Assembly: GCF_000949635.1 (NCBI RefSeq)
Contig: NZ_BAFN01000001.1
Coordinates: 930,001-994,000, forward strand
Reading direction: 5' to 3'
Source of the DNA: Candidatus Brocadia sinica JPN1
Lineage (GTDB): Bacteria > Planctomycetota > Brocadiia > Brocadiales > Brocadiaceae
Length of the DNA: 64,000 nucleotides
Made by a program: the position numbers and the translations under genes. The notes under the pieces were generated by a model that saw only the letters and a program-made list of their open reading frames with translations, made no database searches and was not told the origin of the DNA. Below, piece after piece: positions 1 through 64,000 of the stretch (positions are counted from its first letter, which is position 1; each line of letters begins with the position of its first letter).

Positions 1-1
1 C

Positions 2-778
2 CTGCTGATCTTAGAGATCATAACCATGGAGAGCTTTAAATCGCCTGTCTTCAGATATCTGACCCCTGCCTATATCCTGGCAATGGCACTGCCATTTGTT
101 GTCCCCGGAAAATTCTGGTCTGATCGAGTTAATGACATAATCGCTCGGGCATGGAAATATTCAATCCTCGCCTTTTTTATCCAGGTCATTATTATCAAGA
201 TGCCTGTTGCACAATTGGAGGTCATGTACACCCGCGTACCTTTTATTCGTGTGGCTGACGTCAAGATGTTGAAATTTTTCACCAACATGTCTGGTATGGC
301 ATTGTTTGTCATTCTGGCATTCTTCATTATTTCGCTGATGAATAAAAATTTTTGGTGCCGTTTTTTCTGCCCATACGGAGCCCTGCTAGGTATTATTGCA
401 TACGCAAGCTCTATGAGAATTGCTCGCGATACGGAAAGATGTATTGATTGCGGGAAATGCACGAAGGCATGTGCTATGCACATCCTTGTGGAAAAAAAGA
501 AACACGTCCTGACCCATGAATGTGTAGCCTGCTACGATTGCGTTAATGCTTGCCCGGTAAATGGAGCGCTGGATATGAAACTGGTTGGAGACCGCAAAAA
601 GATCCATTACGGTCTTTATGCCATTATGCTCATTGGTTTGTATGTTGCTATAACAAATACTGCTCGTGCTGCGGGACACTGGTATACCAAAATATCAGGC
701 GCTGAATATATCCTGAGGATATCGGAACTCAACAACCCCAAATACCTTCACAAAGCGGGTCAGTTTGAGACGGAATAA
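2..778 (+). CDS. NapH/NosR-type membrane polyferredoxin, 5' truncated by window edge
   Basis: The frame is open from base 2, so the gene begins before the window; the first ATG is at 26. Counting from that ATG, hydrophobic segments lie near residues 10-28, 43-60 and 90-106. They are followed by the FWCRFFCPYGALLG signature (109-122) typical of NapH/NosR/RdxA membrane ferredoxins. Two 4Fe-4S motifs follow (CIDCGKCTKAC near 139-149; CVACYDCVNACP near 166-177), then a further hydrophobic segment near 200-215. The family passes electrons between the quinone pool or a membrane donor and periplasmic reductases. No reductase partner is visible here, so the redox partner is unknown. The family assignment is secure and the specific role is not. 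Confidence 0.8.
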   Translation: MLILEIITMESFKSPVFRYLTPAYILAMALPFVVPGKFWSDRVNDIIARAWKYSILAFFIQVIIIKMPVAQLEVMYTRVPFIRVADVKMLKFFTNMSGMALFVILAFFIISLMNKNFWCRFFCPYGALLGIIAYASSMRIARDTERCIDCGKCTKACAMHILVEKKKHVLTHECVACYDCVNACPVNGALDMKLVGDRKKIHYGLYAIMLIGLYVAITNTARAAGHWYTKISGAEYILRISELNNPKYLHKAGQFETE

Positions 779-913
779 ATAACCAAATAATACTTGCATA
801 AAAACCCCCATATCCTGAACGAGTTGTGAAATAAAAGAGGAAAGGGAGGAATGGAGAAATATGAGAGAAGCGGTCTTTTTTAATAGCAGGGGAAGTGTCT
901 CCTTTTTTATCCC

Positions 914-2002
914 ATGACTGATATAAATGACAAGCTAAAAACCGCATGGATCAGGCAATTGAATGAAGACTGGAAGACGGCAAATTTCCTTTACTTTAAA
1001 GACTCTATGCGCCCCCCTAACTTTGAACTATCGTATTCAGAGGTGGCATTGGGCAGGTGGAAAGGCGGTTGTCACCGGCATCTCTCCATCAGCATTAATC
1101 TGATAAAGACGTATGCCTGGGAATACGTACAGGAGGTTCTTTACCATGAAATGGCACACCAGTACGTGGAGGAAGTTTTAGGAATCTGCGAGGTGCTTCC
1201 TCACGGAGAGGCATTCAAGAGGGTTTGCCAGGAAAAGGGGATTGATCCAACGGCTACGGGTGACATTCAAACCTGGATGGAAAAACGCAAAAACAGATTC
1301 GCCGTGAGTTCGGAAAACCACCAGATACTGGATAAGGTTCATAAGCTGCTGGCATTGGCCCAAAGCCCCAACGAACACGAGGCCCAGACTGCCATGGCCA
1401 AGGCCCATGAGTTGTTATTAAGACATAACCTGTCACTCCTGGATACTCAGACGAAATGGAACTACATTCATAAGCAAGTTGGTGAAATAGGGCGGAGAGA
1501 CCCTGCGAAGTCCATAATCAGCGCGATACTTTGCAAATATTTTTTTGTAGAGGCCATCTGGTCCTTCGGATACGACCAGCAGAGAAACCGGCGCGGCCGG
1601 GTCTTGGAAATTTATGGGACACCGGAAAATGTCGAGATGGCGGAATACGTGTATCATTATCTTCAAAACGTCTCGGAACTTTTATGGACGGAGTACAAAG
1701 AGAAAAATAAAATCATGGGAAACAGGCATCGAAGGACTTTTATCTACGGCCTCTTGGAAGGTTTTTATCATAAACTGGAAGGCAGGGTGCTGGAAAATGT
1801 GTCCCAAAAACTGGTATGGAAGGGAGATCCCCGGCTCAGGGAATTTTATCGTCAAAGAAATCCCAGGCGTACCCGCACTTTTTCCCGGTATTTCAGAACC
1901 TGCCAGGATGCCTATAATTCCGGAGTGTTTCAAGGAAAAAAACTGATTATTTGTAAGGGCGTCCGAGAGGGTGGCAACGGGGAAGTCAGGTATTTAAATT
2001 AG
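914..2002 (+). CDS. SprT-like zinc metallopeptidase domain plus DUF2786 protein
   Basis: A 362-aa protein. The N-terminal part contains HEMAH (residues 78-82), the HExxH zinc-binding motif seen in SprT-like proteins. A DUF2786-like segment follows at about 138-173 (ILDKVHKLLALAQSPNEHEA, then AHELLLRHNL). The C-terminal half (about 190-362) is basic and not recognised. SprT-like proteins include DNA-protein crosslink proteases, but the substrate here is unknown. There is no signal peptide, so it is probably cytoplasmic. It stands alone between the polyferredoxin and the RluA gene. No convincing Shine-Dalgarno precedes the ATG, so the start is moderately certain. Confidence 0.72.
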   Translation: MTDINDKLKTAWIRQLNEDWKTANFLYFKDSMRPPNFELSYSEVALGRWKGGCHRHLSISINLIKTYAWEYVQEVLYHEMAHQYVEEVLGICEVLPHGEAFKRVCQEKGIDPTATGDIQTWMEKRKNRFAVSSENHQILDKVHKLLALAQSPNEHEAQTAMAKAHELLLRHNLSLLDTQTKWNYIHKQVGEIGRRDPAKSIISAILCKYFFVEAIWSFGYDQQRNRRGRVLEIYGTPENVEMAEYVYHYLQNVSELLWTEYKEKNKIMGNRHRRTFIYGLLEGFYHKLEGRVLENVSQKLVWKGDPRLREFYRQRNPRRTRTFSRYFRTCQDAYNSGVFQGKKLIICKGVREGGNGEVRYLN

Positions 2003-2264
2003 ACTGGGTTGAAAAGATAAAATCCAACGACTTTTTATTCGGAAACGGGTTTAGAGGCGCAAGCCCTCGTATGAGTTCAGTCCAACGATTTTGTGTCCCT
2101 ACAACTTTTAAATACAAATTTTCATGACAGAGGACTACTCCCTGTCCCCTTCAGTGAGGGGGAGGCGTATTTGTTTAAATTCCTTAACATTAAACTGCAC
2201 GTTTCCGGGGAAGATAGCCTGTGGCATCCTGAATTAATTAATCTATCCCGATCTTATTTATACT

Positions 2265-2963
2265 ATGAAAGAAATGAAACCAATACCGTATAGACACAGA
2301 CCCAAGGGATTAACGATTCTCTATGAAGACCGGGATATTATTGTTATTGATAAGAGCGCCGGCTTATTGACGGTAAAGGCAACGTATGAAAGAGAAAAAA
2401 CAGCCCATCACATTTTAACCAACTATATACGCAAGGGCAGCCTTAAATCAAAAAAACAACTTTTCGTTGTGCATCGCCTGGACCGTGATACCTCCGGTGT
2501 CCTTGTGTTTGCCAAGAGTGCTGAAGCCAAAGAAAATCTTAAACTGCAATGGAAAGGTGTTAAGAAAAAATACGTAGCGGTGGTGCATGGGATATTAACT
2601 GAAAAAAGCGGGACACTCATTTCACATTTAGCTGAAAACGAGAATTATGAAGTTTTTTCGGTTAAGGATTCGAGAAAAGGGGAATTAGCAAAAACCCGTT
2701 ATAAAGTGTTAAAAGAAGCAAAAAGATTTAGTTTGCTTGAAATTGAATTATTAACGGGTAAAAAAAACCAGATACGGGTTCATTTCTCTGAGAAAGGACA
2801 CCCACTCGTTGGTGATGATAAATATGGTAAAAAAGACGAGCCGAAGAGCCGTCTGGCCCTTCATTCACACTATCTAACGTTTCGGCATCCATACAGCGGC
2901 AAAGAACTCACCTTTGAAGCCGAGGTGCCTGGTTTCTTTAAAAGTTTTTTTGATAACACATAG
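2265..2963 (+). CDS. RluA-family RNA pseudouridine synthase
   Basis: A 232-aa protein with the RluA catalytic signature HRLDRDTSG at residues 70-78; the aspartate at 73 is the expected nucleophile. The ILYEDRDIIVIDKSAGLL opening and the GKKNQIRVHFSEKGHPLVGDD segment are also typical of the family. It isomerises uridine to pseudouridine in rRNA or tRNA. There is no N-terminal S4 domain, so it resembles the short RluA/TruC-like members; which RNA position it modifies cannot be read from sequence. A second in-frame ATG lies at 2274. Confidence 0.9.
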   Translation: MKEMKPIPYRHRPKGLTILYEDRDIIVIDKSAGLLTVKATYEREKTAHHILTNYIRKGSLKSKKQLFVVHRLDRDTSGVLVFAKSAEAKENLKLQWKGVKKKYVAVVHGILTEKSGTLISHLAENENYEVFSVKDSRKGELAKTRYKVLKEAKRFSLLEIELLTGKKNQIRVHFSEKGHPLVGDDKYGKKDEPKSRLALHSHYLTFRHPYSGKELTFEAEVPGFFKSFFDNT

Positions 2964-3495
2964 AAAATAAACATTAGGGAAGAGTTTATTGCAAAGTTAG
3001 GAAAAGAAGACAATAGGAAGAATATTAAGCGCCTTGCCAGGAGGCAGGCCAAAGAAACAAAGTACAAATAAATAGTGTCTGTTCCTGACCCGAACAAGTC
3101 GGAAAAGTATTTTTCTGGTAGGAGATGCTGAAATAAATTCAGCATAACATTTTCCGCTTTTGTCATTCCGAACTTGTTTCGGAATCTCCTGTATTATAAA
3201 AAGTTTTCTTCCGACTCGTTCGGATTAGTCTCTCAAAAACTTTAAAAGTTCGTCATATTACAAATGGGCTTATGAACCGTGTATTACAAGACATTACAAT
3301 TCGTGATAAAAATATTTTTGCCGAAAATGTAAAAACATTTTACCTATTAGACCAGACAGACATTACAAAAGAAGGTTTACACGATATAAGTTGCCCAAAT
3401 TCAGCCCCAACAAGAGAGCACTTGCTTAATTCAATGACATTGCCTTGCGAAGGAGGGGAAAGAGGGGTGATTGTTTTTGGCTACGGCAGTGCTGG
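2964..3495. other. Gene-poor spacer with degenerate sequence
   Basis: There is no supportable gene here. A basic, coding-like stretch without a start codon runs from the end of the RluA gene to a TAA near 3070. The text near 3160-3195 (CATTCCGAACTTGTTTCGG) is an imperfect inverted repeat like those in dispersed intergenic repeats. An open frame starting at 3272 has a plausible first 40 codons but then runs antisense into pncB, so it is at best a relic. Confidence 0.4.
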
Positions 3496-4884
3496 CTATA
3501 TTACATTGATGTCCTTCAGCGTCTTTTCTGCCTCGTGTCTCTTTGCCTCTAGTCCCTGGCTTTTGGTTACGGGATAGGTTTCAGCTTCCTTTAAGCGTTT
3601 GAAGGGTTGCGGCAGGTGTGCAAGGTTATTTGATGTGATACGTTGGATTTCGTGTACCGTTGGTAAATTGTAACATATCTTACCATTTTTTATAACAGGT
3701 ATTAAAAGGGGCATTCCCTGCAAATTTTCATCTTCAAGCCCGATCACATCCTTTACAAAATTATCCGCTTTATCGATGATGCGATATACTTGTTTTTTGC
3801 ACGGGTACGTAAGTTTGTCCTCACTGAATTTCATCCTCGGAACAATTTTTCCATTATGTTCCTGCTCGACTAACTTATAGACACCACCCAGTGCAGGGGC
3901 ATCTTTGGATGTCACCATCTCTGTCCCCACACCAAAGGAGTCAATGGGTGCGCCATTTCTTAACAAATCATCGATACGGTCTTCATTGAGATCGCCACTG
4001 GCAACAATCTTTACATGTTGTAACCCTTCTGAATCTAAAATTCTTCGTACTTCTTTGCTGAGTTCCAGTAAGTTCCCGCTGTCAATACGGACACCCTTCA
4101 GTTTTTTGCCAATCATGACAGCATGCCTGGCTCCTGCAAGGGTATCATAGGTATCGATGAGGAGGGTGGTGTTATCGGGAAATATTTCATGGAATTTACG
4201 AAAGGAGTCTTGTTCATTTTCAAATGCCATAACCCACGAATGTGCAACCGTTCCTACCGCCGGTATGTTCAGTTCACAGGCCGCAAATACATTGGAGGTA
4301 CCCTTGCATCCACCGATAAAACACGACCTTGCCGCAAGGACACTTGCCTGAGGACCATGGGCACGACGAGTACCAAAATCAATAACCTCGCATCCTTGAG
4401 CTGCATACACAATCCTTGACGCTTTTGTTGCTATGGATGTCTGAAAATTAATCATTGAAAGAAGATACGTCTCTACAAGCTGTGTTTCAATAATAGGGGC
4501 AGTAACCCGAAGCATGGGTTCATCCGCAAAGGCAATTGTTCCTTCGGGTATAGCGTAAACGTCTCCACGGAAAGTAAAATTTTTTAAGTATTCAAAAAAT
4601 TCCTGACCCACATGGTTAAAAATAGGTAATCGTCTTAAAAATTGAACAATTTCCGGTGAAAATGTAATATGGGTAAGATAATGCAGTACCTGTTCTAATC
4701 CTGCAACAATGAGATAAGAGCGATTTTTCGGTAAGTTGCGTACGAACAATTCAAAAGTTGCAATATCATGCATTTTCTGTTCAAAGTATCCTGCCGCCAT
4801 GGTGAGTTGATAAAGGTCTGTGACGATGCCAAGCGAGTCTTCAGTTAAAAATAGGGATTTTGGTTCTTTCATAACCCACGGCAT
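3496..4884 (-). CDS. pncB: Nicotinate phosphoribosyltransferase
   Basis: A 462-aa protein. It converts nicotinate and PRPP (with ATP) to nicotinate mononucleotide in the Preiss-Handler NAD salvage pathway. The N-terminus (LGIVTDLYQLTMAAGYF) and the core segments (IDFGTRRAHG near 165-175, GVRIDSGNLLELS, GVGTEM near 320) are diagnostic of the NAPRTase family, and the length fits. GAAGAAG just upstream supports the ATG at 4884; a second in-frame ATG is at 4872. It is monocistronic here and convergent with the upstream RluA gene. Confidence 0.95.
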   Translation of the reverse strand: MPWVMKEPKSLFLTEDSLGIVTDLYQLTMAAGYFEQKMHDIATFELFVRNLPKNRSYLIVAGLEQVLHYLTHITFSPEIVQFLRRLPIFNHVGQEFFEYLKNFTFRGDVYAIPEGTIAFADEPMLRVTAPIIETQLVETYLLSMINFQTSIATKASRIVYAAQGCEVIDFGTRRAHGPQASVLAARSCFIGGCKGTSNVFAACELNIPAVGTVAHSWVMAFENEQDSFRKFHEIFPDNTTLLIDTYDTLAGARHAVMIGKKLKGVRIDSGNLLELSKEVRRILDSEGLQHVKIVASGDLNEDRIDDLLRNGAPIDSFGVGTEMVTSKDAPALGGVYKLVEQEHNGKIVPRMKFSEDKLTYPCKKQVYRIIDKADNFVKDVIGLEDENLQGMPLLIPVIKNGKICYNLPTVHEIQRITSNNLAHLPQPFKRLKEAETYPVTKSQGLEAKRHEAEKTLKDINVI

Positions 4885-5000
4885 AATTCTTCTTCAGCCC
4901 TTTACACGCAGCAGGATGGATGCCTTCAGGTTGAATGGGCATTAAGTAAATGTAGCGTATAGCAAGGTGGGAAAGAAATCAACCTTTTCTTCCGTCTTTT

Positions 5001-5735
5001 CTAAGCAGAATATGCATAAAGAAGCATGGAAGAGACAGCAATGGCAGCTGTTTCAATCCGCAATGTTGAATGACCAATGCTGACGGGTATGCAGCCTGCT
5101 TTCTCTGCTATTTCAATTTCACTGGGGGTAAAGCCACCTTCAGGCCCTATGAGACAAATAATCTTTTTACCCGAGGGGTGCTCATTCAAGAGACTCTTTA
5201 ACGTTTTCGTATGAGGTTTGGTGCATGCAATGAGTGAAAGATCATAGATGTGAGCAGTTTTCATTAAACTATCAAATGTCATTACATCTTCTATTTTGGT
5301 AATACAGTTTCGTTTACACTGTTTGGACGCCTCAATGGTGATCTTGTTCCATCTTTCACTCTTTTCTCCGGATTTGTTTTGGATATCGACGACACTTCGT
5401 TTGCAGTGGAGGGGGATCAGGGTCTTTACACCCAACTCTGCACATTTTTGAATAAGAAAGGTTACGAGTTTCCCTTTGGGGATAGAAAAGGCGATAGTAA
5501 TGTCGATACCTGGTTCTCTATCGACAGATTTGGACTCCTCAATGAATACCTTTAATTTATCACTGAAAATTTCGGTAACATGTGCACGGTATTCAAACCC
5601 TTTCCCATCAAAAAGGGTAATTTTCGTTCCCGGTTTTGCCCGTTTTACATGCAGGATATGATGGGCTTCATCACCGTTCAGCCAAATTTCATGTGTTGCG
5701 GGCGTATGCGGTAGATAGAAACGGTCTTGATGCAT
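5001..5735 (-). CDS. rsmE: 16S rRNA m3U1498 methyltransferase RsmE
   Basis: A 244-aa SPOUT-class methyltransferase that methylates N3 of U1498 in 16S rRNA using S-adenosylmethionine. Recognisable features are the N-terminal HHILHVKRAKPG and FDGKG segments (PUA-like region) and the C-terminal knot motif LIGPEGGFTPSEI with the following ...ILR.ETA... helix. Its start codon directly abuts the stop codon of rnfB (5736), which is transcribed ahead of it on the same strand, so the two are probably cotranscribed and translationally coupled. Confidence 0.93.
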   Translation of the reverse strand: MHQDRFYLPHTPATHEIWLNGDEAHHILHVKRAKPGTKITLFDGKGFEYRAHVTEIFSDKLKVFIEESKSVDREPGIDITIAFSIPKGKLVTFLIQKCAELGVKTLIPLHCKRSVVDIQNKSGEKSERWNKITIEASKQCKRNCITKIEDVMTFDSLMKTAHIYDLSLIACTKPHTKTLKSLLNEHPSGKKIICLIGPEGGFTPSEIEIAEKAGCIPVSIGHSTLRIETAAIAVSSMLLYAYSA

Positions 5736-6575
5736 TTATATAGTCAAGATATGTCTGGTCAGGCTCCGCTCTCTGGCAAAATTAATTATGGTATGATTAG
5801 GGCAAACCTCAATACATTTTCCGCAGGAGGTACATTTGTTATAATCAATCACAGCAAGATTGTTCTGCACGTGAATGGCATCGTATGGACATATCTTCTC
5901 GCACTGTTTACAAGCAATACAAGAATCCTGACAAATCTTTTTTGCCACAGCGCCTTTATCAAGGGATTTGCATCGCACGTGTACCATTTTAGATTCTGGC
6001 AATATACTGATGATCTTTCTGGGACAAACGGCTGCACACCTTCCACAGCCTGTACACCGCTCCTCAATTACCTTGGGAAGGTTATCTTCCCCCATATACA
6101 TCGCCTCAAATTTACAGGCCTCTACGCATGTGCCCAAACCCAAACAGCCGTAATCACAACCCAAAAAACCGCCGGCAACAATATTTGCAGCACGGCAATC
6201 TTTAATCCCATGATAAACAAATTTATCCTTAACACCTCTCGCATGGCACATTACAACGGAAATAACACGCTCTCTATTTTCAAATTTGACCCCCATAACG
6301 TTTGCAACAAGCCTTGCCACATCAGCCTGTCCTACTGTACAACCTGCTACAGGCGCCTTGCCTTCCACTACGGCCTGGGCAAAACCGCTACAGCCTGGTT
6401 GACCGCATGCCCCACAATTTGCACCTGGAAGCACTTCATTAATGCTGTCAATGCGAGGATCGACTTTCACTGCAAATTTATCTGAGGCAATGGCAAGACC
6501 TATCCCAAAGACCATGCCCAAAATGACTAACGTTATTGCTGCTCCTAAAAGTAAACCCATTTGATCTTCCACCAA
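5736..6575 (-). CDS. rnfB: RnfB-like electron transport complex subunit B
   Basis: A 279-aa protein with an N-terminal membrane anchor (residues about 7-30). The RnfB 4Fe-4S domain follows (GANCGACGQPGCSGF at 51-65 with a further Cys at 79), then several ferredoxin-type clusters (CTGCGRCAAVCP near 173, CIACKQCEKICP, CTSCGKCIEVCP). RnfB is the ferredoxin-facing subunit of the Rnf ion-pumping ferredoxin:NAD oxidoreductase. The other Rnf subunits are not adjacent; instead the gene abuts rsmE. It may work with a distant rnf cluster or as a free-standing ferredoxin-linked redox module. The family call is strong and complex membership is inferred. Confidence 0.9.
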   Translation of the reverse strand: MVEDQMGLLLGAAITLVILGMVFGIGLAIASDKFAVKVDPRIDSINEVLPGANCGACGQPGCSGFAQAVVEGKAPVAGCTVGQADVARLVANVMGVKFENRERVISVVMCHARGVKDKFVYHGIKDCRAANIVAGGFLGCDYGCLGLGTCVEACKFEAMYMGEDNLPKVIEERCTGCGRCAAVCPRKIISILPESKMVHVRCKSLDKGAVAKKICQDSCIACKQCEKICPYDAIHVQNNLAVIDYNKCTSCGKCIEVCPNHTIINFARERSLTRHILTI

Positions 6576-6615
6576 AAAATGAATATTTTAAAAATTTTAA
6601 TTTCATAAAAATTTT

Positions 6616-6942
6616 TCAATCAAACACATCCTTAGAATCTATTTCTAATCCTTTCAATATTTTAGATTTCACCATTCCTTCTCTTTTTGATTTGTAAAAT
6701 TCCAAGTATTCACCATTTTCTAAGGTCAAAATCTCAATAATTTTTTCATCGGGAAATATCAACCAATATTCCATTACGCCATATTTTCTATAAATTTCCT
6801 TACTTTTTCACCGTATCATAAAAGGCGAATGACGGAGATACTATTTCAACAATACGGTCAGGGACACCTTGAATTGCACTTTTACTTAAATCTTTAAATA
6901 ATCCGCATATGTCATTCTTTTTCTAGTAGTTACAGCGGCCAT
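6616..6942 (-). pseudogene. Degraded Uma2-family (DUF820) nuclease gene
   Basis: On the minus strand, an ATG at 6942 begins MAAVTTRKRMTYADYLKI, like the start of Uma2 proteins. The frame then jumps straight to the catalytic-core-like GVPDRIVEIVSPSFAFYDTV, so most of the N-terminal half is deleted. An extra base after VKK shifts the frame again, before KYGVMEYWLIFPD and a C-terminus ending at the TGA at 6616. Uma2 proteins have a PD-(D/E)XK-like nuclease fold and are common as scattered, decaying copies. With a deletion and at least two frame changes this copy is dead. Confidence 0.75.
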
Positions 6943-7034
6943 CGCATATTCCCTCTTTTTGCTTACGCATGATAAGTTTGCTCGTGAAGCATCCACCCTA
7001 TGGGTAAAACATAAAATACCTATAATTAGTTCCG

Positions 7035-8708
7035 CTATGCCATGGTTCCAATCATTCTATGGATTGCTTGTCCTGCAGGTACCATTGGAAAAACATTCTC
7101 TGTCGGATCAATCCTAAAATCCATAACGACAGGGCCTTTGGAAGAAAAAGCCTTTTCTATTGTTGGTCGTACTTCTTCTTTTTTCTCTATCAAAAATCCT
7201 TTTGTGCCGTAAGCCTCAGCCAACTTGACAAAATCCGGATTACCATTCAACTTAACGCCTGAATACCGTTTATTATAAAATAGTTCCTGCCACTGCCGTA
7301 CCATTCCCAGATAGCCATTATTCAGGATGACTATCTTCACTGGGATGTTTAAACGAGCGATGGTACTGAGTTCCTGGATATTCATCTGAATACTACCATC
7401 ACCAGCAATATCCACAACAATTTTGTCCGGGCACCCCAATTGTGCACCAATTGCGGCAGGAAAACCATAACCCATTGTACCCAACCCACCTGAAGACAGG
7501 AATGTACGCGGTTTTGTATAGGTAAAAAATTGGGCTGCCCACATTTGATTTTGCCCTACTTCTGTTGTGATGATAACATTCCCCTTACCCGCATCGCATA
7601 TTTGCTCAATGACATATTGTGGTTTAATAACGTTTTCACCCTCGTTGTACGACAATGGATTTTTTTCCTTCCAGGATTTGATCTTATCAAACCATTCTTT
7701 CCTCTCTGCAAAATAAATATGTTTATTGAGTTCTTGTAAAATATTTTTTGCATCACCAACAATGGGGATATCAACTCTGATAGTTTTACTAATGGATGCT
7801 GGATCGACATCCACGTGGATAATCTTTGCGCGGGGGGCAAATTCATCAATCTTGCCGGTAACCCGATCGTCAAACCGCGACCCGATAGCTATGAGAAGGT
7901 CACACTCAGTCACTGCAAAATTGGCGTATACAGTCCCGTGCATACCCAACATACCCAATGACAACTTGTGGTCTTCCGGAAATCCACCGAGACCCATAAG
8001 GGTTGTGGTTACCGGGAGATTCCCCTTTTCCGCCAGTTCAAGCAACTCCTTTGCACTATCAGAAGCAACAATACCACCTCCGGTGTAAACAACAGGCTGC
8101 ACGGAATTATTGATCTCTTCAGCGGCAATCTTGATTTGGCGAATATTCCCTTCATACCTGGGCTTGTATCCAGGGAGGTCAACTTCTGTTGGTACTATTT
8201 CCTCGCACTTTTCCAGGGTAATATCTACGGGAAGGTCAATCAACACCGGACCGCGCCTTCCCGTGTTAGCAATATAAAATGCTTCTTTTACGATTCTGGC
8301 AAGGTCCTTAACATCTTTCACCAGATAACTGTGCTTTGTTATAGGACGTGTGATTCCAATAATATCAGCTTCCTGGAAGGCGTCATTTCCAATGAGAAAT
8401 GTCTTGACCTGCCCTGTTATAGCAACCATAGGCACAGAATCCATATAGGCCGTTGCAATTGCTGTAACTAAGTTTGTCGCTCCGGGACCCGATGTCGCAA
8501 GACAAACACCCACCTTGCCGGTAGCCCGTGCATATCCATCCGCGGCATGACCTGCGCCTTGCTCGTGTCTGGTCAAGATGAATTTTATAGGAGACGCATA
8601 CAATGCATCAAATAGGGGTAGATTTGCACCTCCCGGAATCCCAAAGATATACTCAACCCCTTCCCTAATTAATGAATCCAATAAAATTTGTGAGCCTGTC
8701 TTAATCAT
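7035..8708 (-). CDS. ilvB: Acetolactate synthase, large (catalytic) subunit
   Basis: A 557-aa thiamine-diphosphate enzyme of the IlvB family. It condenses pyruvate with pyruvate or 2-oxobutyrate to start branched-chain amino acid synthesis. It has the catalytic glutamate in HEQGAGHAADGYARATG (Glu49), the central FAD/acetohydroxyacid segment (IAIGSRFDDRVTGK near 270) and the ThDP-binding GDGSIQMNIQELSTI near 436. The small regulatory subunit ilvN and the rest of the ilv genes are not next to it. Neighbours are a nuclease relic downstream and spoVG upstream, so it looks monocistronic. Confidence 0.94.
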   Translation of the reverse strand: MIKTGSQILLDSLIREGVEYIFGIPGGANLPLFDALYASPIKFILTRHEQGAGHAADGYARATGKVGVCLATSGPGATNLVTAIATAYMDSVPMVAITGQVKTFLIGNDAFQEADIIGITRPITKHSYLVKDVKDLARIVKEAFYIANTGRRGPVLIDLPVDITLEKCEEIVPTEVDLPGYKPRYEGNIRQIKIAAEEINNSVQPVVYTGGGIVASDSAKELLELAEKGNLPVTTTLMGLGGFPEDHKLSLGMLGMHGTVYANFAVTECDLLIAIGSRFDDRVTGKIDEFAPRAKIIHVDVDPASISKTIRVDIPIVGDAKNILQELNKHIYFAERKEWFDKIKSWKEKNPLSYNEGENVIKPQYVIEQICDAGKGNVIITTEVGQNQMWAAQFFTYTKPRTFLSSGGLGTMGYGFPAAIGAQLGCPDKIVVDIAGDGSIQMNIQELSTIARLNIPVKIVILNNGYLGMVRQWQELFYNKRYSGVKLNGNPDFVKLAEAYGTKGFLIEKKEEVRPTIEKAFSSKGPVVMDFRIDPTENVFPMVPAGQAIHRMIGTMA

Positions 8709-8916
8709 TGAACTGTCACGCTATGAAAATAGTTATGAATCAATATACAAAACAGTAAACTACAATTAATAGGAACAGCGATACCATCCACGCATCGCCT
8801 TTAAAGGTATGTTTTAGGGGAGGCACAAATTTTGATAAACAAGGAAAGAGCCTATTTATTATCAAAAATCCGGCATGAAGCTAACAGGGAAATTGCTATC
8901 TATAAAAAGCATATCT

Positions 8917-9381
8917 TTAGGTATCGCTTTTTTCTGATTCCAAATCCTCAAGATCTTCGAAATCGACATCTTCCATATCTTCATATTTGGGAGGCTTATA
9001 ACCAGGTCTTTTAGATTTTTCTACTTCTTCCCTATAAGCGGTGAGTACTTTTTCTTGTATCTGTTCTCTACAACGTGAATTTATTGGATGGGCTGTATCT
9101 GCATGTAGCTTCAATCTGCCTGCACCTTTGGATGCACGATTCTCATTCAATTTCGTGCCACAATCATTACAGTATTGCGCCATTAAATGATTTTTACCGC
9201 CGCATTTTGGACATCTATCCGTGAGTTTTCTGCTAGGCATAGCCACAAATGCCCCTTTGTGTCCTTCGATAACCTTTAGATCCCTTACGACAAAATCGTC
9301 ATCTATCGTAATACTGCAAAATGCCTGTAATCTGTTTTTCTTAGCTTCTGTTAACTTTACCCTGACTTCAGTAATATTCAC
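8917..9381 (-). CDS. spoVG: SpoVG-family regulator with inserted zinc ribbon
   Basis: A 154-aa protein from a GTG at 9381 preceded by AAGGGGGAG; the ATGs further upstream would overlap ispE and have no ribosome site. It starts NITEVRVKL and has the SpoVG core ([28 protein letters not shown], then [18 protein letters not shown]). Between those two conserved blocks lies a segment with CPKCG and CNDCG pairs (about residues 58-75), a zinc-ribbon-like insertion absent from the ~85-100-aa Firmicute proteins. The C-terminal tail is acidic. SpoVG proteins bind nucleic acid and regulate gene expression. The spoVG-ispE adjacency matches that in Firmicutes. Confidence 0.88.
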
Positions 9382-9400
9382 GGTTTTCTCCCCCTTCCGT

Positions 9401-10291
9401 TCACTTAGCATTGTCATTGAAATCATTGGTTACCACAAACACATCGCCAATATCAAGCATCTTTATTTGCTGTTCAATTTCCTTCGAATCTCTTTCCCCC
9501 TTACATAAACCATATAAAGCCGAACCGCTTCCCGATAGAAGTATGCCACAAAAATCATACTTTGCCAACGTTTTTTTTATTCTCTCAATGTCTGGATAAA
9601 GACGAAAGACTACTTCTTCCAACCGGTTATGTAAACAAGCCCCCAATTTATCCGGACTTCCTGACGATAATGATTGCAGGAGGAAATTAACATCTTTTAA
9701 ATTTTTTGTCAAGACAATTTTAAAATTTTTATATACCGTTGCGGTGCTTACCTCAAACCTTGGATAAATTATTATGTAATTATACTTTACATTTAAAGGA
9801 TATGGAGTAACAACCTCTCCCCTCCCTCTGCATATCGCTGTGTCTCCGGAAACAAAAAAGGGGGTATCAGAACCTAATTTTCCAGCAAGTGACATTAATT
9901 TTTTTTCATCGTACCCAACCTGCCACACCTTGTTTAACCCAAACAAAGTGGCCACAGCATCACTACTTCCGCCGCCAAGTCCAGCCCCAACCGGTATTCT
10001 TTTTTCTAAATATATTTTTACACCCCTAAAAACCCTGGATTCTTCCTGAAAAAGACGGACAGCTTTTAAAACAAGATTATCCGCGCCAACAGGAAGTTTT
10101 GGATTCGAACAGGTAAATTCTATATCTCTGCCACGGTTTTCCATATAAATGTAATCGCATAAACTGACCTCCTGCATAACCGTTTCAATTTCGTGATAAC
10201 CGTCCGGTCGCTTACCCAATATTTCAAGAAACAGGTTAATCTTTGCAGGTGCAGCAATTTTTATTTTCCCTTGTTCTTCCCAGTATTTCAT
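9401..10291 (-). CDS. ispE: 4-diphosphocytidyl-2-C-methyl-D-erythritol kinase
   Basis: A 296-aa GHMP kinase. It phosphorylates CDP-methylerythritol in the MEP pathway to isoprenoid precursors. Visible motifs are the N-terminal [22 protein letters not shown] (about 14-35), the ATP-binding loop [13 protein letters not shown] near 95-107 and the C-terminal [11 protein letters not shown]. It overlaps rsmD by 4 bp at its start, which implies translational coupling, and lies 19 bp before the spoVG start. Confidence 0.95.
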
Positions 10292-10884
10292 AAAGAATGA
10301 CCCCGCTTCATGGTGTTTTTAAAAAAAGAGAGCTGTGTATCGCCGTAAATTCGGATATCAAATAATTCTATAGAAAAACCTTCGGAAACCAGCTCAAAAT
10401 CTGTTTTTCTGTGCTGCAACATTATCAAGCCTTCTGGTTGTATTATTTGCTTACTGCATAAAGACGAAAACAAGATCAAGAGTTTGTCTCTATATGAACT
10501 TTTTCCGATAAGAGGATATGGTGGGCTGGCAAATATAAGATCAACTTCAACATTGTTTTTTTCCAGGTATGGGACAATTTCAAACACATCATAACTTAAG
10601 ACTCGTGCCTTACCTTGGAGCCTGGTCGCTTCGAGATTTTTTTTTATAACCTGAACAGCAGACCAATCGTTTTCTACAAAAACACAGGATTTCGCCCCCC
10701 GACTTAACGCCTCTATTCCAATCGCACCGGTGCCAGCATACATATCCAGAGCACGACTTCCTGGAATAACATCCGCAAGGATATTGAATAACGATCCTTT
10801 TATTCTATCTGGTATAGGTCTTGTCGAACTTCCTTTTACTGAACTGAGATATATACCTCTTGCACTGCCAGCAATCACACGCAC
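10288..10884 (-). CDS. rsmD: 16S rRNA m2G966 methyltransferase RsmD
   Basis: A 198-aa Rossmann-fold methyltransferase that makes N2-methyl-G966 in 16S rRNA. The start MRVIAGSARG, the SAM-binding block ALDMYAGTGAIGIEALSRGA (about 44-63) and the catalytic loop define the family. The catalytic loop reads ASPPYPL rather than the usual DPPY; SPPY is a tolerated but less common form. It is the first gene of the rsmD-ispE-spoVG group and overlaps ispE by 4 bp. Confidence 0.92.
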   Translation of the reverse strand: MRVIAGSARGIYLSSVKGSSTRPIPDRIKGSLFNILADVIPGSRALDMYAGTGAIGIEALSRGAKSCVFVENDWSAVQVIKKNLEATRLQGKARVLSYDVFEIVPYLEKNNVEVDLIFASPPYPLIGKSSYRDKLLILFSSLCSKQIIQPEGLIMLQHRKTDFELVSEGFSIELFDIRIYGDTQLSFFKNTMKRGHSL

Positions 10885-11274
10885 ATTCGTAGTTTTTTTA
10901 TTTTATTTATTGACACTGTTTTTTATCACTAATTGAGTTTTTGGGCAAGATCGCCGCACAAGTTTTCATCACCAATCAACAACTGTCCAAAGTTTTATAA
11001 GTCATTAGCCAGCCATATGAAACATGATAAGAATATTTCCCACTCAAGTCAATTCCAAATTCTATATTGACATATGCATATTATATAATTTATAATTTTA
11101 GTTCTTAAATGAGAATTTTCGCATTTTGAGAGCGCTATTATAATCTGAGAGAGTCTTTCAACATCTCCATCTTGATCTGAACAAATAGTCTCGTTTTTGA
11201 TGCCTCAAGGTAAACTCTGCAACCAAATAATCTCAAAAAGAATTTTTAAACAGTATTGTTAAGGCAACGTAATT
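10885..11274. other. AT-rich divergent intergenic region between rsmD and prfB
   Basis: No gene is visible. The stretch separates the leftward rsmD group from rightward prfB, so promoters for both should lie here. One good sigma-70-type candidate is listed separately. The rest is AT-rich, and no riboswitch or small-RNA fold was recognised. Confidence 0.5.
11067..11096 (+). promoter_or_regulatory. Candidate sigma-70 promoter for prfB
   Basis: A perfect TTGACA at 11067-11072 and TATAAT at 11091-11096 are separated by 18 bp in AT-rich DNA. They point toward prfB, whose start is about 180 bp further on. This is a sequence match only. Confidence 0.5.
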
Positions 11275-12382
11275 ATGATCAGTAATATTGAAAAAGAATT
11301 AACCCCCCTTCGAGAGCGATTACTCCACCTCAGAGACTCTCTTTGACCTGGAGAATAAAGAAAAAGAGCTTTCAATATTAGAAGAACAATTCTCTTCACC
11401 AAACTTTTGGGAAAATAAGGATAAGGCACAGCAAACTATCAGAAAATTAAAATCGCTCAAAGGGATTATCTTACCTCTTCATGAATTACAAAAGACACTG
11501 GATGATATCGAGTGTTTATCTATGCTTGCGGAAGAGGAGCAAGACGAACAGGCAGAGGCTGAAGTCATCAAAGACATGAAGTCCTTCACCCAAAAGCTCG
11601 AAAAATTTGAATTGCGTACAATGCTTGGCGAACCCCACGACCATTGCAGTGCTTACTTAAGTATTTATGCAGGAGCCGGTGGAACTGAGTCATGCGATTG
11701 GGTATCTATGTTATTCCGGATGTATAGCCGCTGGATCGAAAGAAGCGGATATACGCTTTCCCTCATTGACGTACTACCTGGTGAAGAAGCTGGAATTAAA
11801 AGAATTACCGCACTCATAAAGGGTGACTATGTTTATGGGTATTTAAAATCTGAAATCGGGGTGCATCGCCTGGTACGGATTTCCCCTTTTGATGCAAATG
11901 CACGGAGACACACGTCGTTTGCAGCGGTCGATGTACTGCCAGAGATTGAAGAGGAAGAAGAGATTGAAATCAATGAAAATGAATTGCGGGTGGATACCTA
12001 CCGTGCATCTGGGGCTGGAGGTCAGCATGTAAACAAGACTTCATCGGCCGTTCGTATTACCCATATTCCCACAGGGATAGTTGTACAATGCCAGAGTGAA
12101 CGTTCACAACACCAGAATCGGCGAATGGCCTTGAGTATGTTAAAGGCAAAAATGTATCAGATAAAAGAAAAAGAAAGAGAGAAAGAACTCTCCGCAGCTT
12201 ATGATGAGAAGGGAGAAATTGCATGGGGTCATCAAATCCGATCCTATGTACTACAACCCTATTCACTCGTGAAAGATTTACGTACTGATAAAGAAACAGG
12301 AAATACACAAGCTGTGCTGGATGGTGAAATTGATGAGTTTATGGAAGCGTATCTAAAATGGAGATTGATAAAAACTCATTAA
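11275..12382 (+). CDS. prfB: Peptide chain release factor 2 with programmed +1 frameshift
   Basis: Translation starts at the ATG at 11275 (MISNIEKEL...) and reaches codon 23, CTT, followed by an in-frame TGA at 11344-11346. Skipping one base continues as DLENKEKELS in the frame that stays open to 12382. This is the classic RF2 autoregulatory site CTT-TGA-C: low RF2 lets ribosomes slip past the stop. The full protein is join(11275-11343, 11345-12382), about 368 aa. It contains the GGQ peptidyl-hydrolysis motif (ASGAGGQHVNKTSSAVR) and the upstream GTESCDWVSM region of RF2. RF2 reads UGA and UAA. A gene caller sees only an internal ATG at 11522. Confidence 0.96.
11341..11347 (+). promoter_or_regulatory. 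RF2 programmed frameshift site (CTTTGAC)
   Basis: The heptamer CTTTGAC has the zero-frame stop TGA at its centre. A short purine stretch (CAGAGA) lies a few bases upstream where the internal Shine-Dalgarno of other RF2 genes sits, though it is weaker than the E. coli AGGGGG. Confidence 0.9.
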
Positions 12383-12493
12383 GCTTTTCGGGATTTTTAG
12401 AGTAAGTTCGTAACGTGGGAATCAATACCCACCAAAATCCGACTATGCGAGTCGGTACTACAGTAAACATATTTTTAGGGATAAAGCAAAATT

Positions 12494-13753
12494 ATGATTA
12501 CGTTAAAAAATGACGACCCAGAAGTATGGCAGGCCATACAAGAGGAATCGGAAAGGCAACAAAATACCATTGACCTGATTGCATCGGAAAACATTTGCAG
12601 CCCTGCAGTACAAGAAGCACAGGGTTCTTCCATGACTAATAAATATGCAGAAGGTTATTCAGGAAGACGATGGTATGCCGGTTGTGGACATGTAGATACC
12701 GTGGAAACACTGGCAATTGAACGGGCAAAACAAATCTTTGGAGCAGAATATGCCAATGTTCAACCGCATGCAGGTTCACAGGCCAATATGGCTGTTTGCT
12801 TTGCAGTGCTCAAACCAGGAGACCGTATTTTAGGTATGGATTTATCCCACGGTGGACACCTTACCCACGGATTTAAAAAGAACTTCTCGGGAATGCTGTA
12901 TGAAATTACTCATTATGGTGTAAAAAAAGAAACTGGATATATTGATTACGATGAGTTACGTGAGATTGCTCTTAAAACGAAACCCCATATGATCATCGCG
13001 GGTGCAAGTGCATACCCAAGGATACTCGACTTCCCCCGATTCAGAAAAATTGCAGATGAGGTTGGAGCATACTTTATGGCTGATATTGCCCATATCGCCG
13101 GACTTATCGCCGGAGGTGTGCATCCTAGTCCGGTTCCCTATGCGGATTTTGTTACCACAACAACTCATAAGACACTACGCGGACCTAGAGGGGGTTTGGT
13201 CTTATGCAAAGCAAAGTATGCAAAACAGATTGACTCCGTGGTTTTCCCAGGGATACAGGGTGGTCCTTTTATGCACATCATCGCGGCAAAAGCAGTCGCA
13301 TTTAAAGAGGCGATGACTGAGGAATTCAAGCAATGTCAGCGACAAACGGTAAAAAATGCAAAGACAATGGCTCAGGAATTTGTTAAAAAGGGTTATACCA
13401 TTGTATCGGGTGGGACAGACAACCATCTTTTCCTGATCGACTTGCGCAACAAGGGTATTACAGGCAAAGAGGCTCAAATATTGTTGGAAACAGTAGACAT
13501 CATCCTGAACAGAAACACGATTCCTTTTGATGAAAGGGGCGCAAACGAACCAAGCGGCATCCGCATTGGAACACCCACAGTAACTTCAAGAGGTATGAAA
13601 GAAGCTGAGGTCATTAAAATAGCAGAGTGTATTGACAAAGTACTTTCGCAACCAAACGACACTAAAGTGAAAGACGTTGTCCGGAAAACGGTGAAAGACC
13701 TCTGTTCCGCATACCCATTATATGAGGTAGAGGCATATCAGGTTGCAAAATAG
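12494..13753 (+). CDS. glyA: Serine hydroxymethyltransferase
   Basis: A 419-aa PLP enzyme that interconverts serine and glycine with transfer of the one-carbon unit to tetrahydrofolate. Signature regions are [20 protein letters not shown] near 26-45, [14 protein letters not shown], and the PLP-lysine segment [17 protein letters not shown] near 222-238. Length and order match bacterial GlyA. It follows prfB by 111 bp. That spacer has two small hairpins (GTGGG/CCCAC, and CCGACT/AGTCGG at 12439-12455) but no recognisable glycine riboswitch. An intrinsic terminator follows the gene. Confidence 0.96.
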
Positions 13754-13825
13754 CAATCGGGAAGACACATTTGCACAGTGCAGATCGTTCCCCTGGTTTA
13801 TTTACGGTTTTTAAGAGGCACTTCA

Positions 13826-13854
13826 AGGGCTGGAGCAATCCAGCCCTATTTTTT
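13826..13854 (+). terminator. Rho-independent terminator after glyA
   Basis: GGGCTGGA (13827-13834) pairs with TCCAGCCC (13839-13846) around a 4-nt loop and is followed by TATTTTTT. It lies 73 bp after the glyA stop. Confidence 0.9.
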
Positions 13855-13871
13855 ATACCTTCATTGAGAAA

Positions 13872-14894
13872 ATGACTTCAAAATCATTCATGAAAAAAAT
13901 AACGGTTATTGGCAACGGTGGATGGGGAACTACGCTAGCCATCCTGTTACACAAAAAGGGCTATGCAGTTACCCTGTGGGGCGCCGATGCATCATACGTA
14001 AATTGTCTGCTTGAAAAAAAAGAAAACGTCAAATTTTTAAAAGGTATTCCCATTCCGGAAGGAATATCCATAACCTCAGATATCTCAAATAAGTTAATGG
14101 ACGCAGAACTCATTATATCTGCTACACCTACCCCTTATCTGCGCTCTGTACTCACAAAATTTAAAGGCATCTTCGTTCATGGTATACCGATCGTCAGCGT
14201 TACAAAAGGAATTGAAAATGACACACTCATGAGACCCAGCGCGATTATTACAAACGTGCTGGGGGATCATCCCATCTCTTTGCTTCTTGGTCCAAGCCAT
14301 GCGCAAGAGGTCGCACGTGGATTACCCACAACCGTCGTTGCATCATCAATAGATGGTAATTTGGCACGACTCGTTCAAGAAGTTTTTAGCACGGAGAGGT
14401 TCAGGGTCTACACAAACCCGGATATGGTCGGTGTCGAGTTGGGCGCAGCTATGAAAAATGTGATTGCTATAGCCGCAGGTATATGTGACGGCCTGAAATT
14501 TGGCGATAATTCGAAGGCCGCCCTTATTTCACGCGGATTGGTAGAAATCAGCCGTCTCGGTATCGCTATGGGATCTCAGAGAAGTACCTTTTCTGGCCTT
14601 ACAGGACTGGGTGACTTGATAACGACCTGTATTAGTCCCTACGGGAGAAACCGTTGGGTTGGCGAACAGATTGGAAAGGGGAAAAAGCTGCAGGAAATTC
14701 TGGAGAAGATGGAACAAATCGCAGAAGGTGTCTGGACCACAAAATCCGTTCTGGCACTTTCCCATAAATTTAAAGTGGAAATGCCCATTACAAAAGAAAT
14801 TTATAACGTACTCTTTACAGACAAAAATCCTCTTGAGGCAGTGAGTAATCTCATGATGCGTGCTCCCAAGTCCGAGATAGAAGAACTAATCTGA
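13872..14894 (+). CDS. gpsA: NAD(P)H-dependent glycerol-3-phosphate dehydrogenase
   Basis: A 340-aa protein. It reduces dihydroxyacetone phosphate to sn-glycerol 3-phosphate for phospholipid synthesis. It has the Rossmann motif ITVIGNGGWGTTLA, the SVTKGIEN and LLGPSHAQEVARGLPT blocks, and the AAMKNVIAIAAGICDGL catalytic-lysine region near 195-211. A second in-frame ATG at 13890 (MKKITVIG) gives the more usual family start; neither site has a strong Shine-Dalgarno. It follows the glyA terminator, so it needs its own promoter. Confidence 0.93.
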   Translation: MTSKSFMKKITVIGNGGWGTTLAILLHKKGYAVTLWGADASYVNCLLEKKENVKFLKGIPIPEGISITSDISNKLMDAELIISATPTPYLRSVLTKFKGIFVHGIPIVSVTKGIENDTLMRPSAIITNVLGDHPISLLLGPSHAQEVARGLPTTVVASSIDGNLARLVQEVFSTERFRVYTNPDMVGVELGAAMKNVIAIAAGICDGLKFGDNSKAALISRGLVEISRLGIAMGSQRSTFSGLTGLGDLITTCISPYGRNRWVGEQIGKGKKLQEILEKMEQIAEGVWTTKSVLALSHKFKVEMPITKEIYNVLFTDKNPLEAVSNLMMRAPKSEIEELI

Positions 14895-14982
14895 AAACAC
14901 CCATTTTCTCAAAAGATGCTTCTTTAACAGCCGAAATCTCTACTTGTGTTACTCCCTACAAACGAAAAAGAGGAGGTCAAAA

Positions 14983-15468
14983 ATGAATATCTATGATTAT
15001 GCAATGCAAATGGAAAAAGATGGTGAAAACTATTACCGTGATTCAGCACGGAAGATCGATAATGCAGGACTTAAGAAGATACTGGGTATCCTGGCAAATG
15101 CAGAAGTAAAGCACTACGATATTTTGCAGAAGATGAAAAAAAATGAAAAGGTTCAAATGCCTGATACAGAGATATTATCGAACGTCAAAAATATCTTCGT
15201 CAACATGAAAGAAGAAGGAGAGACATCCGGTGTTACTGTATCACAACAAGAATTGTATAAAAAGGCACAGGAAATTGAAAAAAAGAGTCAGATATTTTAT
15301 TTAGAAAAAGCCGATGAAGTAAATAATCCATCTCAAAAGGAGATCTTTTTAAAGATAGCAGATGAAGAAAAAAAACATTACTTCATATTAGAAAACATAC
15401 TTGATTTTGTTTCACGTCCGCAAAATTGGCTTGAAAACGCTGAGTGGTATCATCTAGAAGAATATTAG
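14983..15468 (+). CDS. Ferritin-like (rubrerythrin-type) diiron protein
   Basis: A 161-aa protein. The ATG at 14983 follows a perfect AGGAGG and is preferred over the upstream ATG at 14944. It is a four-helix ferritin-like fold with repeated metal-ligand patterns: E..GE.YY..SA near the start, NAEVKHY near residue 40, and a second half with AQEIEKKSQIFY and IADEEKKHYFILENI. This matches erythrin-type rubrerythrin domains. There is no rubredoxin domain. Such proteins in anaerobes usually act in peroxide or iron handling; the substrate is not known here. Confidence 0.82.
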   Translation: MNIYDYAMQMEKDGENYYRDSARKIDNAGLKKILGILANAEVKHYDILQKMKKNEKVQMPDTEILSNVKNIFVNMKEEGETSGVTVSQQELYKKAQEIEKKSQIFYLEKADEVNNPSQKEIFLKIADEEKKHYFILENILDFVSRPQNWLENAEWYHLEEY

Positions 15469-15558
15469 TTTGGTTTATTTACAAAAGCGGTTTACCTATT
15501 CTATAATTTGTTTACCATTATCTATCGGATATGACTCGAGATTCCTCCGGGATAATCT

Positions 15559-15616
15559 CAAGAACGCAGAGTTGAGCGGCGAGCTTTAGCGAGTCCGCTC
15601 GAACGCCTGGTTATAG
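15559..15616 (-). repeat. attC recombination site of integron cassette 1
   Basis: Read on the minus strand, the R'' core CTATAAC overlaps the stop of the cassette gene. A stem follows, in which GTTCGAGCGG pairs with CCGCTCAAC leaving one extrahelical base. The site ends at an R'-like GTTCTTG. About 58 bp long, with the imperfect palindrome and unpaired base typical of attC sites. The distal core is divergent, consistent with the end of the array. Confidence 0.72.
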
Positions 15617-16285
15617 GTTGATTGCAATAGCTTTTTTTGCTTGGTCTTCCAGTAATTTTATTTTTCCCAAAAGTATTGATTGATATTTAGGGTCCGTAAC
15701 ATTATACATTTTTTCAGGAATATTTAGGTATTTGCAGTATAATTTTAGCTGCTTGGTAGACACATCTCCCGCATGAGCAATTAAATGTCTCAAAAATTTA
15801 CATTCTGTTAAAGGATGAGGAGGAATTGTATTATCTGTGTACTCTGGATATGATGAATTGTCAGGGTAAGCTAATTCGATAATATGAAAATAATATAATA
15901 TTTGTAGTCTAAATTCATTTTGAAGATCAACTGCCATTGACCATAATCTCAACTGTAGGGGCAACTCATAATTCCATTTTTGTGGCTTTATGTCTTTTGG
16001 TAGTTCACCGTGAATTCGGTAGCGCATTTCTAAGCCACAACAAAATCTTTTTTTAATAATTTCTGCTCGTATTTTGACGCAAGTAAGGAAAAAATGCCGA
16101 TCTAATTCTCTATCAATTAGATATTTGGCATTATCATCTTCATCAACAGGTGTTTCAATATTTACAAAGACGTTTCCATCTTCTTCATATACTTGAAAGG
16201 ATGATGGAAGTGATTGCTGAAACAATGGTAAATCAATATCGGGCTTTTCTGTCTCAAAGGACAACTTGAATTTCGTTGTGGCCAT
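15611..16285 (-). CDS. Hypothetical protein carried by integron cassette 1
   Basis: A 224-aa protein with no family I recognise. It is cytoplasmic, with no signal peptide or membrane segment. It has a charged N-terminal half with aromatic patches (WNYELPLQLRLWSMAVDL near 108-125) and a helical C-terminal part (KFLRHLIAHAGDVSTKQLK) that resembles the RHLIAHxG signature of HEPN-like or abortive-infection proteins. That resemblance is suggestive only. Its stop lies inside the attC site, and its start lies just inside the preceding core site at 16292-16300. This is the compact packing expected for a gene cassette. Expression would depend on an upstream array promoter. Confidence 0.7.
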   Translation of the reverse strand: MATTKFKLSFETEKPDIDLPLFQQSLPSSFQVYEEDGNVFVNIETPVDEDDNAKYLIDRELDRHFFLTCVKIRAEIIKKRFCCGLEMRYRIHGELPKDIKPQKWNYELPLQLRLWSMAVDLQNEFRLQILYYFHIIELAYPDNSSYPEYTDNTIPPHPLTECKFLRHLIAHAGDVSTKQLKLYCKYLNIPEKMYNVTDPKYQSILLGKIKLLEDQAKKAIAINL

Positions 16286-16291
16286 TTTTTT

Positions 16292-16383
16292 ACCTATAAC
16301 AACTCGTTCACCGTGCGTGACCGTGTGACGCTTGAATTACGCATCGCCTGACGGCCCGTTCTGGTGCAATAGATGTTAGGTAG
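16292..16383 (-). repeat. attC recombination site between cassettes 2 and 1
   Basis: A 92-bp site. On the minus strand it opens with CTACCTAAC and closes with GTTATAGGT. CTACCTAAC is the exact complement of GTTAGGTAG at the other end of cassette 2 (16963-16971). GTTATAGGT is the exact complement of ACCTATAAC at the end of cassette 1. Each cassette therefore carries matching R' and R'' cores, as expected when circular cassettes are inserted one after another. Confidence 0.75.
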
Positions 16384-16395
16384 GCTTGACGAAGC

Positions 16396-16866
16396 CTAGC
16401 GTTTTGCACGTAAATAATCTGCCGCAAAGCTTGTGAGAAGAATGTCGAGAGCATCCTGCATCGATTTTCTAGTAACATCCCCGAAGATTATTCTCGAATC
16501 CCACCACGTTTTGGAAAATATTTCCTCACCTGTGTCTAGCACCTTAACCCATCTAAAAATAGAGAGTTCTAAAAAACAACCCTCTTCAGTAGTGGCGATA
16601 CTCAGTACAAGCCACGCTGATGATTTTTTGACTTCCGATAGGGTAATTTCTGGGGCTTTGCGGTGCAGCCCCAATTCCACCATGTCTACCCATTCTTTGA
16701 GACTATCAATATCTTTCTGAGTACTTGGTTCAATTACTACAGATAAATTTCGAAGCCCTTTCAATCCTTTAATCTTGTGCTCAGCGAAAGCATCTTGGCT
16801 GAAGCCTGGCACAGAAAGTATCAAAGATGTTATAGGCAGAATGATAGTTAGGATAACTCTATTCAT
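16396..16866 (-). CDS. Hypothetical secreted protein carried by integron cassette 2
   Basis: A 156-aa protein from the ATG at 16866, which follows AGGAAAGG; an ATG further upstream at 16890 lacks this support. It begins with a clear signal peptide (NRVILTIILPITSLILSVPGFSQDAFA), so it is exported or periplasmic. The mature part has a beta-rich look (SAWLVLSIATTEEGCFLELSIFRWVK) and a C-terminal helix. No family is recognised. Secreted products of unknown function are common in integron cassettes. Confidence 0.68.
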   Translation of the reverse strand: MNRVILTIILPITSLILSVPGFSQDAFAEHKIKGLKGLRNLSVVIEPSTQKDIDSLKEWVDMVELGLHRKAPEITLSEVKKSSAWLVLSIATTEEGCFLELSIFRWVKVLDTGEEIFSKTWWDSRIIFGDVTRKSMQDALDILLTSFAADYLRAKR

Positions 16867-16962
16867 TATTAAATCCTTTCCTGAGATCATTCGATGGACA
16901 CCAATACGATGAAGATGATTTGTTTTCCTTAAATCCGAAAGTAACCAGAACCTCGTTAGAAG

Positions 16963-16971
16963 CTACCTAAC
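16963..16971 (-). repeat. 5' core site of integron cassette 2
   Basis: GTTAGGTAG on the minus strand fits the GTTRRRY core and is the 9-nt complement of the CTACCTAAC at the 3' end of the same cassette. No full attC precedes it, so this may be the junction to attI or to a lost upstream cassette. The IS begins 105 bp away. Confidence 0.6.
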
Positions 16972-17225
16972 TATGTTATTAACAAGTTTTCTTTAATTTG
17001 ACAAAGATGACAGTGTAAATCAAGGGAAAATTAACATAACTATTGACGTAAAAATTCTCACTCCTATAATTCTAACCCGACTTTCGCAATTCGCACCCCA
17101 AAAAGGTCATTTTTGGGTATTTGTCTCCTGGAAACCATTGATTTTACTGGGGTCGATTTCAAAAACGGCTTGTAGTGCCGACCTACCCTCTTGACGACTT
17201 CACGGTGGCGTGAGAAAATGTCCGC

Positions 17226-18995
17226 ATGTTTTTACGAGAAAAGACACGGACAAAAGACGGGAAAACCCACCGGTATTGGAGCGTAGTAGAGAACCGTCGG
17301 ATCAGCGGAGGCAGAGTGGTACAGCGACAAGTGCTCTACCTGGGAGAACTCAATGACAACCAGCGAGCGGGGTGGGTTCGGACGATAGAGGCGGTCGCGG
17401 GTGAAAAGCCCACAGCAAGACAAGTGGCATTATTTCCGGACGACCGGGAAGCCTTGCCCATACCGGATTGTGAGACCGTCCAGGTGAGGTTGGACAAAAT
17501 AGAATTGCGCTGTCCCCGGCAATGGGGAGCAAGTTGGTTGGGATTATATTTGTGGGATATGTTGGAACTGGACATCTTTTGGAGGAGTCGTCTGCCATCA
17601 AGCCGGAAGGGGACAAGCTGGCTGAATATGCTCAAGGCGCTTGTCTGTTACTGGCTGATCGATCCGGGAAGCGAATTTCGTTTTCACCGTGAGTGGTATG
17701 TGCGTAGCGCAATGGGAGATTTGTTGGGGGAAGATGATTCGCTGGCACAGAAGGATAAGCTGTATCGTTGTTTGGATTTGCTGCTTGAGCACCGCGACGA
17801 GCTGTTTGGTTTTTTAAAAGGGCAATGGGGCAAGCTGTTTGGCGCGAAGTATGATGTGCTGCTGTATGATTTGACGAGTACGTATTTCGAGAGTGAACCG
17901 CCGGCGGCGGATGCTGTGAGTAAAAAACGTTTTGGGTACAGCCGTGACAAACGTTCGGATTGTGTGCAGGTGGTAGTGGCGTTGGTATTGACGCCGGAAG
18001 GGTTTCCCGTCGCCTACGAAGTATATCCCGGTAATACAAGAGACACTGCGACATTAGAGGAGTTTCTGGATCGGATAGAAAAGCGGTATGGGAAATTTCG
18101 GCGCACCTGGCTCATGGATAGAGGTATTCCAACGGAGGAGGTGTTGGAAAAGATGCGTGAGCGGGGGATTGATTATTTGGTTGGTACTCCGAAGGGGCAT
18201 TTGACGCGGGTAGAAAAACCGTTGCTTGAACAGACGTGGATGCAGGCGCGGGAAAGCGTCCGTGTGAAAATTCTTCAGCAAGAGTCGGAGTTTTACGTTT
18301 ACGTGGAAAGCCAGGACCGGGTGGCCAAGGAACGTTCCATGCGTCGGCGCAGACTCAGACGTTTGTGGGCGGGTTTGCGCGAACTTCGCAATCGAAAGGT
18401 CCTCACGCGCGATGATCTGCTCATGCATATTGGCGCGTTAAAGAAAGAAGCCGGACGAGACTTCAGATTGGTCAATATTTCCATTCCCAAACCGCAGGAG
18501 CCGGTCAATGAAAATACGTTCCGGTTCAGTTTGGATCGGGAACGCCTGAGGCAGGCGTATCGGCGCGAGGGGCGTTATTTGCTTCGTTCCAACATGCAAG
18601 CCACCGCACCAGAAACCGTGTGGGAAAATTATTTACTGTTGACGCGGATTGAACAGGCATTCAAGGATTTAAAGGGATCGCTTTCCATCCGCCCCATATG
18701 GCACCAATTGGAAAGGAGGATTGAAGCCCATATTTTTGTCTCCTTTTTGGCATTCTGTCTCCACACGACGCTGCGAAATCTTGCGCGGGGACGAGCCGCA
18801 GGGTTGACGTCTGAAGCAATTTTGGAAAAACTATCGAGCATTCAAATGATTGACGTTCATTTACCGACAACGGATGGTCGCCACATTGTCATGAGCCGCT
18901 ATACACAGCCGGAAAAGGATGTTGTTCTCCTTTTGGCACAATTGGGATTGATGCTTCCTGAACAACCTCCGCCCAAGATTTATGCATCAGGATAG
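17226..18995 (+). CDS. DDE transposase, IS1634-like
   Basis: A 589-aa transposase. The N-terminus (RTKDGKTHRYWSVVENRR, then LYLGELN) is typical of IS1634-type enzymes. Candidate catalytic acids are Asp near 215 (YDLTSTYFES), Asp near 298 (WLMDRGIPTEE) and Glu near 476 in RIEQAFKDLKGSL, the Y-R-E-K-type C1 signature of the IS4 superfamily. The frame is intact, so the element may be active. Base composition is clearly richer in GC than the flanking genes, consistent with recent arrival. Confidence 0.9.
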   Translation: MFLREKTRTKDGKTHRYWSVVENRRISGGRVVQRQVLYLGELNDNQRAGWVRTIEAVAGEKPTARQVALFPDDREALPIPDCETVQVRLDKIELRCPRQWGASWLGLYLWDMLELDIFWRSRLPSSRKGTSWLNMLKALVCYWLIDPGSEFRFHREWYVRSAMGDLLGEDDSLAQKDKLYRCLDLLLEHRDELFGFLKGQWGKLFGAKYDVLLYDLTSTYFESEPPAADAVSKKRFGYSRDKRSDCVQVVVALVLTPEGFPVAYEVYPGNTRDTATLEEFLDRIEKRYGKFRRTWLMDRGIPTEEVLEKMRERGIDYLVGTPKGHLTRVEKPLLEQTWMQARESVRVKILQQESEFYVYVESQDRVAKERSMRRRRLRRLWAGLRELRNRKVLTRDDLLMHIGALKKEAGRDFRLVNISIPKPQEPVNENTFRFSLDRERLRQAYRREGRYLLRSNMQATAPETVWENYLLLTRIEQAFKDLKGSLSIRPIWHQLERRIEAHIFVSFLAFCLHTTLRNLARGRAAGLTSEAILEKLSSIQMIDVHLPTTDGRHIVMSRYTQPEKDVVLLLAQLGLMLPEQPPPKIYASG

Positions 18996-19020
18996 GTCGG
19001 TCTGTAGTGCCGACCTTTTT
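18994..19020 (+). terminator. Terminator hairpin of the transposase gene
   Basis: AGGTCGG (18994-19000) pairs with CCGACCT (19010-19016), followed by TTTT. It overlaps the transposase stop codon. Confidence 0.75.
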
Positions 19021-19194
19021 ACATGACCCCTTGATTTTCATGGCTTAGCGGTTTGCCTACCCCTCGAATTGCGAAGGTCGGGCTAACTTGTTAGCATTAC
19101 AAATTGAGTGATATCAAGAAACTGGATAAGTACTCATGCTAAATATCCCCTGCCGATGTCGATGGTAGTCAAAAAACAATATTCTACAATTCAA

Positions 19195-19219
19195 CACGGA
19201 CAAACTACGTTTGTCCGTG
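19195..19219 (-). terminator. Hairpin downstream of nifJ
   Basis: A perfect 11-bp inverted repeat, CACGGACAAAC (19195-19205) and GTTTGTCCGTG (19209-19219), with a 3-nt loop lies 50 bp after the nifJ stop. A T-rich but interrupted run follows on the minus strand, so it is a probable transcription end. Confidence 0.6.
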
Positions 19220-19269
19220 CCACCCGATCATTATTATTACGATTATTACGTTCATGCTTCTTCCTGGTA

Positions 19270-22200
19270 TTACTGATTCTCAACAGGCGACCACATCGCC
19301 TGATGCTTGAGTATTTTCCACCTCCTCTTTATTACATCTTCAGCTTGCTTCATAAGTGCTGCGGCAACTTCTGGATTGCTTGCCCTCAACGCCCTGTATC
19401 GGTTTTCATTGTATGCATATTCCTCAAAGGAGATGGTGGGTTCCTTACTATCGATAACTAACGGATTCTTCCCCTCGGCTTCGAGTTCAGGATTATAGCG
19501 GTAGAGAGGCCAGTAACCACATGCCACAGCCTTTTTCTGTTGCTCGATTCCTTTACTCATATCGATACCATGGGCAATGCAAACTGAATAGGCGATTATC
19601 AGTGCAGGACCATTGTACGCATCGGCTTCCGAAACTGCCTTTATCGTCTGTACGAGATTTGCCCCGAAGGCTACCTGGGCAATATACACATTGCCATACG
19701 TAGCCATCATCATACCAATATTCTTTTTGGGAGTCCTCTTTCCTCCCGCCGCAAACTGGGCAATCGCCCCCAGGGGGGTTGCCTTTGACATCTGGCCACC
19801 AGTATTTGAATAGACCTCGGTATCCATAATAAGGAGTTTCATATTCTCACCCGATGCTAGCACATGGTCTACCCCGCCATAACCGATATCATAGCCCCAT
19901 CCGTCACCACCAATCGCCCATACTGACTTCTTGACCAGGTAATCGGCAAGGGAATGGAGGCTCCTTGCCTCAGGAGAAGTATCTTTCAACAATCTCTTTT
20001 TTAACTCTTCAACACGATTCCTCTGTGCATCAATGCCCGCCTGTGTGGATTGATCGGCATTTTTCAGTGAGGCAAAGAGTTCTTTTGCATCTGAATAGGA
20101 AGGGTTCTTCAAAAGCCTATCCGCTAATTCAATTGCTTGTGCATAAAACTTGTCCACCGTCTGTCTCATGCCAAGACCAAATTCGGCAGTATCTTCAAAC
20201 AATGAATTCGACCATGCCGGTCCTCTCCCATCGTCCCCCTTTGTGTATGGGGTTGTTGGCAGATTGCCACCGTAAATAGAAGAACAGCCCGTAGCGTTTG
20301 CAATAAGCAAACGATCGCCGAACAACTGAGTAAGCAATTTTATGTAAGGGGTTTCTCCACAACCAGGGCACGCACTGCAATACTCAAAGAGAGGTTTCAC
20401 GAACTGGCTTCCTTTAACCGACTTCACGTTAAACTTCGCAGGATCGGTTTCGGGCAGGCCAAGGAAGAACTTGTAATTCTCTGCCTCCTGATGCCGCAGT
20501 GGTTCCTGGAGCCTCATATTGATTGCCTTAAAGTCCGGTATCTTCTTCCCTTCGGCATCCTTTTTCTGCCCTGGACAGTTATACACACAGGAACCGCATC
20601 CGGTACAGTCTTCAGGCGCTACCTGAACGGTAAATTTAAGTCCGTTGAGTTCTTTACCCGTAGCATTAATGGATTTAAATGCAGGAGGCGCATCCTTTAG
20701 CAATGATGGATCATATGCCTTTATCCTGATGGTTGAGTGAGGACAGACAAATGAACATTGACCGCATTGTATGCAGATATCAGGCTCCCATATCGGGATG
20801 TGTACCCCTATATTTCGTTTCTCATACTGGGTGGTTCCCGTTGGCCATGTCCCATCGGCGGGTATAGCCGAAACGGGCAGGGAATCCCCCTTGTCGGCAA
20901 TCATTTTTGCCGTTACCTTCCTGACAAATTCAGGTGCATCTTCTGGTACCGGTGGCAGCATCCTGTTCTTGCTGGTAACCTTGCCTGGTACCTTCACCTC
21001 AACAATATTTTGCAGTGCCTTGTCCACAGCGGCATAGTTCAGCTTAACTACTTCTTCGCCCTTTTTTATATAGGTCTTTTTAATCTCGGTCTTGATCGCT
21101 TTAACAGCGTCTTCTTTCGGAATAATGCCCGAAATAACAAAGAAGGCCGTCTGCATGATCATATTGATCCTTGAACCGAGTCCGAGTTCATCAGCGAGAG
21201 AAATGGCGTCAATGATATAAAACTTCATCTTCTTGGAGATAAGCTGCTCTTGCACCTCAACCGGTAAGGTATCCCATATCTCGTCCTTCTTGTGTGAGGT
21301 GGTGAGCAGAAACGTTGCTCCTTCCTCTGCATGAGATAACATGTCAATCTTCTCAAGGAAAGCAGGATTATGACAGGCAATGAAATTTCCCTTTGAAACG
21401 AGATACGGTTTAAATATCTTCTCCTTTCCAAACCGCACGTGGGATACCGTAGTCGAACCTGACTTCTTAGAATCATAAACAAAGTAGCCCTGTGCGTAAT
21501 TCTCTGTTTCCGTCCCTATAATCTTAATGGTATTCTTGTTGGCACCAACGGTACCGTCAGCACCCAAGCCGTAAAATAGGGCGCGAAAATCTCCACTTCC
21601 TTCTATACTAAAGAACTCATCATATTCAAGACTGGTGCCAGTGACATCGTCATGAATGCCGATGGTAAAGTGATTCTTTGGCTTGTTCTGTGAGATATTA
21701 TCAAAAACAGCCTTTACCATTGCCGGGGTAAAATCTTTTGAACCAAGGCCGTAACGGCCCCCAATAATTATTGGATAATCCTTGAACTTAGCCGTCCCTT
21801 TATCCATTGCCTCACCAATGGCAGTCCTGACATCAAGGTATAATGGCTCGCCGATCGCACCGGGTTCTTTGGTACGGTCAAGGACGGCAATCGATTTAAC
21901 ACTCTTTGGTAAACTGTTCACAAAGGCATCGATATCAAAGGGTCTAAAGAGCCTTACCTGAACAAGCCCCAGCCTTGCCCCTTTCGCATTCAAGGCATGA
22001 ATCGTATTGAGCACCGTCTCCCCCGATGAACCCATTGTCACAATGATACGCTCGGCATTCGGGTCGCCAGAGTATTCGAAGAGTTTATATTGACGCCCGG
22101 TTTTTTGGGCAAACTTATCCATTACCTTCTGAACGATAGTTGGTGTTACATGATAGTATTTATTTACCGTTTCCCTTCCCTGGAAATATACATCGGGGTT

Positions 22201-22860
22201 CTGTGCCGTACCGCGTATATTGGGCCGATCAGGGGTAAGCCCCCGCTTGCGGTGGGCTATCACAAGCTCATCATCGATCATTGCCCGCATATCATCAAAG
22301 GTAACTTCCTCAATCTTCTGCACCTCGTGGGACGTCCTGAAGCCGTCGAAGAAGTGCATGAATGGTATCCTGGATTCAAGGGTAGCCGCCTGTGCAATTA
22401 AGGCAAAATCCATTGCCTCCTGGACGTTTTTCGAGCACAGCATGGCAAAACCAGTAGATCGTGCAGTCATGACGTCTGAATGGTCGCCAAATATAGACAA
22501 TCCCTGGCATGCAAGGGAACGTGCGGTTATGTGAAAGACCGTTGGGGCAAGTTCTCCGGCAATCTTGTACATGTTCGGAAGAAGCAATAAAAGCCCCTGA
22601 GAACATGAAATAGTGGTTGCCAGTGCACCCGTTGTCAGCGACCCGTGCACAGCCCCCGCAACCCCTGCCTCTGACTGCATTTGGCTCACCTTCGGCACTG
22701 ATCCCCATATATTCATCTGTCCTGCTGCAGATTTTGCATCGCAGATCTCTGCGATGGGCGATGAAGGAGTTATCGGATAAATTGTAATAATTTCATTAGT
22801 GGCATGCACCACATGTGCACACGCCGTGCAGCCATCAACGGTTACCATCTTACGACTCAT
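19270..22860 (-). CDS. nifJ: Pyruvate:ferredoxin (flavodoxin) oxidoreductase, single polypeptide
   Basis: A 1196-aa homodimeric PFOR. It interconverts pyruvate + CoA and acetyl-CoA + CO2 with ferredoxin; in an autotroph it can run toward pyruvate. Domain order is the usual one: alpha-like (1-410, beginning TVDGCTACAHVVHATNEIITIYPITPSSPIAE), gamma-like (410-640), a 2x4Fe-4S domain (CIQCGQCSFVCP and CTGCGSCVYNCP, about 690-755) and a C-terminal ThDP domain with the proximal cluster (CSACPGCGETPY near 835) and GDGWGYDIGYGG. AAGGAG precedes the ATG. It is monocistronic. Two other 2-oxoacid:ferredoxin oxidoreductase loci lie in the same window. Confidence 0.96.
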   Translation of the reverse strand: MSRKMVTVDGCTACAHVVHATNEIITIYPITPSSPIAEICDAKSAAGQMNIWGSVPKVSQMQSEAGVAGAVHGSLTTGALATTISCSQGLLLLLPNMYKIAGELAPTVFHITARSLACQGLSIFGDHSDVMTARSTGFAMLCSKNVQEAMDFALIAQAATLESRIPFMHFFDGFRTSHEVQKIEEVTFDDMRAMIDDELVIAHRKRGLTPDRPNIRGTAQNPDVYFQGRETVNKYYHVTPTIVQKVMDKFAQKTGRQYKLFEYSGDPNAERIIVTMGSSGETVLNTIHALNAKGARLGLVQVRLFRPFDIDAFVNSLPKSVKSIAVLDRTKEPGAIGEPLYLDVRTAIGEAMDKGTAKFKDYPIIIGGRYGLGSKDFTPAMVKAVFDNISQNKPKNHFTIGIHDDVTGTSLEYDEFFSIEGSGDFRALFYGLGADGTVGANKNTIKIIGTETENYAQGYFVYDSKKSGSTTVSHVRFGKEKIFKPYLVSKGNFIACHNPAFLEKIDMLSHAEEGATFLLTTSHKKDEIWDTLPVEVQEQLISKKMKFYIIDAISLADELGLGSRINMIMQTAFFVISGIIPKEDAVKAIKTEIKKTYIKKGEEVVKLNYAAVDKALQNIVEVKVPGKVTSKNRMLPPVPEDAPEFVRKVTAKMIADKGDSLPVSAIPADGTWPTGTTQYEKRNIGVHIPIWEPDICIQCGQCSFVCPHSTIRIKAYDPSLLKDAPPAFKSINATGKELNGLKFTVQVAPEDCTGCGSCVYNCPGQKKDAEGKKIPDFKAINMRLQEPLRHQEAENYKFFLGLPETDPAKFNVKSVKGSQFVKPLFEYCSACPGCGETPYIKLLTQLFGDRLLIANATGCSSIYGGNLPTTPYTKGDDGRGPAWSNSLFEDTAEFGLGMRQTVDKFYAQAIELADRLLKNPSYSDAKELFASLKNADQSTQAGIDAQRNRVEELKKRLLKDTSPEARSLHSLADYLVKKSVWAIGGDGWGYDIGYGGVDHVLASGENMKLLIMDTEVYSNTGGQMSKATPLGAIAQFAAGGKRTPKKNIGMMMATYGNVYIAQVAFGANLVQTIKAVSEADAYNGPALIIAYSVCIAHGIDMSKGIEQQKKAVACGYWPLYRYNPELEAEGKNPLVIDSKEPTISFEEYAYNENRYRALRASNPEVAAALMKQAEDVIKRRWKILKHQAMWSPVENQ

Positions 22861-23450
22861 ATAGTATTCTCCTTGCTGATTTCAACGTATTTATCCAAAA
22901 AAACGTAACAACATACTACCCTTCAACCACAGAGTTAACAGAGTTTTTTATTTAAAATTCCGCTCTTCGTACCCCTTATGTCTTTGCGGTTGATCCAGTA
23001 TTTAAGATTTGTATTATCACCAGCATACAATATTTTTCACATTTTGTCGAGTAAAGAGTAAATGTATTGATCCAATATTTTTTTCCACGGTTAGTAAGGT
23101 ATTTGGTAATTTTAGAAGGCATTTATCTATACTTGTATCTATAAAATCTGTGTCTCGATTTATTCAGCCTGCATATTTTGATAAAGTCCTCTACATCTTT
23201 TTGCTTGACAGTGTTAATTGATTGTGTTAATTTGTTACAAATTTATGCCTTTAACATAGTTAAGTACTATTTATAAATCAGAAAGGAGATTACTTAAAAG
23301 ACAAAAAGAAAAATTAGAGGATAATAAAATAATAATTTGAAGTATTTACATTTAATTTAGTAGGTTAAAGAATCAGAAGATATATAATCTATAAATGTTC
23401 TTGCTAAGTGCAAAAGCAAATTTAGTTAAAAATATACGGGAGAAAGCGAA
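22861..23450. other. 590-bp divergent intergenic region between nifJ and the aquaporin gene
   Basis: There is no supportable gene. The region is AT-rich and must hold promoters for both flanking genes. One candidate for the rightward gene is TTGACA at 23205-23210 with TAATTT at 23228-23233 (17-bp spacer). No attenuator or riboswitch fold was recognised. Confidence 0.45.
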
Positions 23451-24137
23451 ATGAAAGCGTACAAAAAGTATATGGCCGAGTTCGTTGGGACATTTGCGCT
23501 TGTGTTTATAGCGGCTGGCTCTGTATGCGCCGATTTTTATTTGAGGCAAGCAGGCGGGCAAGGACTGGGTTTGTTAGGTATTTCTATCGCATTTGGGGTG
23601 GTGGTAATCGCCGTTATTTATGCCACGAGCTATGTGTCCGGTTCCCATGTCAATCCTGCGGTAACTATATCATTTTGGATCAGCAGACGGATGGATCCCA
23701 ATACGGCAATTATGTATATCATCTCTCAGATTGCCGGTGCAACACTGGCAGGACTCGCATTAAGAACCCTGTTTCCCGATGCGCTCAAGACCGTATATTT
23801 AGGAACATGTATGTTGTCGCCCGGGGTTTCTATTGGACGTGGAATATTGATGGAATTTATTATTACCTTTCTTTTGGTTTTTACCATTTACGGAACACTT
23901 GTGGATAGAAGGGCATCATCTGGATTTGCTGGAGTAGCTGTTGGACTGGTGGTACTCTTTGGAGCAATGATTGGGGGAACGATCAGTGGCGGTGCGATGA
24001 ATCCTGCCCGCGTGTTTGGTCCAGCCATCGCATCGGGGCAGTTTACCCATCATTATGTCTGGTGGATTGGACCAATCCTGGGAGGAATTGTCGCAGGGTT
24101 TGTTTACGATCAACTCTTTGCTGAAACCAGAAAATAA
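23451..24137 (+). CDS. Aquaporin / MIP-family channel
   Basis: A 228-aa membrane protein with six predicted transmembrane segments and both NPA boxes: HVNPAVT near 66-72 and AMNPARVFGP near 182-191. The start MAEFVGTFALVFIAAGS (just after the initiator) is typical of the family. It may conduct water or small neutral solutes. The residues in the second half (GGAMNPAR) fit aquaporin rather than the classical GlpF pattern, but substrate cannot be read with confidence. GGGAG precedes the ATG, and a long palindromic hairpin follows. Confidence 0.9.
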   Translation: MKAYKKYMAEFVGTFALVFIAAGSVCADFYLRQAGGQGLGLLGISIAFGVVVIAVIYATSYVSGSHVNPAVTISFWISRRMDPNTAIMYIISQIAGATLAGLALRTLFPDALKTVYLGTCMLSPGVSIGRGILMEFIITFLLVFTIYGTLVDRRASSGFAGVAVGLVVLFGAMIGGTISGGAMNPARVFGPAIASGQFTHHYVWWIGPILGGIVAGFVYDQLFAETRK

Positions 24138-24200
24138 TAATTACGGCAAAATGTATAGGCCTTGTCGTAGAAACCGGATTTTATCATATTCTAAAACATA

Positions 24201-24243
24201 AAGAACGGCAACGTATAAATCAGATTTATACGTTGCCGTTCTT
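24201..24243. terminator. Perfect 21-bp-arm palindromic hairpin between aquaporin and nth
   Basis: Positions 24201-24221 are the exact reverse complement of 24223-24243, with a single central A. TTTTT follows on the plus strand and the complement also offers A/T-rich flanks. It probably ends aquaporin transcription and could insulate nth. The arms are unusually long and perfect for a terminator, so a small mobile or regulatory palindrome is also possible. Confidence 0.65.
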
Positions 24244-24258
24244 TTTGAAAGAGAACTC

Positions 24259-24906
24259 TTGTTTGCTATTGATACCGTACTAAAGATTATTGAGCAAGAA
24301 AACAGACGGTTTATTGAACCCGTCGTTACAACTATTTCCAGAAAGCGAATCCCGTTCCATGTCCTCATTTCCTGCCTCTTAAGCCTCAGGACAAAGGATC
24401 AGACCACCCGTGAGGCTTCGGTACGGCTCTTTGCCGTGGCCGATGACCCGGAAGGTATGATAAAGATTCCTGCCCAGAAGTTAGAAAAACTCATCTATCC
24501 CGTGGGGTTCTACCGGACAAAGGCAAAGAAGATCAAGGAGATTTGTAAGGTATTACTTGAAAAATATGATGGAAAGGTACCTGACGAAATCGACGAATTA
24601 TTAAAACTCAATGGTGTAGGTCGCAAGACGGCAAATTTAGTGGTAACTCTGGGATACCAGAAACCTGGCATCTGTGTCGATACCCACGTTCATCGGATTA
24701 CCAATCGCTGGGGATATGTCACAACAAGGAATCCTCATGAAACCGAATTTGCCCTCCGTGAAAAACTCCCTAAAAAATATTGGCTTACTATCAATGATCT
24801 CCTCGTTACCTTCGGTCAAAATATCTGCGTCCCTATTTCACCCAAATGCAGCATCTGCCCGGTCAATATCTATTGCAAAAAGGTGGACGTAACAAGACAC
24901 CGATAA
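24259..24906 (+). CDS. nth: Endonuclease III (base-excision DNA glycosylase/AP lyase)
   Basis: A 215-aa protein that removes oxidised pyrimidines from DNA. It has the helix-hairpin-helix with catalytic Lys123 ([13 protein letters not shown]), catalytic Asp141 ([11 protein letters not shown]) and a 4Fe-4S cluster at Cys190, 197, 200 and 206 (C-x6-C-x2-C-x5-C). All key residues are present. The start appears to be TTG at 24259, soon after the hairpin; no in-frame ATG covers the N-terminus, so the exact start is uncertain by a few codons. Confidence 0.94.
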
Positions 24907-24917
24907 TCGGTGTGGTT

Positions 24918-24994
24918 TGGCGCCCCCAGCAGGATTCAAACCTGCAACCTTTGGCTCCGGAGGCCAACGCTCTATTCAATTGAGCTATAGGGGC
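24918..24994 (-). tRNA. tRNA-Arg (anticodon CCG)
   Basis: Read on the minus strand, this is a 77-nt cloverleaf with encoded CCA. The acceptor stem GCCCCTA pairs with TGGGGGC, the D arm is AGCTC...GAGC, and the anticodon arm TTGGC-CTCCGGA-GCCAA gives CCG. The T arm is GCAGG-TTTGAAT-CCTGC. It starts 11 bp beyond the nth stop, on the opposite strand. Confidence 0.95.
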
Positions 24995-25060
24995 TATTAA
25001 CATTGGAATTCAATTAAATTTTACACCAAATACAAAATTGAAATCAAGATTAAACTATGT

Positions 25061-25122
25061 TATTTTGTTTCGATGAGAGGACTCACCGAAACATCTAAGA
25101 TATTTTCATGGTTTACGGTGAA
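25061..25122 (+). repeat. Short copy of the structured 'AGGA-loop' repeat
   Basis: It contains GTTTCG-A-TGAG-AGGA-CTCA-C-CGAAAC, a long hairpin with an AGGA loop, followed by ACATCTAAGATATTTTCATGG. It is closely related to the cores at 57541-57600 and 59351-59410. The stem shows compensatory differences from those copies (TGAG/CTCA here, CGAG/CTCG there). It lies between tRNA-Arg and the 3' end of porB. Confidence 0.65.
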
Positions 25123-25130
25123 TTGTCCAC

Positions 25131-26066
25131 TTAAGCCAATCCGTATTTCTCAATATTCCTATCTGCAATTTCCTGGATCTTCTGTATCTCTTCCTTCCCT
25201 TTTGGTGACTTGAAGAGATGGGCGAAGCGACCCTGGATCTTCAGGTATTCTTCAACCGGGGTTTTGGGTGTAGTGACCTTCCTTACCTTTGTTGTCTTGC
25301 CATCCTCCATTTCAAAGATGGGATAAAGGCCTGTCAGTACGGCTAATTTGGCAACCTTGATGGTCAGTTGGGGGTCAGATCTCCAGCCGAGTGGACACGG
25401 GGAATGGATTTGCAGATACTTTGGGCCCGTTATAGAGAGTGCCTTTTTTACCTTGTTTTCAATATCTTTCGGGAATGCCACTGAGGCCGTTGCGACATAA
25501 GGAATATTATGAGCGGCTGCGATGCCAGGCATGTCTTTTTTGTTATGTTTATTCCCCCACGAAAACTCCCCATAGGGACTGGTCGTTGTCATGCAGTCGA
25601 AGGGCGTCAAACCGCTACGCTGCACGCCGGTGTTCATATATGCCTCATTATCGTAACAAACGTAAAGAATATCGTGTCCCCTTTCCAGCATGCCACTGAG
25701 TGCCTGGAGACCGATATCGGCCGTTCCACCGTCACCACCCTGTGCAATGACCTTTGCCTCGTTTTGTCTTCCCAGTGACTTCAGGGCAGCCTCGATACCG
25801 GATGCCACGGCAGCCGAATTTTCAAATAATGAGTGGATGAAAGGGACTTCCCATGAAGATTGGGGAAACCGTGTGGTAAAGACCTCCAGACACCCCGTGG
25901 AATCTGTGACAATTACCTGTGAACCAGCAGCGCCCAATACGAGCTTTGCGGCAAGCGCTTCACCACATCCAGTACAGGCGGTGTGCCCGGAAGCTAAGAG
26001 TGTTTGACACGATTGTTCCTTCAATGCTGTTAGTGTTGTAGTAGTCATAAAATTGTTTACCTCCAA
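25131..26066 (-). CDS. porB: 2-oxoacid (pyruvate):ferredoxin oxidoreductase, beta subunit
   Basis: A 311-aa ThDP-binding subunit. It has the CTGCGEALAAKL cluster/ThDP region near 32-43, GGDGGTADIGLQALSGMLERG (the GDG...NN-type ThDP motif) near 112-132, and the YDNEAYMNTGVQRSG stretch seen in PorB proteins. Cofactor and the proximal cluster sit here, and the alpha subunit completes the active site. It is the last gene of the cooS-porC-porD-porA-porB run, 86 bp after porA with a hairpin between. An inner ATG at 26048 (MTTTTL) is an alternative start. Confidence 0.93.
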   Translation of the reverse strand: MEVNNFMTTTTLTALKEQSCQTLLASGHTACTGCGEALAAKLVLGAAGSQVIVTDSTGCLEVFTTRFPQSSWEVPFIHSLFENSAAVASGIEAALKSLGRQNEAKVIAQGGDGGTADIGLQALSGMLERGHDILYVCYDNEAYMNTGVQRSGLTPFDCMTTTSPYGEFSWGNKHNKKDMPGIAAAHNIPYVATASVAFPKDIENKVKKALSITGPKYLQIHSPCPLGWRSDPQLTIKVAKLAVLTGLYPIFEMEDGKTTKVRKVTTPKTPVEEYLKIQGRFAHLFKSPKGKEEIQKIQEIADRNIEKYGLA

Positions 26067-26088
26067 CGCAATATTTCACCCCCACCTT

Positions 26089-26116
26089 TATCCTCCCCCA
26101 TCAAGGGGGGAGGATA
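26089..26116 (-). promoter_or_regulatory. Intercistronic hairpin between porA and porB
   Basis: TATCCTCCCCC (26089-26099) and GGGGGAGGATA (26106-26116) form a perfect 11-bp GC-rich stem with a 6-nt loop. No T-run follows on the minus strand. It may therefore be an mRNA processing or stability element rather than a terminator. Confidence 0.5.
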
Positions 26117-26152
26117 CTTAGCTATTTTACATTTATACAATAAGGGGCTAAA

Positions 26153-27328
26153 TTATTTACCCCCAATTAATGCCTCATTGAGTCCAACAAATTTTTCTTC
26201 GAATGTAGCCTTCACGGTGTCTTTAATGACGTGGTGAATTGTGTCAACGGTGATATCCCGGCCACCCAGACCCAGAATAAATCCGTTGATCTTTGGTGTC
26301 TTGGGTTTGCCATAGAATACACCCTTGATTTCGTTTACCAATATGCCACCATAGCCCAGGGAAATGGCTTTCTCAAGCACGGCGATCTCTTTCACATGAT
26401 TCAACGCCCTGTAAATTTCATCCTTTGGGAAAGGCCGGTATGAGCGGACTTTGAGAATACCAATTTTTTGTCCCTTTGCCCGTAACTCATCGACAACGTC
26501 CTTCAGTGTCCCGATAATAGAGCCCATAGCCACGAGGACCAGAGAGGCGTCTTCAACTTTATACGTATCAATAAGTCCACCCTGAAAACGGCCGAACTGG
26601 TTATGGAAATCGGCTGCAACATCACCGATAACCTGTAACGAGGCGCGCATCGTCTTTTCAATGAAGTAGCGTGTCTCCATGTACCCATCCGGGCCTACCA
26701 TTGTTCCAAAGGTGAGCGGATTTTTTGGAGTAAGATAATATTGGGGTTTGAATGGCGGCAGGAATTTATCGGCCTCTTCCTGCGAGATAAGTTCAATTGG
26801 TTCAAACGAATGGGTAAGGACAAATCCATCCATACAAACCATAACGGGAAGCATGACGTCCTTATTTTCGGCGATCTTGAAAGCCTGTAAATGCATATCG
26901 CTTGCTTCCTGGTTATCTTCTGCATAGAGCTGTATCCAGCCGCTGTCACGAGCTGTTAAAGAATCCTGTTGGTCATTCCAGATATTAATAGGGGCAGATA
27001 CGGCCCGGTTGACACAGGTCATGACTACAGGAAGCCGCATGCCGGCGATATTGTAAAGCACCTCAATCATAAGCAAAAACCCCTGTGAGGTAGTAGCTGT
27101 ATATGTCCTCGCCCCTGTTGCACTTGCACCCAGCACCACGGATGCCGCCGAATGTTCGCTTTCTACATTGACATATTCTGTTTTGAGTTCTCCGTTAGCC
27201 ACCAGTTCCGAAAGATGCTCCACAATATGGGTCTGTGGTGTAATAGGATAAGCTGAAATCACATGGGGCCTGCAGACGCCCACAGTTTTCGCTACTGCAA
27301 TTGAGCCTTCAATAAATGTAGTACTCAT
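26153..27328 (-). CDS. porA: 2-oxoacid (pyruvate):ferredoxin oxidoreductase, alpha subunit
   Basis: A 391-aa alpha subunit. Typical features are AYPITPQTHIVEHLSE near 25-40, the VESEHSAASVVLGASATGARTYTATTSQG block near 54-83, and the C-terminal transketolase-like domain (KIGILKVRSYRPFPKDEI near 300, VLEKAISLGYGGILVNEI). It shares one base with porD (porD stops at 27328), which indicates tight coupling. This is a second complete PFOR-type enzyme in addition to NifJ. Confidence 0.94.
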   Translation of the reverse strand: MSTTFIEGSIAVAKTVGVCRPHVISAYPITPQTHIVEHLSELVANGELKTEYVNVESEHSAASVVLGASATGARTYTATTSQGFLLMIEVLYNIAGMRLPVVMTCVNRAVSAPINIWNDQQDSLTARDSGWIQLYAEDNQEASDMHLQAFKIAENKDVMLPVMVCMDGFVLTHSFEPIELISQEEADKFLPPFKPQYYLTPKNPLTFGTMVGPDGYMETRYFIEKTMRASLQVIGDVAADFHNQFGRFQGGLIDTYKVEDASLVLVAMGSIIGTLKDVVDELRAKGQKIGILKVRSYRPFPKDEIYRALNHVKEIAVLEKAISLGYGGILVNEIKGVFYGKPKTPKINGFILGLGGRDITVDTIHHVIKDTVKATFEEKFVGLNEALIGGK

Positions 27329-27588
27329 TACTTTTCCTCCACAACCATTTCAATATCGCCTGAAGAACATTCTTCAGCACATATTCCACAGCCTTTACAA
27401 TACGTATAATCTACCGTGTATTTCTTTTTCTCTACCATGGTAACACAACCTTCGGGACAATAGATTTTACAAAGGCCGCAACCAACGCACTTTTCCTGAT
27501 GGAAGATCGGCTTAAAATTCCTCCAGCCACCGGTCTGATTGCCCTTACTGGTACCTGCCTTCGCAATGGCGCCTAAATCCAATCTCAT
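27328..27588 (-). CDS. porD: 2-oxoacid:ferredoxin oxidoreductase, delta (ferredoxin) subunit
   Basis: An 86-aa 2x4Fe-4S ferredoxin subunit with CVGCGLCKIYCP near 36-47 and CKGCGICAEECS near 68-79. In four-subunit PORs it relays electrons from the ThDP site to external ferredoxin. The N-terminal GNQTGGWRNFKPIFHQEKC segment is typical of PorD. It overlaps porC by 4 bp and touches porA by 1 bp. Confidence 0.93.
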   Translation of the reverse strand: MRLDLGAIAKAGTSKGNQTGGWRNFKPIFHQEKCVGCGLCKIYCPEGCVTMVEKKKYTVDYTYCKGCGICAEECSSGDIEMVVEEK

Positions 27589-28142
27589 AATGCCTCCTTT
27601 TTGATAAAATCAAAAGCCCGTAGTACTGCTGCAATATTTTTTTCTCCCACTGATCCAGGAAACTTATGGTGAATCGCCTTCCGTATACCTTCCAGGCTGA
27701 TTTCTCCCGTAGCTGCAGCAAATGCCCCCAGAAGGGTTGTATTCATAATTGGTCTTCCAATTACTTCTAATGCAATTTCCATGGCCGGGATCGTTTTTAC
27801 CTTTACCTTTGTATTAATGCCGAGATCGGTAGCCTTTTTCTTTGAATTTATGAGCAGCAATCCATCTTCTCGTAATCCATCCAATACATTAATTACATCT
27901 AATAAGGTGGGGTCTTGCACGATCACATAATTAGGTTTATACACCTGACTCCGGATGCGGATTGGTTTGTCACTGATTCTCACAAAAGCCTGAACCGGTG
28001 CCCCCATTCTTTCTGATCCAAATGATGGAAACGCCTGTGCATATTTTCCGTCGCTATGAGCTGCAAATCCCAATAATTCTGCCGCCGTAACTGAACCTTG
28101 TCCGCCGCGTCCATGAACCCTTATTTCAATCAATGGATACAC
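27585..28142 (-). CDS. porC: 2-oxoacid:ferredoxin oxidoreductase, gamma subunit
   Basis: A 185-aa gamma subunit. IEIRVHGRGGQGSVTAAELLG at the N-terminus is the family signature. It is followed by FPSFGSERMGAPVQAFVRISD and the CoA-domain-like middle part. It opens the por run, 21 bp after cooS. The gene order CDA-B matches four-subunit pyruvate oxidoreductases. Confidence 0.93.
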   Translation of the reverse strand: MYPLIEIRVHGRGGQGSVTAAELLGFAAHSDGKYAQAFPSFGSERMGAPVQAFVRISDKPIRIRSQVYKPNYVIVQDPTLLDVINVLDGLREDGLLLINSKKKATDLGINTKVKVKTIPAMEIALEVIGRPIMNTTLLGAFAAATGEISLEGIRKAIHHKFPGSVGEKNIAAVLRAFDFIKKEAL

Positions 28143-28163
28143 ACCTCCTATCTATTTAACCCT

Positions 28164-30140
28164 TTATGAATGATGCCCGGAAACAGGTTTACACTCCCTT
28201 TCCAGTGCCCTTCTTTCGGCCATATCGTAAAGTTTTCTCTCCTTTTTGACATTTATGCCAAGTGCGTCTCTCTTCTTTTCTATGTGATCCATTACCATTT
28301 TGCCTATTTTCTTTAAATCCCGTTCAAAAGCCCACCTTGCACCAACTAACTCTTCCATCTCTTTTGTTAATAACCTTTGCATATCAGGCGCACCTGCAAC
28401 AGGTGAATTCATACCGAAAATGGTATACACACCGGACGCCACAAAATACTGTCCAATAGCAATTGCCTTTTCATGCATCCATTCCAGACATACACCGGCA
28501 ACCGGCAGTTCACTAATATCACTTCCTAAACCACCTTCTTTTACCATCTCAGAAAGGGCTATAAGGATACGGCTATTATCAACACAGGCGCCAGAATGTA
28601 AAACCGGCGGCATACCTACTGCTTCACAGACTTCTCTGAGACCTTCACCACACAAATCCTTTAACTCAGGAATCATTAATCCACCAGATGCGCACTGCCC
28701 GGCTGCACAACCAGTCCCTACAACTAATATATTGTTAGCGATGAGTTCTTTTGCCAAGCTTACGTAAGATTCTTCACCTGCCCCTATTCTAGGGCTTGTA
28801 CAACCTGCAATGCCAACAACTCCGCGAATCCTTCCGTTTATTATGTTATCGTTTAAAGGTCTGTAGCTCGCCCGATACCTGCCGCCCAGCATATATTTAA
28901 TGGTCTCATGACTAAAGCCTGCAACAACATCAGGTTCTGCACCACCTGGTATAAACACTTTTTTGTTATCACGGTTTTTAAAGTTTTCTATGGCCATCAT
29001 GATAATCTTTTTTGCCGCTTCAAGCGCATGTTCATCGGTAAACTCTACATGCTCAGCACCATAGATCTTTGCCTTCGATAAGGTCGTAATAAATTTGGTG
29101 TGAAAGTGTTTTGCCGTTTCAATCAAAGCCTGCATTATGCACTGAATATCAACAACCATTAACTCAACGGCACCCGTCGCTATGGCTGCTTCCTGCATGG
29201 TGGTATGCCCGGCCATAGGAATCCCGTGTCTTACAAGGAGTTCATTCGCCGTGCAACAAAGACCTGCAATTACTACACCCTTTGCCCCAGCAGCACTTGA
29301 GGCTTTTGCTACGTCTGGATCATTGGAGGCCGCGACAATAGCCTCAGCAAGTTGAGGTTCATGCCCGTGGACAACAATATTCACATGATCTTTTTTCAGG
29401 ACACCCAGATTCGATCTCCCCTGAACGGGTTTTGGGGTACCGAATAAAATATCCTGTAATTCTGTTGCTATCATACTGCCACCCCAACCATCCGCCAATG
29501 CTACACGCATAGCCTGTTTTGTAAGGTTACGATAGTCTTGATCTCCACCCATCCCTGTTCGATGTAAACTTTCACAAACTTCGCGATCAATAGCCCTTGG
29601 GGCAATACCCGCCTTTTCCCATACTTTTTGACGCGCCTCTGGCGCCCTCTTAAGAAACAACAAAGTTCCGTAAGGCTTCCCAAACTCCATGAGCGCCATC
29701 TCACCGACTTCCTCGGCAATTTCGTTAATCTTACGGTCTTTCGTCTTTACTCCAAAAAACTCAGCAACTGCCATAAGCTTTTCCACATCTTTGATCCTGT
29801 AACCCGGCGCTTCGCCTCTTGCTGTTGCTACCAACAGGTGAGCGACAGCGCGTCCATGATCAGAGTGACACCCGGTACCAGCGCCACTCATACGAAGGAA
29901 ATGCCGGGCTGCGAAGGTGTTTGCATCAGCACCGCAAACCCCTTTCTTTGGCCCATTACCGAAGGGATCGATGTTGCACGGTCCATAATTACAATGGCGG
30001 CAGCATAATGCAAGGCTACCATATCCACACTGCGGAAGCTGTGCCTGGTATCTATCATAGAGAGTTTCTACTTTGAGTTCTTTCATTCGATCAAGCATAA
30101 CCTGATCAACCGCTTTTTGTTTTTCTTCCATAATAGACAT
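28164..30140 (-). CDS. cooS: Ni-Fe carbon monoxide dehydrogenase, catalytic subunit
   Basis: A 658-aa CODH that interconverts CO and CO2 at the Ni-4Fe-5S C-cluster. The N-terminal D/B-cluster cysteines are visible (QCGYGSLALCCRHCNYGPC near 36-54, GVCGADANTFAARH near 67-80). C-cluster ligand regions include the middle GLCCTANELLVRHG segment, GVVGIAGCTSPRIG, VGTGCAAGQCASGG and the later HSGACVDNSRI. It is directly upstream of porCDAB on the same strand, so CO2 reduction and pyruvate synthesis look co-expressed. No acetyl-CoA synthase subunit is adjacent, so whether it serves as AcsA or as stand-alone CooS is undecided. ATGs at codons 1 and 4 are both plausible starts. Confidence 0.95.
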   Translation of the reverse strand: MSIMEEKQKAVDQVMLDRMKELKVETLYDRYQAQLPQCGYGSLALCCRHCNYGPCNIDPFGNGPKKGVCGADANTFAARHFLRMSGAGTGCHSDHGRAVAHLLVATARGEAPGYRIKDVEKLMAVAEFFGVKTKDRKINEIAEEVGEMALMEFGKPYGTLLFLKRAPEARQKVWEKAGIAPRAIDREVCESLHRTGMGGDQDYRNLTKQAMRVALADGWGGSMIATELQDILFGTPKPVQGRSNLGVLKKDHVNIVVHGHEPQLAEAIVAASNDPDVAKASSAAGAKGVVIAGLCCTANELLVRHGIPMAGHTTMQEAAIATGAVELMVVDIQCIMQALIETAKHFHTKFITTLSKAKIYGAEHVEFTDEHALEAAKKIIMMAIENFKNRDNKKVFIPGGAEPDVVAGFSHETIKYMLGGRYRASYRPLNDNIINGRIRGVVGIAGCTSPRIGAGEESYVSLAKELIANNILVVGTGCAAGQCASGGLMIPELKDLCGEGLREVCEAVGMPPVLHSGACVDNSRILIALSEMVKEGGLGSDISELPVAGVCLEWMHEKAIAIGQYFVASGVYTIFGMNSPVAGAPDMQRLLTKEMEELVGARWAFERDLKKIGKMVMDHIEKKRDALGINVKKERKLYDMAERRALERECKPVSGHHS

Positions 30141-30311
30141 TCTCCGTTATTATAATTTCCGAATACCAGTCCAATAAGTATAATTAAATCGTATGGTCAC
30201 ACTGATTATCCAGCCCTTCGGGTAAGGGCCAAATGAAGTAATCGATTGTGTATATAATATAAGGAGAAAACATTTTAACCAATATTTAAATTTGATTGTG
30301 GCAAAGCTGCT

Positions 30312-30941
30312 CTACCGTATACTTTTCAAAATTACCCGGGCCGGGCTTCCGTCACCGTCTTTTATTTTTAGCGGTAAAGCGATCAGTTCATAGTCTCCCG
30401 CTTTTACATTACTCAAATCAAGCCCTTCAATGATAATGATACCTTTTTTCAAAAATACGTGATGGGTATCTGCATGCTTGTTTTGAAACTTTTCGACAGA
30501 AAGATAATCGATCCCAACAAGTTTGACGTCGTTATCAGCTAAATATTGGGCGGCTTCTTTTGTGATGTAAACGAAATCTTTTTTAAATTCTGAAAATTTC
30601 CAATAGGTAGAGTTAATGGTCTTAAAAATAACTCTTTCGCAATCATTCAATTTTAATGATTTTAGATCCCCCAAATCAATCTTTTCTTTATTTTTTATCT
30701 CGAATACCGTTACGTTTTCTATGAGATAATCTAATGGAATCTGGTCGATCTTGATACCATTTTCTTCAAAATGATAGGAAGCGTCGATGTGCGTGCCGCA
30801 ATGCGAACCTAATGTTAGTTCTGATAGATTGCATGAGCTACCCTGAGAAATCAGGCTTGTTTTTCGAATGGATACGGCAGGATCTGCAGGCCATGTGACA
30901 AGGGTGTCTGATATGGTGAGCGTGATATCATAAAAATTCAT
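30312..30941 (-). CDS. Cyclase / kynurenine-formamidase-like metal hydrolase
   Basis: A 209-aa member of the cyclase family (PF04199), which includes KynB-type arylformamidases and isatin hydrolases. The metal-binding signature GSHCGTHIDASYHF lies near 46-59, and a second conserved His is in KHADTHHVFL near 154-163. No tryptophan-degradation genes are nearby, so the substrate is unknown. It is transcribed toward cooS but separated from it by 171 bp. Confidence 0.8.
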   Translation of the reverse strand: MNFYDITLTISDTLVTWPADPAVSIRKTSLISQGSSCNLSELTLGSHCGTHIDASYHFEENGIKIDQIPLDYLIENVTVFEIKNKEKIDLGDLKSLKLNDCERVIFKTINSTYWKFSEFKKDFVYITKEAAQYLADNDVKLVGIDYLSVEKFQNKHADTHHVFLKKGIIIIEGLDLSNVKAGDYELIALPLKIKDGDGSPARVILKSIR

Positions 30942-31115
30942 TTCAGAAATTCCCCGTGGTCATGAAAGGAACGATATTATATCTTCTCTAGTGAGGCATT
31001 TTGATATTTTCAGGGGGGGCTCAGTAATGGGGAATAATAGGAGCATGATTGTTTTACGTTGAATAAAACGGGGGGCATTGTATTTTACCATGTGGATATT
31101 CATTGAGAGATGGCC

Positions 31116-31952
31116 TCAACGAGAGGTAAGGGTTGCTGCAAATTGTAGCATTTCACTTTTATTAATATCTGAGGTAAGACAATACATAATACCTTCTTCT
31201 TCCCATAATACAGAATTAAATCCACGACGGTTTCCTATATAAAATTCTTTCGTGCCCAATCTGACTCTTTCAAGATTTCTAATTGGAATACTGCTATTGC
31301 GCACAATCTGGAGTGATAATTTATTGCCCCCTTTGTCAAAAAGAACACAGGGACTACTTGTTCCAGAAAATCTGACGGGCGCTCCTCCCATGACACTGAT
31401 TTTTGCTGCATTGAGAACAGGAGAAGAATTGCTAAGGTTGGTATTTATCGTATTCTCAAGATATCTATTGACATTGCCCACAACAGAGGTTTTTTCATTA
31501 AATACTAAATTGTCATTTACTGCCACGACATGATTCTTTACTGCATCATCAACAATGGTAGTTATAGAATCGGTACCATAATAATTTGTATAATAAAAAA
31601 TGCCGCCTGCTACTAAAATAAGAATAGATGCCGCCACAGCATAGGTACGCGAAGAAAATAATTTGCGCATTGTTGCCTTTTGCTTATAAACATCTTCTCT
31701 GCTTGCCTGTTCCGTATTATCAACAGCGCGGGAATTGATGCCTTCTATAATTCTATCACGAAGGTATACAGGCGCCGTTGTATTTATGCAGCATGCTTTT
31801 ACAAGAGTCCGAATACTTTTTTCAAATTCGTACCTTCGATGGCATACCTCACAATGATCAATATGCTTTTTAATTCCAAGATAATGAGATTTATCCAGCT
31901 CCTTATCCATGAACTCATGAAAGTATTTAACGGTTTCGACACAAGACATCAT
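31116..31952 (-). CDS. Membrane anti-sigma factor with zinc-finger-like N-terminus
   Basis: A 278-aa protein. The N-terminus has the ZAS/zf-HC2 pattern (H...C..C in KKHIDHCEVCHRRYEFEKS near 28-46) that grips ECF sigma factors. A single transmembrane helix follows near 97-116 (VAASILILVAGGIFYY), then an extracytoplasmic domain of about 150 residues. It overlaps the sigma gene by 4 bp and is coupled to it. It presumably holds the sigma factor inactive until an envelope signal arrives; the signal is unknown. Confidence 0.85.
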   Translation of the reverse strand: MMSCVETVKYFHEFMDKELDKSHYLGIKKHIDHCEVCHRRYEFEKSIRTLVKACCINTTAPVYLRDRIIEGINSRAVDNTEQASREDVYKQKATMRKLFSSRTYAVAASILILVAGGIFYYTNYYGTDSITTIVDDAVKNHVVAVNDNLVFNEKTSVVGNVNRYLENTINTNLSNSSPVLNAAKISVMGGAPVRFSGTSSPCVLFDKGGNKLSLQIVRNSSIPIRNLERVRLGTKEFYIGNRRGFNSVLWEEEGIMYCLTSDINKSEMLQFAATLTSR

Positions 31953-32539
31953 TTCCCCCTTTTAATAAAACCCCTATCTTTAGCATATTCCCACAGACTT
32001 TTCTGGAGTAACTTTCTCCCCCGATTCAGTCTCGATTTTACAGTTCCTATCGGCACGTTGGTAATTTCCGAAATATCTTTATACGATAACTCTTCCACAT
32101 CTGAAAATAAAATCGCTTCCCGGTATTCAATCGGCAAGCTATCTATCGCTCGCTTTACATCATCATCTAATAAACTACTCAGGTCAGTATACTTACTTTC
32201 CAGGGTATCGATGGCTTCCTCGGATTTGGCTTCCTGATCATAGGCCATATTCGTGTTAACCGACTCAATATCTTCGAGGAAAACTTCACCGGGCATACTC
32301 GCCGATTTCCGATACTTATTGATAAAAGTATTTCGAAGAATTTTAAAAAGCCACGCCTTTATATTTGTCCCTGTTTGAAAGGTATCAAAAAATCGATACG
32401 CTTTTAAATACGTTTCCTGGACAAGATCTTCAGCTTCCTCTTTATTAAACACCAGACGTAAAGCCATGTTATAGAGGGAATCGATATGCGTCAACGCAAT
32501 CTCTTCAAATTCTTTTCTTCTGTTATTCTCTTCCCTCAT
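31949..32539 (-). CDS. ECF-family RNA polymerase sigma factor
   Basis: A 196-aa sigma-70-family factor with region 2 (YNMALRLVFNKEEAEDLVQETYLKAYRFFDTF...IKAWLFKILRNTFINKYRK, about 18-80) and region 4 (LPIEYREAILFSDVEELSYKDISEITNVPIGTVKSRLNRGR, about 134-175). An acidic linker lies between them. It is expressed with its cognate anti-sigma gene downstream. The regulon cannot be inferred from this window. Confidence 0.93.
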   Translation of the reverse strand: MREENNRRKEFEEIALTHIDSLYNMALRLVFNKEEAEDLVQETYLKAYRFFDTFQTGTNIKAWLFKILRNTFINKYRKSASMPGEVFLEDIESVNTNMAYDQEAKSEEAIDTLESKYTDLSSLLDDDVKRAIDSLPIEYREAILFSDVEELSYKDISEITNVPIGTVKSRLNRGRKLLQKSLWEYAKDRGFIKRGK

Positions 32540-33022
32540 CGCTTGATTTCCTTTGTTTTAAACAATAAAATTTTAAATAAGGTTCCTTATTCTTTTTATT
32601 AAAAATATTGTATAAATTTGTATTCGCAACCTCAAGATGGTATAAGATTTGTGAATAATGTGGGTTTCGCGATTATCCGCTAGCTAAAATGAGATAAGCA
32701 ATACTTATGATGAAAAGGCGCAAGGTATGATTTAAGGCTCCACCGCAATGCCGTGTGAGGCTATCTTTTGGACCCGTATTTTACGGTGGTTTACCCTATG
32801 TTAGATTTGTACATTTCTCTTTGAGAATGTACGTTTCCTAGCAAAGACGGGTTCCCAAGATATTTGGTATAGGTCCTTAAAAATAACACCTCAAACACGT
32901 ACATGGCAGAGCCTCAACCAAGTTGCGGTTATCTTAGCAATTAATTCAACTCCGGGCAAGAAAAAAACGTTGTATTAACGGATTTTCTTGACATAAAGCC
33001 TCGGTGCGGATAACATGAAAAC
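32540..33022. other. Intergenic region holding a candidate structured RNA
   Basis: There is no protein gene in this 483-bp stretch between the ECF sigma gene (leftward) and the hypothetical at 33023 (rightward). Its notable content is the long rod-like inverted arrangement at 32731-32881, listed separately. Confidence 0.5.
32731..32881. ncRNA. Candidate rod-shaped structured RNA, possibly 6S-like
   Basis: Nested complementary blocks fold the 151 nt into one long rod. TTTAAGG (32731-32737) pairs with CCTTAAA (32875-32881), TATCTT (32762-32767) with AAGATA (32857-32862), and GGACCCGT (32770-32777) with ACGGGTTCC (32847-32855, one bulge). At the tip, GTACATTTCTC (32809-32819) pairs with GAGAATGTAC (32823-32832). 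Two large internal bubbles separate the helices. A closing stem, open bubble and terminal stem-loop resemble 6S RNA, but no 6S consensus was confirmed. The strand is undecided. Confidence 0.4.
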
Positions 33023-34039
33023 ATGAAACTTGGAGCAAGCTATTTTGGAAACAGGATATTACGTCACGTTCGTGAAGACATGAAAAAGATGATCGACGAC
33101 GGATGTAATTTCGTCGTTCACACCATGAGCGAACACGATATTACATACCATTCGGGAACAATGGTCGAGATCGTAAAGGCAAGCCACGAAGTTGGGCTGG
33201 AAGTCTTCCTCGATCCATGGGGTATAGGACGCGTATTTGGCGGAGAGTCATTTTCTACCTTTGTTAAGACGTATCCCAATTGCAGGCAGCAATTAAATTT
33301 TACCGAGGGTGAAATAAAGGTATACAAGGCGTGTTTAAATTCAAAAATATTCCGGGATACCATGATAACCTGGATTGAACTTGCAGCAAAAACAGGCGCA
33401 GAAGGCGTTTTTTGGGATGAACCGCATTTGTTTTTCGGAGAGTTTACGCCTTTGTTTGGTGGCAAAAAGAGGGATATTTGGGGGTGTACCTGTGAAATTT
33501 GTAAAGATATCTTCAAACAGCAGTACAGCTATGAGATGTCCGTGGATTTTACTGATGATGTAAAGGCATTCCGTCAAACAACCATTGTCACTTTTCTTGA
33601 ATACCTGGCAAATGAGGCGGCAAAAAAAGGATTGAAAAATTCGGTATGTTTGTTTCCGACAACTGATCCGAGATATGGCATTTATGAATGGGAAAGGGTT
33701 GCCATGATTAAAAGTATGGATATCTTTGGAAGCGATCCCTATTGGTATGCCTATCAGCAAGACGTAACCAATTTTGTACACCGTATATCTAATGAGGTAC
33801 TCACACTCTCAAAAAGATATAGTAAAGAGCCTCAGATATGGATACAGGGCTATCGGGTGCCTGCACAGAGAGAAGAGGAGATTGTAACCGCAGTGGATGT
33901 GGCTTATAACTCGGGAATTCGTAACATCGCCACCTGGAGCTTTGAAGGTACAGACTGTATGACGTATGTCCGTTCTGAACGCCCTGACGTTGTTTGGCAG
34001 AATGTTCGCAACGCCTATCTAAAATATAAAGAGAAATAA
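33023..34039 (+). CDS. Hypothetical protein, putative TIM-barrel glycosidase-like
   Basis: A 338-aa cytoplasmic protein. The pattern of strands and the acidic WDEPHLFFGEF segment near 134-144, together with SDPYWY and IQGYRVPAQREEEI, resemble glycosyl-hydrolase-like (beta/alpha)8 barrels. The ligand is unknown. A short CTCEIC pair lies in the middle. No carbohydrate genes flank it; bioB follows 35 bp later on the same strand and may be cotranscribed. The fold is inferred by eye and no family name is assigned. Confidence 0.6.
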   Translation: MKLGASYFGNRILRHVREDMKKMIDDGCNFVVHTMSEHDITYHSGTMVEIVKASHEVGLEVFLDPWGIGRVFGGESFSTFVKTYPNCRQQLNFTEGEIKVYKACLNSKIFRDTMITWIELAAKTGAEGVFWDEPHLFFGEFTPLFGGKKRDIWGCTCEICKDIFKQQYSYEMSVDFTDDVKAFRQTTIVTFLEYLANEAAKKGLKNSVCLFPTTDPRYGIYEWERVAMIKSMDIFGSDPYWYAYQQDVTNFVHRISNEVLTLSKRYSKEPQIWIQGYRVPAQREEEIVTAVDVAYNSGIRNIATWSFEGTDCMTYVRSERPDVVWQNVRNAYLKYKEK

Positions 34040-34074
34040 TAATTCAGTTCATTTGGGCTAAATGATTAGCTGTA

Positions 34075-35049
34075 ATGTATAACAAAATCAAAAAGATTGC
34101 AAACCAGTCCTTGCAGAATGAGCCAATCAGCCGTGACGATGCCCTTTATCTGATTCAAATAGATGGCGATGAAATCTATGATCTGTTTTACTGGGCTAAT
34201 CGGATACGTTTGCGGTATTTTGGCCATTCTGTAAAGACATGCTCCATCGTTAGTGCAAAACAGGGGCGATGTACGGAAGATTGTAGTTTTTGTTCTCAAT
34301 CAGCCCGCTATCATACTGGTATCAAAGAATTCCCGCTTATTGATACAAACAAAATACTTGATGTTGCCAAATATGCCGAGCGAACAGGTTCCGGTTCCGT
34401 TGGTATCGTTACCAGCGGGTATGGGATAAATAACCCTCGTGACCTTGATAAGATTGGTAAGGCAGTAAAAGAAATTGCCAAAAATACACACGTCAGTCCG
34501 CACGGTTCCTTTGGGATATTGACGCGAGAAACAGCAGCATCTTTAGGAAAATGCGGGCTAAAGAGGCTTAACCATAATCTGGAAACATCTGAAAGATTTT
34601 TCCCAAGCGTATGTTCAACGCATACATTTTTTGATCGAGTAAATACCATTCGTTTTGCCAAAGAAGTCGGATTAGAAATATGCAGCGGCGCAATTTTTGG
34701 TATTGGAGAAGGAATAGAGGATCGTATTGATCTCGCGTTCACGCTGAAAAATTTGGATGTCGATGTCATCCCCCTCAATTTTTTACATCCGATATCTGGT
34801 ACACCATTAGAGAAACATATTCTCCTGACCCCAATGGACGCGCTCAAAATCATTTCTGTCTTTCGATTTGTCTTACCCGATAAGGAAATTAAGATTGCCG
34901 GTGGTCGTGAAAGGAACCTGCGAGATTTACAATCATGGATGTTCTACGCAGGCGCCAATAGCACAATGATTGGAAACTACTTAACAACAACGGGGCGAAA
35001 GGTTGAGGACGACTTTCAAATGATTAAAGACCTGGGATTAAAATTTTAA
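34075..35049 (+). CDS. bioB: Biotin synthase
   Basis: A 324-aa radical SAM enzyme that inserts sulfur into dethiobiotin. The radical-SAM cluster motif is at Cys66, Cys70 and Cys73 (CTEDCSFCSQSARY). Other BioB landmarks are HNLETSERFFPSVCSTHTF, SGAIFGIGEG and the C-terminal AGGRERNLRDLQ with GANSTMIGNYLTT. bioF lies 0.6 kb downstream, but a leftward gene intervenes. No bioA or bioD is present in the window. Confidence 0.95.
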   Translation: MYNKIKKIANQSLQNEPISRDDALYLIQIDGDEIYDLFYWANRIRLRYFGHSVKTCSIVSAKQGRCTEDCSFCSQSARYHTGIKEFPLIDTNKILDVAKYAERTGSGSVGIVTSGYGINNPRDLDKIGKAVKEIAKNTHVSPHGSFGILTRETAASLGKCGLKRLNHNLETSERFFPSVCSTHTFFDRVNTIRFAKEVGLEICSGAIFGIGEGIEDRIDLAFTLKNLDVDVIPLNFLHPISGTPLEKHILLTPMDALKIISVFRFVLPDKEIKIAGGRERNLRDLQSWMFYAGANSTMIGNYLTTTGRKVEDDFQMIKDLGLKF

Positions 35050-35081
35050 ATTTATGATTTCAGATTTACGATGTTTTCAAC

Positions 35082-35537
35082 CTAAAGTATCCTTTCTTGA
35101 GCAGGAGGCGCATGGGTGTTTGTTCTAAGAATAATCTCTGTCTTATAACCGTGTAATATCCTGTATGTAAGAAAGTAGGTAAGGGGATTTACGGGATTGA
35201 ATAGCTGATCAAAAAAGAGATGGATAGCGAAACCCAAGGTAGTAAAGGATAAAAGATAATGAAAGTGAGTAACGAAACACAGAGATATCAATATCAATAA
35301 AAGTTCATAGCTGTGGAAATAGAAATAAGTCTTCTTTAGTTCACCCTTGTCCATGGCATCCAAAAATCTTCTGACACTAAAGCGTCTGCACCCGTTTCTA
35401 TAAAAATCCCATATATGATCAACGTCTATCAGCCACCCTACCAGGAAAGACGCAATACTGGGAAATATTGTCTTTGTTGTTAAAAAGGTAACGGCACCGG
35501 TAATAAGAGACACACTAAAATGATTTATTGGCTTCAT
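35082..35537 (-). CDS. Hypothetical integral membrane protein
   Basis: A 151-aa protein from the ATG at 35537 (MKPINHFSVSL), which follows GGAGG. It has about four hydrophobic segments, a DVDHIWDF motif near 39-46, an LLILISLCF helix and a FAIHLFFDQLFNP segment. The paired DxDH and HxxFDQ patterns recall YdjM/DUF457-type membrane proteins sometimes annotated as metal-dependent hydrolases, but the match is loose. It lies between bioB and bioF on the opposite strand. Confidence 0.6.
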   Translation of the reverse strand: MKPINHFSVSLITGAVTFLTTKTIFPSIASFLVGWLIDVDHIWDFYRNGCRRFSVRRFLDAMDKGELKKTYFYFHSYELLLILISLCFVTHFHYLLSFTTLGFAIHLFFDQLFNPVNPLTYFLTYRILHGYKTEIILRTNTHAPPAQERIL

Positions 35538-35637
35538 ATATATTTCCTCCAAAGAGAGAAATAGTGGCTCGTAAAAGGCAACTCGACCGCTGTATTATAG
35601 TAACAATACAGGATAAAAACAAGGAAACGTTTATTCA

Positions 35638-36855
35638 ATGGGAATAGAATTTATTTTAGATGAATTACATACTTTGAAAGACCGCACCTTGTTGCGCGAA
35701 TGCAAAACCATTGAAAGCCCACAGGACCCCTATATTCAAATAAACGGTAAATCGTATCTATCATTCTGTTCAAACAACTACCTCGGACTCGCCAATCATC
35801 TGAAGATAAAACAAGCCGCCATTGCAGCCATTCATCAATACGGATGGGGAACCGGTGCGTCTCGGCTGGTTTCCGGGAATATGACACCCCACCAGGAGCT
35901 TGAAAAGAAAATTGCAGAGTTTAAGGGAACCAGGGACGCACTTCTGTTTCCAACAGGTTATATGGCCAATTTAGGTGCTCTCTGTGCTCTTGTTTCAAAA
36001 GGAGACATTGTCGTTGGTGACAAACTGAATCATGCGAGTATTATTGATGGTTGTCGTCAATCAGGTGCAACGTTCCGTGTCTATCCTCACAATAATGTGA
36101 GCCAGTTAGAATCTTTACTCCAAAGGTCTTCCATGTATCGTAGGAAGTTGGTAGTTACCGACAGTGTCTTTAGTATGGATGGCGATACGGCCCCACTGCC
36201 AGAGATTGTAAGAATTGCCAGGAAATACGATGCCATCATTATGGTAGACGATGCCCACGCCACAGGGGTGTTTGGCAAACAGGGGAAAGGCATGATCGAA
36301 CATTATGGTCTCGAAGGAAAGGTTGATGTTATTATGGGGTCTTTCAGCAAGGCGATTGGCAGTATCGGCGGGTTTATTGCGGGAAGCAAGGACATCATCG
36401 ATTTTTTAAAAAATAAGGCACGGACTTTTATCTATACAACAGCGCTGCCACCGGCAGTATGTGCTGCTTCTCTGGCAGGACTAACACTCATCCAGGAAGA
36501 TGCGTCTCTCTTGGATAAGTTATGGGAAAATATCAGGTATTTGAAGTCTCAGCTATCAAAATTCCGGAATACTATCGCAGTGGAAAGTCCTATTGTTCCT
36601 CTTATTGTTGGGTCTGCGGAAGATGCGGTCAATCTATCCACGAAACTCTATGAAAACGGTATTTTAATCCCTGCAATTCGGCCACCTACGGTATCTCCAG
36701 GTACAAGCCGATTACGTATCTCATTGATGGCTACCCATACCGAAGGCGATATAAACAGGTTGATAGATACATTGAAGGATATTGGATTTTTTACTTATGA
36801 AAATGCAAGAGATTCCAGCGCAGCAAAGCTCCAGTCTGATGAAAAAAAACATTAG
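35638..36855 (+). CDS. bioF: 8-amino-7-oxononanoate synthase / 2-amino-3-ketobutyrate CoA ligase family
   Basis: A 405-aa alpha-oxoamine synthase (PLP fold type I). It has YLSFCSNNYLGLANH near 39-53, GTGASRLVSGNMTPHQELE, DDAHATGVFGKQGKG, and the PLP-lysine motif MGSFSKAIGSIGGF near 230-244. BioF condenses pimeloyl-ACP/CoA with alanine in biotin synthesis, and Kbl acts in threonine breakdown. Proximity to bioB favours BioF. It is followed 25 bp later by alanine racemase, whose substrate/product is related to the alanine BioF uses. Confidence 0.88.
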   Translation: MGIEFILDELHTLKDRTLLRECKTIESPQDPYIQINGKSYLSFCSNNYLGLANHLKIKQAAIAAIHQYGWGTGASRLVSGNMTPHQELEKKIAEFKGTRDALLFPTGYMANLGALCALVSKGDIVVGDKLNHASIIDGCRQSGATFRVYPHNNVSQLESLLQRSSMYRRKLVVTDSVFSMDGDTAPLPEIVRIARKYDAIIMVDDAHATGVFGKQGKGMIEHYGLEGKVDVIMGSFSKAIGSIGGFIAGSKDIIDFLKNKARTFIYTTALPPAVCAASLAGLTLIQEDASLLDKLWENIRYLKSQLSKFRNTIAVESPIVPLIVGSAEDAVNLSTKLYENGILIPAIRPPTVSPGTSRLRISLMATHTEGDINRLIDTLKDIGFFTYENARDSSAAKLQSDEKKH

Positions 36856-36880
36856 CAACCGCAGATTTTAAGAAGAGATT

Positions 36881-38008
36881 ATGCACAGACCGGCGTGGGT
36901 TGAAATTGATCTGAATGCGTTGAGTCATAATGTGTCGGCCATAAAAAAAATGGTCGGACCGCAGGTCAAAATTATGGGCATTGTCAAGGCCGATGCTTAC
37001 GGACATGGCGACTATGAGGTTAGCAGGGTCTTGTTAAACCATGGAGTCGAAATGCTGGGTATAGCCATCCTTGAAGAAGGCATTCAACTAAGGAATAAAG
37101 GCATAGAAGCGCCGTTATTCCTTTTGGGTGGTATCTTTGAAGACCAAATCGATGCAGTTATTCAATACAACTTAATACCGGCTGTGTATGATTTGAAGCT
37201 TGCTGAGGCACTATCAAAAAGGGCACATTATTATAATAGGGTTATCAATGCGCATGTGTATGTGGATACGGGGATGGGGAGTATTGGAGTAAAATATGAC
37301 GGGGCCGTAGAGTTTATTAGGTCTTTGCAGGCTATGAAAAACCTTTTCATCGGTGGAATATATACCCATTGCTCATGCTCAGATGAAAAGGAATCGGTAT
37401 TTACCAATCTACAAATAAAAAGATTTAAAGACGTACTGGCGGCTCTGGGTGCGATTATGGCGGATATTCCACTGAAACATATGGCGAATAGTGGGGCCAT
37501 TATCGGTCATCCCGATGCTTATTTTACTATGGTTAGACCAGGTCTGTCGCTATATGGGCTTTATCCATCAGAAGAGGTATCCAGGAATATTGGCATCAGG
37601 CCTGTTATGAGCTTTAAGACGAGGGTTATTCATATCAAGGATATGAAGCCAGGTGATGTCGTGGGCTACAGTGGGACATACAGGGTCACAAAACCTACCC
37701 GTGTCGCAACACTTCCCTTTGGATATGATGATGGATATAATCGATTACTTTCAAGTAAAGGAAAAGTCATTATAAGAGGCACACAAGCATCTATCATCGG
37801 ACGGGTTTGTATGGATCAGTGTTTTGTGGATGTGACAAACATAAAAGGCGTTTCGGTTGGGGATGAGGTTGTAGTATACGGCAGTCAAGGACAGGAAACA
37901 ATATCGATAGAATCCGTTGCGAAGCAATTAAATACGATTCCCTACGAGGTTACTTGCGCTGTAAGCAAACGAGTACCAAGGATCTATATCAATCATGAAG
38001 AGAAGTAA
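36881..38008 (+). CDS. alr: Alanine racemase
   Basis: A 375-aa fold-type III PLP enzyme that makes D-alanine for peptidoglycan. PLP-lysine is Lys36 in GIVKADAYGHGDYEV, and the C-terminal catalytic Tyr is in VGYSGTYRVTKPTRVA near 263. The RPGLSLYG segment and C-terminal beta domain are intact. It implies a D-Ala requirement, i.e. peptidoglycan synthesis. It is in the same orientation as bioF and probably cotranscribed. Confidence 0.95.
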   Translation: MHRPAWVEIDLNALSHNVSAIKKMVGPQVKIMGIVKADAYGHGDYEVSRVLLNHGVEMLGIAILEEGIQLRNKGIEAPLFLLGGIFEDQIDAVIQYNLIPAVYDLKLAEALSKRAHYYNRVINAHVYVDTGMGSIGVKYDGAVEFIRSLQAMKNLFIGGIYTHCSCSDEKESVFTNLQIKRFKDVLAALGAIMADIPLKHMANSGAIIGHPDAYFTMVRPGLSLYGLYPSEEVSRNIGIRPVMSFKTRVIHIKDMKPGDVVGYSGTYRVTKPTRVATLPFGYDDGYNRLLSSKGKVIIRGTQASIIGRVCMDQCFVDVTNIKGVSVGDEVVVYGSQGQETISIESVAKQLNTIPYEVTCAVSKRVPRIYINHEEK

Positions 38009-38140
38009 AATGTGTAGTCCCCCGATTCTGAATGAAACAAAAAATTTAAGCACTGTTTTTTGACAAATTCGAAATTCAAATATTGAAATCCGAAACGAGG
38101 TTTGGAACATTTGATTTGTAATTTTGAAATTGTTTCGGAT

Positions 38141-39025
38141 TTAGTAGGATTTCGCACTTCGAATTTGATGGTTTTTATGAGTTAATGCCTTGTATTTGAC
38201 ATGCAAAAAGCTAGTCACGGTACCCGGGACAAGCCTACCAACGGTCTGTCCGTTAATCTGAGAGACCGGCATGACCTCCATAAGGGAGTTGGTGAGAAAA
38301 ACTTCATCGGCTGCCAAGACCCTTTCCAGACCAAAGATATCCTCTGATGCGTGAATACCATTTTCCTTACACAACTCCAGGATGATCTTACGTGTAATGC
38401 CCGGCAGGATATTGGCCTTCAGGGAAGGCGTAATAACGGTACCCCTCTCAACAAGAAACAGATTACTTACGACACATTCAGTAACATGACCATTTGTGTT
38501 CAGAAGAATCGCATCGTGAAAGCCCTTCTCAACCGCCTCTTTTTTGACAAGGTAATTAGTCAGATAGTTGAGCGTCTTATGGGTTGAGAGGGGACAGGTT
38601 ATACTTCTCCGTATAGGGGAAGTACCAAGCGACACACCCGTTTTATATAAGGCTGCCGGATAGGGAACAAGGGGCTTTGTATGAATCACGAAGGTAGGAC
38701 TGTATGTACCTGTGGGAATGAGTCCATGTGTTCCGGATCCACGAGACAGCGTCATCCGGATATAGGCATCCTGTAAACCATTTCGGAAAAGGAGTTGTTC
38801 AATAATCTGCCGTATTTCCTGGGATGGATAATGAAAAGAGATATCAAAATGTTTTGAGGAATTTGAGAGGCGTGCAACATGATCTTCGAGTCGAAAAGGT
38901 TTCCTGCTGTAAGCCCGAAGGGTTTCAAAAAGCCCATCACCGTAAAGAAACCCTCGATCCTGGGTACTTATGTATCCCTCGGCTTCTTCTACAATCTTAT
39001 CATTTAAGAAGATGACACTGGGCAT
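38141..39025 (-). CDS. pabC: Class IV aminotransferase, probable aminodeoxychorismate lyase
   Basis: A 294-aa fold-type IV PLP enzyme. The opening FLNDKIVEEAEGYISTQDRGFLYGDGLFETLRAY, the PLP-lysine region (THKTLNYLTNYLVKKEA near 155-170) and GHVTECVVSNLFLV fit PabC, D-amino acid transaminase and IlvE alike. Its start overlaps the end of pabB by 22 bp, which favours PabC (4-amino-4-deoxychorismate to 4-aminobenzoate and pyruvate, for folate). Confidence 0.86.
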   Translation of the reverse strand: MPSVIFLNDKIVEEAEGYISTQDRGFLYGDGLFETLRAYSRKPFRLEDHVARLSNSSKHFDISFHYPSQEIRQIIEQLLFRNGLQDAYIRMTLSRGSGTHGLIPTGTYSPTFVIHTKPLVPYPAALYKTGVSLGTSPIRRSITCPLSTHKTLNYLTNYLVKKEAVEKGFHDAILLNTNGHVTECVVSNLFLVERGTVITPSLKANILPGITRKIILELCKENGIHASEDIFGLERVLAADEVFLTNSLMEVMPVSQINGQTVGRLVPGTVTSFLHVKYKALTHKNHQIRSAKSY

Positions 39026-40440
39026 GTTTTTAATGACTCGATAAGGGCCCTGGCCTTGTGCAGGGTCTCTTGATATTCCTCTTCTGCGTCAGAATCGGCC
39101 ACAATACCGCTTCCAACCTGAAAGTATACCGCCTTACCCTTCATAATGAAGGTACGTATGGCGATATTCAGGTCTGCGTCTCCGTTAAATCCGATATAGC
39201 CTATTGCCCCGGTGTAAACACTTCGCTGTGTGGGTTCCAGTTCATCAATGATCTGCATTGCGCGGATCTTTGGCGCCCCCGTGATGGAACCGCCAGGGAA
39301 TGTGGCCTTAAGGAGGTCTATGAAATCATACCGTTCATACAAATCCCCCTCAATGGTAGAAACCAGGTGATACACGGTGGGATAGGCTTCTAAAACCTTT
39401 CTTTCTATGACCTTGACAGAACCATAATCGCACACACGCCCAAGGTCGTTACGCTCCAGATCAATGATCATGGTAAGTTCTGCATCGTCCTTTGGACTCG
39501 AGAGTAATGCCTGTTTCATAAACTCATCTGTCTTTGCATCTTTACCACGCGGCCGTGTACCCTTGATAGGGCGGGTTTGGACATGCCTTGCATTAACATG
39601 AAGGAATCGCTCTGGCGAGGAACTGATGATGGCAACATCGTCAAAGGTCAAATAACTCGAAAACGGAGCAGGATTTACCGAACGTAATTTTCTATACAGT
39701 TCATAGGGAGGGATATCAATCTGCGTCTCTATTCGTTGAGAGAGATTTACCTGATAGACGTCCCCTGCCGTAATATAGTCCTTGATGCGTTTGATTGCAT
39801 CGATATAGAGTTCTTTTGTGAAATTAAATTTTAGTGTGGGCTCAGGTATTTCTGAATTAGGCTTACCGTCCATCGACTCGTAACCCGTATCGGATTTTCT
39901 CCACAATACGTCAACCACATGTCCCATTCTCTCTTTTAGTGTATTATCGAAACCAAAATCCACCCCGATTACGTAGCACTTGTTGAGAAAATTATCATAC
40001 GACACAATAGTATCATAAAACCCCATATACATATCTGGCAGGCCAATATCGTCCACGGCCTTGCTGGGTAACCTTTCGATAAAATGGCACAGGTTATAAC
40101 CAAAATATCCCACCAGGCCGCATTGGAACGGAATGGACTCAATCGTGTTTTGTAAAGAAAACTGTTTGAGTAACTCACGAAGGTGTTCAAAGGGGTTCCC
40201 TTCGATCTCAAGGACACCATTACTGTCAGTCAGGGTAATTTTACGTTGCTTTGCCTTCATTACCAAAAAAGGATTAAAACCCAAAAAGGAATATCTCGAA
40301 ATCCCTTTTACAGGCAAGGCGCTGTCGAGAAAAAATACGTTCGCATGAGAAGCAAACCGGCAGAACGCCTCTAAAGGAGGACAGGCCCCTTCTACTTCGT
40401 GAATAAAAATCTCACCTGCTATACTTTTGTTTGAATCCAT
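39004..40440 (-). CDS. pabB: Aminodeoxychorismate synthase component I
   Basis: A 478-aa chorismate-using enzyme of the TrpE/PabB family. The C-terminal chorismate-binding domain shows SSPERFLHVNARHVQTRPIKGT, the PGGSITGAPKIRAMQIIDELEP motif and YTGAIGYIGFNGDADLNIAIRT. It supplies aminodeoxychorismate for folate synthesis, with glutaminase PabA encoded elsewhere. Coupling with the downstream pabC supports PabB over TrpE. Confidence 0.9.
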   Translation of the reverse strand: MDSNKSIAGEIFIHEVEGACPPLEAFCRFASHANVFFLDSALPVKGISRYSFLGFNPFLVMKAKQRKITLTDSNGVLEIEGNPFEHLRELLKQFSLQNTIESIPFQCGLVGYFGYNLCHFIERLPSKAVDDIGLPDMYMGFYDTIVSYDNFLNKCYVIGVDFGFDNTLKERMGHVVDVLWRKSDTGYESMDGKPNSEIPEPTLKFNFTKELYIDAIKRIKDYITAGDVYQVNLSQRIETQIDIPPYELYRKLRSVNPAPFSSYLTFDDVAIISSSPERFLHVNARHVQTRPIKGTRPRGKDAKTDEFMKQALLSSPKDDAELTMIIDLERNDLGRVCDYGSVKVIERKVLEAYPTVYHLVSTIEGDLYERYDFIDLLKATFPGGSITGAPKIRAMQIIDELEPTQRSVYTGAIGYIGFNGDADLNIAIRTFIMKGKAVYFQVGSGIVADSDAEEEYQETLHKARALIESLKTCPVSSS

Positions 40441-40771
40441 TATTTGATATTACAATTTTAAGATTTCTTTTTGTAGGTTTATTTTATGGTGAGTAATTCT
40501 AGAGGTGGTGCAATTTTTTGTCAAGGCAAATCGCCCGTTGAGTGCCTAAAAATGCCGTTTTTATCCTTGCCATTTCAATATAAGTATGTTAACATTTTTA
40601 ATTAGACAGAAAACTACAAAATGGCAAACCACAGAACTCAAAGAGTTTTTTGTTGAACAGCAAAAATAAAAAGGAAGGAGCATTGGGGAAGCGGAAAATG
40701 GAAAGAAAAGACAAAATATCCTTTCTCTCCATCTCCACCCTTGTGAATCCTGTGGTTAAAGGGTTTACATT

Positions 40772-41641
40772 ATGCAGGATTCTATCAACAAATACCTGTC
40801 CCATATTGAGCAAAACAGAAATTTTTCAGCGCAGACCTTACGGGCTTATCAAAATGACTTAAACCAATACCTTTCATTTCTTATTACCGAAGGGTGCCGT
40901 GACTTTGGAAACGTCACCCGCGTATTCCTGAGGAGATTTCTCGCCTTCCTGAAAAAACAGGATTATTCCAAAACCACGATTGCCAGGAAATTGGTTTCTA
41001 TCCGATCCCTATACAAATTTCTGTGTCGTGAAGGTATCTTAAAATTCAATCCCCTGGAGAATATTCGTGCGCCTAAACGGGAAAGAAAACTCCCCGGGTT
41101 TATGAGTATCAGTGAGGCTGAAACCCTCTTAAATCTGCCGGGTTCTAATACGTTGTTGGGCATACGCGACAGGGCCATTATGGAAACTTTATACAGTACG
41201 GGTATGCGGGTAAGCGAATTGGTAGGAACTGACGTTACAGATATAGACTTCTTCAATGAAGTGGTTAAAGTAAAGGGAAAGGGGAAAAAGGAACGTTTAC
41301 AACCTATTGGGAATCATGCCTTGGATGCCATACGATTGTATATGGACAAAAGGAATTCAGACAGTAAAGCACTTTTTTTAAACAATCGGGGTGGACGTCT
41401 TACCGAACGTAGTGTGGCAAGGATGCTGGAAAAGTATGTAAAAAAGGGAGGCCTGAGCCTGAATATTTCTCCCCATACCTTTCGACACAGCTTTGCAACC
41501 CACCTGTTAGACCGCGGCGCTGATTTGCGATCCGTACAGGAGCTTCTGGGGCACGCCAACCTTTCCACAACACAAATCTATACCCACATCACCACAGAAC
41601 GGCTGAAACAGGTATATGACAAGTCACATCCCAGGGCGTGA
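40772..41641 (+). CDS. xerC: Tyrosine recombinase XerC/XerD family
   Basis: A 289-aa site-specific recombinase with an N-terminal SAM-like core-binding domain (INKYLSHIEQNRNFSAQTLRAY). The catalytic residues are Arg near 147 (STGMRVSELVG), Lys (VKVKGKGKKERLQP), His-x-x-Arg (HTFRHSFATH), His (LLGHANLSTTQ) and the nucleophile Tyr in QIYTHIT. Length and sequence match chromosome-dimer-resolution Xer proteins. It has no integron-integrase extra domain and is far from the cassettes, so it is not their integrase. Confidence 0.92.
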   Translation: MQDSINKYLSHIEQNRNFSAQTLRAYQNDLNQYLSFLITEGCRDFGNVTRVFLRRFLAFLKKQDYSKTTIARKLVSIRSLYKFLCREGILKFNPLENIRAPKRERKLPGFMSISEAETLLNLPGSNTLLGIRDRAIMETLYSTGMRVSELVGTDVTDIDFFNEVVKVKGKGKKERLQPIGNHALDAIRLYMDKRNSDSKALFLNNRGGRLTERSVARMLEKYVKKGGLSLNISPHTFRHSFATHLLDRGADLRSVQELLGHANLSTTQIYTHITTERLKQVYDKSHPRA

Positions 41642-41958
41642 AATTGGTTAGTACATCATACTATGTTATCGAGGCATCAACTTGGACAGATGAACAAAAA
41701 CCGTTGAAACCATTTAAACGGTTTCAACAGCCTAAAAGGATTATTTGTATTGCTTTAAACGCAACTTATTTATAAATATAACCGGCATATAAGTTATTTA
41801 AACCCACTATTTCCTTTGACTAAAAACTATCGAACTCCTCTACCCATCCTGATTTCCTCGATTTCATTTCCCCCGTATCTGAACACGCGTCACCATCAAT
41901 TTGTGTTAAATGTCTTTTTTAGAATTTTTTAAACAACCTTACCAGGATGGGTCAAGTT
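41642..41958 (+). other. Intergenic region with near-palindrome
   Basis: There is no gene between xerC and the sugar dehydrogenase. The clearest structure is GTTGAAACC (41703-41711) and GGTTTCAAC (41720-41728) around ATTTAAAC, a 26-bp near-palindrome that could end xerC transcription or be an operator. The remainder is AT-rich and featureless. Confidence 0.45.
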
Positions 41959-43287
41959 ATGAAATTTCCACATATATTGATCAATTTCTTTTTAGTATTT
42001 TATATATCCTGTGCTGTTTACGCCCAGCAATCATATAAATTACAAGATGCCTTCCCAAATCTTTCATTTGATAACCCGTTAGACTTACAACACGCCGGTG
42101 ATGGTACAGATCGACTCTTTGTGGTGTCACAAAGTGGACTCATTCATGTTTTTGAAAATAGATCCAATGTAAAGGCCGCAAGGATTTTTTTGGATATACG
42201 GGACAAAGTAACTGCTGGCGGTGAGTTAGGATTGCTGGGGCTTGCCTTTCATCCTGATTATGAAAAGAATGGATATTTTTATGTGAATTACACGGCGCCT
42301 AAGCCCCTTCGTTCCATTATTGCACGATACTCAGTAAGTTTAGTCAACCCCAATTCAGCTGATAAAAAGAGCGAATTCATTTTATTTCAGGTAAATCAGC
42401 CCTATAGCAACCATAACGGTGGACAGCTTGCCTTTGGTCCTGATGGCTATTTATATATTGCACTGGGAGACGGAGGCTCCGCTGGCGATCCTCAGAATAA
42501 CGGGCAAAACAAATCGTCTCTCCTTGGAAAAATATTACGTCTCGACGTGAACTGCACATCAGACGATAAAAATTATTGTATCCCGCCTGATAATCCATTT
42601 GCAGGAAATACACAAAGCTACAGAGAAGAAATTTATGCGTATGGTTTACGCAATCCCTGGAGATTCAGCTTCGACCCTGTTACCGGCTGGTTATGGGTAG
42701 GGGATGTGGGGCAAAATTTATGGGAAGAGATTGACATTATTGAAAAAGGGAAAAACTACGGCTGGAAGATCATGGAAGGAAATCACTGTTATAAATCTTC
42801 CACCTGCAATACTTCCGGACTCACATTGCCAATATGGGAATACGGTCATGATGATCAGGGAGGGTGCTCAGTAACAGGCGGCTATGTTTATCGTGGGAAA
42901 AAACTCCCGGAACTTTACGGCAACTATGTGTATGGTGATTACTGTACCGGTAGAGTATGGGCATTAAAATATAATGGTATTAATCCGGCTACGAATGCCC
43001 TTCTATTAAAAGAAGATATTAATATTTCATCTTTGGGGGTTGATAAAAATAATGAAATTTATCTATGTGATTTGAATGGTAAAATTTATAAACTTACCAC
43101 AAATACTCCAACACCAACAGCGACCCCCACTCCAATACCTACCCTGTCCCTGACGCCAACACAGTCACCTATCCCGGGGAAAAGGGGAAAAATTTATGGC
43201 TATGTTGTAGACATCAAAGGGAATCCACTTGAATCAGAAAGAAAACCCTCTCCGGCACAGAAGGATCATTTGAATTCACAGATCTAG
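41959..43287 (+). CDS. Secreted PQQ-dependent sugar/aldose dehydrogenase-like protein, C-terminal domain frameshifted
   Basis: A 442-aa product from the ATG at 41959 (AGGA lies 10 bp upstream; the ATG at 41947 is too close to it). It has a signal peptide (ILINFFLVFYISCAVYA), then a six-bladed GSDH/HHIP-type beta-propeller. Propeller signatures are GELGLLGLAFHPDYEKNGYFYVNYT, HNGGQLAFGPDGYLYIALGDGG and GLRNPWRFSFDP. A Pro/Thr-rich linker follows (near 385-410), then the start of a carboxypeptidase-regulatory-like domain (GKIYGYVVDIKGNPLES). The frame breaks there; the rest of that domain continues in another frame to 43421. The propeller is intact. Such enzymes oxidise sugars in the periplasm with PQQ. 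Confidence 0.85.
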   Translation: MKFPHILINFFLVFYISCAVYAQQSYKLQDAFPNLSFDNPLDLQHAGDGTDRLFVVSQSGLIHVFENRSNVKAARIFLDIRDKVTAGGELGLLGLAFHPDYEKNGYFYVNYTAPKPLRSIIARYSVSLVNPNSADKKSEFILFQVNQPYSNHNGGQLAFGPDGYLYIALGDGGSAGDPQNNGQNKSSLLGKILRLDVNCTSDDKNYCIPPDNPFAGNTQSYREEIYAYGLRNPWRFSFDPVTGWLWVGDVGQNLWEEIDIIEKGKNYGWKIMEGNHCYKSSTCNTSGLTLPIWEYGHDDQGGCSVTGGYVYRGKKLPELYGNYVYGDYCTGRVWALKYNGINPATNALLLKEDINISSLGVDKNNEIYLCDLNGKIYKLTTNTPTPTATPTPIPTLSLTPTQSPIPGKRGKIYGYVVDIKGNPLESERKPSPAQKDHLNSQI

Positions 43288-43421
43288 AGACTGATACTTA
43301 TAAAATCACGGCAAAGAAAAGGGGATATAGGAAAGGCAGGCAGACGGTAATGCTTGAAGAAGGAGAAGATGAAGAGATCAGGATAGAGATGAAAAAACAG
43401 TTGAAGCATAAACCGATCTGA
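43288..43421 (+). pseudogene. Out-of-frame tail of the sugar dehydrogenase's regulatory-like domain
   Basis: In a different frame from the preceding CDS, the sequence from about 43225 to the TGA at 43419 reads RKKTLSGTEGSFEFTDLETD, followed by YKITAKKRGYRKGRQTVMLE and a charged end. This is the natural continuation of GYVVDIKGNPLES. A small deletion or frameshift at about 43225-43245 separates them, so the C-terminal domain is broken. Confidence 0.65.
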
Positions 43422-43519
43422 TATTAAATGGAAGTATGTTTTGACAATAAGAAGGAGCGGTATATCTGTGGTATTACTTTTCAGATAATTTGTGGCATTG
43501 AATTAACTTTGCTTCCAGG

Positions 43520-45580
43520 TTGAGATGCATTTCCAATTTTCATCCGGGAAATTATCAAAATACCCATATGAGTAACCAAGATAAAACAAAAACGGAACCA
43601 CAGCTTGAGAATGAAGAAACCGTAACCGCAGAACGCCTGACACATGCAATCCTCGACCAGGCAATGGAAGCCATTGTGGTATGCGACCTAAATGGCCTGA
43701 TTATTCGCACCAGTAAAACAGCCAGGATCCTTTGTGGCAGAAAGCCATTATTACAACCATTTGAAACTATCTTTCCGATTCGTTTTAAGAGGGAAGAAAA
43801 GAATTACAGGAATTTCCGGATTGCAGATGTTTTGCGTGGCAAAGACTTTCGGGATGTGGAAGTGAGTCTGGAGTATTCCCCCTCCGCTCGCCCCGGCGAT
43901 ATTAAAGTATATAATCTACTCATCAACGCCTCACCCCTCCGGAATTCAGAGAATACGGTGATCGGCTGCATTATCACACTGATTGACATTACCGAGTCCA
44001 AACGAATTAAACGACGTAAAAGCGTATTATATGCCACAACACAGGCATTGGCAGAGTCTGACACGTTCAAAGAAGCCATCCCAAAAATTCTTCAGGCCAT
44101 CTGTGAAAGCCTGGAATGGGATTTAGGCGCGTTCTGGACCGTTGATAGAAAAACCAACGTGCTCAATTGTGCTGAAATCTGGCACAAGCCTTCAGTGAAG
44201 GTTCCGGAGTTTGAAGCGCTTACCCGGCAGATTACCTTTTTATCTGGGATCGGACTGCCAGGCAGTGTTTATGCCAGCAAGAAACCCCTCTGGATCACGA
44301 ATGTCGTTTCTGATGCAAACTTTCCCCGCGCACCGGTTGCCGCTAAGGAGGGATTGTACGGGGCTTTTGGTTTTCCCATCTTGCTCGGAAACCATGTCCT
44401 GAGTGTAATTGAATTTTTTAGCCATGAGATACAACCACCGGATGAAGACTTGCTCAGGATGATGGCCGCCATAGGCGGTCAGATCGGCCAGTTCATCGAA
44501 CGAAAACAATCGGAAGATGCCCTCAGGCGCAGAATAGACTTTGAAAAGACCGTTGCCAATATCTCCACAAGATTTGTTACTCTTTCGGATTTTAACAATG
44601 CCGTTTTTAAATCATTGGCCGATGCAGGCCGGCTGAGTGAAGCCAGCAGAGCATACCTCTTCCAGTTTCGTGATAACGGCAAAATTATGGACAACACCCA
44701 TGAATGGTGTGACGAAGGGGTCGCATCTGAAATCCAGCATCTTCAAAATCTTCCCGCTGCGATGTTGCCCTGGCTGATGGAGAACTTGCATGCTGGCAAG
44801 GTAATTCATATTGCTGATGTTTCCAAAATGCCGCCTGAGGCTGCAGCCGAAAAAGAGGAATTTAAGAAGCAGGGTATCAAGGCAATACTAATCCTTCCGG
44901 TATATGCCGAAAAGGAATTGGCCGGGTTTGTTGGTTTTGACAATGTCGTGGCTATTGACCCATGGCATGAAGAAGATATTGCACTGCTACGCATTATGGC
45001 TGAGATTATAGGAAACGCGATTGCACGCAGGCAGTCGGAGTCCCGCATCACCCACATGGCCTATCATGATACCCTCACCAACCTACCCAACCGCAATTTA
45101 TTTCATGACCGTCTGAAAGTCGCAATAGCCCATGCGAAACGTAACGGAGGGATGGTGGCTGTTATGATCCTTGATCTGGATCACTTCAAAACCATTAATG
45201 ACTCACGAGGACACCACATAGGTGATTTGCTGCTAAAGGCGGTCGCCGAGCGGCTGACGCGATGTGTTCGCGAGGGTGACACGATCGCTCGCACGGGTGG
45301 CGATGAATTTACGATCATCCTCCCTGATCTGGTTCATGCCCTCAATACAATCATTGTCGCAAGTAAAATTATTGATGCATTAAACCAGCCCTTTCGGCTT
45401 GAAGGCCATGAAATCCACACCACTACGAGCATTGGAATTAGTCTCTATCCACTCGATGCGGATGACAAAGAAGATTTGGTCAAAAAGGCCGACATTGCCA
45501 TGTACCTTTCCAAGGCACGCGGAAAAAATACCTATCGCTTCTACAAATCTGATATGAATGCCATCTTTAAACAGAAATAG
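43520..45580 (+). CDS. Diguanylate cyclase with PAS and two GAF sensor domains
   Basis: A 686-aa soluble protein. A PAS domain (about 35-155, ILDQAMEAIVVCDLNGLIIRTS) is followed by two GAF-like domains (about 165-320 and 335-505) and a C-terminal GGDEF domain (about 520-680). The active-site loop is ARTGGDEFTIIL. The inhibitory I-site RxxD (REGD) sits five residues upstream, so product feedback is likely. It makes cyclic di-GMP in response to a cytosolic cue; there is no EAL domain. An alternative ATG at 43568 (MSNQDK) would trim a poorly conserved leader. Confidence 0.92.
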   Translation: MRCISNFHPGNYQNTHMSNQDKTKTEPQLENEETVTAERLTHAILDQAMEAIVVCDLNGLIIRTSKTARILCGRKPLLQPFETIFPIRFKREEKNYRNFRIADVLRGKDFRDVEVSLEYSPSARPGDIKVYNLLINASPLRNSENTVIGCIITLIDITESKRIKRRKSVLYATTQALAESDTFKEAIPKILQAICESLEWDLGAFWTVDRKTNVLNCAEIWHKPSVKVPEFEALTRQITFLSGIGLPGSVYASKKPLWITNVVSDANFPRAPVAAKEGLYGAFGFPILLGNHVLSVIEFFSHEIQPPDEDLLRMMAAIGGQIGQFIERKQSEDALRRRIDFEKTVANISTRFVTLSDFNNAVFKSLADAGRLSEASRAYLFQFRDNGKIMDNTHEWCDEGVASEIQHLQNLPAAMLPWLMENLHAGKVIHIADVSKMPPEAAAEKEEFKKQGIKAILILPVYAEKELAGFVGFDNVVAIDPWHEEDIALLRIMAEIIGNAIARRQSESRITHMAYHDTLTNLPNRNLFHDRLKVAIAHAKRNGGMVAVMILDLDHFKTINDSRGHHIGDLLLKAVAERLTRCVREGDTIARTGGDEFTIILPDLVHALNTIIVASKIIDALNQPFRLEGHEIHTTTSIGISLYPLDADDKEDLVKKADIAMYLSKARGKNTYRFYKSDMNAIFKQK

Positions 45581-45747
45581 CGTACAAGGTGATTTCCCAA
45601 TCCAACCCAGATTAGGATCTTTGAATGTGGAACTGGGATGATAAAATAATTAGCAGCACAGTTAAGCGCTTAAGATACCATCAGATTGGCGCATAACCCA
45701 GCCAGTTTGTATTTGATAATTCTTCATATTCGTGCTAAATTATTCAT

Positions 45748-46797
45748 ATGAAAAGTGTGGCTCTGTTATCTCAACAAAAGCCGTATCTGGTAAGGTATCG
45801 ATTTTATCCATTCCGTGAATACCTGAAAGAACGTTTTCCTTATAAAGTGCACAAGATTCCGCTTCATGCAGGTTTTACCTGTCCGAACCGTGATGGTCGC
45901 GCCGGGGTAGGTGGTTGTACATATTGTATCAATGAAAGCTTCAGTCCAAATGTCAAAGGACATTCTCTTTCTATTAAGGAGCAAGTTGAAAGAGGCAAGG
46001 TATTCCATAAAAAGAGATATGGTGCTGAAAAATTTATTGCTTATTTCCAGTCCTTTACAAATACCTATGCAGACGTAGAAACCTTAAAGGACCGTTATGA
46101 AGAAGCACTAACAGATAAAGATGTTGTTGGAATTTCTATTGGCACGCGGCCAGACTGCGTCACGGATATTATTCTCAGCCACATCGAAAGTTATACAAAA
46201 AAATACCACGTTTGGATTGAGTATGGCCTCCAATCTATTCACAACAAGACTCTCGACCGAATTAATCGGGGACACGATTACAAGATATTTTTGGATGCCA
46301 TAAATCGCACAAAAAAAACTTGCATCAATATATGTGTTCATGTTATCTTAGGTCTCCCTGGAGAAACGAGGGACGATATGATGGAAACAGCCGAGGCTGT
46401 GGCAACCCTGGGCATACAGGGTATCAAACTTCACCACTTATATGTTGCGAAAAATACGGCACTGGCCGAGGAGTATTTTCAGGGGAAGGTACAGACGCTG
46501 GATATGAATACCTATATTCAGCTTGCCGCCGATTTTCTGGAGCGTATTCCATCGGATATTACCATACAAAGACTCGTAGGTGACACGCATGGCAATTTCC
46601 TTATATCGCCAATATGGAAGGCCAGTAAGGCCGAGATCACTTACGGAATTACACGGGAATTGGAACAAAGAGGCACCTGGCAAGGTTCACGGTATAACGT
46701 GTCGGTACCTGCGATAAATCACTCGACACCATTTCCTGTCCAAAACATACAGGGACAAGTTTCCGAAGAGTCGAAATTGCATACCATAGAAATATAA
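45748..46797 (+). CDS. Radical SAM protein of the YhcC (TIGR01212) family
   Basis: A 349-aa protein. The family signature HKIPLHAGFTCPNRDGRAG with GGCTYCINESFSP (about 37-70) contains the 4Fe-4S cysteines that bind S-adenosylmethionine. IGTRPDC, EYGLQSIHNKTLDRINRGHD and VILGLPGETRDDMMETA are typical Elp3-like radical-SAM blocks. The enzymatic function of YhcC is not established. The stop codon ends one base before a tRNA-Gly gene. Confidence 0.88.
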   Translation: MKSVALLSQQKPYLVRYRFYPFREYLKERFPYKVHKIPLHAGFTCPNRDGRAGVGGCTYCINESFSPNVKGHSLSIKEQVERGKVFHKKRYGAEKFIAYFQSFTNTYADVETLKDRYEEALTDKDVVGISIGTRPDCVTDIILSHIESYTKKYHVWIEYGLQSIHNKTLDRINRGHDYKIFLDAINRTKKTCINICVHVILGLPGETRDDMMETAEAVATLGIQGIKLHHLYVAKNTALAEEYFQGKVQTLDMNTYIQLAADFLERIPSDITIQRLVGDTHGNFLISPIWKASKAEITYGITRELEQRGTWQGSRYNVSVPAINHSTPFPVQNIQGQVSEESKLHTIEI

Positions 46798-46798
46798 T

Positions 46799-46872
46799 GC
46801 GGGCGTAATTCAGTGGTAGAATACCAGCTTCCCAAGCTGGGTATGAGGGTTCGATTCCCTTCGCCCGCTCCA
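46799..46872 (+). tRNA. tRNA-Gly (anticodon CCC)
   Basis: A 74-nt cloverleaf with encoded CCA. The acceptor GCGGGCG pairs with CGCCCGC, and the anticodon arm CCAGC-TTCCCAA-GCTGG gives CCC. The T arm is GAGGG-TTCGATT-CCCTT. Only one base separates it from the upstream stop codon, so it may be cut out of the same transcript. Confidence 0.95.
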
Positions 46873-47107
46873 TTCCAAAATTGGAGAATCCCGGTCAGAA
46901 TAGCAAATTCATAAATCGCACCCGTACACAAACTGCCCTAACAACAGCGCTGAAAATTTGAAAGAGTTTATATCGGCCTACTCGTTGCAATGCAGATAAT
47001 GGGAAATGACAAATAGAGATGCTTTACGTTGACATGACCATAATTGATTGCTACAATAGCCCCATCGATACTATTATGAAATCAATGGATTTTATGGAGG
47101 AAATACG

Positions 47108-47626
47108 ATGATATTACCGCTGCAAATTACCTCGAGAAATTTAGAACTCACTGAAGCGATCAAGACAAACATCCGTGAGCATGCAGAAAGTTTAGATAAA
47201 TATTACAGCCGGATTATGAGCTGCAGGGTCGCTGTAGAGGCGCTTCCCAACAGGTCATTGTATAACGTATGTATCGATATGACCGTCCCCGGTGTGGAAC
47301 TTGTAGTAAAACTTGATCCGAACTCAGACCTCTATATTGCAATAAGAGACGCCTTTCATGATGCGCGCCGTAAGCTGGAGGATTTTGCCAGAAGACAGCG
47401 CGGCGAAGTAAAACGACATGAGGAGCCACTCCGTGCCCGCATAAGTACTCTATTCCAGGACAAGGGCTACGGCTTCCTTACCACAGTGGATGGCAGGGAA
47501 ATCTATTTTCACGAGAATAGCGTACAGAACCATAAATTTAAGCAACTGGAGATCGGAATGGAGGTACGTTTTGCTGAAGAAATGGGTGAAAAAGGACCAC
47601 AGGCCACTTATGTCAAAGTAATTTGA
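47108..47626 (+). CDS. HPF/RaiA-type ribosome hibernation factor fused to a cold-shock domain
   Basis: A 172-aa protein with a strong GGAGG upstream. Residues 1-100 are a ribosome-associated inhibitor/HPF domain (LPLQITSRNLELTEAIKTNI, ending in the basic DARRKLEDFARRQRGEVKRH). Residues 108-172 are a cold-shock domain (ARISTLFQDKGYGFLTTVDG with the RNP-like KGYGFL and IYFHENSV). HPF domains sit in the decoding region and silence ribosomes, and CSDs bind single-stranded RNA. The CSD replaces the dimerisation tail of long HPFs. This suggests combined ribosome and RNA binding in stasis. Confidence 0.88.
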   Translation: MILPLQITSRNLELTEAIKTNIREHAESLDKYYSRIMSCRVAVEALPNRSLYNVCIDMTVPGVELVVKLDPNSDLYIAIRDAFHDARRKLEDFARRQRGEVKRHEEPLRARISTLFQDKGYGFLTTVDGREIYFHENSVQNHKFKQLEIGMEVRFAEEMGEKGPQATYVKVI

Positions 47627-47819
47627 CAGCATTCAAATTTTTGATTGACATCAAATACCAAACCTTTTCATAATTAAAGTAGTGTTCCTGGATAAACGGT
47701 AACGAAGTCCGTATCGTAAAACATTCACCGATTAGCGTAACAGACATCGTAACCTTAGTCCAATTACCTATCCCTTGCGTTCTTTGCTTACAGATATCGT
47801 TCTCGTAAGACTTTTTGCT

Positions 47820-48572
47820 ATGGCATTACAAAGAAAGTTGTTGTTCATTATCTTTGTTCTTGCGGTTATCTTCTGTGCCAATGGGCAGTATAGCATAACT
47901 GCTGACGACACTTGGCAATTGGATGATACTCCGTCAGAAATGAACGATGAAGAAGAGATCGAGTTAGGAAAACAAGTTGATGAATATATAAGGCATCATT
48001 TTTATCTGGAAAATGATCCTGACCTCAACATGGTCGTCAGCAACATTACGCAAAGACTCGTGACGGTATCTGATAGAAATACACTTCCTTTCACCTGCAC
48101 CATTCTTCAGTCATTTTCGATCAATGCATTTTCTGCCCCTGGCGGGCATATCTATCTAACTTACGGATTACTCAAATTTGCTCAAACAGAAGACGAGGTG
48201 GCTGGAATTGTCGGCCACGAAGTGGCTCATGCATCCTTGCATCACGCTTCAAAATTGTATCACGAGGTGATGGAAATCCTTTCCCGACAGAATAACGGGA
48301 CTCACTCACCTGAGAGTTTGTTACTATTAAATAGCCACCTCGAAGAATTTGAACAGGATGCCGATACAACGGGTGTTTTCTATGCATCGAAAGCCGGATT
48401 TAATCCCAGCGGTCTGCTGGACTTTTTGGAAAGACATCTCAGCCTCATGATTCGCAAAAATATGTTTGGCTTGGCAGGTCCTGGCTCCTCAGCAGAACTC
48501 ATTAACTCCAGAATAAATCATTTAAAAGAGTACCTTTCCACTTTAGAAAAAGGGAAAAATAATAAAGAATAA
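47820..48572 (+). CDS. Secreted M48-family zinc metalloprotease
   Basis: A 250-aa protein from the ATG at 47820 (MALQRKLLFIIFVLAVIFC), which opens with a signal peptide; a longer start at 47775 is possible but breaks the signal. The HEVAH zinc site lies at 133-137 and the third ligand is probably the Glu in EEFEQDADTTG near 183. This is the BepA/LoiP-like M48B pattern. It is likely a periplasmic protease for envelope quality control. There is no TPR extension. Confidence 0.87.
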   Translation: MALQRKLLFIIFVLAVIFCANGQYSITADDTWQLDDTPSEMNDEEEIELGKQVDEYIRHHFYLENDPDLNMVVSNITQRLVTVSDRNTLPFTCTILQSFSINAFSAPGGHIYLTYGLLKFAQTEDEVAGIVGHEVAHASLHHASKLYHEVMEILSRQNNGTHSPESLLLLNSHLEEFEQDADTTGVFYASKAGFNPSGLLDFLERHLSLMIRKNMFGLAGPGSSAELINSRINHLKEYLSTLEKGKNNKE

Positions 48573-48594
48573 GTTCAAAAGCAGAATATTTAAG

Positions 48595-49416
48595 CTGCAT
48601 CTTTTCCATTGTCCGCAATCTGTTTACGGTGTCGATTTTAGTGGTGCAGCAAACGCCGGTAAAAAGATATGGATTGCGAGCGGAATAAGAAAAAAGAATA
48701 CCCTGCAAATCAAAGACTGTTTCCGGGCAGAAGCCCTCCCCGGCTCAGGGAGTAAGCGTAACGAGTGTATGGCGGCACTTCGGAATTTCATCATGGAAAA
48801 ACGTCCGGGTGCCTTCGGGATCGACTTCCCTTTTGGGTTGCCTCAGAGTCTGGTAAAAGAGGAAGGGTGGGAGGATTTTGTGTTATCCTTTCCACGCAAC
48901 TATCCCAGCGCCGAAGCGTTTAGGAAGATTCTCCGCTCATCCTCTGGTGGATACGAACTCAAGCGAGTTACCGATAAAGAATGCCAGACACCCTTTTCCC
49001 CTTACAACCTCAGGCTCTATCGTCAAACCTACTTTGGCATCTGTAAAATACTTTCCCCGCTAATCCGGGACCATCTGGTATGTGTGCTCCCCATGCAAAA
49101 AGCACTGCCGGACAAAACATGGCTACTGGAAGTTTGCCCTGCTTCGACCTTAAAACAGGCGCATCTCTATTTTCCCTATAAAGGGAGTTCCAGATCACAT
49201 TATTCAGCCAGGACACGTATCCTTACCTGGGTAGAAGAAGCATGTGGCATGTCCCTCCCCGGAACAGTCCGTCTGGCAGCCCTGGATGACAATTACGGAG
49301 ACGCCCTTGATAGCGTCATTGCTACGGTCGCTACATTCCGTGCCATCCGCAACAGAATTGGTATTACCGCTCTTGATAATGATAACTGCCTGCGAGAGGG
49401 ATATGTATTTGTTTAA
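48595..49416 (+). CDS. DUF429 family protein (RNase H-fold nuclease-like), start codon unclear
   Basis: The first ATG at 48769 would cut off the conserved opening GVDFSGAANAGKKIWIASG, which is in frame at 48628-48684, so translation must start further upstream. Between the in-frame stop at 48544 and that motif there is no ATG, GTG or TTG, only CTG (48595) and ATA codons. CTG is used here provisionally. The rest is typical: GAFGIDFPFGLP near 80 and AALDDNYGDALDSVIATVATFRA near the end, giving the scattered acidic residues of DUF429. It follows the M48 gene by 22 bp. The biochemical function of the family is not established. Confidence 0.7.
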   Translation: MHLFHCPQSVYGVDFSGAANAGKKIWIASGIRKKNTLQIKDCFRAEALPGSGSKRNECMAALRNFIMEKRPGAFGIDFPFGLPQSLVKEEGWEDFVLSFPRNYPSAEAFRKILRSSSGGYELKRVTDKECQTPFSPYNLRLYRQTYFGICKILSPLIRDHLVCVLPMQKALPDKTWLLEVCPASTLKQAHLYFPYKGSSRSHYSARTRILTWVEEACGMSLPGTVRLAALDDNYGDALDSVIATVATFRAIRNRIGITALDNDNCLREGYVFV

Positions 49417-49548
49417 ATTACTCCGTTTGATTTACACATGTAACTGTTAGGAATTTCAGAACTGCGGTGGAGAGTGAAGCTTCTCTATGCTTTCCATTGG
49501 GAAAGTAGCCGAAGGCATACTTTATGCCGTTAATTATCAATAGTTATC

Positions 49549-50016
49549 TTATTTCAATATTTTATTCAGTATTTCCAGCATTTTTACCCTGTGTGTGCCT
49601 GACCAGTACACGCGACAGCACTGCCGGCAAACATCAAATTCATTCTGTGTCGAATAAATATAGGGTGGCACCCTGTCTCTTATTTTTTCCTTCTCAACAA
49701 CATCCAACGGTCTATTGCAAAGCAAACATCGGGTAAAAATACCCGATTTATAATCGATGTTGTAATGGTTGATAACTTGCCTGAGCTGTTCTGTATAATA
49801 CGGGCTCTTGATAAGCAGGGAGTTTTTTGCGGATTCACGTTCAGTTAGCTTCCTATCCATCGTTAAGATAACGCGGTGTTCACGAATGGCCCTTGCAATA
49901 AGGTCATCATCAGAAATAGAAGATTCATACACAACATCATATCCGATTATGCGCAACCATCGTGCAAGCTTGCCAAGCATGGCATCAGCAATAAACTTGA
50001 AAGGTTCCGTAGTCAT
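49549..50016 (-). CDS. Mut7-C RNase-domain protein
   Basis: A 155-aa protein matching the Mut7-C family (PF01927). It has an N-terminal PIN-like half (FIADAMLGKLARWLRIIGYDV with acidic DDDLIARA and TMDRKL) and a C-terminal zinc ribbon (CLLCNRPL near 97-104 and CRQCCRVYWSGTH near 131-143). Predicted RNase; the target is unknown. It is monocistronic and convergent with the DUF429 gene. Confidence 0.87.
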   Translation of the reverse strand: MTTEPFKFIADAMLGKLARWLRIIGYDVVYESSISDDDLIARAIREHRVILTMDRKLTERESAKNSLLIKSPYYTEQLRQVINHYNIDYKSGIFTRCLLCNRPLDVVEKEKIRDRVPPYIYSTQNEFDVCRQCCRVYWSGTHRVKMLEILNKILK

Positions 50017-50303
50017 AGAGAAATAGCATTGTCTTTGGACTCATCCTTTTGGACACGTATCAATCAAAAAGCAGGCCGCACGAACACTGTTCCGAATAGC
50101 AATTCCATCAGAAGAGCAAAGAGAAAAGCCTTGAAAGATTTACAGGCATATGCTAGTATTATCATCTTATCGGAGGGAAATTTCCATAGTATATTCGTTC
50201 AAACCCCAAAAATGAATGGTTTTTGTATAAAGATCTCTAAAAACTCTCTAGGTTAAAGTAAAAATTGTATCCTGTTGGTAAAACCCGGAAAGGGACTTAT
50301 GTT

Positions 50304-50798
50304 ATGGGCGTTGAATTTCAGGGTAATTTAATTGGTGCGGGAAAGGTTTTTGGAATTATCATTAGCCGATACAATAATTTTATCACAAAACGTTTATTGG
50401 ATGGTGCAATCGATGGACTTATTCGGCACGGTGTAAAAGAAGAGGATGTTGATATTTTTTGGGTACCCGGCGCCTGTGAGATACCAGCCGCCGCCCTTAA
50501 GGTTGCGCAAAGCGGTAAATACGATGCAGTAATTTGTTTAGGCGCAATCCTCCGTGGCGAAACACCTCATTTTGACTATGTCGCAAACGAATCTGCCAAA
50601 GGTATTGCACATGTTGGATTATCTACAGGAATTCCAACCATTTATGGTGTGATTACAACAGAGACCCTGGAACAGGCCATTGACCGTGCTGGCGCAAAGA
50701 CCGGAAATAAAGGCGCAGAGGCTGCCATATCAGCCATAGAGATGGTAAATCTTTTTGAACAGATGCAATCCGGTATAAAAACAATCAAAAGGCAGTAA
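50304..50798 (+). CDS. ribH: 6,7-dimethyl-8-ribityllumazine synthase
   Basis: A 164-aa enzyme of the penultimate riboflavin step. The ATG at 50304 has AAAGGGA upstream and gives the canonical N-terminus [23 protein letters not shown]. Other motifs are [35 protein letters not shown] (with the catalytic His) and [16 protein letters not shown]. No FMN riboswitch is seen ahead of it. It is followed by nusB, the usual ribH-nusB order. Confidence 0.95.
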
Positions 50799-50891
50799 CC
50801 CGCTATCGGCATTTTACCCTTCTTTTTTCGTAATCAGTTATTTCAATTGTAGATTTATTTAAAGTTGCTCTTATTAAAAACCAAATATTCC

Positions 50892-52172
50892 ATGCGCAAC
50901 AGAACGATTGCCCGCGAACTCGCCCTTCAATCCCTTTACCAACTTGATCTGCGCGGTGATGAAATTATCAATGAGATTAATACCTTTTGCAAAAACAGCA
51001 CGGAAAAGGAGGATATCTATCAGTTTGCCATAGCACTCGTCAACGGTTGCCGGTCACGGATAAAAGAAATCGACGAAAAAATCTCCAGTGTTACAGAGCA
51101 CTGGGAATTACGCCGCATGGCTATTATTGATAAAAATATCCTGCGTTTAGGGGTTTATGAATTACTGTACAGAAATGATATCCCGCCAAAGGTATCAATC
51201 AACGAGGCCATAGAACTTGCAAAAAAATTCAGCACGAAAAATTCAGGGACGTTTGTAAACGGAATTTTAGACAAAATTTATACCCAGTTTGGAAATGGGA
51301 AATTGAAAGACAGCAGGTATACTTCCATTCTCCAGAATGTGGCAGAAATAGATTACGGAAATGCAGACCTGCACGTACACACGAACTACTCCGATGGGAC
51401 GATGGCGCCAGAAGAGGTTGTGGATGAGGCTATCCGACTCGGTGTTTCAACTATTGCAATTACGGACCATGACACTATTGACGGTGTTACAATAGCCTAT
51501 GGTTACGGTAAGGGCAAAAATATCCATATCATACCTGGCATAGAATTCTCTTCATATCTCAGCCCATCGGAAATTCACATCCTGGGATATTTTATTGATG
51601 TGAATAACAATTTTTTACAAAAAGTAATAAAACAATCCCGCGAGGACCGCATAAACCGTATTTATGCTATGGTAGAAAAATTACGCAAGCTCCAGGTTGA
51701 TATTAATCCACAGGAAATTTTGACGCTTGCCGGAAAAGGTTCCCCTGGACGTATGCATGTGGCAGAAATGCTATGGAAACACGGCTATTGTGATTCCATT
51801 GTAGAATCATTTTCAAAATATATAGGCGATAATAAGCCTGGATACGTTCCCAAAAAAACATTGACACCGCAACAGGCTATTGAGTTAATCAGAGATGCCG
51901 GGGGTGTGCCGGTTCTCGCTCATCCAGGACTAACCCAAAGAGATAATGTTATTGAAGATCTGGTAAAATACGGTCTGAAAGGGATTGAGGTATATTATCC
52001 GTCTCATACCCCACAGACAGTCGAGAAGTATCTCAAGATTGCAAAGAAACACAACCTGGCTGTAACCGGTGGCTCAGACTTCCACGGTGAACGAAAGATA
52101 GACAGTCCTATCGCTAAAGTAATGGTGCCGGGGGATCTTGTTAGGAAACTCAGGCAAAAATGTCCCACGTAA
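50892..52172 (+). CDS. nusB: NusB-PHP fusion: transcription antitermination factor joined to a PHP-type exonuclease/phosphoesterase domain
   Basis: A 426-aa protein from the ATG at 50892. Residues 1-135 are a complete NusB (NRTIARELALQSLYQLDL ... SINEAIELAKKFSTKNSGTF, VNGILDKI). After a 20-residue linker, residues 155-426 form a YciV/TrpH-type PHP domain. Its HxH..D site is DLHVHTNYSDGT (159-170), with AITDHDT near 187-193, the middle RMHVAEMLWKHGY insert, and VLAHPG and TGGSDFHG toward the C-terminus. Normal NusB is about 130-150 aa, so the fusion is real and uninterrupted. NusB acts in rRNA antitermination. E. coli YciV (RNase AM) trims rRNA 5' ends, which suggests a combined rRNA synthesis/maturation protein. 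Confidence 0.92.
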   Translation: MRNRTIARELALQSLYQLDLRGDEIINEINTFCKNSTEKEDIYQFAIALVNGCRSRIKEIDEKISSVTEHWELRRMAIIDKNILRLGVYELLYRNDIPPKVSINEAIELAKKFSTKNSGTFVNGILDKIYTQFGNGKLKDSRYTSILQNVAEIDYGNADLHVHTNYSDGTMAPEEVVDEAIRLGVSTIAITDHDTIDGVTIAYGYGKGKNIHIIPGIEFSSYLSPSEIHILGYFIDVNNNFLQKVIKQSREDRINRIYAMVEKLRKLQVDINPQEILTLAGKGSPGRMHVAEMLWKHGYCDSIVESFSKYIGDNKPGYVPKKTLTPQQAIELIRDAGGVPVLAHPGLTQRDNVIEDLVKYGLKGIEVYYPSHTPQTVEKYLKIAKKHNLAVTGGSDFHGERKIDSPIAKVMVPGDLVRKLRQKCPT

Positions 52173-52295
52173 TGGAAAGTTCATTTTATCAATTTATCAA
52201 CACACTCATTGAACGACAGAACGTTCTCAAAGGTCAAAACAGATGTCCTTTGAGGATGGTCGATTTGTAGAAATCTGTCAGGAGATAATAACCTA

Positions 52296-53636
52296 ATGGC
52301 ACAGACTTCGAAGAAAGACACAAATACATCGGATGAAACGAGAATGGAAACACCGGAAGCCATTCGCAAAAAAGAAGACATGAAAAAGCAGTCTGAAGGA
52401 TCATCTGAAAACCGGAAAAACGGCAGAGGAAAACCCAAGGGTAGTTTTTGGCACCGATTAAAAAATTTTACAGCAGAAGCGCCAAAGGCTGTCATTATAG
52501 AAGGTGATACGATACGGCTCGTTCCAATCTCACAGGAAACTGCAGTTATTGAAGAATTTCTTGAAAAAGAAACTTCTATCCTTTCAGAAATATCGGTTTC
52601 GGTCTTACCGGAAACTATTGCCGGTAAAGATGAAGCCGGAAGTCAGACCCTGGCCCCACCGGAAGAGATTGTTTCTGTTTTGCCGGAAACTGCTGTTGTT
52701 GAAGAACACATTGAAGAGGAAACTTCCGTTTCGTCAGAGAAACTCAAGAAGGGTTTAGAGAAAACGCGTAGTCGTTTCTGGGCCCGTCTGAAAAACCTCT
52801 TTTCTTTCAGGAGAAAAATCGACGAATCTGTACTTGAGGAATTGGAGGATATACTGATTGGTGCGGACATCGGTGTAAAGTCCGTCCAAAAATTAGTACA
52901 CGAATTACACGAAGCATGGAAATCCAAAACAATAATTGAAACCTCACAGATATATGATTTTATAAAAGACAGACTCAAGGAAAGCCTGCGGTCTCTTCAA
53001 GTCGACATCAATTATGCCCCCACTCCCCCTACGGTTATTATGGTTGTGGGAGTAAATGGAGTTGGTAAGACCACGGCCATAGCAAAACTCGCTAACACTT
53101 TCATTAAGGATGGCAAAAAGGTCATGGTTGCAGCAGGCGATACCTTTCGGGCTGCTGCCGTTGATCAGCTGGATATTTGGAGCAAACGCATTGGGGCAGA
53201 GATTGTAAAACATCAAACCGGTTCTGACCCCGCAGCGGTAGCATACGATGCCCTGGAAGCAAGTATCGCAAGGGGCATCGATGTCGTCATTGTGGATACC
53301 GCAGGTCGTCTCCATACCCATGAAAATCTTATGAACGAACTGGGCAAGATGAAACGGGTTATTTCCAAAAGAATTTCCGGTGCTCCCCATGAGGTTCTGA
53401 TGGTACTCGACGCCACAACCGGACAAAATGCCATCTCCCAGGCAAAGATGTTTAAGCAGGCTGTTGACATTTCAGGAATATTTTTGGCAAAGTTAGATGG
53501 TACGGCAAAGGGCGGTTTCGTTCTCGGCATGCGCAATGAAATAAACATTCCCGTAAAATATATCGGGTTGGGTGAAAAAGCAGATGATATAGAGAAATTT
53601 GACCCTGACGCCTTTGTGAATGCCTTGTTTGAATAG
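52296..53636 (+). CDS. ftsY: Signal recognition particle receptor FtsY
   Basis: A 446-aa SRP GTPase with an N-terminal charged extension (about 1-160), then the four-helix N domain and the G domain. G-domain motifs are GVNGVGKTTAIAKLA near 253-267, GDTFRAAAVDQLDIW, VDTAGRLHTHENLM and AKLDGTAKGG. It docks SRP-ribosome complexes at the membrane. The extension contains an imperfect tandem repeat (VLPET, V(I/V)EE, E(K/E)ETS, SE elements near 75-95 and 130-150). Mg-dependent GTPase residues are intact. Confidence 0.95.
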   Translation: MAQTSKKDTNTSDETRMETPEAIRKKEDMKKQSEGSSENRKNGRGKPKGSFWHRLKNFTAEAPKAVIIEGDTIRLVPISQETAVIEEFLEKETSILSEISVSVLPETIAGKDEAGSQTLAPPEEIVSVLPETAVVEEHIEEETSVSSEKLKKGLEKTRSRFWARLKNLFSFRRKIDESVLEELEDILIGADIGVKSVQKLVHELHEAWKSKTIIETSQIYDFIKDRLKESLRSLQVDINYAPTPPTVIMVVGVNGVGKTTAIAKLANTFIKDGKKVMVAAGDTFRAAAVDQLDIWSKRIGAEIVKHQTGSDPAAVAYDALEASIARGIDVVIVDTAGRLHTHENLMNELGKMKRVISKRISGAPHEVLMVLDATTGQNAISQAKMFKQAVDISGIFLAKLDGTAKGGFVLGMRNEINIPVKYIGLGEKADDIEKFDPDAFVNALFE

Positions 53637-53695
53637 TATACTATTTTTCCTGCAGAGTACACCGAAAATGTAAAGGGAACCAAAAAAGAAAATAC

Positions 53696-54415
53696 ATGAT
53701 GAGAGGCGATAAGGTTTTTTTTCATATTCTCCGTTTTAATCCAGATACTGATAAAAAGCCGTTTTTCCAGAAATTTGAAATCCCTTTTATCCGGAAAGAC
53801 CTGACAGTGCTTGAGGGGCTCAATTATATCCAGCAGCGACTGGATAACTCCCTGGCCTTTCGGTCTTCTTGCAGGGAGGCTATTTGTGGTTCTTGTGCCA
53901 TGCATATCAATGGAAAGTATCGCCTGGCCTGTAACACCCTGGTTTCAAAACTCAAATCAAATACCATTACGATCCGCCCGCTTGCCCACATGCACATACA
54001 CAAAGACCTCTTCGTTGATATGAAACCCTTCTGGGAAAAGTACGAGCATATCAAACCATACCTGATGCCCGGAAAACCATTACCAGCAACGGGAGAACAG
54101 ATACAGCGTCCGGAAGAAAGGGTGAAAATTGATACCCTGGCCGATTGCATCCTCTGCTCCTGCTGTCATTCCTCGTGTCCCATTACGGCATCACATGAAA
54201 AGTACCTTGGCCCCATGGCTTTCCTTACGGCAGACCGGTTTGTATCAGACAACCGGGATGGCGCAAAGGAGGAACGTCTGGCAATTATTAACGGTGAACA
54301 TGGCGTGTGGCGTTGCCATACGGTGTTCAACTGTCAGGAGGTATGTCCCCGAGACCTGAATCCGAGTGGTTCTATTGCCCATTTGAAGATGGCAATTGTT
54401 AAAAACAAAATTTAG
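53696..54415 (+). CDS. sdhB: Succinate dehydrogenase/fumarate reductase iron-sulfur subunit, stand-alone
   Basis: A 239-aa protein with all three cluster motifs: 2Fe-2S (SSCREAICGSCAMHINGKYRLAC), 4Fe-4S (CILCSCCHSSCP) and 3Fe-4S (CHTVFNCQEVCPRDLNP). These are normal for SdhB/FrdB. Unusually, no flavoprotein (SdhA) or membrane anchor gene is adjacent. It lies between ftsY and a small hypothetical gene on the same strand, so its partners must be encoded elsewhere, or it serves another oxidoreductase. Confidence 0.92.
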   Translation: MMRGDKVFFHILRFNPDTDKKPFFQKFEIPFIRKDLTVLEGLNYIQQRLDNSLAFRSSCREAICGSCAMHINGKYRLACNTLVSKLKSNTITIRPLAHMHIHKDLFVDMKPFWEKYEHIKPYLMPGKPLPATGEQIQRPEERVKIDTLADCILCSCCHSSCPITASHEKYLGPMAFLTADRFVSDNRDGAKEERLAIINGEHGVWRCHTVFNCQEVCPRDLNPSGSIAHLKMAIVKNKI

Positions 54416-54439
54416 AAAAGAACTTTTATTTAAAGAAGG

Positions 54440-54619
54440 ATGGCAAGTATGGAAGAAAAGAAAAAAATTATTGTCGTTGCAAGGACAGAGGGCATTGAGA
54501 TTGTTGTGGAAGGTGAAAAAGATACCGACGATTATGAATTGTACCTCTCAAAGTCTCAGGCAACGGAACTCGCTATGAACATTCTGAATACCCTCTATAA
54601 AACAGGCGCAAAGATATAG
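54440..54619 (+). CDS. Small hypothetical protein (59 aa) downstream of sdhB
   Basis: An ATG at 54440 follows AAAGAAGG. The product begins MASMEEKKKIIVVARTEGIE and is acidic, with a beta-beta-alpha look (IEIVVEGE ... YELYLSKSQATELAMNIL). It ends at the TAG at 54619, 8 bp before the next gene. It sits between sdhB (24 bp) and a LOG-family gene, in the same orientation, as in an operon. No family is recognised. Confidence 0.62.
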   Translation: MASMEEKKKIIVVARTEGIEIVVEGEKDTDDYELYLSKSQATELAMNILNTLYKTGAKI

Positions 54620-54626
54620 GTAACAC

Positions 54627-55229
54627 ATGGTAGGTGATGACCCTATAAAACGCATCTGTGTGTTTTGTGGCTCCAATGCCGGCGCGCGTTCGGTGTATAC
54701 AGACGTTGCTCAACAACTAGGTAAGGCCATTGTATCACATGGAATGGGGCTTGTCTATGGCGGAGGGAGTATTGGTCTGATGGGAATCATTGCAGATGCT
54801 GTTTTAAAAGAAAAGGGGCAGGTTATTGGTGTAATTCCACACGCCCTTGCTTCTAGAGAGTTTGCCCATCCTGGCCTGACAGAACTCCGAATGGTATCGA
54901 GTATGCACGAACGAAAGGCCATGATGGCGGAATTATCTGATGCCTTTATTGCAATGTCAGGTGGCTTTGGAACCCTTGATGAATTCTTCGAGATTCTTAC
55001 CTGGGCACAACTGGGGCTGCACGCAAAACCAATTGGATTACTCAATGTACAAGGATATTTTGATTTATTACTGGCGTTTATAAATCATGCACGAGAAGAT
55101 CGTTTTATACAAACAAAACATCACCGACTCATGATAACATCTCACGACCCCGAAGAACTCCTGTCGGAACTCATCCGCCGTAAACCCCTTTACAAGGTTC
55201 CCCAATTGATCGATTGGAAAGAGACGTAA
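54627..55229 (+). CDS. LOG-family (TIGR00730) putative nucleoside-monophosphate phosphoribohydrolase
   Basis: A 200-aa Rossmann-like protein with CVFCGSNAG near 10-18, VYGGGSIGLMGIIADAV near 44-60 and the catalytic SGGFGTLDEFFEILTWAQLGLHAKP near 112-136. The usual PGGxGTxxE here begins with Ser instead of Pro; the Glu/Arg catalytic region (MHERKAMM) is present. The family includes cytokinin-activating LOG enzymes and nucleotide 5'-phosphoribohydrolases such as PpnN. The substrate here is unknown. Confidence 0.86.
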   Translation: MVGDDPIKRICVFCGSNAGARSVYTDVAQQLGKAIVSHGMGLVYGGGSIGLMGIIADAVLKEKGQVIGVIPHALASREFAHPGLTELRMVSSMHERKAMMAELSDAFIAMSGGFGTLDEFFEILTWAQLGLHAKPIGLLNVQGYFDLLLAFINHAREDRFIQTKHHRLMITSHDPEELLSELIRRKPLYKVPQLIDWKET

Positions 55230-55376
55230 TATATAATCCTACTGCGGCCGTGACCGCAACCCAGAAAATGCAGCAGACAGTACGCAGTTGGCAATAGACA
55301 GAGAGGGATGAATTTCCATTACCGATTGCTTACTCAAATCAGTAAACTGAACCGTTATAAAAAACTTACAAAACAA

Positions 55377-56024
55377 TCAATCCTTTACAAAAGAAACCTT
55401 CTTTGCCCAAATACTCCCGGGATAATCCTTCTTGATTTTCTTCCACGCGTTTAGTAATGCGTCCACGTTATGGACGGCCTTATATTCCGAAACACCAAAC
55501 CAATATTGTGCTTCCGGAGCAACATTGCTCTTAGGATATCTATCCAACACCCACTTTAGTTGGACGCCGGCACTCTTGTAATCCTGTTTTTGCAGTGACA
55601 TAAAGCCCAATCCGAACTGCAATTGTGGTATAAATTCGTCAGGAGGCAAAAACCCATAGAAGCGATAATATTCGGTTCCCAGGGAATCCAAAATAACGAT
55701 GGTTGGTGTCCAAAATGCCCGGTATTTGTTGAGAATATCCGAACCGCTTTGAACGTTGATTTGCAGAGGAATGAATTTTTTACTGACGTAATCTACAACT
55801 ATGGCATCAGGGTACGTCACGGTACCCAATGTTTTACAGCCTGTTCAGGTGGGTGCAAAGAAGTCTAACAAGACAGGCTTTCCCATTGTCTTTGCCTTTG
55901 TAATCGCATCTTCAAGGGTTTTTTCCCATACAATAGACGGCGGTATGTTTTTGGTTTCTGCGGCAAGTGATACTGCAAGGGGTGCTACGAATAAAATAAG
56001 ACATGGCAAAACGTATTTTAACAT
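55377..56024 (-). CDS. Secreted thioredoxin-like protein with in-frame TGA at a UxxC site (candidate selenoprotein)
   Basis: The ATG at 56024 follows AAGGAGG at good spacing and opens a signal peptide (MLKYVLPCLILFVAPLAVSL). The frame runs LDFFAPT, then TGA at codon 60 (55845-55847), then TGCKTLGTVTYPD in the same frame with no shift, continuing to 55377 (215 codons in all). Thioredoxin-fold relatives have CxxC exactly here, so TGA replaces the first redox Cys: Sec-Thr-Gly-Cys. The cis-Pro (FWTPTIVIL) and a C-terminal TPR-like region are intact. A 6-bp stem with loop CGUGAC follows the TGA at 17 nt. Cys-to-stop mutation is the alternative. Confidence 0.7.
55810..55827 (-). promoter_or_regulatory. 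SECIS-like hairpin downstream of the in-frame TGA
   Basis: In the mRNA, GGGUAC (55827-55822) pairs with GUACCC (55815-55810) and the loop is CGUGAC, with G in its second position. It starts 17 nt after the UGA. An outer GGC/GCC pair could extend it. Bacterial SECIS elements are short stem-loops at this distance with a G near the loop start. Confidence 0.5.
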
Positions 56025-56354
56025 GACCATCCTCCTTTTTCAAAATGTGGCAGGATAGATTAAAAATACATACAGAACCTATAACACAATATTTTTCCAG
56101 AGTCAACAAAAAATATTCTGTAGCATACTATGCATAAACAAACACGCATCCTTGTTTGGTGCCTACATACCAATTATACCACTAACAATTCAGGAGAACA
56201 ATCCTTGCCTCTTCAGTATTTATTATAGTACAATATTTTTCGTTGTATCAGATTTATCTTTCCGAAATACCTTGAATCCTAAATGCAACGGTATAGAAAG
56301 ATTCGATGAAAAGGAATTTTCATGGTCCGATTTGTAGCTTTCGGAGTTAAAAAC
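56025..56354. other. Divergent intergenic region between the thioredoxin-like gene and the porCD-like gene
   Basis: An AT-rich stretch that should contain two divergent promoters. No gene, repeat or clear consensus promoter was recognised. Confidence 0.4.
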
Positions 56355-57245
56355 ATGTTCAGAGTGCGATTCCATGGCAGGGGCGGTCAGGGGGCAAAGG
56401 TGGCAAGCAGGGTACTCGGCACTGCCGCCTTTCTTGAAGGTTACTACGCTCAGGACTTCCCACTCTACGGTGCCGAGAGGAGGGGCGCACCGATAGCAGC
56501 CTTCACACGCATATCAAAAGAACCCATCCTGGAACGAGGTGTGATTTCCAAGCCGGACATTGTGATCGTAATGGATGAGACACTTCTGGATGATCCCCTG
56601 GCGAATCTATTATCGGGACTAAAAGAAGGCAGTGTTGTCTTTATAAATACCACCCACAGTCCGGCAGAGGCAAAGGACAAGTACAAAGTAACAGCACAGG
56701 TTATTACCCTGGACTTAACGAAGATCGGCCTTGATATACTGGGATTGCCTGTCCTAAGCACCTTAGCTGGTGGTGTTGCCTCAAGGATTGCCGGTCTCAA
56801 AGCGGATTCCTTAAGAAAGGCGGTTGAAAAGGAGACGTCTGAGATATTAACCGACAAAGGACTTCTTGCAAAAAACATAGAGGCTGCACTCTATTGTTTT
56901 CGTGCCATTCAGCCTGTAGAAGTAAAGACTACGGAAGCCATACAAAAAGGAAGTCCTGTCATTGATGTACCATTCGAACCTGCTGCGATTTCCAGTCCCA
57001 CCATAAACACCACAGGGAATACCCCTCTACGAAAGACGGGTAACTGGCGGGTATTTAAGCCCGTCTGGAACTATGAAGCCTGTACCAAATGTATGACCTG
57101 TGTCGCCCGGTGTCCAGACGGTTGCATTGCTGTGAATGAAGACGGCTTTCCCTATACGGATTACGATAACTGCAAGGGCTGTATGATATGTGCTGAAGAG
57201 TGCCCTGTAAAAGCAATAGAGAAGGTGCGGGAGGTGCATGCATAG
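56355..57245 (+). CDS. 2-oxoacid:ferredoxin oxidoreductase, fused gamma-delta subunit
   Basis: A 296-aa protein; the ATG at 56355 follows GGAG at 8 bp and gives MFRVRFHGRGGQG. Residues 1-180 are the gamma domain (QDFPLYGAERRGAPIAAFTRIS). Residues 225-296 are a delta-type 2x4Fe-4S ferredoxin (NWRVFKPVWNYEACTKCMTC, then CKGCMICAEECP). PorC and PorD are separate at 27.3-28.1 kb, so this is a third, distinct enzyme. The matching alpha subunit is 3.9 kb away at 61102, with accessory genes between. The 2-oxoacid substrate is not known. Confidence 0.9.
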   Translation: MFRVRFHGRGGQGAKVASRVLGTAAFLEGYYAQDFPLYGAERRGAPIAAFTRISKEPILERGVISKPDIVIVMDETLLDDPLANLLSGLKEGSVVFINTTHSPAEAKDKYKVTAQVITLDLTKIGLDILGLPVLSTLAGGVASRIAGLKADSLRKAVEKETSEILTDKGLLAKNIEAALYCFRAIQPVEVKTTEAIQKGSPVIDVPFEPAAISSPTINTTGNTPLRKTGNWRVFKPVWNYEACTKCMTCVARCPDGCIAVNEDGFPYTDYDNCKGCMICAEECPVKAIEKVREVHA

Positions 57246-57253
57246 TAGGTCAA

Positions 57254-57358
57254 ATGACACAGATAGAGAAACTTCCCGCCACATCGGCACATAGCCATAA
57301 GCAATTTTTAAAAAAGGTATTTAGAAGTAAGTTCAAGATTCATCCAAACGCTAACTAA
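57254..57358 (+). pseudogene. Short frame after the gamma-delta gene, possible truncated gene start
   Basis: An ATG 8 bases after the gamma-delta stop opens a 34-codon frame (MTQIEKLPATSAHSHKQFLK...) that stops at 57356-57358. The position suggests the beginning of a gene cut by the accessory insertion. It matches no family I recognise and may be chance. Confidence 0.25.
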
Positions 57359-57378
57359 CGAATATAAAAACGGGGGAT

Positions 57379-57411
57379 CCCTCTGTGTCCAATTATTATT
57401 GACACAGAGGG
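57379..57411. repeat. 11-bp inverted repeat at the left edge of the accessory block
   Basis: CCCTCTGTGTC (57379-57389) and GACACAGAGGG (57401-57411) form a perfect stem around an 11-nt AT-rich loop. It could be the terminator of the gamma-delta transcript, though no T-run follows. Confidence 0.5.
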
Positions 57412-57496
57412 GAATTCGCCCCCTCAACCCCTTAACTCTTACATTAAAAGTAAGGGAAATTACAATAAGTGGTGGACTTACATGGATTTTTTTGTA

Positions 57497-57742
57497 TCTT
57501 GATGTTTCGGCGTGCCCCCACACCGAAACCCATGCACGCCTATTTTGTTTCAGCGAGAGGACTCGCCAAACATCTGAAATATCTTCACGGTTTCAGGTAT
57601 CGTTACATGGCTTACTGCCATAGCCTGGAGCTTCTTAAATATTCGTCATTTGCCAATATTCTCTCGTTTTATAAGTCCTAAGACTTATACACTGTACTTA
57701 TAATGGTGAGGACTTATAATTTCAAAAGGTGCCTGGGAATAT
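57497..57742 (+). repeat. Structured repeat, copy A
   Basis: It shares with copy B (59299-59563) a first hairpin (TTTCGGCGTG...CACCGAAA), the AGGA-loop hairpin (57541-57566), ACATCTGAAATAT, TTTGCCAATATT, TCGTTTTATAA, two CCTAAGACTTATA-like segments and a final AAAGGTGCCTGGGAATAT. It is about 246 bp and diverged. Downstream is a short broken coding-like stretch (GAWEYLLENLNEKAHEKLRV) ending at a stop near 57830. Confidence 0.65.
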
Positions 57743-57926
57743 TTGTTAGAAAACCTCAATGAGAAGGCGCATGAAAAGTTACGGGTTAATTTACAGGATT
57801 GGACATCCTTTAGCCCGGCATATTATTGAACAATACAAAAGCTATTTTCACTACCAGACCAGTAACGATGCCCCCCCTTCTGATTGGATGAATGATGTTA
57901 AAGTTGCAAATGAACACACCCCCAAT

Positions 57927-57968
57927 CCCCTCTCGAGAGGGGAGTAAAAAATCCCCTCCAGGGAGGGG
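57927..57968. repeat. Pair of GC-rich palindromes
   Basis: CCCCTCTCGAGAGGGG (57927-57942) is a perfect 16-bp palindrome, and CCCCTCCAGGGAGGGG (57953-57968) follows 10 bp later. The layout is like dispersed intergenic palindromic units. No protein gene is credible between 57743 and 58120. Confidence 0.5.
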
Positions 57969-58120
57969 CTTCAGGGGTGGGCTCTCGTGTTAAGAATCTT
58001 ATAAATCAAATAGCCCAAAAACAGCAAGCTGAAATACCCCGGAGGTCTTTGAATACAAATTGACACAAAATGTATAAACAGATAAAATGTAGCAACGTAA
58101 CTACAATTAGGAGGATGGAT

Positions 58121-58403
58121 ATGCTGCAAGTTGGATTAAGGGAAGCAAATATGCACTTTTCAAAATACCTGAAGCTAGTCAAAGAAGGGCAGGAGGTTGT
58201 TGTAACGGAGAGGGGAAAGCCCGTTGCCGTTATCAAGCCGCTGTATGAAAGAGGGGACGCCAGACGATAAGATCAAAAGTTTGGAAGATCATGGAATATT
58301 GCGAAGGGCTGTTAAAGGGAGGTTGCCGCTTGGCAGAGCTATTGCAATTACAGGAAAGCCTTTATCCGAAACCGTCATAGAGGGAAGGGAAGAAAGGTCT
58401 TAA
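58121..58403 (+). pseudogene. Phd/YefM-type antitoxin gene, frameshifted after residue ~44
   Basis: The ATG at 58121 follows AGGAGG and starts MLQVGLREANMHFSKYLKLV, an N-terminal DNA-binding Phd domain. After VAVIKPLYERG, an extra base in the GGGG run near 58250-58253 puts the frame into an early stop at 58270. In the next frame the normal C-terminal arm continues as TPDDKIKSLEDHGILRRAVK and on to the TAA at 58401, one codon before vapC. The C-terminal arm normally neutralises the toxin, so either it is lost or a slip restores it. Confidence 0.75.
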
Positions 58404-58841
58404 ATGAACCTGCCCTGGATATATATTGATACAAGCGCCTATTTGAAGATATTCCTGAAGGAAAAGAGTTCCAACAAGGTAAGGAAGCTGGTTAAAAAAA
58501 ACAGACTCTTTGCTTCCGCTATTCTTACGAGCGAGTGTTTTTCAGCCTTCTCAAAGCGAAGGCAAGGGAAAGAGATAGATGATAAGACCTTTGACAGGTT
58601 GGTAAACCGCGTGAAAAAAGACTTGCCGTATATTGAAATAGTCAGGCTTACAGACGATGTATTAAGGAGGACCGAGGAAATTCTCTTGCATTCAGATGTG
58701 CAAACCCTTGATGCTGTCCACATAGCCTCGGCACTGCTATTTCAGGAATCAACAGGAATAGCTCTGACATTTGTGACCTCTGATAAAAGGCAGGCTGAAT
58801 TTACCAATGGTAAAAGGTTAAAGACTGATTTTGTTGGTTGA
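58404..58841 (+). CDS. vapC: VapC-type PIN-domain toxin
   Basis: A 145-aa PIN ribonuclease with the four acidic residues in place: Asp9 (YIDTSAYLKIF), Glu44 (LTSECFSAF), Asp103 (TLDAVHIASALL) and Asp127 (FVTSDKRQ). VapC toxins cleave tRNA or rRNA. Its ATG directly follows the antitoxin stop, so translation depends on the antitoxin gene being read to its full-length end. The gene itself is intact. Confidence 0.88.
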   Translation: MNLPWIYIDTSAYLKIFLKEKSSNKVRKLVKKNRLFASAILTSECFSAFSKRRQGKEIDDKTFDRLVNRVKKDLPYIEIVRLTDDVLRRTEEILLHSDVQTLDAVHIASALLFQESTGIALTFVTSDKRQAEFTNGKRLKTDFVG

Positions 58842-59426
58842 ACTGCTGACCAATGGAAGGAACAGAAAAGTCTTTCTGTATTTCCTGCAAGGGATAGTAG
58901 TCGAGCACTTAACCGGGGTCTTATAGACTTTCACGTAGAGGGAGAAAATCCTTTATCTAACTCAGATAAATGGAGAACGCTCCTTGGAGCGAGCGAAGAA
59001 CTTTACGCGGATTATCCTGGTTTCAGACAGGCTATTCCCCTTGAATGGGTTCTTTTCAGGTTTTTATCTCATTACGTTCGCACGAATTCAACTCATATTC
59101 TTGCCGGTACAGGTGGAGAAGTACTCACAACAACTACTTTTAAGGACTACTTGGGTAGGGTAATTACTGATAATGAAGCTGAACAGATGTTGCGTGTTAT
59201 ACTCAGATCATGGGTCCGTGTTTTTCCAAGAGAAAATATAACATTGTATGAAATATATATTTCTACTGATATTCATAGTACTAAAAATCAAGCCAGCCGT
59301 CTTGATGTTTCGGTGTGGGAACACACCGAAAATACTGCACATTCTCACGCCGTTTTGTTTCGACGAGAGGACTCGCAGAAACATCTGAAATATTTTCCGC
59401 AGTCTCAGGTGCCTTTACCAAGATAG
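58842..59426 (+). pseudogene. 5'-truncated remnant of an unrecognised gene
   Basis: Immediately after the vapC stop, the same frame stays open for 194 codons with coding-like composition but no plausible start codon near its beginning. Segments include SDKWRTLLGASEELYADYPG, IPLEWVLFRFLSHYVRTN and DNEAEQMLRVILRSWVRVF. The last part (after about 59290) is the structured repeat, not protein. It is probably the tail of a gene whose 5' end was replaced. No family is recognised. Confidence 0.45.
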
Positions 59427-59563
59427 AGGCCCGATGTCTATAGTCGGAGATTCTTAAATTTTCAGCCGTTTGCCAATATTATCTTGTTTTATAATCCCTA
59501 AGGCTTATATACTATACATATAATCCTGAAGACTTATAATTTCGGAAAGGCGCCGGAGAATAT
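59299..59563 (+). repeat. Structured repeat, copy B, leading into satD
   Basis: Its first hairpin is perfect (TTTCGGTGTG-GGAA-CACACCGAAA). The AGGA-loop hairpin GTTTCGA-CGAG-AGGA-CTCG-CAGAAAC follows, then the same AT-rich tail as copy A, ending AAAGGCGCCGGAGAATAT just before the satD ATG. It may therefore be the 5' leader of satD-DUF3307. Confidence 0.65.
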
Positions 59564-59568
59564 GGGGT

Positions 59569-60276
59569 ATGAAAAATAGTGGGCTTTATGCAGTGATAAC
59601 AGGTGATATCGTTGGATCTTCAAAACTTACTGCCAGCCAGCGGAGCCATTTATTATCGGTCCTAAAATCCTCGTTCAAAACCATCAAAGATATCCTGCCT
59701 GACGGAATACGCGCACCTTTTGAAATACATCGTGGGGATAGTTTCCAGGGGGTGTTATCAAAACCAGAAGCGGCCCTCCGTATAGCTATTGTTATTCGTG
59801 CTGGTTTGCGACACGGTTTTGAAGCAAAACAGCGTCGCTATGCACTGGATGCACGGATTGCCGTGGGGGTTGGATCAATCGACTTCCTTCCAGCAGGTCG
59901 CGGGTCTGAAGGAGATGGCGAGGCATTCCGCCGTTCCGGACCGATTTTGGATAAGATGAAAGGAGATCAGCGATTACTCATCCGAACTCCCTGGCAAGAC
60001 ATTGATACAGAACTTGGCATAGAATGTGCTCTCCTCGATGCCCTGATAAACAGATGGTCTGCCGAACAGTCACAGGCAATACTTGGGCAAATCCGGGGTT
60101 TAACGCAAGAGAGGGCTGCGAAGGATTTCGGTATCTCCCAACCAGCCGTCCGCCAGCGTTTGAAAAGCGCTGGTGGCTGGGCCATCGAAGAGCTATGCCG
60201 CCGATATGAACAGCTCATTGCTGGAAATAAAGCACAGGGGCTTATAATGAAACAAAATAAGCACAGAGGCTTATAA
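59569..60276 (+). CDS. SatD-family protein with class III cyclase-like motifs and C-terminal HTH
   Basis: A 235-aa protein. The opening YAVITGDIVGSSKL (Asp13) and HRGDSFQGVL (Asp57) resemble the two metal-binding aspartates of class III nucleotidyl cyclases. Their spacing of 44 residues is the spacing in those enzymes. LDARIAVGVGSIDF and GEAFRRSGPILDKM occupy the positions of the following cyclase blocks, but the usual Asn/Arg transition-state pair is missing. Residues about 170-205 form a helix-turn-helix (LTQERAAKDFGISQPAVRQRLK). It overlaps the DUF3307 gene (TAATG). SatD function is not established. Confidence 0.78.
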   Translation: MKNSGLYAVITGDIVGSSKLTASQRSHLLSVLKSSFKTIKDILPDGIRAPFEIHRGDSFQGVLSKPEAALRIAIVIRAGLRHGFEAKQRRYALDARIAVGVGSIDFLPAGRGSEGDGEAFRRSGPILDKMKGDQRLLIRTPWQDIDTELGIECALLDALINRWSAEQSQAILGQIRGLTQERAAKDFGISQPAVRQRLKSAGGWAIEELCRRYEQLIAGNKAQGLIMKQNKHRGL

Positions 60277-61082
60277 TGCACAGTTCATTGAATCAAAATG
60301 ATTTGTTACCACTCCTCCGCCTTATTGTAGCCCACATGATTGCAGACTTTTTGTTTCAAAGGGATTCCTGGGCAGGGCAGCGATTCGGAGGAAAAAAGAT
60401 ACCCGGCTGGCTTTGTGCGCATGGGGCATTTGCCGGGATGCTCGCATATATTTTTGTAGGATTCTGGCATGCGCTTTGGCTCCCGCTCGTTATTTTTATT
60501 TCACACGTTTTGCGAGATGGTTTAAAATCGAAAGGAGATGACACCGTCCGGTCATTCCTGTTTGACCAATCAGGACATTTGATCATTATTTTGGGATGTT
60601 GGATATTACTGATACATGGTAATATATCAGGCATCGTTACATTCCTGGTCTCACGCACAGCAAATGTAAAATTTTGGGCAGTAATCTTGTCCTATATTGT
60701 GGTAATCTGGCCAGCAGGTGTTTGGATCGGCAGAATTACAAAACCGTGGCGAGAGGAAATAAGAGAAATGGCTTCCCAGGGTTTGGAGAAGGCTGGGCTA
60801 TGGATTGGACGTTTGGAACGCTTCCTGATACTGACGTTTGTCCTGCTCGGACACTTTGAAGCCATCGGTTTCCTGATTGCAGCAAAATCGATCCTTCGGT
60901 TCGGCGAGATTCGAACCCCAAATTGCCGAAAAGAGGCAGAATACATATTAATCGGCACCATGATTAGTTTTGTTATAGCAATTATTTTGGGGGTATTCAC
61001 GAGTTGGATACTGCAATACCCATTGGTACCGGAAAATAGTAATTCAGACCATGTCGACTCCTGGGGTCTATTTGAAATTTAG
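60276..61082 (+). CDS. DUF3307 multi-spanning membrane protein
   Basis: A 268-aa membrane protein with several hydrophobic segments (about 15-30, 48-65, 68-80, 105-125, 133-150, 185-205, 230-250). The DUF3307 signature is LIVAHMIADFLFQRDSWAGQ with the later HVLRDGLKSK and FLFDQSGHLIIIL; these put conserved His and Asp residues next to the membrane. It starts on the last base of the satD stop, so the two are coupled. The function of DUF3307 is unknown; pairing with SatD suggests a shared task. Confidence 0.82.
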   Translation: MHSSLNQNDLLPLLRLIVAHMIADFLFQRDSWAGQRFGGKKIPGWLCAHGAFAGMLAYIFVGFWHALWLPLVIFISHVLRDGLKSKGDDTVRSFLFDQSGHLIIILGCWILLIHGNISGIVTFLVSRTANVKFWAVILSYIVVIWPAGVWIGRITKPWREEIREMASQGLEKAGLWIGRLERFLILTFVLLGHFEAIGFLIAAKSILRFGEIRTPNCRKEAEYILIGTMISFVIAIILGVFTSWILQYPLVPENSNSDHVDSWGLFEI

Positions 61083-61101
61083 GATTTGAAAGGAAGATAC
61101 T

Positions 61102-62328
61102 GTGGGAATAACAAGAGAGATGCTTACGGGTAATGCATCGGTTGCCTGGGGTGTGAGGCTGGCCAATGTCGATTATATACCGACATACCCCATAACACCA
61201 CAGACAGAGATTATCGAGACACTAGCAAGGTGGATTTCTGACGGGGTTATGGACGCCAGCTTTGTCTCTTTAGATTCAGAACATTCCATGATTACTGCGG
61301 CAGGGGCCGCATCAGCAACGGGGGTAAGGGTTTTTACTGCGACGTCAAGTCAGGGGCTTTTGTATGGCTTTGAGATGCTCTATACCGTAGCTGGGTGGCG
61401 GGCGCCCCTTGTGATGGTAAACGTTTCAAGGGGCTTATCAGCCCCGATAACGCTGGAACCCGACCATAATGACATCCTTGCAGCCAGGGATTCGGGGTTT
61501 TTGCAAATTCACTGTGAAACATGCCAGGAGGTGCTGGACTCGATCCTGATGGCATACAGATTGGCAGAGGATGAGCGCGTCCTTCTCCCCATTTTTGTAA
61601 ATATGGACGGATTTCATCTCTCCTTTACCAGGGAACCTGTAAATATACCGGATAGAGATGAAGTCCGGAGGTTTCTGCCACCTTACCAACCAAAACATGC
61701 ATTTTTCAAGGCAAGCCAGCCAATGGCACAGGGCCTGGCAGTCATTGGAGGTTCCTCCTATTCGTATTTTAAATACCAGATGCATCTGGCCAGCATGAAG
61801 GCACTGGATATTTACAAAGAGGTTTCTCAGGAATTTGAAGAGATATTTGGCCGAAGATATAATACCATCGAAGGGTATATGATAGACGATGCCGAATATA
61901 TCCTGATTATGTCCAATTCCTTTTCAACCCTGGGAAAGGCCGCTGTAGAAAAGGCACGGGAGAATGGCATGAAGGCAGGGCTTTTGAAGTTGAGGCTCTT
62001 GAGGCCATTTCCGGAGGCAGATATAAAGGAGGTGCTGAAAGGAAAGAAAGTCGTGGCTATCTTAGACCAGAATATCAGTGTAGGGAAGGGAGGTATTTTG
62101 TATTCGGAGATTGCCGGTGCACTGTTTAATGAAAAAGAAATGCCTCTTTTACTATCTTTTATTGGCGGACTTGGGGGGAAAAACATAAGCCCCCAGGAGT
62201 TTGAATTTATCTTCGATAGCATGATTAAGGCAGGAGGGACAAGAAAAGTTGAGGCGCCCCGGCTCCTTTATACAGAGGGGGAATGGAAGGATATGGAGAG
62301 ATTAAAAACTATGGCTGGAAAGAAGTAA
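61102..62328 (+). CDS. 2-oxoacid:ferredoxin oxidoreductase, alpha subunit (third system)
   Basis: A 408-aa alpha subunit beginning with GTG at 61102, preceded by AGGAAG. It shows MLTGNASVAWGVRLANVDYI, TYPITPQTEIIETLARW near 29-45, LDSEHSMITAAGAASATGVR, and LLKLRLLRPFPEADIKEV near 294-311. It belongs with the fused gamma-delta subunit at 56355, and 20 bp after DUF3307 it may ride on that transcript. No beta (ThDP) subunit follows; the next DNA is an RT relic and a group II intron, so beta is either displaced beyond the window or lost. Confidence 0.9.
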   Translation: MGITREMLTGNASVAWGVRLANVDYIPTYPITPQTEIIETLARWISDGVMDASFVSLDSEHSMITAAGAASATGVRVFTATSSQGLLYGFEMLYTVAGWRAPLVMVNVSRGLSAPITLEPDHNDILAARDSGFLQIHCETCQEVLDSILMAYRLAEDERVLLPIFVNMDGFHLSFTREPVNIPDRDEVRRFLPPYQPKHAFFKASQPMAQGLAVIGGSSYSYFKYQMHLASMKALDIYKEVSQEFEEIFGRRYNTIEGYMIDDAEYILIMSNSFSTLGKAAVEKARENGMKAGLLKLRLLRPFPEADIKEVLKGKKVVAILDQNISVGKGGILYSEIAGALFNEKEMPLLLSFIGGLGGKNISPQEFEFIFDSMIKAGGTRKVEAPRLLYTEGEWKDMERLKTMAGKK

Positions 62329-62420
62329 GAATTGTAAATTGAAGAAGTCGACTTATCACAATTGACAAAAGTTAAAATAAATGAGGAATAATCTTTGCAT
62401 TTTTATATGTATTTTCACTA

Positions 62421-62681
62421 GTGAGCGAGGATAAAACCAATCTCACGAACTTCAAACAAGGCTTCAGGTTTCTCGGATACGATTTTTCTGGCAAATACAA
62501 GGGTATAAGCACGAAATCATTGGACAAACTCAAGAGCCTGTCCTGATGAAAAATCAGGAACACCATCAGAGACATCACCAGACGCACACAAGGCGTCAAC
62601 CTGCAAGCCGGTAGAGTAAAACACTGGCGTAGTAGCTACAGGCTGAAGTTAGTGTTCCCCGTTTCTCTCCGTTTCCTTTGA
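62421..62681 (+). pseudogene. Remnant of a group II intron-type reverse transcriptase
   Basis: The plus-strand frame reads SEDKTNLTNFKQGFRFLGYD then FSGKYKGISTKSLDKLK, the thumb-proximal 'KT..NF..GF.FLG' segment of group II RTs. Two consecutive stops (TGATGA) follow, then RDITRRTQGVNLQ. Everything upstream of the FLG motif is missing. It is opposite in strand to the adjacent intron. Confidence 0.68.
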
Positions 62682-62729
62682 GAGTGTCACAATATCTCAA
62701 CCATACCCTATTTCCAGCATCTTCTCGTC

Positions 62730-62761
62730 AAACCGTACGTGAGGTTTTCCCTCATACGGCT
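62730..62761 (-). ncRNA. Group II intron domain V
   Basis: The minus strand reads AGCCGTATGAGG-GAAA-ACCTCACGTACGGTTT. This is a hairpin with a GAAA tetraloop, the AGC catalytic triad at its foot and the CGTAC bulge side, as in bacterial group II introns. Confidence 0.85.
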
Positions 62762-62794
62762 TTCCTGTTCCCTTCTCAGCAAGGCATTATACAC

Positions 62795-64000
62795 CTATCG
62801 ACATGAAGCTGTTTTCGGGTGTAAGTATTGTATTCGATAATCATTATACAATCCCCATTCCTGATATATTACCTCCCTACTCCACCGCTTCCAGCCGAAG
62901 CCTTTGCGTTTCTTCCTCTTCGTGACAAACCGTCTCACCTTCTTCTCAGTATAATTCCTCACTTTACAGAAAGTACTGTTGCTATTGCCTATCCGAAAGT
63001 AATTCACCCAACCTCGTATTACTGCATTTACTGCCTGAATTACTTCTTTTAAAGGCTTGTTCCAGTTTGCCTTGAGCACTGCTCTTATTCTCTTGCCGAT
63101 TTCAATGCACTTCTTCTTCCGCGGCGTCTTGCTGACATAGATCTTGCTTTTCCAATTGCGGTTCAGGCGTATATCAAATCCCAAAAAGCTGAAACTACCT
63201 CCCTTTTTGAGGTCTACTACCTTCGTCTTCTCCAGATTCATTTCAACCTCTAAGTTGTCCAGCTCTTCCTTGAGTCGTTTCTGTACTTTCTGGAGCAACC
63301 AGTCCTCTTTCGGATGCCCGTGCACGAGTATGACCATATCGTCCGCACTCCGTATAAAGCCAAGGTTATCATATCCTTTACGTCGGGTTACTTCCCGTGC
63401 CCGTTCCATCATCTCATCCACTTCGTTCAGGTAGATGTTCGATAGTAGCGGAGATATCACTCCACCCTGCGGCACTCCCTTCCGCCCGTTCGCATTGAGG
63501 ATGAGTTTTAAAAGATGCAGAATGTCATCATCCTGCACCCTCCTGGCTATTTTTTCCAACAGTTTGTGATGCCTTATGTTGTCAAAATATCCGCTCAAGT
63601 CTACATCCACTACTCTGGTCAATCCGTGGAGTATGCCTTTTGTCACCCGATCTATCGCCTGATGTGCATGACGCTTCGGTCTGTACCCATAGGAACAGTC
63701 CTTGAAATCTGCCTCAAATATCGGCTCAAGTATGAGCTTCAGTGCCCCTTGGACTACCCGATCTCTTATCGTCGGTATTCCAAGGGTTCGGGTCTTGCCG
63801 TTGCCTTTCGGTATCTCTACCCGTCTGTTGGGCAACGGCCGGTACGTCCGTTCGAGGAGTTCCTGCCTTATCCCTTCCAGAAATCCTTCCAGTCCTTCCC
63901 TCTCGATGTCCTCAAAGTCCTTCCCATCGATTCCAGGTACTCCATCGTTGGCCTTTGCCAGTCGATAGGCTTCTCTCAGAAGTTCATCCTTGCTGATATG
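62795..64000 (-). CDS. ltrA: Group II intron reverse transcriptase/maturase, 5' end outside window
   Basis: 402 codons are visible, open to the window edge; an internal ATG lies at 63835. RT blocks include NDGVPGIDGKDFEDIE, RPLPNRRVEIPKGNGKTRTL, DCSYGYRPKRHAHQAI, VDVDLSGYFDNI and GVPQGGVISPLLSNIYLNEVD, with the active site at about residue 163 from that ATG. The active site reads FIRSADDMVIL, so the usual Tyr of YADD is Ser. A C-terminal maturase/X (GIIM-like) domain follows (KPLKEVIQAVNAVIRGWVNYF). There is no HNH endonuclease domain. It is apparently intact otherwise. Confidence 0.9.
   Translation of the reverse strand, partial: HISKDELLREAYRLAKANDGVPGIDGKDFEDIEREGLEGFLEGIRQELLERTYRPLPNRRVEIPKGNGKTRTLGIPTIRDRVVQGALKLILEPIFEADFKDCSYGYRPKRHAHQAIDRVTKGILHGLTRVVDVDLSGYFDNIRHHKLLEKIARRVQDDDILHLLKLILNANGRKGVPQGGVISPLLSNIYLNEVDEMMERAREVTRRKGYDNLGFIRSADDMVILVHGHPKEDWLLQKVQKRLKEELDNLEVEMNLEKTKVVDLKKGGSFSFLGFDIRLNRNWKSKIYVSKTPRKKKCIEIGKRIRAVLKANWNKPLKEVIQAVNAVIRGWVNYFRIGNSNSTFCKVRNYTEKKVRRFVTKRKKRKGFGWKRWSREVIYQEWGLYNDYRIQYLHPKTASCR

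Follow-up and report, generated by a model that had tools for sequence, protein, structure and literature searches.

A thioredoxin-like gene of Candidatus Brocadia sinica JPN1 that contains one in-frame TGA is almost certainly an intact selenoprotein gene and not a broken one, judged from sequence comparison, and this is the best explanation of the locus as a whole. The gene lies on the minus strand of the window, the 64,000-nucleotide stretch of DNA analysed here (bases 930001-994000 of the main contig; the genome measures 4.08 Mb). We place high confidence in the reading of its UGA as selenocysteine (Sec), which the initial annotation had proposed and which is supported by the machinery genes, by the conservation of TGA or Cys in relatives and by a covarying hairpin; our confidence in the function of the protein is modest. 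What the sequence data establish are the open frame, the conservation of the TGA, the exchange between Sec and Cys, the covariation of the hairpin and the presence of the machinery genes. The features of the locus are as follows.

55377..56030, minus strand: whole predicted selenoprotein gene, 217 codons plus terminal TGA (from the frame, Pfam, homologues and the structural model)
55953..56030, minus strand: probable Sec-type signal peptide, approximately residues 1-26 (MVMLKYVLPCLILFVAPLAVSLAAET), called by eye in a low-confidence part of the model
55845..55847, minus strand: in-frame TGA, putative Sec codon 62 counted from the ATG at 56030 (from the alignment of TGA and Cys homologues)
55836..55838, minus strand: codon of the putative resolving Cys65 of the UxxC motif, invariant across alignment A1
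55810..55827, minus strand: SECIS-like hairpin GGGUAC-CGUGAC-GUACCC (from covariation and the bSECIS constraints)
55377..55379, minus strand: true terminal stop, TGA here and TAA or TAG in many orthologues

The gene and its predicted protein

From the ATG at 56030 the frame has 61 codons before it meets the TGA at 55847-55845, and it then stays open to the terminal TGA at 55379-55377, so that exactly one internal stop, a TGA, occurs in 217 codons. The single continuous frame that had been claimed earlier, with no strand given, is thus borne out on the minus strand (56030..55377); the placing of the TGA at codon 60 holds when counting from the alternative start ATG at 56024, which is the third residue counted from the ATG at 56030 and makes the same TGA codon 62. 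The read-through protein has 217 residues (MVMLKYVLPCLILFVAPLAVSLAAETKN...LLDFFAPT-U-TGCKTLGTVTYPD...WTPT...), and in its motif DFFAPT-U-TGCKTLGTVTYPD the TGA stands, as had been noted, at the first Cys position of CxxC, giving the active site U-T-G-C. The mechanical list of open reading frames cuts the gene into a 61-aa and a 150-aa ORF, the latter from a TTG, which is the kind of splitting that had been expected of gene callers. When U is replaced by C, the read-through protein passes the Pfam cut-offs of Thioredoxin_7, Thioredoxin_2, Thioredox_DsbH and Thioredoxin (the PF13098 match scores 44.3 bits against a cut-off of 27, and the UxxC motif is present); neither the 61-aa nor the 150-aa fragment alone reaches the curated Pfam cut-offs.

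An AlphaFold2 model of the protein (pLDDT 89.6) shows a thioredoxin fold followed, from around residue 130, by a helical TPR-like tail. In the model UTGC at residues 62-65 opens a helix (63-72), and the WTPT loop takes the cis-Pro place, with W107 and P109 invariant; residues 1-26, whose signal-peptide look was judged by eye, are the only low-confidence part. Sequence profiles point to DsbD for the thioredoxin part and to CpoB/YbgF for the tail. The gamma domain of DsbD (PDB 1uc7, 2fwe-2fwh) superposes on the thioredoxin part over 118 columns with an rmsd of 1.9 Å, a TM of 0.75 of target and 29% identity, but it has Cys and not Sec, is part of a membrane protein and lacks a TPR-like tail; the full DsbD architecture is absent from the window protein, which matches NF001419 in the gamma domain only (48.4 bits against a cut-off of 330). 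YbbN/CnoX (PDB 3qou) gives the best Foldseek E-value and shares the order of domains, thioredoxin followed by TPR-like helices, but at 15% identity, a TM of 0.30-0.38 and an rmsd of 12 Å overall the domain order alone is alike, and YbbN/CnoX has a tail of another size and no Sec.

We propose that SelB with Sec-tRNA-Sec would bind the hairpin 17 nt past the UGA, and that this binding would place Sec at the UGA in lieu of termination. The product would be a probably exported thioredoxin-fold oxidoreductase with a U-T-G-C site, most like DsbD-gamma, and its most likely task outside the cytoplasm is to reduce or exchange disulfides, or similar oxidised thiols; the selenolate would be the nucleophile and Cys65 the resolving residue, and the C-terminal TPR-like domain may grip partner or client proteins. 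We infer an exported thiol/selenol oxidoreductase from the predicted fold, the profiles and the signal-like N-terminus, and the actual insertion of Sec, the export and the reaction are put forward here as predictions.

A more specialised role for the Sec-containing product, for example in keeping the cysteines of apocytochrome c reduced for haem attachment or in the handling of peroxide, metals or selenium, is possible but rather unlikely. Multihaem c-type cytochromes are numerous in anammox bacteria, and a probably exported protein whose thioredoxin part is closest to DsbD-gamma would suit such a role; yet no conserved neighbours point to any such function (comparison of the neighbourhood returned genus-level synteny with housekeeping genes only, and no functional operon), and some members of the family, the paralogue L051 for one, lack a signal peptide. 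Reduction or exchange of disulfides is the role that we prefer.

Selenocysteine machinery and the internal codon

The initial annotation had made its reading depend on the machinery of the genome, and selA, selB, selD and tRNA-Sec are all present: the tRNA-Sec scores 67.8 bits with anticodon TCA, SelB 378.8 bits, SelA 561 bits and SelD 363.6 bits. The full set is there, and the window gene is not its sole client, as SelD is encoded with an in-frame TGA of its own; the selD gene (G000:C1:1828841-1829767; L049:1501-2427, minus strand) is itself a selenoprotein gene, with the TGA at the catalytic place (GGUAGK).

In 41 distinct homologues from relatives, TGA occupies the internal position 40 times and TGC once, whereas the terminal stop of the 38 TGA genes with their end present is TAG in 15, TAA in 12 and TGA in 11; a fixed internal TGA beside a drifting terminal stop sets the internal codon apart from a stop. 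The named near relatives (76-80% protein identity) are Candidatus Brocadia, and the family is found also in Geobacter, Syntrophaceae, Desulfomonile, Nitrospirota, Acidobacteriota, Chloroflexota and Actinomycetota, with TGA in nearly every case. This dominance of TGA was not forced by the scan of named genomes, because its pattern was placed away from the TGA, although the query was the Sec form. A tRNA-Sec was found in most genomes that carry the TGA form, and those without one are partly incomplete assemblies.

Alignment of the homologues thus finds the codon kept as TGA or Cys in an otherwise conserved gene; other replacements are few and occur in distant Desulfobacterota relatives, and the unrelated replacements with decay of the rest of the gene that would have spoken against the earlier claim did not appear. 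Cys stands at the aligned codon in G048, from the same order (CSGC), a genome in which tRNA-Sec and SelB both went undetected, and in the Desulfobacterota loci L204 (CVGC), L207 (CVGC) and L209 (CGGC). The genomes of L204 and L209 contain tRNA-Sec, so in Desulfobacterota having Cys at this codon does not depend on the machinery being lost. A further Desulfobacterota branch (L198-L203, L205 and L206) has CxGS or a Cys-less active site in genomes that often contain tRNA-Sec, and its redox site seems to have been lost or altered. In L127, which is placed inside the Sec clade, both U and C are gone and tRNA-Sec is present; we take it to be a recent loss.

Of the 27 Brocadiaceae genomes with signals of tRNA-Sec, SelB or both, 24 carry a TGA form of the family, a count in which G002 and G003 are included by their paralogue and not by an orthologue of the window gene; a TGA form occurs in none of the six genomes that show neither signal (five near-complete, one 58% complete). 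Fisher's test, in which genomes are treated as independent of shared ancestry, gives p = 7.6e-5, which becomes 2.8e-4 once the incomplete genome is dropped. The three genomes with machinery signals and without the gene are G005, G012 and G031. G002 and G003 carry 5'-truncated remnants of the window gene (L053 and L054, respectively) and have kept tRNA-Sec, SelB and the second paralogue; remnants in the presence of tRNA-Sec and SelB indicate that the window gene is dispensable for some.

That the UGA encodes a residue other than Sec (Trp or Cys, through a changed code or a suppressor) is very improbable. Nothing specific favours it, although natural insertion of Cys at UGA under low selenium is possible in principle; against it, orthologues end in TGA, TAA and TAG interchangeably, and the window gene itself ends in TGA, the Sec machinery is present, and the nearest non-TGA forms have Cys at the redox site. 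A changed genetic code was set aside on this comparison of homologues, and Sec is retained as the residue predicted at the codon.

The SECIS-like hairpin

A perfect 6-bp stem (GGGUAC/GUACCC) around the loop CGUGAC starts 17 nt after the TGA, and the stem with a G-containing loop described at that distance in the initial annotation is confirmed at 55827-55810. Published constraints for a bSECIS are a loop of 3-9 nt with a G in loop positions 1-2, an upper stem of 4-16 bp, a UGA-to-loop distance of 16-37 nt and a minimum free energy of at most -7.5 kcal/mol (PMC13188914); the hairpin of the window, with a 6-nt loop, G at loop position 2, a 6-bp stem, a distance of 23 nt and -9.2 kcal/mol, lies within all four. 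Folding energy is weak evidence by itself (z = -2.1 over 26 nt; z = -1.0 over 56 nt, not significant), and since the value for the longer stretch is not significant, the case for the hairpin rests on covariation.

All six stem pairs are kept in 105 of 114 distinct TGA sequences, and the observed pairing was never matched by shuffles. In 34 distinct sequences, with a further pair within the loop included, 99.2% of cells are paired (85.7 +/- 1.5 when shuffled; 58% in the best slid version) and covariation scores 0.454, compared with 0.191 +/- 0.021; this set was chosen by hand and omitted sequences deviating from the common stem, so that the 96.8% of cells paired in the six stem pairs of the unselected 114 is the fairer figure. 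Compensatory changes are seen in the third stem pair, which is A-U or G-C, and in the fourth, which is U-A or A-U. The pair within the loop (positions 26/29, with the T of TGA as 0) appears as CG, AT, GC, GT or TA around GU and is formed in 93.9% of the 114 (shuffled mean 47%, maximum 65%), having been spotted by eye in the alignment and then tested on those same sequences.

As the hairpin overlaps coding triplets, its pairing links the choice of a residue, Gly (GGT) or Asp (GAT), to the spelling of a Tyr (TAC or TAT), and 98 of the 114 sequences have GAT/TAT or GGT/TAC. Synonymous change is 0.02 and 0.08 at codons +7 and +10, compared with 0.3-0.8 at other codons. In 13 non-TGA homologues the pairing is mostly absent (41% of cells paired), L127 being the lone one with five of the six pairs. 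The hairpin deviates in nine of the 114 TGA sequences; some of these, among them L045, L090 and L095, in which CGGC-UGGAU-GCCG or CAGC-UGGUU-GCUG was noted by eye a few bases upstream, may use a shifted replacement hairpin. A terminator-like call made by a pattern scan on the other strand (55810-55827, plus) is read as a by-product of the palindrome.

The hairpin also bears on the possibility that the TGA is a real stop, followed by a second protein of at most 150 aa made from the TTG at 55829 by coupled, hairpin-regulated reinitiation. The TTG lies 15 nt downstream of the TGA, as such a scheme would need, but we give it very little weight: the split would cut both the active-site motif and one folded domain of the model, the Cys homologues are single continuous proteins, the loop, length and spacing of the hairpin are as in a bSECIS, and no TAA or TAG replaces the TGA among the aligned TGA members, so it was set aside on homologue comparison. 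The least probable reading of all, a nonsense mutation or sequencing error in a decaying thioredoxin-like gene, could appeal to the remnants without a 5' half in G002 and G003 and to the two ORFs of the gene caller, but is refuted by a TGA at the identical codon in dozens of species that were sequenced independently and belong to several phyla, by purifying selection past the TGA (dN/dS 0.08-0.23 within the genus) and by the covarying hairpin. On the counts given above, with TGA in 40 of 41 homologues, these dN/dS values and covariation beyond shuffles, a chance origin of the observation is excluded, and a gene read through with Sec is the interpretation that we carry forward.

Family members and known relatives

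The genome contains a second Sec paralogue (G000:C1:3366194-3366760; L051:1216-1782, plus strand) with UIGC in 189 aa, no signal peptide and a hairpin of its own (GGAUAC/GUAUCC). In a quick tree, of moderate support in the part around L051 and with a root for drawing only, the window gene falls in a mainly planctomycete clade and L051 inside a Desulfobacterota/Nitrospirota branch, which suggests that this second copy was gained horizontally. Tandem gene pairs occur in three other Brocadiaceae (L055 in G024, L056 in G030 and L057 in G013), with TGA in both copies and UTSC or UASC in the second. A distant thioredoxin with a TPR-like tail in a Zixibacteria MAG (L140:4896-5759, plus strand) carries a TGA (DFYTDW-U-KWC); its genome has a tRNA-Sec, and the protein possibly represents another Sec branch.

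A selenoprotein named 'thiol:disulfide interchange protein' was reported in 2006 from Syntrophus aciditrophicus, Geobacter metallireducens and G. uraniireducens (PMC1794560), and was entered in 2026 as PF13098 with a UxxC motif and the representative WP_011366075.1 (PMC13188914). It resembles the window family in its PF13098 domain, its UxxC motif and its hosts (Geobacteraceae, Syntrophaceae), the likeness being one of domain, motif and hosts, and no Planctomycetota were named; as host groups and domain fit, the kind of protein is already known. TsoB (NF045694) and the VPGUxxT proteins (NF041382, NF041383) show weak similarity in the thioredoxin domain only and differ in architecture and motif: against the TsoB, VPGUxxT and Trx7/PDZ models the window protein scores 59.6, 35.9, 25.9 and 20.2 bits for cut-offs of 805, 275, 350 and 300, respectively, and in seven further members of the family the TsoB and VPGUxxT matches are also far under the cut-off. 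No model covering the family was present in NCBIfam as of June 2026, and the family is therefore probably split in routine annotation. Selenoproteins are known from other planctomycetes (PMC4807772); for anammox bacteria we found no report of them in the open literature, most subscription journals lying outside the search.

We regard as evenly balanced the broader proposition that these proteins form a distinct, nearly Sec-fixed family with a thioredoxin domain and a TPR-like tail across Planctomycetota, Desulfobacterota, Nitrospirota, Acidobacteriota, Chloroflexota and others, that one covarying SECIS is shared across the phyla, and that the anammox members are the first selenoproteins described from such bacteria. 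The family is widespread, consists of nearly all Sec forms and has been mostly overlooked, being likely split or lost in routine annotation. Its hairpins offer a clean natural data set for recognition by SelB, in which the two loop bases on either side of a nearly fixed GU covary. For the organisms themselves, the result points to selenoproteins, of which one is probably exported, in the anammox bacteria. These are responsible for a large share of oceanic nitrogen loss and are used in wastewater treatment; if they make selenoproteins, the supply of selenium may matter to them.
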